A stretch of 64,000 bases of DNA from Clytia hemisphaerica. Taxonomy: Eukaryota; Cnidaria; Hydrozoa; Leptothecata; Clytiidae. The stretch is from NCBI GenBank assembly GCA_902728285.1, contig CACVBU010000939.1, forward strand, positions 1,488,001 through 1,552,000, in the 5' to 3' direction. Positions 1-64,000 of the stretch are shown here, one piece after another (the stretch's first letter is position 1; each line of letters opens with the position of its first letter). The notes beneath the pieces are model-generated. The model ran no database searches. It had not been told where the DNA came from and worked only from the letters and a program-made list of their open reading frames with translations. The position numbers and the translations under genes are program-made.

Positions 1-130
1 AAATTGTGAGTATTCGATCACTTTCTTAACAACCCTTAACAAGACTCGATAACGATTCGAGTACTTTTTGATTGTCATTGATTACTTATTGATAATTTTG
101 ACAGCTTCAATAACCAATTGATTACTTTGA
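1..130. repeat. TCGAT-rich repeat segment
   Basis: Low-complexity DNA dominated by TCGAT, TTCGATTA and TGATTAC words. The opening 17 bases (aaattgtgagtattcga) recur near 4994, so this is the edge of a dispersed repeat also present at 4745-5115. The same texture continues at 2031-2170, to the right of the element at 134-2027. No coding potential is visible. Confidence 0.6.
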
Positions 131-133
131 TAA

Positions 134-2027
134 GGGATCTTCTCAAAAATATAATCGATTTTCGATTATTAAGTTCGATTAATGATTCGACTATTTAATC
201 GAATAGCTGCCGTCGTTTAGTCGAATAGCTTCGACTATTTAATCTCCTATATTCGATTATTTAATCTCCTTTATTCGATTATTTAATCCTTGTATTCGAT
301 TAATTAATCCTTGTTCGCTTATATCTTTAGGGATCCTCTCAAAAATACCGAATTTCGGTAAAATGGTTTTCGGTTAAATTCGGCTGTTTGTTTTGGACAA
401 TTTTCCTACCCATCGCAAGTGAAAGAGGATAAAAAATGCTAAAAAATGATATATAAAAAAGTACAGGTTGTAATCCAATTTTTATCGATATTTTTGCCTT
501 GAAGTTATATCTTTTTTCAAATGCTGTAACGTCAATTTTAACTTCACGTTTCAATGGAAGCGCAATTTCGAAAAAGAAACCCCTTTATTTTACAAATCAC
601 CGACACATATCTACTCATTCCCTTTAGCATTTTTTACCTCCGAAATAAATAAAACTTACTGGTTATCCTTGGGAGTTTTTGATATCCAAAAATGAATCAC
701 CATTAATAAAAACAAAGTTTAGATAAATAAAGGCTCCCATCGAAACTGAATTTCGAAGGGAGGAAAGTCTGTAGTGAAAACTGAAGCAAACAAAGCATTC
801 CATTTCCATACATACATACCTCTTACAACCATATCTCAATGTAATAAATTTTATAACTTTCTGTTTTCAAAGTCTTTTCAAAATATGAATAAGATCACAA
901 TATTTTAGGTTTAATTTTTAGAAAATGTTTTCTTCTCAAAACCAAACTCACAAATGAATTCAATGTTTTGATTGCAACATTTTCGAATCTTTCGAATGCG
1001 TGACGCAATTTGATTGGCAAAAAATAGAACTTGCGCGAAAAACAATGCAACGACTTCATTTTTTAAATGACAAAAAGTGAACATCAATTCTGCGCGATGA
1101 TTCGATCTCTTATCTAGCCATTAAAAAAAACCTGGATGTAAAATTCGAATCCATTTTTGCAAACAGCATAATAGAGCATGACGTAACTTGTAAGAAAAAA
1201 ATGTTGCATTGACCAATCAAAACCCCATGATTGACGTTTGCGAACAGAACAATAGAGCAAAAGATTGTTTTCTTCCTGCTTTTATATATGACGTAATGAC
1301 GTATTTCTTGATCTTGTGAGCGCTCTCCCTTTTATCCTTTTATCTTTTTTTTTGTTTTGCCCTTTTTGATTTGAACATGAACACAACGATGGAGTGCTAT
1401 TTTCGAATCAAAAAACAATAACAAAGAGATAAGAAGCAACTGTTTTGAGAGGTTGATAACAGAGAGGAAAGTGTGTGAAAATTAAAAAGATAGAAAAAGA
1501 TGGAAGTACTTTATCGTGGAGAGATCGTGGAATTGTTATCCAAACATTAAGAAACTTAAAGATGATGCGATAATGTGATTCACAAAAGGATTATTCTATC
1601 ATTTCATAATTTATAATGCCCCTTGGTAGATCAAAAATCCTTAAAGGTAAGAAGAATTATGCAGTCATTGGTTGATTTGACTACGGCTTTTTGAAAATTA
1701 TTTTTTCTTCTGTCTTTCAAATCCACAGTAGACAAAGGTTTGTTTGCGCTGTTTTCGATCTACGTAAGAAAAAATAACCGATATTCGACTATGTTTTGGA
1801 AACAATTCGATTATATTTTGGAATCAAAAGGATTAATTAATCGAATAATAAGATTAAATAGTCGAACCGAGGGGACTAAATAATCGAACTGAGGGGACTA
1901 AATAATCGAACTGAGGTGACTAAATAATCGAATTTCGATTGTTAAATAATCGAAGTACTTCGATTATTTAAGCGAATTTTTCGCTTAAATTCGATTATTT
2001 AAGCGAATTTATTTTTGAGAAGATCCC
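134..2027. mobile_element. TIR DNA element, about 1.9 kb, TAA duplication
   Basis: The ends are inverted copies: GGGATCTTCTCAAAAATA at the left and its reverse complement at the right end. Both are flanked by TAA (131-133 and 2028-2030), a 3-bp target-site duplication of the kind made by PIF/Harbinger transposases. Inside, both ends are filled with the word TTCGATTATTTAA; three copies of a roughly 24-bp unit (ACTAAATAATCGAACTGAGG) lie at 1869-1935. A second start of the same type (GGGATCCTCTCAAAAATA) occurs at 330, which suggests nesting. No transposase is recognisable, so it is probably non-autonomous. Confidence 0.6.
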
Positions 2028-2170
2028 TAACCAATTACTATGATATATCTTTTAGAAAAACCAAAAAACTGACCTAACATCAAACACAAGCCACTGACCA
2101 CCTTCGATTATTATCGATCATTATTGATTACTTCGATCACAATCGAATAATGTTTGATTAGTACCGTCTG

Positions 2171-3560
2171 GTCGAAGAGATTTAAACACTAAGTGAAAAT
2201 ACAGTCCAGAAATCAACCATCCCAAGATTTTACCAAGCGCCCCAAGTTAGACCAGTTGACAGTATGCTACGGCCATTCAACCACCATTTCACCAAACCTC
2301 CATAGTCATTTAATTAACATACTGCAAATCATAGATAGCAAATAATGCGAGTACTATAATGTACTCTCACCAGGTAGGCACAGCAAAAGGAACAAATTTT
2401 TGCAAAGAAAAACATGTAAATACAATTTTTGTTACCCCCTGTCGGACGACGTGCATTTTAAATTTTTTCTAGCCTTGAAAATAATTTTTCTTTTCTAGTG
2501 GTTGTTGGAAATTCCGATAAAAATCCATGTACTTTTGCAAAATGCATCGGAAATTCCACACTTTTTTGCCTTCTTTAATTCAATTGCCTTGGAAATTCAT
2601 ACATTCTCTTCTCTCGCCTTGGTAATTTCGAATTTTTGTGAAAACTTTTGCCCTCAGGAATCCTGTGTCGTCCGCCCCCCTGTTACAGACAAATTCTGGA
2701 ATGGCCCAATCGCGCAAGGCAAGAATTTAAACACAGATATAAAAAAAGTCTGTTCTTCCGGTGAAGATCTGTTTTCGACACTTGGTAACTTTTACATGTC
2801 AATCAATGGCGCACACTGGAAAATAGTCTCTAGAGAAAACCAACACGAAAAAATGGCGTCAAGATGTGAGCAGCGTGACTGTGATTAAATTGTTAATTAC
2901 TGTAGTAGAGTCAGTTCACCAGTGCACGAACGAACGTCTTTGAGCTTGAAAAAAAAATCAAATACAAACTTCTACAGAACTTCCTTTGTGCAGCAGAATC
3001 CTCAAATTATCCCTTGCAATCTCTCCAAAAATTAAAATAAACGGAGCACTAGAGCAACACCAAACTGATTTTGAACGAGGCCAAGTAAAAAAATCACAAA
3101 ATTCTTGATTTTTGTAAACATGGCTGATTGCGAGAGGAAATGTTTTTTATAAGAAAATTTGCGCAAAAAGAGTTCTGAAAATGACTTTCCTCTTTTAAAA
3201 GCCTGTTATCTTCCATCACACAAAATTTCATTGAAACATGTTAGCTCATTAATTCAAAATCAATAGAAACATATCACCAGTAGTTGATGTAAAAAAGGTT
3301 CCAGTCCGCGAACGATCCGAACACCATATTCAAAATGAAAACATTGCAACGTCAAAACATTCGAAAGCGCTGGCGATCTAAATTAAAAAAGAAGACACTA
3401 CATTGCCGCGCTTTTCGATGAGCAAAACTTGAAAAAGAAAACAAAAAAATGGACGACAAGAAAATATTTACAAAGATAAACAGGTTAGTAAATTGCTAAA
3501 GTTCTTATAAAAAAGACGCTTTTTTGGTGAAAAAGCGCGTGGGCTTGAGTCCTGGCAGGC
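2171..3560. other. Intergenic, no supported gene
   Basis: One open frame of about 128 codons (2502-2888, +) has no recognised domain, begins at a non-ATG codon and is made partly of repeated GGAAATTC words, so it is not called. No RNA gene is seen. Confidence 0.5.
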
Positions 3561-3568
3561 AGGGTCCT

Positions 3569-3822
3569 GCCAACGCACCGGACTTTTTTTTAACACCGGA
3601 CAATTTCTACACCGGACTTTAGGAAGTCAGGTGTCCGGTGTCGGAGAAGGATATTTTTTCCCACCGGACAATTAAAAAAACCGGACATGACCAGTCCGGT
3701 GCATCTGGTGTTTCTTAATTTTTTGTTTCATAAATGTCCGGCGTTCAAAATTCCCTGTATGCAATAGCAAAAGGATACTTTTTGCCACCGGACAAATACG
3801 CCGGACAGTCCGGTGCGTCGGC
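3569..3822. mobile_element. 254-bp hAT-like MITE with perfect 8-bp duplication
   Basis: AGGGTCCT occurs directly on both sides (3561-3568 and 3823-3830), a perfect 8-bp target-site duplication. The termini are inverted repeats that match at 15 of 16 bases (GCCAACGCACCGGACT against GCCGACGCACCGGACT). The interior is a string of ACCGGAC / GTCCGGT words in both orientations, about ten in all, which could serve as transposase sites or form stems. The 8-bp duplication is typical of hAT elements; the element is too short to encode a transposase. Confidence 0.8.
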
Positions 3823-3834
3823 AGGGTCCTGGGT

Positions 3835-4013
3835 TTGAAAAGTTCAAATATCCCTGTATCATCTCGGACGAGAGTTAAAGTATTACCTGCGAACAGAGCT
3901 CTAATTTTTTCTTTCAAAAGATTGTTCACGCACTGTGGTTCCTCGTTCGCGGACTGGGTCCGAATAGCGCTCGCACTGGGCCAGACGTCCGAGCTCGATG
4001 ACGGAACGATCAT
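3835..4013 (-). pseudogene. Possible coding relic, unrecognised
   Basis: This GC-richer stretch is open on the minus strand for about 60 codons with protein-like composition (it includes ANEEPQCVNNLLKEKIRALF), directly next to the MITE at 3569-3822. I recognise no family. Past the MITE the frame runs into repeat sequence. The opposite strand is also open, which weakens the case. It may be an exon fragment or chance. Confidence 0.2.
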
Positions 4014-4084
4014 CGGAACGGCTCGATGACGGATTGATATGTGATAGTTGGATTATTTAACGATCCGGATAGGAGATCGATAGA

Positions 4085-4721
4085 CAGTGTAGACCTAAAG
4101 CTCTAAAACAGCATCTAATAACATGAAAACCAGAATATGATTCTTCAATGGGAATCAAACTATAAAGTGCACTTACAAACATCAATTTGTCAGATCTAAC
4201 AAAATTAATAACCGCACTGTCATCATTGACAATAAAACAAACGATTTTCTGTCAAGAGCCTTGTAAACATTCCAACAACTTCCATCGAAATGATCTGTCA
4301 CAGCTCAGTCTACCATTTTTAGCGCGGTCCGAGGATTGAGCCGAGAACGCTCCGCGAACTTCTGCGCGGGTGAAACTTCAATCTGTCAATCATTTTCTCA
4401 AGCGAAGAATACGCGAAGCGATTCTAGCTTTACGATAGTGCCGCGGGACATCAATGGATAGTATTCAATCATCATTATCTCTTTATTTTCATTCCTAGAA
4501 CTTTTGCAAAAAAAAGGAAAAGTAGAAAAGTTGTATTTTTTGCTCTATTCACATACTGAATTTGAAAGATCTTCTATGTGGCGTTTTTTTGCAAACTTCA
4601 AAAAACTGATTTTTGTCCCGCCTTTGCGGGACTTTGGCTTAAGTGCTTGAGTGCAGCATAGGGTATAAAGTCCAAACATGCGTTTCCCGTAATTTTTGTA
4701 TGAAGAGTTAGGTCTATACTG
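4085..4721. mobile_element. TIR element, family K, about 637 bp
   Basis: The termini are CAGTGTAGACCTAA and, inverted, CAGTATAGACCTAA (13 of 14 identical). ATAGA flanks both sides (4080-4084, 4722-4726), a 5-bp candidate duplication. An inverted, diverged copy of the interior lies in DHX15 intron 1 (about 52770-53127), and one end recurs near 58590-58650. No transposase is seen. Confidence 0.6.
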
Positions 4722-4744
4722 ATAGAGGATCGACACTCAAGATT

Positions 4745-5115
4745 TTTTTAAGCTTATGATTAGTTATCGATTATTTATCGATCTATGATCGATCTTTTAT
4801 CGATCTTATCGACCCTATCGACTCATACTCGATTTACGATCGATAACAAATCGATTAACGATCGATGACGAATCGATTAACCCAGACGTAATTAATCGAA
4901 CAGTTCGATTACCGAACTAATCGAACTTTGTCGAACTTAATCGAACGACAAAAGTTCGATTAAATTCTTTAATAGAACTTTTCAAAAGTTGCTAAAATTG
5001 TGAGTATTCGATTAAGTTCGACAAAACATATTAAAAAAGTTCGATAAAGTTCAACAACAAGAAAGGTTCGACAAATTCGACAAAAAACTCCGTTCGATAT
5101 TAAAGCTCGACAACA
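4745..5115. repeat. TCGAT/TTCGA-rich repeat
   Basis: Dense ATCGAT, TTCGA and TCGATAA words. It shares the phrase aaattgtgagtattcga (near 4994) with the start of the window, which ties it to the dispersed repeat there. No gene. Confidence 0.6.
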
Positions 5116-5119
5116 AAAA

Positions 5120-6167
5120 ATTACCTCCTTTGGGTACTACCTTGACGGTCCCTGGGGGTCTCGGCCGAGGTCCGGGGGTCCAATTGGTGCCTACTGGTCA
5201 GGGGGTGTGAGGGTACACGTCGCAACCGTTGGGGGTCCTTCAAAGTTCCTCAAAGTGTTGTCAAAAGCTGTCAAAAATTACGAAAAATGACCTCCTTTGG
5301 GTACCAGCCCCGGTGGGACCAATCAAGGCCTCTACAGCCCCCCCCCACAGCCCTTTGGACCGCTTTGGATACCCTCTGCCTTGCTTTCCCTCAAAGCCAG
5401 CACCCTCCATCAGTCATCTGAAGCCTATAAAAGGCTTGGAAAGGCGGAAAGGCTTGAAAAGTGGTCAAAATTGGAAAAATGACCTACTTTGGGTACCACT
5501 GCGGACGGCCCCTGGGGGTCCCGGCCGGTGTGCCGGGGGGGGTCAGATTGGTGCTCACTGGTCAGGGAGATATGAGAGTACACGCCTGCACCGTTGGGGG
5601 TCCTTCAAAGTTCCTCAAAGTGCCGTCAAAAGCCGGCGAAAATTGCCAAAAACAACCTCCTCAATTGAGAATGTTACACCCCTTTCTCACCAGCAAAATT
5701 CCCCCGTGGAACCGATTGAGGCCTCTGCATCCCTCCACAGCCCCCCGTATCCCTTCGGACCCCTTCGGATACCCTCAGCCTTGCTCTCCCTTAATGCCAG
5801 CACCCTCCATCAGTGCTCCGAAGCCTTTAAAAGGCTCGGAAAGGCTTGAAAATTGGCAAAAATTGGTCAAAATTTGAAAAAAATGACTTCCTTCGGGTAC
5901 CACCGTGGAACGCCTTTGGGGTCTCGGCAGGGATTTCTGGGAGTTCGATTGGTGCCAACTGGTTAGGGGAGATGTAAAGGTACTCCACTGAACCGGTTGG
6001 GGTGCTTCAAAATTCCTCAAAGTGTCGTCAAAAGCCGGCAAACATTGGAAAATTGGCGAAAATTGGGAAAAAAAAATGACCTCATCATTTGGGTACCACC
6101 GTGGACGGCCCCTGGGGGTCCCGGCCGGGGTTCCGGGAGGTTTGATCGGTGCCCACTGGTCAGGGGG
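5120..6167. repeat. GC-rich complex tandem repeat (satellite), broken by gap
   Basis: Repeated blocks start with a phrase like CCTCCTTTGGGTACCAC near 5125, 5289, 5481, 5884 and 6078. They include a C/G-rich core (GGCCCCTGGGGGTCCCGGCC) and the tail TTCAAAGTTCCTCAAAGTG. They alternate with a second block type (GGCCTCTACAG ... AAAGGCTTGGAAAGGC), giving a mixed higher-order pattern. The array runs into an unresolved gap, as is common for collapsed satellites. Open frames here simply follow the repeats. Confidence 0.75.
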
Positions 6168-6287
6168 NNNNNNNNNNNNNNNNNNNNNNNNNNNNNNNNN
6201 NNNNNNNNNNNNNNNNNNNNNNNNNNNNNNNNNNNNNNNNNNNNNNNNNNNNNNNNNNNNNNNNNNNNNNNNNNNNNNNNNNNNNNN
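6168..6287. other. Assembly gap (120 N)
   Basis: 120 unknown bases within the satellite region. Sequence after the gap (6288 on) belongs to another repeat, related to the AACTCGG repeat at 7390-7690, so the gap may hide more than 120 bases. Confidence 0.99.
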
Positions 6288-6349
6288 TTTTTTAAATCGG
6301 GAATTTTTGCTTCCTTTAGCTTTCCGAGTTATTTTTTTCATCATAAAAA

Positions 6350-7290
6350 AACACCATTTTAATCTATTGATCCCATACCAACCTAAATCAAAGACAAACC
6401 ATCCATAACCAACTAGAAAAACCTTAACTTGCTTAATAAAATGAATAATCAACAAACAAGTGAATATTGAAAAGCAAGAACTGAAGTTAAAACCTGCTAG
6501 ATAAAAAAGTGTAAAGCCCTTCAAAAATATTACAGCATAAATAAAATCTCAAAAAATACAGCAGGTAAGTTGGAATAAAGCTATTTCAAAATTCATATTT
6601 TCCTCCCTATTTCATTAAAATACTGTAAGTGACATGAAAGATTCTCCAAATTCACTGAGTCCTTCCCCCTTCGCTGTAAAAATGAATGAATCCCAACGAT
6701 TCTGAATCAATCATTCACGACTATTTTCGTAGATTGTTATGAGAGATGTTTAAAAAATAATAAATGAAACTGTCCAGAGTGCACACACTCACCAAATCAA
6801 CTTACAGAAACATTCGAAGGTTCCCCGCACCGCATGTGACCTTTGCAAAACATCGAATTATGAATCGAATCTGTTTGTGTCATAAGGCTCTAATTAGACT
6901 TGCGGGTAAAAAACATTCCAGGGGTCAATACGCTACTTTTCAAAGTGGAAAGTCTTAAATGTTGACCTGAAGGTATATTTTATTCGAATGTTTACCCCGT
7001 CTTTTTAAAAAATAATTCGAACATCAAACCCCTTCTGCGCAATGTGAAGTGAAAGATACTGGAAAATTTTACTTAAGCAACGAGGAAACTGCTAGTCGAG
7101 TTTTTTGTCACTCGTTGTGTCACACGTACAAAGAATAAACGTAACGTAAGCAAATGAATGAACACTAAATTTTCGTGAGAAAATTTCTAGAAGCAGAAAA
7201 GTCGCCCTTGGCTTGGCACATCCCTGTGTTATTGAAAAACAATAATGGAGGGATCGTGTAAGACCCGTTCGGCTTTATAGAAGCCCCGGG
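6350..7290. other. No supported feature
   Basis: AT-rich intergenic DNA. No coding, RNA or clear repeat structure beyond short homopolymer runs. Confidence 0.5.
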
Positions 7291-7389
7291 GATACTAGGG
7301 TTGCGAGCTGACGGGTATGTGCCGCAAAAATTGAGGAAAAAACTGATTATTTCGGGATTTTGTGACCCTTATTGGAATATTGGCTGTTT

Positions 7390-7690
7390 TACAAGCCAAA
7401 AAAAAATGGAAAATAACTCGGAAAGCTACAGGAAAGCAAAATTCCCGAGTTAAAAAATTCCAAAAATAACTCGGAAAGCTAAAGGAAGAAAAAATTTCCC
7501 CGAGTTTAAAATGGAAAATAACTCGGAAGGTTAGAAGCAAAAAAGCGAGTTAAAAAAAGAACTCGGAATTAAAGAAAAAAATAACCGAGTTATGAAATGA
7601 AAAATGACGTCACTAAATTCCTCATAAATTAACTGGTTTTTTTTTACTCGGAAAAAATAACTCGGGAATTCCGGGCCTCCCTAAAAGAGG
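7390..7690. repeat. AACTCGGAAAGCTAAAGGAA tandem repeat
   Basis: Roughly three degenerate units of about 52 bp starting near 7410, 7462 and 7514. Each opens with ATAACTCGGAAAGCTA-like sequence and closes with an inverted CCGAGTT. The inverted word also sits just after the assembly gap (6297-6340). The alternating orientations suggest stem-forming units of a MITE family. Confidence 0.5.
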
Positions 7691-8400
7691 CGCAGAGCTT
7701 ATCTGGCGACTATCATTCCTTTCCGATGGGAAATGACCCACTCCGTTACAAATTAGATTAGAGTACCGTGAGCTAAGGGGGGGCTACTAGTAGGCAAGTA
7801 GAGGGTACGGTATGTGCTACCCTAAGAGGCGAGGGTACCTTTTTTGGATTTTCAAAGTCCGCCTAAGGGTCGGAAAAATCAGAAAATCATATTTCAGTCC
7901 CACGACACGTCGGAGAAATAGGAAAAATTCAATTTTTTACCCCCGGAAAGATTGAAATTTGGTCAAAAGATTGAAATTTGGTCAAATTTGTCCTAATAAC
8001 AATAAGAGTCGTAAAATTCACTAAATTTCCTTTGTTTTCTCCTTTTTTCTCCTTTTTAGTCCCGGTAAGGGACCAAAACTTGGCCTCTGATACTCAGGGT
8101 ACCTTTAGAGCTTTAGAGCGTGGGCGGCCACCACCAATTCGCCATCGGAATATCAGATAAGCACAAAGCGTCCCGTGTTCGCACTAGGCTGCGTGCATTC
8201 CCAAAATTTATTTTGATATATATTTATTATTTATATACCTCACCAAAAACCGGGATTTTTTATTCCATTTCTAAGGGAGTTCCACTTTGACGATTTTTGA
8301 ACAATAGAAGCCTTTCAAGTGCTTTGACGCAAATTCTCCAAACATTCGGTCGCAAACGCCGGTTCAATTTGTGCATCAAAAGCCCTTAGGGTTTTTCTTT
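7691..8400. other. No supported feature
   Basis: Intergenic, AT-rich, with short G-runs near 7780. Nothing coding is recognised. Confidence 0.45.
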
Positions 8401-8402
8401 AA

Positions 8403-8474
8403 GGAGCGATGGCCAAGTGGTCAAAGGTGTTAGCGTCTCAAAACACAGGGATTCGCGGTTCGAATCCCCGCTCC
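8403..8474 (+). tRNA. tRNA-like sequence, aberrant (pseudo-tRNA or SINE head)
   Basis: The Pol III internal promoter is intact: an A box TGGCCAAGTGG at 8410-8420 and a perfect B box GGTTCGAATCC at 8457-8467. The ends pair as an acceptor-like stem (GGAGCG with CGCTCC). The middle folds into a GTGTT/AACAC stem with a 10-base loop instead of 7, and the T stem overlaps the acceptor strand, so a few bases appear lost. No anticodon can be assigned safely. The A box resembles Leu/Ser tRNAs. There is no T-run terminator directly after it. Read it as a decayed tRNA gene or the head of a tRNA-derived SINE. Confidence 0.45.
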
Positions 8475-8479
8475 TTCCA

Positions 8480-9360
8480 ATGTTTCGTTCAATTCATAGA
8501 GAGCCGAGCCGGCTGGCCTAGGACCCCGTGAAAACAATCGAAAGACTGTCTAAAAGTCCTAGATTTCTGGGCTATATCCACGTAAAATATCGACTCTATC
8601 CATCTAGTGATAAAGATGGTACATTTGAGAGTACATAGTTTAAGTGGATGATTTCTCGTTAATACCTTTTCATGCTTCAAATGGAAAAAGAAGAGACACG
8701 CCTTCTTATATTCGAAAATTTGCAACGACGTCACATGATATTTTGAGTAATTGACGTCAGAATTATTTTCGTTAGAAAAAGTTTTTCACCGCATTTTTCC
8801 ATTGCTTTTGCTCATGCTTTTGGGGCTGGCATGACCCGCTAGGTTGTGCTATTTCGACAGGATTGCGATTCAGTTTTCAATATATTTATTTGTGCCGTGA
8901 AGTCATTTTTTTAAACTTTGAATTATATTCTCTAGCTCTTTGTATGTTAAGCAATTTATATATTGCGTAACGTTTTAATTCTCGTTTTAATTTAATATTC
9001 AATTATTGCATAGTAAAAAAAAGAAAGTCACTTAAAAAAAGTCACTATAACTGTAGGGGCTTCTTCGATTCGAACGTCAAATCCATTTTGGGCGAGGGTT
9101 TTACCCGAAGGAAGTGCTAATTTTTACCATTCAATCATGTATGAAAAAAGAAATTTTAAACACACGGTTAAATCAATGCCGTATTACGTATTGAGGTTTT
9201 CGTCTCAAGACTCCACAAAATTCTTATTTCCTACTCAAGTGAACCCCCTGACAAACCATTCGAAATCGCAACAAGCCTACCATTTTAGCGTGACAGACAC
9301 AAAATACATAGAAGATTGCGCTAGTATAGGCTAGCTCCTCCCGAAACCAACCCTACACTG
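8480..9360. other. No supported feature
   Basis: Intergenic, AT-rich. Short open frames here have no recognisable domains. Confidence 0.45.
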
Positions 9361-9371
9361 AACCGTGAGTA

Positions 9372-9778
9372 CCGTGATTTTGTATAAGATTCCCATTTCC
9401 GCACTAAAATTCCTTTGCCACTTATCTAGCGGAAAAGGACCAGAACTTCGGGTAGTTGAAAAATAAGCTTCGGAAAGTTAGGTAGCAGTGAAGTTAAGTA
9501 AAATCACGACGACGAACGAAAATTTAACAGGCTAGTGAGTTTCAACCAATCAAATTTCGTATTTTTACTAGCATATTACATTTTTCGTCCATCGTCGTGA
9601 TTATCCTGGTATGCTTAACCTCAGTAGTTTCGTGAGTAATCTAAACACAAGATTTTCCGTACTCTTAAGAAACCCTTTCCTATCTCATGGCAGTTACCCC
9701 GGGGAAAAATAGCAGCGAGATTCTGGAAAAGTGACAAGAATCTTAATTTGGAAGTGGGAATCTTATACAAAACGACAG
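9372..9778. mobile_element. 407-bp TA-type MITE with inner hairpin
   Basis: Flanked by TA on both sides (9370-9371, 9779-9780). The termini are inverted repeats sharing TTTTGTATAAGATTCCCA within about 29 bp of good match. A second inverted pair inside (AATCACGACGACGAACGAAAA near 9500 and its complement near 9583) would form an inner stem. The TA duplication fits Tc1/mariner-mobilised MITEs. Confidence 0.7.
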
Positions 9779-9789
9779 TATCACAACTC

Positions 9790-10265
9790 GAGGTTCAGCA
9801 AGATTGATTTTTACGCCACGAGAACTAAATTTCACTAATTTTGGATTTTTACAAAAAATTACCAATTCCATAACATAAACATTCTAACAAACCTCGAACC
9901 CAGTCCCTTAGATAGCTTTTTTATGATTCTGATAGCGCTCAAGAGAGAATTGCACCAACGTCGATAGTAAAATCAAAAAGTGATGCAAGAATTTATCTTT
10001 GAGAATTTCAATGGGTTGATAATATGCGGCTATCCATTATTCCTGCTTAGATTAAATCGTTTCTACTCCCTCATGACAAATACTTTTCTTTATGGGGAAC
10101 ACTCAAAGTATGTGACTGATAGCGCGTAAATTTGGGTTTTTAGCTTAAAACTACCGTGAATATGTAGCACAGTGTATGATTATATGCATTTGTGAAAGCC
10201 CAAGATGTGATTCTCACGGTAGCACAAACCTAGCTAAAAACTTTTCATAATGATAGAAGCTGGCA
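9790..10265. other. No supported feature
   Basis: Intergenic AT-rich DNA without recognisable genes or repeats. Confidence 0.4.
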
Positions 10266-10267
10266 CT

Positions 10268-10494
10268 CACAAAGATCTGGAAAATGTCCGTATATGGGGG
10301 GGGGGTGGAGGATACATTTTCCGGGGGGGGGTAGCATAAAATCATCAAAATTTGCCTTGTCCGGGGGGTAAATTTGCTCTGTCCGGGGGGTAAAACCAGA
10401 GTCCGGGGGCCAAAAGTCGCTTTATCCGGGAAGTAAATCACTGAAAATTGTTATATTCTCCACCCCCCATATTCATATTTTTTCTGGAAAAGCC
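10268..10494. mobile_element. Decayed GGGCTTTTCC-family element with G-run repeats
   Basis: The right end, TTTTTTCTGGAAAAGCCC followed by ATT, matches the termini of the intact elements at 42601-42862 and 41471-41922. The left end (TATATGGGGGG near 10293) is degraded. The interior repeats TCCGGGGGG-TAAA at least four times between 10316 and 10435, giving several G-runs that could form G-quadruplexes. Confidence 0.5.
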
Positions 10495-10839
10495 CATTGG
10501 ATGACGTAGCAATTTACAAGGTCTAATTCCCCCTAAGGTAAGGGTTGTAAAAATAGCAAAAAACTCCAGTTTTAGTTTCTAAAAAGGTCTCTTATAAGGG
10601 AAGAAGAATAAACACATAGTAAAGTAAATACGTGATTTAAATATGACTCCTCTTAAGTAAATTATTCAAATATTGATGCAGATGGTCAAGGGTTTGTTTA
10701 CAAATTGCATGTTTTTGTTAGCCTTAAGGTAAGCAGACACCTTTTACTTCTAGGTTAAATTTCAACTGAAGCAAATATTAGTTTGACTTTTCGATCATTT
10801 GTTTTATTGTCCGTAGAATTTTTCCCTTCAAAAACTTAA

Positions 10840-11551
10840 GGGCTCTGACCATAGTGATTTTTTCAGAATTGCCGTGTTTAAAATGTGTTTTCTGACTGAT
10901 GTAACCACCAAAACTATGGCATGTTATACATTTTCTGTTAGACAAACTATTCCTGAATCTGAAAATTCAAAAAGTGCATTGAAAAAATTTGATGAAGAAG
11001 AAAATGAAGACTTTTGCGAGGAAGAGTATTTCAACTTTGAAGAGCTTAGTTTCGGCGAAGAAAAAACATTTTGAAAAACTTTTCACAGTAAATGGTGTAT
11101 CTTTTACCGAACAATAAAAATTTTTGCGGAAAATTTTTGTAAATGCTTCTTTGTCTCGAAATCTTCAAAATAGTGGTTTTTCATCAATTTTTCATCTGGA
11201 TTTTGCTTAAAAAAACAGTCATAACTTTTGACACATCTTTTTAGAAAAATTTTCCGCAAAATTTAAAATAGTTCAATTCTTTGCGGACAGTGTAAAAAAA
11301 TTTTGAAACAAAAAAGTTAATTACCCATTAAAACTAAGCACTTTTTGTAAAAGAGGGTGATGCAACATGATATTAACATCTTTTTAAAGTTCATAACGTC
11401 ATTTTTGCAATTAAATTCTTAATTACTCCTAAGGGATTCGATTAAAAAGCAATTTATAAATGCAATTCTTTGTTAAAAGTGTTAAGGAACCTGAAATATA
11501 ACTTTTTATTCAAATATACCAAAATCAATTTTTGGACTATGGTCAGAGCCC
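10840..11551. mobile_element. 712-bp TTAA element, perfect 16-bp TIRs
   Basis: GGGCTCTGACCATAGT at the left (10840-10855) is perfectly inverted at 11536-11551. Both sides are bordered by TTAA (10836-10839, 11552-11555), the target of piggyBac, Kolobok and Sola3 elements. It contains a 66-codon open frame (10874-11074, +) with a very acidic second half. That could be a transposase N-terminal remnant, but there is no recognisable motif. The element is probably non-autonomous. Confidence 0.82.
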
Positions 11552-11559
11552 TTAAGGTA

Positions 11560-13369
11560 TTTTCAATATCCAATTCTACAAAGTGTTCAGTTTGATATAA
11601 TCTTGAATGTAAACAAAATGTTCAGTTTACATGGAAAGAAAATTTTGATATTTTCATGTTTTGCAATGTTTTGGTGGAAACAAGAACAAGGAAGGCAGCA
11701 CTAGGCAGGTCCTTAGATTAAACGTAAAGCTAGAAGGTAGGATTGGCAAAAGATGTTATCGGAGCTTTTGATTTTTCTAAAAAAGCGATGGATTGTGGGA
11801 TTGTTTCGGAAATATTACAATAAAAATCTTATAGGAATTCCTCGAGGGCACAGCTCATTTGGAGTTTCCGAAGGAGATTTGATGACTTACATACTCTCAA
11901 AACTTAATAAGTGGGGAATAAAAATGTCCCGGGTGGAAAATTTTACTGGCTATACAGCAGAATTAGGGCAAAAGAGGAAATCTCAAAAATATTTTCCCAA
12001 AAATATAAGGGGGGGGGGGGGGGGGCTGGAATAAGAGGGTCCTGGTTGGAAAATTTCCGAAAATTTTCGAAAAATTAATTAGCGGGGAGACGCCTATTAG
12101 GTAAATCCATATTTACAGCATAAGGTACAATGGGTAATTGAATTATTGGTAAGATCAGCCGTATCCCACTATTGTATTTATCTTTGTACATCTTATAGTT
12201 ATTAGGCGTCCGAAAGGCAGATAGATAACTAGTGTTCCTTGGAGACGATCCGCTGTGATTTTTGGAAGAGATTATATAACTTCAATTCTGAAAAAATAAC
12301 AACAGAATAATATAATAAGGATTGTATTGAGAATTTGAATGAAGTAAAGTAAACCATTATTCTTTCCATGGTTTCAGCCCACTTTTCAGGTGCCCCCATT
12401 GAGCATGGTGCCCCCAGCAATTTCGGTCCCCTTGAAAAATTGCTTTGAGTTAGGTACCCCTATTCAGCAGATAATTTCTTTGAATTGACACTTTTTGTTC
12501 TTTTGTCATTCCTAAAATCATGCTCACGCATGAACGCCTGCTAATAAGCTTTGTTGTTATGCTATAAAGGTGGCGGCTGTAAATCAAAACAATCACATTA
12601 GAAAAATATAGCAAAAGATGGCGTGATGGGAAACGAAAGAAAAATTGGATGGGAAACTAGGTGCTGGGTGCTTGAAATTAGATTTGGAAAATATAACCAG
12701 CCCCCAGAGCCTCCATCAAAACAGCTAGGTACCCTTAATGAATAGGTAACCCCAAAGAATTGCAAGGCATTAGCCCCCCTCTACTAACCTGGCCTAGGTG
12801 TCCTTCAGATTTCTGGGGGGGGGGGCTGATACCATGCTTTCAATACATCAAAGTATAAAAAGACGGGGGTCTGGTTTCTGGGTAAAGATGGATATGATGG
12901 GTAGGCAATATCTTTCGATTGCGAAGGTAAAACAAGAAAAATCTGACATTAGAATGAAAGGGGAAATAGGAAAAAACGAGCGCATGATAGTTTTGACCCA
13001 ACTCTACGAAAAATAAACACCAAGAAAAAGTCTCAGATCAAACAAAGATTTCATAATATCTCTTCAAATCAAAACATTTGGGATATAGTAAAAAGCGGAA
13101 GCATAAATAAACAGGGCGCTTGTATTGACATAAAGTTTGGTCTTGAGTCTTTTGGACTTGATTCAAAAAATGAGTAAAATGTGAATGTGTGGCTGCTGAG
13201 GTCGAGAAGAAAGTTCTGCAGGTTTGTATTTTTCGTTCCGTTTTTTGAATTGACTCTTTCTATCTCGAATTCACAAGTGATTGTTGAAAAATTTATTCAA
13301 GGAAAAGAAAGTTCGAGAAAAGACGAAGAATTTAGTAATTCATACATATTAAATTGGGACAGAGATGCT
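11560..13369. other. Intergenic, G-run fragments
   Basis: No gene recognised. A run of 17 G (12009-12025) sits beside sequence (CTGGTTGGAAAATTT, TTAATTAGC) shared with the MITE at 16088-16243, so a decayed copy of that family ends near 12105. A 10-base G-run also lies near 12817. Confidence 0.5.
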
Positions 13370-15058
13370 TAGGTGGCCATCCACTGAGTTTGAAAATAGT
13401 GATACTTTTTTGGTGGTTTTTTATTTTTTTGGCTTAAACTCAAGTATAACTTCTCTGGAACAACCTCTGAAAATTTCAATTCATAAAAGTAAAGAATAAG
13501 CAGAAAATTTTAGGTTTTAAAATACCTACCTTTAAGCTTTTAATGCTCGCCCATGGACGCCCTGTTTCCCGCCCGTTAGTAAAACAGCAATTCTACCTTC
13601 TCTAGCTGCTCAAACGGCTTGAAAATCTTTACGGGTCGTCTTCAAGTCGCTAGAAACATTTCTAGAAGGTTTGAAGTCGCTTGGTGTACCCATATTCAGT
13701 TTTTAAACTTTGTAAACAATGACCGCCCTCGAATTTTAAAGATGGTTTTTGGACAGTTTTGGAGGATGAAGCTCACTGACTTTTGCTGAGTGTTTCATCC
13801 ACATTTGTTGCTGTAAATGATGTTTTATGGTTCTCTTATTATACAAGGAGGTTTGTAAAACTCTAAGGAATATTTAATCATGATGTAACTTGTGATTTCT
13901 TTTGATTAAGAGCACGGTCGGTTGTCGTGTATTGCGCCAAAGGTATGTAGTACTTTTGTTTGCTTGTTTATTCTTTTTTGGGTGCTATTTTAATGTTTTT
14001 TTGCCAGGAATCTCTTAGAAAACAACACAATCATCTTCAAATTACTGTGTGTGATTAGATTTTGGCGGTTTCATTATGCTTTCAGCGATAGCATGAAAGT
14101 GAAAGTGAAAGTGCCATGTAACACGATAATGAGTCTTCAGTTCCAGAGCTTTTTGAATGAATATTTTAACTTAATTGATTTAGTTTTTAATCCCTGCTGA
14201 TAGGAATAGTCCAAAATAGTCTTACAATGAATGTGGGCATTGTTATTTACATTTCGGGGTGGTTTTCGTGGTGAAAATGATAGTTTTGCGGTCTTTTTTC
14301 AAGTTTTGCGGTTTTCTGGAAATGATCAAAACGTCACTCAAATTGGCCAACATTTTCACTGTAAATAGTTTAAATCCTTATTTCCTTTGAAGTAATGTAG
14401 AAAACTCCCTTATAGGCTCAAATCATAAAAAAATCCCTATTGAAAACTATAATCTTTTCATTTAACCGCAATTTATGTTTTAAAAGCACGATTTCTCAAA
14501 ACGCAAATCCGGGTGTTTCCAATCACTGTGGCGGAAAAATCTCAGGATCTAGTTGTCCGATTGGTCTGATTTTTTCAGGGTATTTGCACATCTATGAGGG
14601 CTGTGGAATGAGCGAAGGATTTTTCAGATTTCACTAATTCCAGATCTCATATTTTGAAAAAACTGTTTTTTTGACTTTTACCCCCGGATTTTGGATTTTT
14701 CAAAAAATTTTTTCGCTCATTCCATTCTTTGTCCTTAAGTGCCTTTACATACCAAAAATCATTAACCAAGTATTTGTAGTTTTCTCTAAAACGTTGACAC
14801 AAGATTATTTTGATTTTTCTGAAAAGTCGTACCAAACCCCCGTCTTCCAATTTTTTTTTTTAATTTTTTTTTAAATATTAACTTTAGGTCATAAATAATA
14901 ATACCTGGAAGTTTCAAGCCCATATCATTTTTAGTTATTGAGTAATCAACATTTAAAGTTAAAAGGTCGATTTTTCAATTTCCAGTGGCCACCTTAATAA
15001 CCTTAATATAATGAATGGAGATACAGAAAACATGCAACTCCTATAAAAAAGGTAGAGT
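13370..15058. other. Possible TIR element region, no gene
   Basis: TTAGGTGGCCA near 13370 and its near-inverse TGGCCACCTTAA near 14987 could be the ends of a 1.6-kb TIR element. The match is short and the duplication unclear. Nothing coding is recognised between them. Confidence 0.3.
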
Positions 15059-15060
15059 TA

Positions 15061-15446
15061 CTTTAATGGGATAAACTTTCACGGGGATTAAATTTCGCGG
15101 ATTTCGCGGATTTGGGTATCATCCGTGAAAATCCGCGAAATTAAGTCCCATTGAAAATTTGGAAGGGCCTCATCCGCGAAATATTTCTAAACAATACTCA
15201 AAATATGTCGAATAAATACTATTTGAATGGTTACTTGCATCAAAGAAGCGTAAATAAGGGGTACTTCAACAACCAACATGCATGCTTTGACAGTAGAAGT
15301 CACAAAATCGTGAAAATATTGCCACCCAATAGTGCCACACGCGAAATCACGCCATCACGCCAAGAAAAATCTCTTAATCACGCCATCACGCAAGAAAAAA
15401 GTCCCAATCACGCCATCACGCAAACCGCTGGGGGGCCTCATTAAAG
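15061..15446. mobile_element. TA-type MITE (CTTTAATGGG family), copy 1
   Basis: Bordered by TA at 15059-15060 and 15447-15448, with ends CTTTAATG / CATTAAAG. The start resembles the element at 35063-35341 (a shared GGGGATTAAATTTCGCGGATT block), so this is one family. The right half was replaced or expanded by a minisatellite. Confidence 0.6.
15345..15421 (+). repeat. 30-31 bp minisatellite, three copies
   Basis: AATCACGCCATCACGC occurs at 15345, 15376 and 15406, spaced 31 and 30 bases and separated by A-rich AAGAAAAA linkers. It lies inside the MITE at 15061-15446. Confidence 0.8.
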
Positions 15447-16087
15447 TAGAGTTTCCTAGGATTTCTGTTTTAAAACCTATCCTAGAAAAGTCGAGGCCTA
15501 TTATGATTTCGCTAAGGTTTGTTAAGTCTTAACAATGAAATTGGGTTTGGTTGGTATAATACCAGCAGACGTTTAGTGGTCATTATCTGTAGAAAGGCAG
15601 TTGTAAAAAGACATCTAGTAGTTTATCTAGAGCTCCAGCCGATGAATCTTATACATGTCAACATAAAAATTAAGTAACATCATTTAGGATTGATACAAGT
15701 AAAGAAAAATGTGTGGGAGACAGTTGGAAGAAAAATAGGAGGTGTACAAACCGCTCTTCTGACACCTTGATGACAAGAAAAGATACGAGAGATAGTGACA
15801 GTCGAAAAATCACAGATCTATTGCTGTTCATAGTAATGAAATTTTGAAATTTTCACGCAATTGGTTCACGCCTTACTTACTCAGGATAATAATAAATTTC
15901 ACTATATTTAATTACCCCTATTTCATTTCACTGATTCATTTGGCTAGTTTAAATTTTGCCTTGAAATGATATTTTGGGGTTCAGGTTAGTTGGGGGTAAA
16001 CCCTGCTTAGAATTCGTAGCACTATTTCGTTTAGTCTACATGCTAGAGGACTGATTCAGGCATAAGGAACAATCAAAAAATACTGCT

Positions 16088-16243
16088 CTCGGGTACCTAA
16101 TAGCCGGTAGGGCCCGCTAATTAATTTTTCGCAAATTTTCCAACCAGGCCATTTTTATTCCAACCCCCCGCTTATTAAGTTTAAATCTCAATTTTTTCCA
16201 AGCCCCCCACTTATTCCAAACCCCCGGCTATTAGGTACCTGAG
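16088..16243. mobile_element. 156-bp MITE (GGTACCTAATAGCCGG family)
   Basis: CTCGGGTACCTAATAGCCGG at 16088 is inverted at 16224-16243 with a single terminal difference, so the DNA can fold end to end. The interior shows AATTAATTTTTCGCAAATTTTCCAACCAGG and C-runs. Related partial copies are at about 12005-12105 and 60959-61030. Confidence 0.7.
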
Positions 16244-16751
16244 GGGAAGGGACAAATCATTATTATATTTTATTACGTATAGCACTAATGTTATTGTATT
16301 ACACGGATTATAAACGATTCCAGCCTACCTTTCGTGGAACTCATAAAACGCATGTGGTTATTTAGAAAGTAGATATGATTTTGAGAAAGAATGGGGAAAG
16401 AAATAAATCTTTAGCGGAGTGTATCTCACATATGACACAGCGTAGGACGACGTTACTTACAGACAACTAGTGAACAGGCATAGGGATAAATAAGTCTGGC
16501 ATTACAAATTCGTAACCTACAAAAAAAGATTAGAAACACTGTCAAAAGTTTATGACTTAACACCCTGGCTCGATGCTTCGATCAAAGAAATAAAACTTTT
16601 TCTCTCATTTAGGATACAAATTTCAAGTTGTCTTAAGTTCCAAAAAGGGAATGGGATGATTTTAAAGGGATGCAATTTTCGGGTATTCTTTCCGTGGGAG
16701 ATCTTTGAACAGGCTTTCAAGCGAGCGGGGAAGGGGGGATGGATCGGATGC

Positions 16752-16832
16752 TTATAAAAAGGGGTCGGTTCATAGAGAATCTAATATTGTACAGTTCTTC
16801 CTTACTAATTGATAACGAAAGTTGAAAGAGCA
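16752..16832 (+). promoter_or_regulatory. Candidate TATA promoter and first exon
   Basis: TATAAAAAGG at 16755 follows a GC-rich GGGGAAGGGGGGATGG stretch. About 80 bases downstream lies a strong splice donor (AAAGACA then GTAAGTATA near 16839). This is what a TATA-driven promoter with a short non-coding first exon looks like. The next plus-strand acceptor I can support is TGACTTTTAG at 29921-29930, just before the SPR-domain ATG, so this could be that gene's promoter 13 kb upstream. That link is inference only. Confidence 0.35.
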
Positions 16833-16839
16833 AAGACAG

Positions 16840-18555
16840 TAAGTATATAATTAATAGTTTTAACAGATATTTCGTGTGCTTTAGAGCCTTCCTGTTTTTA
16901 CTTTTATCAACGGTGAAAAGATATTACATTTGAAAGGTTGTCTTAATGAAATTAGGAAACTCCAAGCTCCAATATAACTCACTTTTTTGTATTGATTGGG
17001 CGCTTGGCCTTTGTTGTATGTGACGTGAGTCTTTATAAATAAATCAGGCTTGTTTTATCAGCTCCGAAAAAGTATCGTTGTCGGTAAGATAAAGTAAACT
17101 AGGACGAGCAATGAATAAATGAATATTGGACAATTCCAGAAAAGGACATGCTTTTTTATTTGAATGGTGTTTTTCCATTTCATCATGGATATTCTTAATT
17201 TTGTTCCCAAATTTGTCGTTTTTATGGAATTTGTCGTTGTTTTTAACTATTTTCAGCAAATGTAGGAATTGTAACGTTGAATATCTCTACGGTATTCTTA
17301 GGTTAGGATCAAAGTTCAAAATAAATTTAACATGTAATACATACCTGAGGCAAAAATTGGCTTTTTTGTAAAAGTTTTGAGCCTCATAGGGGTATATTGG
17401 GCAATTACAGTTAAATGCACTCTAAAAAAGTATTCTTAGGTTCAATTGATGTTGTTATTCTTAGCGTATTCTTAAAGGTTCGGCAAATTTTCATCAAGAA
17501 TATTCTTAAAGAGTACATTCTTATAAAAAAGCGTGTATCGTTCATGGTGAAAAGTCTAAAACTTTCCAGTGACTTTTTTCATGCTAATACAAAATATTTC
17601 TTCTTTTTCAGCAGTGTTTGCAAGTATGAAGTCATCGATGCGCATTTTTTATAAGCATAACGTTAATACGTATATCCAGGCTCAAATCTTTGAAAAACTC
17701 ATTCAAAATGTGCAATTTCACCCCATTACATAACCAAAGCAAAGTTTATTTAGGGTTTAAACTTTTAAACATATTCTTCTAAGCACAACGGGGTGGGACA
17801 AAAAATAAACTACACTATGCTTATAAAAAACAGAACGAAAACGCGTCGAGTGAGTGTAGAATATATAGATACCCCCTACAAGAAATGAGCTGTACATTCA
17901 GGAAACTAGAAAGAAAAATTGACTTTGATTTGAGTTATGGCGGATACTGTTTTCTCTATTAGAAAAAAAGAGTTGTGTATAATATTACTGCCATACTTTT
18001 AAAATACCTTCACTTCCTTATCGAAGGCGCTTTTTTGTAGAAAAAAAATGGATGTCTTTATTTTTAAAGCCTTTCCTTTTCATTGACATCTAAACGAGGT
18101 GACAAGAATATGAGATATGTCAGTCAGTATTTTTGTATTGTACGTTAGATAAGAAAGTCAATGGGATTATTAAAAACGGTTGGACGAACTTTGGTGCTAC
18201 TAGCACAGATAAGGGTGGTTAGTTTTCTTGTTGGATTTTTTTGAGCTGGTAAGACACACTCATCTATCATGCATATTGGAGAAATTCAAAATTTTTGCTT
18301 AACTTTAGTTTAACTTGAAGTTAATTCTAGTATATTTAAAATAGTTTTATAAAAAAAATATAATTTCTGCACTTTAATATTAGTTTTTTGACATTGCGCC
18401 ATCATTTGTTACTCTTTAAAACATAATTTGAGAAATAAACTCGTTAGTTTAGCCCTTTAAATTAAGGTAAGGATGTTCTTAGTTTTCAGCTAGCCCTAAA
18501 ATGTTCTTAAGAATACTAATTTTTTCATTTTCCTGTTTAAAATTTGCATTTTGAG
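16840..18555. other. No gene; repeat-end traces
   Basis: AT-rich. An end of the TTCTTATAAAAAA-family element lies near 17525-17545. Nothing coding is supported. Confidence 0.45.
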
Positions 18556-18560
18556 GTTAT

Positions 18561-18855
18561 TCCCGGGGGGGGGGGCACTCGATCTGAAAACGACCATATC
18601 TGCCCAAAATTTGGCTTCGAAAATTTTTGCAATCTTCCAAGAAAATGTGGAATTTTTCCTCCAAAATTGACCAATTTTGTGCCAATTTTACCAAAAAATG
18701 ACCTTTTATCACAATTTCCTACCCTTACAGTGCAGTTCAGTGCAGTTTTGTAATTTCCTACCTTTACAGTGCACTAGCTGAACTATGAAAAACCTACCCT
18801 TAAGGGCCGAACGTCTGGTAGGTCATTTACCTTGAGTGCCCCCCCCCCGGGGGTT
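18561..18855. mobile_element. G-run MITE (GGGGGGCACTC ends)
   Basis: The left end TTCCCGGGGGGGGGGG-CACTC and the right end GAGTG-CCCCCCCCCCGGGGG are inverted. TTA flanks each side as a candidate duplication. The right inner part (AAGGTAAATGACCTACCAGACG, read on the minus strand) recurs at 26940, so the family is dispersed. The G and C runs could pair or form quadruplexes. Confidence 0.65.
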
Positions 18856-19175
18856 ATTCGCAAAAAAAACGTTCTTTGGTATATACTTAGTATATAATTG
18901 GTATGCTTTGTCGTTTTAAAAAATCTTTAAAAATGTGCGCAAAATAATGTTAAGTTCGGTTTTTTTAGAAGATCACTCAAGCACAATGGACATATTACTG
19001 GTTATTTTCTAAATTTTAAAATAATGATAGGACAGAGCTATAGAGGGATTATAACATTCTTGTGAGAAATCTTTACTATAGACTAGATAACATGATATAC
19101 TTGAAGCTTACACAATATAATTGCCATTCTTCTCCTTTCTTTGCCATCCTCAACCGATTCGAGTTTTATTTGCAT

Positions 19176-20182
19176 TTAGTCCGGCGGCGATCCAGGATCA
19201 CCCTTACAATTAGTAAATATGGGTTTTTATTTTATTTTCCCATCATATGGTCCCTTGGGACCCCAAAACCAATTTTTGCCAAGCTGGCAAAGCTGGGGAA
19301 AATTTTTTATGGGGGCTTGAAGGGGGTAGGGTCATTTTAGCCTGGGGGTCCTTAGAAAGTCGATTTTTGAAGTTCTCATTTAGCTAAAACTGATTGTGCC
19401 ATCAGATAGAGCTTGAAGAGTAGATCTCCAAAATGGGGTCATCTGTCTCATTTAGTGGACTTACTCCCCCGGAATTGGCCGATACGTCTTCAAAAATGCA
19501 ATATTTTGTGCTGACGTCAGCATTTTTGAGAACATTTCCAGCGGAAGATACCAGTTTTAACAGATGCGTCTCGAAGAGTACTATCGATTAGAGGGGTCAT
19601 TTATAGGGTTTCCTAGGCTAGATCATGAGATATTTGAGTTTGAAATTTTGCTGACTCAGCAGAAAAGGGCAAAAAACGTTGAAAAACGCTGAGTCAGCAA
19701 AATTTCAAACTCAGATATCTCATGATCTAGCCTAGGAAACCCTATAAATGACCCCTCTGATCGATAGTACTCTTCGAGACGCATCTGTTAAAACTGGTAT
19801 CTTTCGCTGGAAATTCTCTCAAAAATGCTGACGTTAGCATAAAATATTGCATTTTTGAAGACGTATCGGCCAATTCCGGGAGACTAAGTCCGCCAAATGT
19901 GACAAATGACCCCATTTTGGAGATCTACTCTTCAAGCTCTATCTGATGGCACAATCAGTTTTAGCTAAATGAGAACTTCAAAAATCGACTTTCTAAGGAC
20001 CCCCAGGCTAAAATGACCCTACCCCCTTCAAGCCCCCATAAAAAATTTTCCCCAGCTTTGCCAGCTTGGCAAAAACCGGTTTTGGGGTCCCAAGGGACCA
20101 TATAATGAGAAAATAAAATAAAAACCCATATTTACTACTTGTAAGGGTTGATGCAAAAAAGCCCTTTTCGCCGCTGGACTAA
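19176..20182. mobile_element. 1-kb fold-back element, near-perfect hairpin
   Basis: The two halves are inverted copies: the left arm is 19176-19660, the right arm 19688-20182, and only 27 bases (19661-19687) separate them. The ends read TTAGTCCGGCGGCGA and, inverted, TTAGTCCAGCGGCGA. The arms differ at few positions, including some small indels. The apex stem is GCTGACTCAGC. The whole unit could fold into an RNA or DNA stem of about 490 bp. No protein is encoded. It may be a fold-back transposon or a recent inverted duplication. Confidence 0.9.
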
Positions 20183-20189
20183 TTATTTG

Positions 20190-21690
20190 TTCTTCCATTT
20201 GCAAGGAAAAAAGAAATAAAATATAAAATGGTTTTAGAAGGCAATGATTTGAGAAGGCAGTAAATTATATTATTGGTCTTCAAAGTTATTGTACGTATTT
20301 CAACCTGCCACTTAACTTAAGTCGTTAACATTTCTTTCTGCGATAATCGAAGAATTTTTCGTGACCAGTTTTAAAAGCCAAAATCATTTACTAGACAAAG
20401 TATTATGAAGCTGAACCAAAATATCTTTGAATGAGAAGAATAAGAAAAGGAGTTAAGAAAGAAGAAAATAAGGTAGCGGGAGTCGGGCGACATATACATA
20501 ATGATATATTCCTCTCCTACCACTTTATTTCCTTAATTATTTATATTTTCAGACATTTTTCATAAAGTATTTAAACTTCAATAACGAAGAAGAAAAATGA
20601 AGAAGAAAAATACACCGTGTGATTCCTAAGGTTTTTCTCAATTGATAGAAAGAAAATAAATTCTTGTCCCAGATTTTCCCCTTGTGAAACAAGAATAGAT
20701 GAAGCTCATTAAATATTCTACTTGCTTGCTTGGTCTGTGTCAAATAACAAGAGAATGAATGAACACTTTATAATGATAACTGTATAAGCAAAAACGGCGA
20801 GAGCGTAAAATGAGAGAGAGCTGAGGAGCAATATGAGAGAGCAAGAGAGAAGGAAATTTTATTTTTATAACTGAACAGTTCACTTGTTATATTTTGCTTT
20901 TCAAATGTCACGTGGTTTTAGACGAGATCAATATGACGATGAATGAATTAAAAAACAACATTGATTACACAAAGCTACAGTACAAGGGGAGGAAAAATTC
21001 GAGGTTTCTGGGGTTTTTCTTTTTTTGCTGCTTCTAACGTTAAAGCAGAAAAAATATTTCTTTGAAAGAATTAATAGTAATGTATAATTTGGTTTTGGTT
21101 TGGTTTGCTACTTGAGAGGCGCTAACAGATGAGAAAAATAGCTTTTGAAAAGGTCGTCACACTAGAAAGTCTCTTGTTGTATACCTTATGAGAAAAAAGT
21201 TAAAAGCATGACAGCTAATTTGCTGGTGCATGGGTATACAGTTCACATATGAAGATAGCTTTGTGCTATTAAATTAAAAATAATCTGCAGTTGTGTTGAC
21301 ACAGTAAGGTTTTTAGTTACACTTCTGATATCTATATTGTTGTTTGAGATTGTTTACTTTACAAGGAGACAAGTGGACAGCCCCATTGACGACGAGTATT
21401 TTGTAGAAAAAGTGATTACAGATGAGAGATGGAAAGGAGAAAAAACGATAAAGGAAATGTATGAACAATGTTCCACAGGAACAAATCATTTTATCTGGAA
21501 GATTATTTGGTGGAGACAATTGTTCCAAGTATGCACTTTTACTCGATTTGATTTTGCTGGGATCTAAAATCTAAAATGAGGGATGTATTGTTTTATTTAT
21601 TTCCAAAATTTGGAAAAAACCCATGTTGTTTTCGCAATAAGAGGTTTAAGTTTAGCATTCAGTGGTATAGTTGCTTACTAAGCACCTGCT
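20190..21690. other. No supported gene
   Basis: AT-rich intergenic DNA with GAGA-rich patches near 20810-20850. No feature recognised. Confidence 0.45.
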
Positions 21691-21691
21691 G

Positions 21692-22374
21692 CACGTTTCT
21701 TTATAAGAACATCCAAAAATCTTTGAGCCTTCGGATGTTCTTAACTTTTTGAGTTTTAAATCTAAAAATGTTCTTAACATTTTGCGAGTATTTTTGCCCA
21801 TTTTACTAAGAAATTTGGTCTTTTTGGATCAACAAAGTCTTAAAATGTTCTTAACTTGTTCTTATGATTTTGGCCATCGAAGTCTCATGCTTATGATCTT
21901 ATAAAGTTTGTTCTTAGAAACAGAAAACGTGCAAGTATCTCCAGTTCACAAAGAGAAAACAATACACATTTTTTTCATAATAGGTGTATTGTATTACATG
22001 TCATCCATCTCATCATGGAGATTCTTAATCCTCATAAAATATTCTTAGTGTATTCTTAGGTTAGAATTAAATTTAACATGTATACAATACACACCTGCAG
22101 CATAAAATGGCATTATTGTAAAAACATTGATTGAGCATTACTAGAGGATAATTGGTAATCTAAACTTAAGAGGCTTCTTGTTGCATTGGCACTTTGAACC
22201 TCAAACTGTGCCTTTCCTGCACTTATTTAGGGAAAAATTGAGGTAATTTAGACTTTGATTTTACTGATTCGATCCTTAAATTGCCAAAAATTCAGCAATT
22301 CCAGTCTCAGCATTGTTCTTAAGTTGTTCTTAATTTGACGATATGGAGCCTAATTGTTCTTATAAAAAAAGTGT
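21692..22374. mobile_element. CACGTTTTTTTATAAGAA-family element
   Basis: The left end CACGTTTCTTTATAAGAAC and the right end GTTCTTATAAAAAAAGTG are inverted. The interior is full of TTCTTAA / TTAAGAA words (for example ATGTTCTTAACTTTTTGAG). It belongs with 22975-23220 and 32851-33177. Confidence 0.55.
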
Positions 22375-22974
22375 ATGTATTCATCGATTGGCAAAGAAAA
22401 AACCGAATGTGGAGTTTACAAACTTTACAAACTTTAACACAATGAAGAAGGAAAATTAAATCATACTTTTTGATTACTGTAGAGAGAAAAACTTACTTAC
22501 AATTCAGTCCATAGGTTTTGCAGCCCGTATTTTGAATAATGGAGGACATGAGAAAACTATTTTCAATTCCTTCTTATATGATAAGAAAATTCTGGACAAA
22601 CTTTTTTTATAAGAACAAACTATATAAGAACAAAAGGCTTCGATGGCCAAAAAGTTAAGAACAAGTTGTTAAAAAGATTTCAGGAATTGGTAATTTATTG
22701 ATTTTCGATCTCTAAAAAACGCAATGAATTGATTTGGATTTATATTTCGATATTTTTTGGTAAAGGAACAATTAAATATCTCTACACGGCAATTTGCCGA
22801 TAATAAATCAGGACCAAAGGGTCAAAAGATACATATAAATGGAAAATTAATGAAGATTCCCAATTTTGAAGCATTTGTTAGTAGAAGAATGAAGTTAGAA
22901 ACGAGGATTGCCAACAAAATACTGACACATCTCTCATAAAAAGCCATTAAAAAGTCACACTTATAAGAACAAAG

Positions 22975-23220
22975 GAAACGTTTTTTATAAGAACAAACTA
23001 TATAAGAACATTAGGCTTCGATGGCAAAACGTTAAGAATAGGTTAAGAACATTTTAAACACTAAAGCTACCGATTTCTTAGGGAAATGGACTAAAACACT
23101 CACAAAAAGGTGAAAATAAGAGCATGTTAAGAACATTTTTAGGCTTAAAACTCTAAAAGTTAAGAACATCCGAAGGCCTCAAAAATTTTGAATGTTCCTG
23201 ATGTTCCTATTAAAAAACGC
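22975..23220. mobile_element. Short CACGTTTTTTTATAAGAA-family element
   Basis: ACGTTTTTTATAAGAACAAAC at the left and AATAGGAACATC-type sequence, inverted as CCTATTAAAAAACGCGTA, at the right. The interior GGCTTCGATGGCAAAACGTTAAGAA also appears at 22640 and 21880, so several decayed copies overlap in 21.7-23.4 kb. Confidence 0.5.
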
Positions 23221-23359
23221 GTACACCTTATAAGAGCATGATGCTAGAATCTGCAATTTTTAAGAAAATTAGACTAAAATACTCACAAAATGCCAAAAAT
23301 AAGAACTGTTAAAGAACAATTTAGGCTTGAAATCTAACAAAGTTTTGGGAATATTTAAA

Positions 23360-25350
23360 TTCTTATAAAAAGACGTGTACCAGCACTTTCTTCTTCGAAT
23401 ACTAGAACTCTGACAGAAAAAGAGGGCATACCCGTACTTAAGTGCTAGGTGCTTATAAAAAAAGAGTCAAAGAGAAAAGTGACATTCAAATTTTTAAGAA
23501 AAGAAGTGACGAAATTTATGTAACGGTAATAAAGAAATCAGATAGACTGTTAAAAAATAAGAAGTGCGAGATACTGACATCTAGATCTTATATACGACAA
23601 AGCAAGAAAAAAATTAAGACATGAAGAGTATACGGTTGAAAGTTGTCACATGGAGTTAATATAATTAAGATGTTATCAGTGGTGTATAAGGTTTAGTATA
23701 TGTTATATTGAATAAACGAAAAGAAAAAAGGGGAGGGGGTGAGCTCACTGTTATGTAAAAACAATACGGGTATTTTAGCCAAAGGGTAAATCGGTAAGCC
23801 TTGTACGGCAGTCGAATCTGTGCGTTTCCCCAAGCAGATACTGTATTTTTAAATTTTTCTTCCTTTCTAGGTGGGAATTAAAAGTCATTCAGTTTTCAAT
23901 ATTGTGTTTTTGATTGATATGAAGGAAAAATTTTTGTATTGCGGTCAGGCTGTCTATTGTTCGTTTGAAATGGAAGGGATATTTTTACACACATCTAAAT
24001 AAAAATAATAAGTGTAAAATAATTTGAAAAGAAAAGAAAAAATTCAGACTTCATTCATTTTGACAAGCATTTTTTAACAAGTATGTACGAGAGAAAAGCT
24101 ACTTTTGAAAGACTTTGATTCAAGAAAATAATAGCCGAAAAGAAAGGAAGAAAAAAAGAAGAAGAAGAAAGAAGAAGAAGAAATTAAAAAAAAGAGATAA
24201 AAACGAAAGAAATTGAGGGAGGAAGCATAATTAATCAAATTTTAATGATAAAAAGTTATTACTTATTTTACTTTCCCCTTTTTTGAGATGTGAACTTTCC
24301 GATTTTGGGTATAACTGGGCTATTATCAAAATTAGGGGAAAAAAATTCTCTTTTATTCTTTGATGTAAAAAGTGTTCATTTTTAATACGGCGTCTATCTG
24401 AAGTAACAATGAGGTAGGCTGGCTAGAATATATCTAATTTAACTTTAATATATCATCCGTGTTTAGCGATGGGAAAATATAGGTCGGTAAGGAAGGAAGG
24501 AAGGATATACCCTCGTGTTTTAACCTAAATATTACATTTTGAAGATTTTCTCAGCGAAATGTGTACAAAAGAAATGATTTTATGGAAGTGTTTAACGAAG
24601 GGTACAAAGCTCAAATAGATGGAGTGTGATAAGGTTATACCTTTTTTTTGCAGTGATTGATTTCATAAGAAGGCTTTTACAGTTAATAATTAACATCAAA
24701 TTAGAAACTTACAGTACGGGAATGATACCACTGTTCATATTGTCATTTTGTGAAACGAGTTGGTTTTATCCATAGGTGCCAACCTAAAAATTCAAAAGTA
24801 AGTAGAAAAAGCACTAAGCAAACCATAACATACTACATTTCAAACCAAGGAGGTTGTGAAAGTAGCCCCTATATACTTTCTCATAGGTCAGGTGTTGCAA
24901 TATCAAGAGGCTTATTAGTCTTATCACATTTAAAAGGCATAATTATCCTGCATGGAGCTTAATGAGATCTTACTTTTTTTTTGCATTTCAAGTCATTATT
25001 TGTGATGGAAATTTAAATAGATTGTGAGGTAGTAGCTTAGTTGATGTTTAAGATTTAGATTGATAAAGAGAGATGAACAGAGCTGATGAGAGGACAAGGA
25101 AAATCATCAAATGCTTCAAATTTGGCGAAGCTTCCTCTTAAAAAGGTTTGGTTGTCACAATGGCGACATTGATTTATTGTATTCCAGTAGACAAGGAATA
25201 GGTTTGAACAAAAAAAAACAAAAACAGGGGGATGGTAAAGAAAAGTCAAGTATCTCAAACGCCTTGTGTAGTAGAATGTTGCTGGGTTTTTTTTCGTAGC
25301 CTCAAATGAAATGTTTCATACGATGGTTGCATCTAAGATAGAAATATATA
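23360..25350. other. No gene; purine microsatellite
   Basis: A purine-only stretch (GAAGAAGAAG repeats, about 24130-24195) and GGAAGGAAGGAAGGA at about 24494. No protein or RNA gene recognised. Confidence 0.5.
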
Positions 25351-25355
25351 TGAAT

Positions 25356-25978
25356 ATATCGTCGCATCAAAATAAGAAAGCCTTAAGTCCATTTTTTCAA
25401 AAATTGAGTTATGACCATACCGATGCTTTACACCCCATTTTTTATCGAATTTTTGGCTTAAATCCATCAAAAACCAACCTAAAGTTGCCTAATTTTAAGT
25501 TTTTTGAAAAATAAGAATTTTTATTTTTGAAATTTTCTCAAGTTAAGAAAGTCTTAAGTCCATTGTCATTTTAGTTGGACTTTAGGACCTTTTAGATTAA
25601 GGTTTTAGTTAAAGAGTTCAAAAAAGTTAAGAAAGTTTAAAGCAAGAAAGTCTTAAGTCCATTTTGGAGTTAAGACACTTTTTCACTGGAAATTTTTCAA
25701 ATTTTCAGTTTTAATCAAGGAAATTTACATAGAAAAAAAGGTTTAAGTCCATTCTCGAAAAACATGCTATGAAGAAGCATTCATATCTCCGCAATGGTAT
25801 AAGTGACAATGTTGATACTTTAGAACTTGAAAGATCTTTCTTCATTTATATTCATATCAAAAAAGCAGCTAGCTAGCCCAACATGGTCAAAAATGGCAGC
25901 CATTTCAAACCTTTAAACTTGATTTTCTCAAAACTACAAAAATGGACTTAAGGCTTTCTTATTTTGATGCGACGATAT
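25356..25978. mobile_element. 623-bp MITE with ~38-bp perfect TIRs and internal copies of the TIR
   Basis: ATATCGTCGCATCAAAATAA at 25356 begins an inverted repeat of about 38 bases that is matched perfectly at 25938-25978. Part of the TIR (AAGAAAG-CTTAAGTCCATT) is repeated internally in the left-end orientation near 25546, 25645 and 25740. This suggests expansion of a transposase-binding word. No protein. Confidence 0.75.
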
Positions 25979-26917
25979 TATTTCATTATCAACAATTGAA
26001 AGAGCGGGAGAAATGAGGCTGGTAGACAGATAGACGATGCTATCGTCCGTTTAAAGTAAATGCGAGAAAGAGTTAGGGCGTCAGGGCGGTTTACGGGAAA
26101 AACGTGGCGGTAGAGTTTTGGAACACTGTAAACATCTCCGCCACTGCTTACTCCACCCGAATTTATCACGCCTCTCCTAAACTATATTCCCTTTTTAGTG
26201 ATCTTGTGTAGACGATAGGATCGTCTAGTAGACAGACAGAAAGGCAATGATAGAGATTTCAGGCAGGTCAAAAATATAAGAGCTGTTTCGTAAAAGTTTA
26301 TATACTGGAGGATAGGACAAGGTCTCGGCCAATAATTAAATTAAAGAAGAACATTTCAATCGACCTACACGCGTAAGAAATAAGTGTTTCTATGTTACTT
26401 CATTAAGGGAGGAACTATTTTCGTAAAAAATAATTTTTGTTTGACTTCAAAACGGGAGAAGCCATGATTAATGTTTGAAGCTTCCTTCGGGCCATCCGAA
26501 ATGTATAGTGACGTTTTGTCATGATCGTGTTTTTCTTACAAGCTCATGGCGTTCAATTAGATTTTTTAATATCACAATTCTAGGAAGGATATAACAGGAA
26601 GATGTATTAAAACCCTAAAAAGATCACTTCTTTTCTTCTCATCCTCCAAATTCATAAAAGATGTTGTTTTTTTATAGAAAAATACTTTCTCCTGTTTTTT
26701 AAGATTAAGAGCTGACAAGTAGTGATGTTCGCTTTTTGTTTAACGGTCTGTAATGACGAGCTTAGTATAGCCTTAGGTTTTAATTTTTTTTCTTGTGTTT
26801 CGTCTTTTCATGTTAGCTTTAGAAGCAACATGATGTATGAGCAAATTAACATTATTTTCATCATAATGTCGAAATGCAGATGGTTTTGATTTTTTGGGTG
26901 TAATTTTTGGTTGGAAT

Positions 26918-27045
26918 AATATCCGGGGGGAAGCACTCAAGGTAAATGACCTACCATACGTGCGACCCTTAAGGGTATATTTTCCAACAAAGATGAGAAA
27001 CGTTGCACTCTAACTGAAAACGGTCAAAAGTTTTCAAGAAAATGC
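26918..27045. mobile_element. Fragment of the G-run MITE
   Basis: ATCCGGGGGGAAGCACTCAAGG followed by TAAATGACCTACC and CCCTTAAGGG matches the inverted right half of the element at 18561-18855. The other end is not seen. Confidence 0.55.
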
Positions 27046-27049
27046 TCCG

Positions 27050-29920
27050 TAAGTGTCGATTTTTCGTTCAAATTTGCCCAAATTTTGCATGGGTTGCATT
27101 TCAGCGAGTAATAATATACTGTAAGGTCAAGTTTTTTCTCTTTTTTATTCGGTCTTGCGTTCTGTCTATTTCTTGGCAACTCTCCAATCCACCACACGTC
27201 GATATTTAAAGACAGTTATGTTTAATTTGTTTAAGACCAAGGGTTCGCGAAGAAAAAGGTGAGCTGTGTGTTACAAAATTAGATTTGCACAGTCGGGTCG
27301 TAAAAACAGTATGGGGCGTTTTTTCTTTAGTTGCGCATATTATGATATGTATAGTAAGTACAGTAAAGATGAGAAAGTTAATTTATCAAGATTGGAAGGT
27401 TTACATAGGTTATCGAGATAGTACTGGGATAAAAAGTGAATGGAATAAACCTCCTGCGACAAGAGGATCGGCTCCGGTTTACTAGGGTTAGAGAAGATCA
27501 TGCTTGTTTCTATGAGCGGGTCAGTGCAACGGGTTATAAGGCCATTCAATCCTACTAAGTTTACGTTTAGTTTTACTAGGAACAAATCTTTTCGTGGTAC
27601 TGTGCATAGTAAGACTTATTTCAAGGCATTGGATTGATGTTCTCATTAGGTCAAAACAATGAATTCCATAGCAGAGAAGGGATGCAAAAGAGAAAATATA
27701 ACTGCTTGCAAAATTTGCCAAAACTACTCAAGATTCCACTGAAACAGTTAATGTAAGGTGTTTCGGCCTTAATGAATGAGTTTTTTTCTCAGTTATGTTG
27801 TTTTAGTTGGCCCTGCTGCAAGCAGCTCATTATGTAAAATTTTTACTTTTTCTCTTGATTCATTAGTAGAAGTACCCTCATTATCGTTATTAAAGTAAAG
27901 GACATTTTTTACGACTTGTTAATTAGATGTAGTACCGAACCCATAATTATGACAGTTTCTTTTTCTGGTATGAGAGAAAGTAGATGTGGTTTGTTTTGCT
28001 GCTTTGATATTATTTTGTATTTTTCGGTTGGTTGGAAATGATCCAAATAATTAGAGAAAGAAAACTGTTTTGTACAATTGGTCTGAGGTTTCTTGACTTG
28101 CATCAACAGAGTTCATAAATAGTATTTATTGATTGACTTATAAAGAACAATGTTTAAAGAATATCAGGCTAAAATTCCAGTTTTTCTTTAAAAAACCTGG
28201 CGAAGGAGTATCATAACTTAAGTTTAAATAACCAAGAAAATATTAAGAGGCTTGTCTCGTTGTTCTTTAAAATCATATAGATTTATAAGTTTTCTTTAAA
28301 ATCATACAGATTTATAGGTTGCAGAGACTCTTTTATAGGTCATTGTGAGGTATTAGTAAATTTCTATAGAGATTTTAATGATCAAATGGCCATGAAGAAT
28401 ATCCTAACAAATCAAGCGTTTATCAACCAAATGACCTTTCTAGAATCTCCTACAGAAATTGGGCATTAATTTCTAAAGATAGATATAATGACTATGCAAT
28501 ATGTCATTATACCTTCTGAAAAATGGAAAATAATTGAACATTTACAACAAAAAAGGGGGTGCACTGCAGCGTACGAAATTTTCTATTAAAAAAAAGTTTT
28601 TTTGTTCTTTTTTTATCAACAAAGCAAGCTCGTATAGGATCAGGATCTACTTAGGAAAAAAGAATTGATGGATGTAAAACGCATTAAATTAAGTTTTAAT
28701 AATGGAAGAGCGGAAGTAGAGATGCATTTAGAATACGTTTTGATGAATCGATTGGAACGACTTTGACATAATACACTATTCTTGTATTAGAGATAGTGCT
28801 CTTATGTGTGAGACATTACGATGGGGTTTAAGTAAGAAGGAGAAAGGTAAAATGCTCATAAAATCGACTTATAAGTGGAGTGGATGATGACAAGTTAGGG
28901 TTTCTTTTAAAAATACGTTTCTCCAAAATTTTTGTTTCTTTTAACCAACTTTTTTTTAGTTTTAGTGTGACGTTGTGGATGAGATATAGTAATTTCTCAG
29001 GACATCCTCTTTAACACTACTTTTTTCAATATGAGGAGGAAAAAAAAGAGAAAAAAATAGTATACTGTCATAATAAAGGTTGGAAGAGATGAAACTTTGA
29101 ATCAAACTTTTTTTTAAGTGTACTGGGAGGAGAATTGTGTAGCTTTTTTAAGAGTGCGAAAGGGTCCATCCCTAAGATCTTGCTAAATATTATTTGATTG
29201 GGATAAACAATGAACTGAATATTGTGCTAACTACAGAATTTAGAGACGGTTATAGAAATATTTGTTATTTTTCGATGGCTTTTGGAGAAGTACTTGATTT
29301 CTGGTTATAACCCCTTCATAAAATCAGATTCAGTCTCCGTTTAAATTAACAACCCGTGAAAAGGTTACAAGGTTCGAAAAATATTTCTAAAGAAAGAATT
29401 TCTCAACATTTTTTTCTCTCTTGTGTTCACGGAATTTTGTTACTTTATCAAATTTATTCAATCTACCCTCTATTTCCTTTATCTCAACAGGACTAAAAAA
29501 CAGAAATACACGAGAATAAAAAACAAAGATTTGGAAGGAAGAAAAAAATATATTGGAGCTGATCATAATACGACAAAAAGTGATAATAAGTGCAATCATA
29601 TTATTACATGGCCATGTGTTATTGTGATGTACAATTATCGATATTAGAAGGAATTGCCTTGGGATCGAATTAATCTATAGACAGGCTGGTTGAGATTCAC
29701 ATTATATACGTTTCAATTATCACATTGGACAAGTGAACAAAATACCTGCTATTAACACGAACGACTCAAGAAAGAAAAAAAATAAATTGCAAATATTCTC
29801 CAATATTGTCATATCTGAAGTACAACTTGTTGACTAAAGAGTGAAAATATTAGTTGATAATCTTTATCGTTCGGAAAACTGGAAAATTACACCAGCCGTA
29901 TACACTTGAAAGCAATTCTA
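27050..29920. other. No gene; 29-bp tandem duplication
   Basis: AT-rich DNA upstream of the SPR-domain gene. TTCTTTAAAATCATA(T/C)AGATT occurs twice in tandem (28263 and 28292, period 29). No other structure is supported. If the promoter at 16752 drives the downstream gene, all of this is intron. Confidence 0.45.
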
Positions 29921-29955
29921 TGACTTTTAGGCGGGAATAAAAATTTCGGCTCGAG

Positions 29956-31245
29956 ATGACACAACATTTACAGATGGTGGATGATGATTATGATTCTGAT
30001 GAACTGATGTGGGTCAAAGCCGGTGAACCCGGTGAAAAACCAACAATCATTCGACAAATACGATCGGAAAGTTCTAGTAGTGGATCACGTGACAACTCCA
30101 GCGGCTCCTCATGCGGCGGACATAACCGGAGAAATTTATTAACAGTTGAAAACGGGACTGTGTATCGGAATGGATCGACACCTGCTACTAAAGCTAGCAA
30201 TGAATCATTGAACGCTCTCGAAAAATTAGCAAGGACATCCAGTAACGAGTCACGTGTTATCGTTGTTAACGTACAGGATCCTGTTTACCCAGCAAACGTA
30301 GATCGACAACGTATACAAAGATGGAAAGAAATGCATAGTCCAAGAACTTCAAAACGTGAAATCGTTAATTCGGACAAAAGTCCGAAAGGTAAAAAAGTCC
30401 AGAATAATAACACAATCGAACGTTCACACTTTAACGACAACACACGTCATAAAGAACAAACGCAGAGACCTCTAAGTCAGCCTGCATCTCAAACATATAA
30501 CTGCTCTCCAAAGGTTGAAAGATGTTCAAGCGCTGACCTTAGAAACAGTCCTTTGAACCGTGTCACTATGATGTCGGGGAAAACTCGCGACGAAGGTTAC
30601 ACGTCTTTAACAGAAGATTGCAAAGACTCCGATACAGACTCTATTCGTTCAAAATCACTACCGAGCACGTGGCGTCCCATAAGAGGACAAATGGAGCATG
30701 AGGATTTGAAACGATACGCACAAACACTGACATCGAACACTTCAACCGATTCTAATTACTTATATCATGATGATGGTGACGAATATACATCCAATCATCC
30801 CGACCAAAAACTTTTAAATAGTTCTGAGAAAAAGAAACTAAAACGTAAGCAAAAACGTAGTAAATTACGACACAACGTGGAGAATGCTATTGAGATTTGT
30901 ACATGTTTTGTTTGTTTGCGTTCCGCAGTTTACCACGCTGAGGACGAAGATGACACAGACAGTCTAGTGGACCACCCTTGTTCTTGTGAAGAACCGGGCG
31001 TCAAATGTTGCGGGCGGTGGGCGGTTATTAGTCTGATGGTTTGTTTTCTACCTTTCTTATTATGTTACCCACCCTTGAAGTCGTGTTTATGTATACATGA
31101 TAGAAGGAAAAAAGTGAAGCAATCAAAGAAAGATCAGAAAAACGAAAAAAAGAAACTGACGAAACAAAATAGTGCTGATTCAGCAATGACTAAAAGTCAT
31201 AGCCCGAAACAAGCGCCTCACGAAACAGATGGAAAAGGGCTATAA
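29956..31245 (+). CDS. Sprouty/Spred-type (SPR) domain protein, half domain
   Basis: A 429-residue single-exon protein; the ATG follows a plausible splice acceptor (TGACTTTTAG, 29921-29930), so 5' UTR exons are likely. Residues 1-300 are hydrophilic, Ser/Thr-rich and probably disordered. An acidic start (DDDYDSDE) and a basic run (EKKKLKRKQKRSKLR, 291-305) are visible. Residues about 314-380 match the second half of the SPR domain: CTCFVC, YHAEDEDD, PCSC, CC-RW and a hydrophobic LPFLLCYPPLKSC. In Sprouty/Spred proteins this region binds membranes and damps Ras/ERK signalling. The first half of the domain (CxxCGxCKC) is absent, as are an EVH1 domain and a recognisable Cbl-binding tyrosine motif. 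A lysine-rich tail follows. The family is reasonably sure; the function here is inferred. Confidence 0.75.
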   Translation: MTQHLQMVDDDYDSDELMWVKAGEPGEKPTIIRQIRSESSSSGSRDNSSGSSCGGHNRRNLLTVENGTVYRNGSTPATKASNESLNALEKLARTSSNESRVIVVNVQDPVYPANVDRQRIQRWKEMHSPRTSKREIVNSDKSPKGKKVQNNNTIERSHFNDNTRHKEQTQRPLSQPASQTYNCSPKVERCSSADLRNSPLNRVTMMSGKTRDEGYTSLTEDCKDSDTDSIRSKSLPSTWRPIRGQMEHEDLKRYAQTLTSNTSTDSNYLYHDDGDEYTSNHPDQKLLNSSEKKKLKRKQKRSKLRHNVENAIEICTCFVCLRSAVYHAEDEDDTDSLVDHPCSCEEPGVKCCGRWAVISLMVCFLPFLLCYPPLKSCLCIHDRRKKVKQSKKDQKNEKKKLTKQNSADSAMTKSHSPKQAPHETDGKGL

Positions 31246-32845
31246 ATTTTTACATAAAATCTTAATAAGATATTGTCCATATAATAATTAATTTATTTAT
31301 TATTTGTTAGTATAAAATTCTATCACAAAGTTTTAAGTAGAAAAGGTTTGGCATAACAAAAAAGCTAGCTAAAAGCATTATCTTGAAGAGTACGACAGAA
31401 GATTTTTCTTTCAAAAGGAAACTGCATAGAGGAACAGTAATAGGATTCGATTGATAAAAGATCCGAGGAAATCGTTAACTTTCAAATTCTTTTGTAGTTA
31501 GGATGAAATCGTCTTTCAAAACTTTAGTATTGAAAGTTTTAAAGATGACTCTAAAAATAGCTTTTCTTATTCCGGTAGTTAACTCTGACAATGTTTCTTA
31601 TAAGTATCTTTATTAACAAAGTACTAACTATAGCTTTTCGCTTAATTAGAGAGATCTGTAAGATCTAGAGACATAATGTCCCGAAACTGATAAGGAAAGT
31701 CTTGGCGCGTCCAGGCGTCTTTAAAATGAGCCTGAAATAGATTTGCGAGAGATTTCTTCCGGGATCCTCTTTGAATTTTAGCTTGAAAAGTATGCATTAT
31801 AACAATATTATTTTTGAAACTTTTAGTGTTTCTGTGAAATCCCATTTGCTTTTGTATACTACTGATCATAATTTTGTAAATATGTTGCGAGAAGTATGAA
31901 AAGTGCGCTTAGAAAATACTTTATTAAAATGAAAAAGAGAACTTTTTGAAACATACACATGAATGCAATATACTTTGTCTTTCTTTTTTGGGTAAAGATA
32001 TTGGATACAGCCTGCATGCTGAGCAGGGTATTTCGATTGTTCCTTAAGCATATGATAAGCACCAAGCAGCCTTTGGCCCCAGGTTCCTAATGCGTAGATA
32101 GATAGGTAAAGATGAACTTATTTATCACGATTTCTGGCTTTTTACGAACTTAAGCCAACACATGTTTTTTATAAACATATAGAGACTCAGCATTACCTGA
32201 GCCTATATCTTGGCTGGAATTTTACGGATTTTCGGAATTCCTCTAAAATTTTGCTTTCAAATATTTTCCAGCCTTGTCAATTTGAATCTCTCGATGTAAG
32301 CATCTCTGTGCCTGTTTTTGGATTTTAATATGATTTAAAAAATAACACGCATTTAAGTAAAAATCAAGACCAAGGACACAAAAGTGGTTAAAAGATGGAG
32401 TATAACACCCACACCCAGAAACGATCTAAAAAAACAGAGGTGAGGGGGAGCAGAACGTTTTTTTCTCGATAAAAGAAAAATGCACGAAAACCCACAAGTC
32501 AAGCGGAAATGGTAATGTTTTGAAGTTTTTGTAACCACAAAGAATCTAATTATGAAAATGTTAGGGTTATTAGTATGTCCAACTTGCTAATTTCTCAATA
32601 GATCAAAGGATAGGACAGGGTAGTTATTACTGAATTAACATGTTTTAAAGCATACTTGGTTTAAAGGTATATCATCTTTTGTGGTACACCTGCCGCCGAT
32701 GTAATGAGTTTTTTTATACTTCTTTTTAATTTGGATGTCATACATTAATATCTTAATGAACGAGTGCATAATTTCTACGAATAAATGAATGAATCTCAAC
32801 TGAATGAATGACTGGTTGATCGATCGATCGATGCCCGATAGATTG
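31246..32845. other. 3' flank of SPR gene, no further gene
   Basis: AT-rich. No clear AATAAA lies close to the stop, though AATAAG and related variants occur near 31263. Nothing coding is recognised. Confidence 0.45.
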
Positions 32846-32850
32846 GGATA

Positions 32851-33177
32851 CACAGTTTTTTTATAAGAATACACTTTATAAGAATATCCATGATTAAAAT
32901 GGCCAAAAAATTAAGAGTAATGCTAAGAATGTCACTATCATAGAATTTTGCTACTCAAGCTAAGAATGCCATTTTTTAGAGCATTTTCAATTATAGATTG
33001 CCAATTACCCCCAAGTAAGGCTCATCTTATGCTTGAGACATATGTACTAAATGTTAAATATCTACTCTGAATTAGGATCCTAACTTAAAAATGATGTAAG
33101 AATATTTTAAGATGATTTCCCCAAAAAAGTTAAGAATATGATGAAATGGATTTACACCATTCTCATAAAAAAACGTG
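32851..33177. mobile_element. 327-bp TA-type MITE (CACGTTTTTTTATAAGAAT family)
   Basis: TA flanks both sides (32849-32850, 33178-33179). The ends CACAGTTTTTTTATAAGAAT and, inverted, CACGTTTTTTTATGAGAAT agree. Internal AAGAATA / TTAAGAAT words match the cluster at 21.7-23.3 kb. Confidence 0.7.
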
Positions 33178-33179
33178 TA

Positions 33180-35058
33180 AAGGTGACCATGGAGTTGCAG
33201 GTTGTTATTTTTTGAGGTAATGGTGATTGCAAGACACCAGACAAAGAAGAATGATAGGCAAAAACAAGGAATTAAAATTACCATTATTTTAATGACTCGA
33301 ACTATAAGTAATTTGACGAATTTCTTTTTCGAAAACACGTAGTGATAGGTAGTAAAAAATTCGGCTCGCAAGCAATTTTGGTCGTTATAGTTTCTAAAAA
33401 AAGCTTTGTTCAACAACGATGTATATTGTTATGGAAATAATATCAAAATAGAGGATTCTGTTGTTGCATCCTTACTCATGATTCAAACAGTCAAAGAAAC
33501 GGAAAGAAACCGGGATCTCGAGGAACAGGAAGAAGCCATGTTAGAGATTCACTGCAAGATCCTTCATTCTTTAACAAAAAAAAGCAAAAGTATTTCTTTC
33601 TCATTAATTAGATATCGTTTATAGCTTGAACATTGAATGAACTAAATTCTGACGTCACGCACATCATCTTAATTTTTTTAATATAAGGAAACGAACTTCT
33701 AAATCCTTTTATTAATCATTGATGGAAGTATATTTTATTATTCCTAGCGAGTATATATGATTTTTAAAGACACATAAGTTATAAGAATATTTGGTCCTTC
33801 AAGAACTGCTTATAGGATCGGACGATTATGATCAATTTCATTGACCTATGTTGCTTTAAAGTTTCTCCTACCCAGGAAATAGCTCTACCAAAGGCTTCCA
33901 AAGGTCAAGAAATCTAGTTAAGCTTCGAACACGACGGGTCAATATTTGATATTTTCGGAATACAGTACACCAAGAAAGCTTGTTGAACAAGCATCGGTTG
34001 AAATGAAGAGGCAACGGCAATGTCATTTAATTAGCCTGACAGCTCGCTGTTAAACAGAAGTCAAAGAGAATGAGGTAGATACAAAGGACAGGAACTCTCA
34101 ACATCTGAGCATGACTTATATATAATATGTTGGTGAGAAAAGGAGTATAACGTGCATATTGTTTTGTAATGAAGGCATTTTAATGCTTTCATGTATTATC
34201 ATAACATGGTGTACCTTCTTAATAAAAACAGCGGATGTTGGGGTCTTTCCGCTTACTGAATAGAAGAGCGGAAACAGACTGTCAGTTGGTGATGTGATCT
34301 GACTTTGCAAAAGAAAGGAAGCTCAAACTTCTCGTTTCTGACATAAGCATATGATCTTATAAACACAATAAATTGAAAGGTTCTTATAACACGCATTATA
34401 TGGGTTTTCGCAAGTTCATTTGGATTATTTTATAAGCATATAAACTTCCATTCGAGGTTATATATTAGGCATTTGAGAATGGCCCCGAGGTTGATATTCG
34501 AAAAATTGCAGCACCTTAATATATTTCAATACTCGAGATAAACACAGCCAATTTACATATAATGTGCTTAATAAAAATCAATAAATAGATATTGCAGAGG
34601 CGAGAAAGAAAAATATGAAACGATCAATGGGTTTAAAAAGGCTAATAAATCATGGCGTAAGGCATCTTAGAATAGGAAAAGAAAATAATATATACCTTGG
34701 TATCATGCAGAGCCATTTATGAGGCATTTGTCTCCTCTATTACCTTTCGACTTCTGGTTTAGTATTATGTGTGTTGGAGGTTTATAATAAACAGTTCAAC
34801 TGTCTGCACTGCGATGTCTCTAACAATTGATCTGAATAAAATGAAAAACGTTAGAGACATTATCATAATGATTACTAATATATTGAACTGCAGCTACACG
34901 AATGAATAGTAGAATTTCATTATTCGTTATCACCAGGCATCCTTGGCGAATGTTCTGTACAAACGATTCAATTCCAACGCTGTCCCGAGATACGGCGCGA
35001 TTCAAGGGAGAAAACAGAATTTCTCAAGTAGGGTAGAAAGTCTAATAATTTTTAACAA
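33180..35058. other. No supported feature
   Basis: Intergenic AT-rich DNA. The 72-codon frame at 33406-33624 (+) has no recognisable domain and is not called. Confidence 0.4.
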
Positions 35059-35062
35059 TGTA

Positions 35063-35341
35063 CTTTAATGGGAGTAATTTTCGCGGGGATTAAATTTCGC
35101 GGATTTGGGTTAAGTCCTAATGGAAATTTCGATTTTTTTAAAGAAAACTCAAAACTGTCAAATAAATACTTTTAAAATGTTAACTGACACCAAAGAAGTA
35201 TGATGTGAATTTCAACAACCAGTATGTATAATTTGGCAGTAAAAAGACACAAAGAAATATCGTCTCCCAATAATGCCATACGCAAAATCTTAAAAGTTCA
35301 ACCGCGAAATTCAATACCCGCAAAAATTTATCCGATTACAG
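35063..35341. mobile_element. 279-bp TA-type MITE (CTTTAATGGG family), copy 2
   Basis: Bordered by TA (35061-35062, 35342-35343). The left end CTTTAATGGGAGTAATTTTC and the right end, inverted as CTGTAATCGGATAAATTTTT, match over about 45 bases with several differences. It shares GGGGATTAAATTTCGCGGATT with the copy at 15061. Confidence 0.7.
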
Positions 35342-35904
35342 TAAACTAACTATAATTTCAGTCATATAATGATCTTCACTTGGTTAAAATCGTTGGGAAT
35401 TTAATACACCTTTTCGACTGTAGCCGTCAATTGCCGCGCGGGCATTTTTTATCACCCTAAAACCGACCCAGTCTTTTTTTCGCATGCAACTAGTGCGAGT
35501 ACACAGGGGACCTAGCAAGGGTTTTCCTGATAAAGGGGAAATATTTCTTCGAAAGACAAAATCATCATGGGTTTGAATAACCTTATTTCTATACATTTTT
35601 ATTAATCATGCGAGTAAAAAAGCTGCTTAATCTCCTTATAACATATAACATAAACTTTTATTGTTAAAGGTCAAGGCAACTCTCTCTTGGCACGAGACAC
35701 TGAGCCAACTCACCCGTTGATTTGTAGACGATTTCAGACATTAAGAAAACCCTATTATTTCTTTTCTAAATTGCAGGTCAGCCAAATCCCACTGTGAGAA
35801 ACAGTTAGAAAAGAAAAAGTAATAAAAAAGCGAAACACTATTTTGAGAAGATACAAAGCGTGCGCGAAATTAGAAAATGAAGTAGAACAAGCAACATGCT
35901 GAAT

Positions 35905-37400
35905 GGACCTACCTGATGATGAAACTTAGATAGCAATAAGGAGAAAAACAATCATTAAGAAAATATAGCGGTTAGCGAAAATGCATTAAATTTCATCATT
36001 GATTGTTGATGGGGGGGGAGGGAGGGGTTTGGGAAAAAAGAAATAGAAAGTTACGGTTGCAAAATTGCAAGAAATAGAAAGTTACGGTTGCAAAATTGCA
36101 AAAGTTTTATTGACGATTGAATCATGCTTGATGGTTGCATTGTTATCAATAATTTTTTAAGTGAAAAAACAAAGAAATATATGGAAAAGCCCAATTCAAA
36201 TCTGCAAAAACGGCGATTTCAAAAATGGCAACAAACCGGTTTTGACGGCATATTATCGGCATTTTTGGCCGAAATATTTTTTTTCCAAAATCAGGCTCCG
36301 TCACATTTTAGGTATTGCCATTTTACATCAGTGTGCAAAATTTCATGAAAAAATATAAAGTACAGCTCGAGAAATTCAAGAAAAACCATTTTTCCGGCGA
36401 TATTCGGCTGTTCTGGCGATTTTTAGAAAGTCCCGGCATCAAAAATCAGTTTTATTCACAATTGAACCATACTTGATGGTTGGCATTGTTATCAATAATG
36501 ATTTTGCATGAAAAACAAAGAAATATCAGGATAAAGTCCAATGAAAATCTGCAAAAACGGCGATTTCCAGTATATTTCCGGCATTTTCGGCCAGAAAAGA
36601 ATTTTTCTCAAAAATCGAACGGCCATTTTTTGGGCATTGCTATTACGCATCTTTGTGCAAAAAATCAGAAAAAACTAATGATGAAATCTCGAGAAAATGC
36701 CAAAAAACCGGTTTTTCCGGCATATTTCCGGCATTTTCGGCCGGAAAAAATGTTTTTCGAAAATCGGGCTCCGTCACATTTTAGGTATTGTCATTTTGCA
36801 TCAGTGTGCAAAATTTAGTAAAAAAATATAAAGTACAGCTTGAGAAATTCAAGAAATACTGTCTTTCCGGCGAAAATAGGTTGTTCCGGCGATTTTTAAA
36901 TAGTTCCGGCTTCAAAAATCAATTTTATTGAAAATTAAAACATGTTTGATGGTGGGCATTGCTATTTATAATGTTTTTGAATGAAAAAACAACCAATTAT
37001 AGGGAAAAAGTCCAATGACAATCCAGAAAAACGGCGATTTCCGGCATATTTCCGGCATTTTAAGCCGGAAAAAAATTTTTCTCGAAAATCGGACTCGACC
37101 ATGTTTTGGGCATTGTTAATGCGCACCTTTGAGCAAAAAATCAGAAAAAACTAATGATAAAATCTCGAGAAAATGCCAAAAAACCAGTTTTTCCGGCATA
37201 TTTCCGGCATTTTCGGCCGGAAAAATTTTTTTTACGAAAATCGGGCTCCGTCACATTTCGGGCATTGCCATTTTGCATCATTGTGCCAAAAATTAGGAAA
37301 AACTAATGAGCCAATCCTGAGAAAAGCTGGTAACAGACGGACGAACGGACGGACAGACGGACGGACATCGGTTAATTTATAGGACCTCCAAGGTAGGTCC
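35905..37400. mobile_element. 1.5-kb GGACCTACCT element, copy 1
   Basis: The ends GGACCTACCT (35905) and AGGTAGGTCC (37391-37400) are inverted. The interior is three or four degenerate tandem blocks of about 340 bp. Each carries TTCCGGCATTTTCGGCCGG, a TGTTTTTCGAAAATCGGGCTC-type segment and CATTTTGGGCATTGCCATTTTGCATC. The last block ends in a (GGAC)n-type run (37337-37368). A second copy lies in a DHX15 intron (44147-45877). No protein of known type is encoded; the short frames follow the repeats. Confidence 0.65.
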
Positions 37401-39057
37401 AAAAAGAACGATATATCTTATCACCCTCAAGCATGTCCAATGAAGTGTGGCTCAAAAACCTACTTCCGTTTTCTCTGGGCATACTGTACCTAGTTAAAAA
37501 TAGATCTCGGGTATGAACGAGTAGTAAAGGATAAACTTTCTTATTCGCCGAAGTCCTCAGTCAGTTGTAAGAAACTAGAAAAAATGAGAAGCTAACCGTC
37601 CCCGTCTCAGAGAAAGAAAAGATTCTTTTAACTCGCTTATTATAGAACAGGCGAGTCTTCGGTTGGAACTCGACATCTTTCGCTAGCTTTCTTAAAGATT
37701 AAAAAAAAAAGAGCCATACCCAATCCATGGTAAGATCTTTCTTCCACGTACCTTAGGAAAGGAGAAATCAATATGATTCGTCGAAATCTAAATGAATTAT
37801 GCTTAACAGGTAACAAGTAACAATTAGCTACATATGAATGGGCCTAAGAAAGTAGGAAAATTGTAACATTAGTAAGACAATGCAAACTGAAAAAACCTGT
37901 TTTTAGCATTTTTTGGCCCAAATCTTCCTAAAAATGTTTTTCTCGAAAGTCGGGCCCTGTCACATTTTGGGTATTGCCATTATCATAGCCTTTAGAAATG
38001 AAACATAAGCAAAATATACAAACTCGTAGGAGGAAAATCATCAAAAATTTGGAATAAACGACTTCTGTTTTTTCTCTTCAAAAGAAAAAGTGGTATTTTA
38101 TATTCATAATTTTCTAGAAAGTTAGCCCAAATCCAACAATATTTGGGAATTGTATTATTTTTATGTTATATCAAGAATCAAGAGTTTACCCATAATACTT
38201 CCTTATATTCAGTTCAACCAACTTTTGTAATGGTGATTCGATGCATCTTTGTTGAGATGAGGTTTTGGCATAGGCCAAGTCATCGTATAAAGCTGAAGTT
38301 AACTTTAAATTTAGTGCTTTCCAAATTAACTGTCAGTAAAATCAGGTAAAATTACAAATAAGAATAACTTTTGAGAGAGTTTGAATTATATCGCAATTTT
38401 GTGCTCGTTGGAAACATAATTCTAATTGGGGTATCAAAACAAATCAAAAATGAAGATGAAAAGTGAAGAATAATAGTGAACATATTTCAGGAACTGATTA
38501 ACAGTCCACCTAAGCAAAAGCTCAAAACTGAGACCATTTTCGCACGTAACGGTTCTGTTTCGTAGTGTGCGAGCGTTGTCTGACAAGCATCATTTTCTAC
38601 CATGCCACTTAATCCTGCTTAAGCGCATCATCCAGTCTATATGGCCTTCAGTAGACCCCGCGGGCTAATAAAAGTGGAAAAGTCCTAAGAGAAAATTGAC
38701 GATCTTAAAGATTAAAAAACTTGTGTTATGTATTCTGTTGTGTTGATAATATTATCCATCTAAATAATCAATATCCATTGTTACCAAGTCAATACAATTG
38801 TAACACAATTATCCTTGAAGATACCTGTTCGAAATTGGGCATCAAGGCTTAACCTTTAGCTGATACTTCAAACGGTAAGCCGGTTTTACGGGCAAGTTTT
38901 ATAACAACTAAACCCTAGACATGTCCTTTAAAATTGTTTGGCACAGAGGCCTGTCTCTTTTCTACGTACAATACCTTGATCGTCACCTCCTTAAATACTG
39001 TTCATGTTGTAGATAATACTCATAAAAATTCACGATATTTATAACTTTCCCAGTTAT
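37401..39057. other. Region 3' of DHX15, no gene
   Basis: AT-rich. A fragment of the GGACCTACCT-element block (TTTTTCTCGAAAGTCGGGCCC, near 37937) is present. The 3' UTR of DHX15 must lie in the right part, but I see no clear minus-strand AATAAA close to the stop. Confidence 0.45.
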
Positions 39058-58822
<19,765 letters not shown>

Positions 58823-59460
58823 TCTTCTTGGAAAGATCCTGATTCAGAACTTCTTCTCTGCCTGTCTGCTGTGCTGTCTGCTTTCTTTTTCGGCTCCAAA
58901 ATTTTCTTTGATTTTGACTTTCTTGGCGCATGCTCTTAAAGCCCCGCGTACACTAAACTTTAAGATGTAGATAGGCTCTAAGGTTTGATGAGCTACGATG
59001 TATCAAGATTCGCAGATGTTAAAACTTTCTCATCCGTTAAGATGTTGAGAGGGTTCGAAAGTTCACAGAACTAAAACCGAAAAAAGGACAGCTTTTTTTT
59101 CATTCCTATGCTTGACGGATTACATTTCACTCAAATGCGAGCATTTAGAAAACGAACATGCCGACATCACGTGCTGCGTGGTCCACGTTCGAATATTCGA
59201 CTTTTTTCCTAGAATTTCTAACAGTAAATTTGACAGTGTGTTTGAAAAAAGGGATTCATACAGGTATATTAAATTCTATTCTAGTTACCAAAAGCAACGT
59301 GGTGGCATCAGAAAGCCTTCTTACGAAAGCATCCACCGAAGGGGGACTTCAAAATATCTGTTCTGAAGGCACGTTCCAGCTGGATATGGCGGCTGTTCTT
59401 ATCTTAGCGAACTAAAGAAAAAAGTCTGCTGGAAAAAAGTGGTCTGTTCTACTGAAGATT
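58823..59460. promoter_or_regulatory. DHX15 5' UTR and upstream region
   Basis: GC-richer than the surroundings just above the ATG, without a TATA box at the expected position. A plus-strand open frame (59158-59415) has no recognised domain. The DHX15 promoter must be here, but its start point cannot be fixed. Confidence 0.4.
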
Positions 59461-60120
59461 TGGACCAGCTCTATCTATCTATCTATATATTTCAGTAGTT
59501 AACAACATAAATGTTTGTTCTCCCTACATATAAAAGCATTAACAAAAATAAGATAAATGAAATTGGTTTAATAATGAAAAATGTTTGTATGTTTATTCAA
59601 TAATAAATATGTAAAAAGTTGTTAATTCTAAAAAAAAATCTAAGTATGTTTGGTTGAGGACAAAGCCTAGGTTATCGAGATTAAGAGTAACGGGCATAAG
59701 GCTAAACAAAATGTTCTGAGAATGCCAAGATACGTGGAGGCAAAGTAGTAATGAGAAGTTTGAGCCTCAGGCTTAAGTCATGAGTAGTAATTAATAATAT
59801 TGACGTTCTAGGCAAACTAAAATGGTGTAAAGTTAAATCAAAAGTTAAATTAAAAGTTAAAAATTTAATTAAATTAAATTTTAAAATAAACCAGTATTGT
59901 GCTAAAAAGATTAATAGACTAACTAGAAATAAAGAGACATAGCTAAAGTAAAAATATTTTTGGTAAGTAGGCAAGTGACGTCAAAACAAAATTGCTTCGA
60001 AGATTAAGTGAGTAGAGTGCAAAGATATATGAATTGGATAAAATAGGTTAGGGCAGGGCAATCCGATGATTAAGTAAAGTGAAAAAGAGGCCTGACGTCT
60101 GGATTTGATTTAAAAAACTA
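59461..60120. other. Intergenic, CTAT microsatellite
   Basis: A short (CTAT)n run near 59472-59490, then AT-rich DNA with TTAAATTAAAAGTTAAA repeats. It includes the 3' flank of the LINE; no clear poly(A) or tail boundary is visible. Confidence 0.45.
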
Positions 60121-60125
60121 ATAAT

Positions 60126-60670
60126 CTAATTCTTTAGAAAATAACGAGAAGTTGCATCTTTAAATTCATTCCTATCTTCCATATTCAAAATGTTAGCTGG
60201 CAATTTATTCCACCAGTTAATAGATGCTGGGATAAATGAGTCCTGGTACGCAATTACACGCCCATGTATTGGTTGGTATTTATTACTATCCCGAACTGGT
60301 TTGGGTAAAATACCAGGCATAACAAGTTTCCCTCCTCTTATATCATGTAAAAGAACGACTGAATCGACTTTTCGATGATGTTCTAGAGGTTTCCAGCTCA
60401 AGTCCTTCATCATTCTAGTGGGACTAGCCTCCCACCTCCAATCAGAATAAACAAACCGGGCCCCTTTTCGTTGGACCATTTCAAGTTGATCGCAAAGTGA
60501 TTGATTTGATATAGGATTCCAAACTGGTGAAGCATACGATACGATTGGTCGGACATAAATGTTGAACGCTTTCTCCTTTATTTTACGAGAACATCCTCGC
60601 AAATTTCTTTGTAAGAACGATCGTTTTTGGTTGGCTTTCTTACAAATAGCATCGATGTGTGTATTCCACT
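60126..60670 (-). CDS. LINE reverse transcriptase, C-terminal part
   Basis: The thumb and C-terminal region of a non-LTR reverse transcriptase (KWNTHIDAICKKANQKRSFL, YVRPIVSYASPVWNP, LEMVQRKGARFV, then LPANILNMEDRNEFK before the stop). It is the continuation of the frame at 63229-64000, split by a 2.55-kb insertion; the frame is the same once the insertion is removed. The type is CR1/Jockey-like. Confidence 0.9.
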
Positions 60671-61115
60671 TAAGCTTCGGCCTAATTGGAGTTGAGTCCC
60701 GAGTGGGATTCGACTTTTCAGACAAAGGATTTTCGTCGATTTTGTACTTAACCATAAATTTATGTCTTTACCTTTTTGGGTTTTCTTTGGAATCGATTCT
60801 CTTCCTCTTCTCTTCGTCATTAGGGATCCCTCGTCATTATGCGTTTAAAATAAGTCCATTCTAATTTGCCGGAACCCGATTTCAACGTCATTGTAACACG
60901 CCCGGAAAAGTACCATACCGATTTAAATATTTGGAAATGATTATCCGTCTTTGTAATACTCTCGGGTACCTAATTGCCGCCCCCCCCCTGCTATTTAATT
61001 TTTCGAAAATTTTCCACTACCCATATTAATTCAGTCCCGAATCTAGCCACATATTTAACACGTTCGGGACAGTCCCGAATTCAACCTTTTTGTTATCAAA
61101 ATCGGGACCGTCCCG

Positions 61116-62205
61116 AATACCGCCTTCTTTATAAACACTCGGAAACGTTTTTTTTTAAAGAAGTCGGAATACTATGTTAGGACAGTAAGTCCATAGTAGT
61201 ATATTCCGCCTTCTTTAGAAACACTCGAAAACGTATATTTTTAAAGAAGGCGGAATACTATGTTAGTGCAGTAATTCCAAAGTAGTGTATTCCGCCTTCT
61301 TTAGAAACATTCGAAAGGGAATTTTTTTAAAGAAGGCGGAATACTATGTAAGGGCAGGAAGTCCATAGTAGTATATTCCGCCTTCTTTAGAAACACTCGA
61401 AAACGTATATTTTTAAAGAAGGCGGAATACTATGTTAGTGCAGTAATTCCAAAGTAGTGTATTCCGCCTTCTTTAGAAACACTCGAAAACGTATATTTTT
61501 AAAGAAGGCGGAATACTATGTTAGTGCAGTAATTCCAAAGTAGTGTATTCCGCCTTCTTTAGAAACACTCGAAAACGTATATTTTTAAAGAAGGCGGAAT
61601 ACTATGTTAGGGCAGTAAGTCTATAGTAGTATATTCCGCCTTCTTTAGAAACACTCGAAAACGTATATTTCTAAAGAAGGCGGAATACTATGTTAGGGCA
61701 GTAAGTCCATAGTAGTGTATTCCGCCTTCTTTAGAAACATTCGAAAGGGAATTTTTTTAAAGAAGGCGGAATACTATATTAGGGCAGTAAGTCCAAAGTA
61801 GTGTATTCCGCCTTCTTTAGATACACTCGAAAACGTATTTTTTTAAAGAAGGCGGAATACTATGTTACTGCTGTAAGTCCAAAGTAGTGTATACCGCCTT
61901 CCTTAGAAACACTCGAAAACGTATTTTTTTAAAGAAGGCGGAATACTATGTTAGTGCAGTAAGTCCAAAGTAGTGTATTCCGCCTTCTTTAGAAACACTC
62001 GAAAACGTATTTTTTTAAAGAAGGCGGAATACTATGTTAGTGCAGTAAGTCCAAAGTAGTGTATACCGCCTTCCTTAGAAACACTCGAAAACGTATTTTT
62101 TTAAAGAAGGCGGAATACTATGTTAGGGCAGTAAGTCCATAGTAATGTATTACGCCTTCTTTAGAAACATTCGAAAGGGAATTTTTTATAAAAGGCGGAA
62201 TACAT
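61116..62205. repeat. 86-bp hairpin repeat array, 13 units
   Basis: Units start at 61116 and then every 86 bases exactly (61202, 61288 ... 62148). Each contains CCGCCTTCTTTA and its inverse TAAAGAAGGCGG, with about 25 bases between, so each unit is a hairpin. A variant loop (CATTCGAAAGGGAATTTT) appears in units 3, 8 and 13 only. Confidence 0.93.
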
Positions 62206-62289
62206 TGTTTGGATTTTTTGTTCTAATATTTTCGCCTTCTTTAGAAATTTTGAAATAAGGAAAATCGGGACTAAAAATTTCTCGTTGCC

Positions 62290-63110
62290 TTATATACTTT
62301 TACTTGAGTCCCGAATCCAATATGTTCGTAAAGTAAATCGGGACTAAAAATTTCTCGTTGCTATATATACTTTTACTTGAGTCCCGAATGCAACCTTTTC
62401 GTAGACCAATTCGGGACCGTCCCGAATCAAACCTTTATATAGACAGATTCGGGACCGTCCCGAAATTTACATTTTCAAAACAAGCTATCATTAGCCCGTA
62501 TAAATAAAGATCTGCCCCACACTTCCCTGATTTTCAAATTCAAGCCGCCATATCCATCTTTTCAGTGACTCAGATATTAAATATGTATTATATATACTTT
62601 TACTTGAGTCCCGAATTCAATATGTTCGTAAGGTAAATCGGGACTAAAAGTTTCTCGTTACTATATATACTTTTACTTGAGTCCCGAATTCAACCTTTTC
62701 GTAGACCAATTCGGGACCGTCCCGAATCAAACCTTTACATAGACAGATTCAGGACCGTCCCGAAATTTACATTTTCAAGACAAGCTATAATTAGCCCGTA
62801 TAAATAAAGATCTGCCCCACACTTCCCTGATTTTCAAATTCAAGCCGCCATATCCATCTCTTCAGTGACTCAGATATTAAATATGTATTATATATACTTT
62901 TACTTGAGTCCCGAATCCAATATGTTCATAAGGTAAATCGGGACTAAAAGTTTCTCGTTACTATATATACTTTTACTTGAGTCCCGAATTCAACCATTTC
63001 GTAGGCCAAATCGGGAATTTTAATTTAGTCCCGAATCCAAACATTTCGTACGCAAAATCGGGACTCAAGTAAAAGTATATATAGTAACGAGAAACTTTTA
63101 GTCCTCGTTT
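62290..63110. repeat. 300-bp tandem array with fold-back end
   Basis: Lines 300 bases apart match almost base for base (for example TTCAAATTCAAGCCGCCATA at 62533 and 62833). Two full repeats plus a third partial one end near 63010. The block ACTTTTACTTGAGTCCCGA then appears inverted at 63063-63105, giving a hairpin with its 62940-62987 partner. TTCGGGACCGTCCCGAA palindromes recur. Confidence 0.85.
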
Positions 63111-63228
63111 ACTATATAATAGTATAAATCAAACCATCGATCAATTTTTTTTTTCATCGATTTCGACTTCCTAACTACGTCGTTCTAGTTCGGGACAGTC
63201 CCGAGCGGGACTCAAGTTAAATTAGGCC

Positions 63229-64000
63229 TAAGCTTCTTGTTTAAAGTCACCCCGAGATATTTGGCATTTGATACTTTCTCGAGGTTCTCGTTATGGATTG
63301 AATAAACAGATTCTATGGGTTTGGTTTTGTTCGTGATGGTGATATGCTTGCATTTTTGTGGGTGGAATTCCATGTCCCAGAGTGTTTCCCATTCTTGTAG
63401 AGCTGTAAGATCCTCTTGGAGAATGAGAGGGTCAGCCATGCTTTCTATGTTACGATATAAATAAGCATCATCAGCGAATAAACAGATATCCGATTGGACA
63501 TAAGAAGGCATATCATTAATGTATATCAAAAATAGCAGTGGCCCAAGCACGGTGCCTTGTGGTACTCCTGACAAAACATTGGCCTTTTTCGAATGTTTCC
63601 CATTTAAGATAACCTGTTGAGTGCGATTACTAAGGAAAGCCTCGATCCATTTCAGTGTGGAGCCACGAATACCATAGTGAGAAACTTTACGACAAAGCTT
63701 AAAATGGTTAACCTTATCGAAGGCTTTGCTAAAGTCTAATAATATTGAATCAGTTTGTTGTTTGTCGTTTAGGTTTTTAGCAAAGTCATTTACAGTGGTC
63801 AATAGTTGGCTTACACATGATCGGTTTTCTCTAAATCCATGCTGGTAATCACTTAACACTTTATTCTTGTTCAAATGGGTCATGATGTTACTGTATATGA
63901 TATGTTCTAAACATTTACAACAAATCGATGTGAGAGACACAGGCCGGTAGTTTTCAGCCTGATTTTTGTCCTTGTTTCCACCTTTATAAACAGGAACAAT
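63229..64000 (-). CDS. LINE reverse transcriptase, RT domain (partial, continues past window)
   Basis: The frame is open to the window edge. RT hallmarks in order: NYRPVSLTSICCK, HGFRENRSCVSQLL, LLDFSKAFDKVNH (first catalytic Asp), SGVPQGTVLGPLLFLIYIND, LFADDAYLY (catalytic Asp pair in FADD) and KYLGVTLNKKL. The endonuclease and start lie beyond 64000. It is a CR1/Jockey-type LINE. Retrotransposition would need the rest of the element, and this copy is split by the 60679-63228 insertion. Confidence 0.93.

Follow-up and report, generated by a model that had tools for sequence, protein, structure and literature searches.

What is the repeat-rich segment of about 2.55 kb that splits a LINE reverse transcriptase frame in Clytia hemisphaerica, and how did it come to lie there? 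The locus is at the end of a 64-kb stretch of DNA, here called the window, whose coordinates are used throughout. The original prediction, made from the letters of the window, read the segment as a clean nested insertion with exact boundaries and left its superfamily unnamed. We examined the insertion site, the host LINE and the other copies of both elements in the same genome, and our analysis leads us to a non-autonomous Merlin DNA transposon, a deletion derivative multiplied in trans and inserted in a young LINE, to which we give a probability of roughly 94%.

The Element Has Exact Boundaries within a LINE Frame

Re-reading the letters of the window confirmed an element with inverted termini and an exact duplication on both sides. 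The sequence TAAGCTTC stands at 60671–60678 and again at 63229–63236, as the left and right copies of a target-site duplication (TSD), and encloses a segment of 2550 bp (60679–63228, plus strand). The element's left end, its left terminal inverted repeat (TIR; 60679–60701, plus strand), is GGCCTAATTGGAGTTGAGTCCCG, and the reverse complement of the right end (63206–63228, minus strand) begins GGCCTAATTTAACTTGAGTCCCG. The two match at 20 of 23 positions, with four further matches at positions 27–30, beyond the 23-position TIR. GGCCTAATT occurs once per strand in the 64-kb window, solely at the two element ends, and both ends recur in other copies.

On the minus strand, the interrupted LINE has an upstream part (63237–64000) that continues past the window end and carries a reverse transcriptase domain (RVT_1, PF00078; E 1.4e-36 in a Pfam search), while the downstream part (59470–60670), which consists of the frame end (the stop codon ends near 60126) and a 3′ tail to about 59470, by itself gave no Pfam family match. 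Alignment to two other LINE copies, L052 and L053, also starts at 59470. In the uncut sequence, the LINE frame passes into the element from either side and so is broken. When the flanks are joined with one TAAGCTTC, they form a single open minus-strand frame, reading …KYLGVTLNKKL-KWNTHIDAICKK…, of at least 680 codons, which stays open to at least window coordinate 64728 (728 bases past the window). The frame was thus still open here at the time of insertion, as had been proposed. The LINE 3′ end adjoins a TCTA-type microsatellite (59470–59500), and the neighbouring sequence at 59321–59465 is a repeat found at many dispersed places, with 92–95% identity.

Uninterrupted LINE Copies Are Present in the Same Genome

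We then searched the same genome (417,433,876 bases in 951 contigs) for the empty site, using 400 bases of joined flanks as the query. Among the 40 matches listed, 12 LINE copies at 95–100% identity cross the junction unbroken, 11 of them over 400 bases and one over 368, and three of the 12 are 100% identical to the query. Seven further matches at 69–74% also cross it; one close match, on C3, covers just positions 252–400 of the query and is uninformative on the insertion site. Among the matches listed, the window's copy alone is split, into 1–200 and 193–400, and the two parts overlap by the 8 bases of the duplication and no more. In the four unbroken copies examined in sequence (L051–L054), TAAGCTTC is single and at the matching place. 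The host is thus a multi-copy family with a reverse transcriptase domain, and its 12 near-identical unbroken copies imply that the family is young and that the element arrived in the window copy afterwards: the LINE came first, and the Merlin element later entered that LINE copy. With a heterozygous empty allele in mind, the flank outside the LINE (58600–59465) was searched in the own genome; it matched at full length once, at the window itself, and the other matches cover its last ~150 bases alone, a repeat common to many loci. One of the examined LINE copies, L054, is interrupted at 1904–2936 by a different insert, about 1.03 kb long, with the ends CAGGGGGGGGTCAACAT…ATGTTGACCCCCCCCTG and GAAATGG on both sides.

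These copies bear directly on the reading in which the 2.55-kb stretch belongs to the LINE lineage, as the extra segment of a variant LINE and not as a later insertion. The 12 close copies run through the site without the segment, the frame is broken with it and open when it is removed, and copies of the element stand in many other contexts with TSDs of their own. We consider this reading refuted, with a probability close to nil. The uninterrupted LINE that the insertion called for is thus present in the genome, and the opposing outcome, with every LINE copy containing the segment, was not seen among the matches listed.

Other Copies Have the Same Boundaries and Their Own Duplications

The terminal pattern, with at most one mismatch, had 97 matches in the genome against 0 for the reversed control. 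About twenty of the 97 belong to a second related family with the terminus GGCATAATTGTAGTTGAGTCCCG, and the left end of this family that was examined (C291:416920-417520) has short tandem repeats of its own. The left 332 bases of the window element had at least 45 matches; among those listed, 16 besides the window cover at least 328 bases at 96–98% identity, and another left-end match is 100% identical over 265 bases.

The TSD survey covered 28 copies with both ends paired and both flanks readable. Exact TSDs flank 21 of them (19 of 8 bp and two of 9 bp, in C22 and C913), and these copies span 703 to 8539 bp. C254 and C137 are one site, with flanks identical over the 956–1500 bases compared, so that the 21 copies represent 20 sites. 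Two other copies (C649b and C928b) have a TSD with one mismatch, and five (C488, C850, C898, C355 and C672) have no recognisable TSD. This exceeds chance: of 754 deliberately mispaired flanks, three pairs agreed with at most one mismatch, and some of these agreements are probably C74 paired with C928b, by appearance the same or a duplicated site. The flanking bases of the C928 copy (1598 bp) and the C74 copy (703 bp) are nearly identical, and the two probably sit at one duplicated site. Outside the 28, GCGCCAGT flanks copy C554 on each side, and the left terminus of this copy is altered. The expectation that other copies would show the same ends and a duplication therefore held for the boundaries and for the 21 exact cases, and failed for the five copies lacking a TSD and for the left terminus of C554; copies with different boundaries, which would have spoken against the insertion, were not seen.

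We also considered whether the arrangement could be an assembly artefact that joins unrelated pieces. Some array-bearing copies do look oddly joined: the left flank of C850 is that of C22 (98.8% over 1032 bases) and its right flank is that of C488 (99.9% over 1231 aligned bases). Both C850 and C488 are also without a TSD, and the whole pattern points to recombination between copies or to misassembly across the arrays. At the window copy, however, the TSD is perfect and the LINE frame carries on beyond the element, which random joins would not yield, and an artefact at this locus is highly unlikely. In summary, the empty LINE sites and the other copies with the same boundaries bear out the clean nested insertion.

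Long Copies with the Same Ends Carry a Merlin-Type Transposase

The window copy has no transposase. Longer copies with the same ends do: the 8539-bp copy C22, with the 9-bp TSD ATTATAACC, includes an open exon assigned to DDE_Tnp_IS1595 (PF12762) at 8.5e-22, and in the 7949-bp copy C850 an open exon matches the same family at 2.3e-22. In C850, a preceding exon runs up to GTAAGT and the next starts after TATAG, with a canonical GT-AG intron between them. Once spliced, the C850 product aligns with positions 3–137 of PF12762 (7e-25) and matches the NCBIfam IS1595 model (NF033547) with 93.9 bits against a cut-off of 75, and its weaker NCBIfam matches (IS1 and an unrelated family) fall below their cut-offs. 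Inside a third element, C796 (5914 bp, 8-bp TSD AGATTTAT), lies an exon with 96% identity to the C22 exon, and C133 contains one with 97% identity to it. An unbroken transposase gene was not seen in these four, since the first exon, as assembled, has a frame change in C22 and C850 and in-frame stops in C796 and C133. The motifs IEIDESLFG, YSDGWPAY and NKIEGAW can be read in C850 and C22, and their acidic residues, which stand where the catalytic triad would be expected, are candidates for it. More diverged Merlin-like transposases exist elsewhere in the genome, about 40–56% identical in the first exon (L043, L044, L046, L047, L049 and others), and one of these loci, L049 (on C804), has a related terminus within reach.

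Because hAT and P elements also make 8-bp TSDs, an 8-bp duplication by itself does not separate hAT, P and Merlin, and the window element might be a non-autonomous member of hAT, P or a similar superfamily. The same-ended elements argue otherwise, as they contain an IS1595-type transposase exon. When eight ORFs of the long copies and their flanks were scanned against Pfam, two matched DDE_Tnp_IS1595, the sole family found, and six matched no family; a hAT or P transposase was not found among them. The ends begin with GG, and the two 9-bp TSDs (C22 and C913) suit the 8–9 bp of Merlin. Another superfamily is hence very unlikely.

Merlin elements are characterised by 5′-GG ends, 8- or 9-bp TSDs and a DDE_Tnp_IS1595 domain, in the account given in PMC8101967. 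The family studied here has TSDs of 8 and 9 bp, TIRs that start with 5′-GG and DDE_Tnp_IS1595 in the same-ended long copies. As quoted there, Merlin TIRs measured 24–462 bp in the first families and 23–29 bp in some later ones (PMC8101967); those of the window element, at 23 positions with three mismatches, are at the short edge of the 24–462 bp range. The evidence thus points to Merlin/IS1595 as the superfamily, which the first reading had not named.

A Single Deletion Derivative Appears to Have Spread Recently

The window element follows the C22 element to position ~442, through its left unique part (60702–61120), and at the junction …GTCCCGAATAC|CGCC… jumps to C22 position ~4925, where the 86-bp array starts. 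This junction of a deletion of about 4.5 kb is common to 13 of the 18 elements compared, namely the window copy, C488, C594, C184, C169, C291, C453, C460, C313, C775, C649b, C254 and C137, of which C254 and C137 are one site. The other five are C22 and C850, both without the deletion, and C33, C44 and C898, which differ. Over 642 bases of unique terminal sequence, pairwise divergence among the 13 short copies is 0.8–2.5% (leaving aside the C254/C137 pair, at 0.0), and their divergence from C22 is 1.7–3.2%. One common junction together with low divergence implies that a single deletion derivative spread recently, after losing the transposase region. From this spread, we infer that transposase was supplied in trans.

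Tandem Arrays Change in Length between Copies

Two thirds of the window copy is tandem array. By repeat analysis, 86-bp hairpin units fill 61120–62203 (12.6 copies, 92% matches), 300-bp units in which the inner TIR motif ACTTGAGTCCCGA recurs fill 62291–63016 (2.4 copies, 96% matches), and a right unique part follows at 63017–63205. Within the 2.55-kb element, the motif GTCCCGA/TCGGGAC from the TIR is found 27 times, against two occurrences in the remaining 61.45 kb of the window. Among the 13 short copies, the 86-bp marker count ranges from 9 to 15 (19 in C22 and 12 in C850) and the 300-bp marker count from 0 to 8 (five in each of C22 and C850). As the counts differ between copies, the arrays must change in length.

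For the 86-bp unit, a 21-bp stem is predicted, with a DNA folding energy of −19.6 kcal/mol and a z of −7.06. We compared 159 units, after dropping 43 of 202 that were cut off or alike at fewer than 60 of 86 positions, in a set without C137 and C850, which are probable duplicates of C254 and C22. Variation per position is 1.8% in the 3′ arm, 4.1% in the 5′ arm, 7.4% in the loop and 12.0% in the spacer; since selection of the units relied on the 5′ arm, the fair comparison is that of the 3′ arm with the spacer alone. Across the 21 pairs of the 159 units, a two-sided compensatory change was found in one unit (pair 1–58), and the other departures from pairing are one-sided or unpaired. In its own genome, the 86-bp unit pattern had 290 matches against 0 for the control. 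The unit was also considered as an independent satellite, of which none is evident: among the matches listed, 17 of the 18 contigs with the unit have a match to the element's termini as well, the exception being C236.

It is conceivable, but in our view unlikely, that the arrays are functional, with the 300-bp array, through its copies of the inner TIR motif, offering extra predicted transposase-binding sites and the 86-bp hairpins, with their little-varying 3′ arm, being held by constraint, so that the whole would form an expandable subterminal recognition array. In C775, however, the 300-bp marker has no full match, and exact TSDs flank the small copies C74 (703 bp) and C44 (989 bp), both of a diverged subfamily. 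These three copies argue that long arrays would not be needed for transposition, which weakens the idea of required arrays. Internal tandem repeats have been described in several Merlin families, with a possible role in seeding satellites (PMC8101967).

Proposed Origin of the Insertion

Our preferred reading, that of a Merlin deletion derivative, would join these observations as follows. A longer, transposase-bearing element most probably suffered the internal deletion of about 4.5 kb while keeping both ends and the tandem arrays, which gave the 2.55-kb form. This form would then have been multiplied by transposase provided in trans from a source active now or formerly, presumably through binding of the terminal repeats and cut-and-paste chemistry. 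A staggered cut of 8, sometimes 9, bp in the target would leave each insertion flanked by a duplicated target, here TAAGCTTC inside the reverse transcriptase frame of a young LINE copy.

With this, the annotation of the window is settled: a repeat block that looked structureless is tied to a mobile family, for which this genome contains a likely source of transposase. The nested, young and precisely bounded insertion dates two events relative to each other, and the common junction combined with the array changes from copy to copy offers a natural series for asking how such arrays lengthen and shorten within a DNA transposon. Knowledge of transposition itself is unchanged; this is a clear and well-documented case of an ordinary process.

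Comparison with Known Systems

A description of this family was not found in the literature searched, which was mostly without subscription papers. As far as could be checked, the window element represents a new family of Merlin, judged against descriptions in the literature.

It shares with the Merlin superfamily (Feschotte 2004, as known through PMC8101967) the GG termini, the 8- or 9-bp TSDs, DDE_Tnp_IS1595 in long copies and internal tandem repeats, as these features are given in that source. It differs in that the window copy has no transposase and is two thirds array, made of 86-bp hairpin units and of 300-bp units in which the inner TIR motif abounds, and in that array length in the family varies between copies. 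With the bacterial insertion sequences IS1595/IS1016, to which Merlin is related, it has in common the PF12762/NF033547 transposase domain and 8-bp TSDs (the latter as noted in PMC8101967), whereas the eukaryotic host, the GT-AG intron in the transposase gene and the large non-coding arrays are features of the elements described here. The foldback transposon Tetris of Drosophila virilis, as presented in PMC4079207, resembles the window element in being apparently non-autonomous with variable internal tandem repeats. However, the repeats of Tetris also form long satellite arrays, while no free satellite is evident here among the matches listed, and Tetris is a foldback element that is not shown in that account to be Merlin (PMC4079207).
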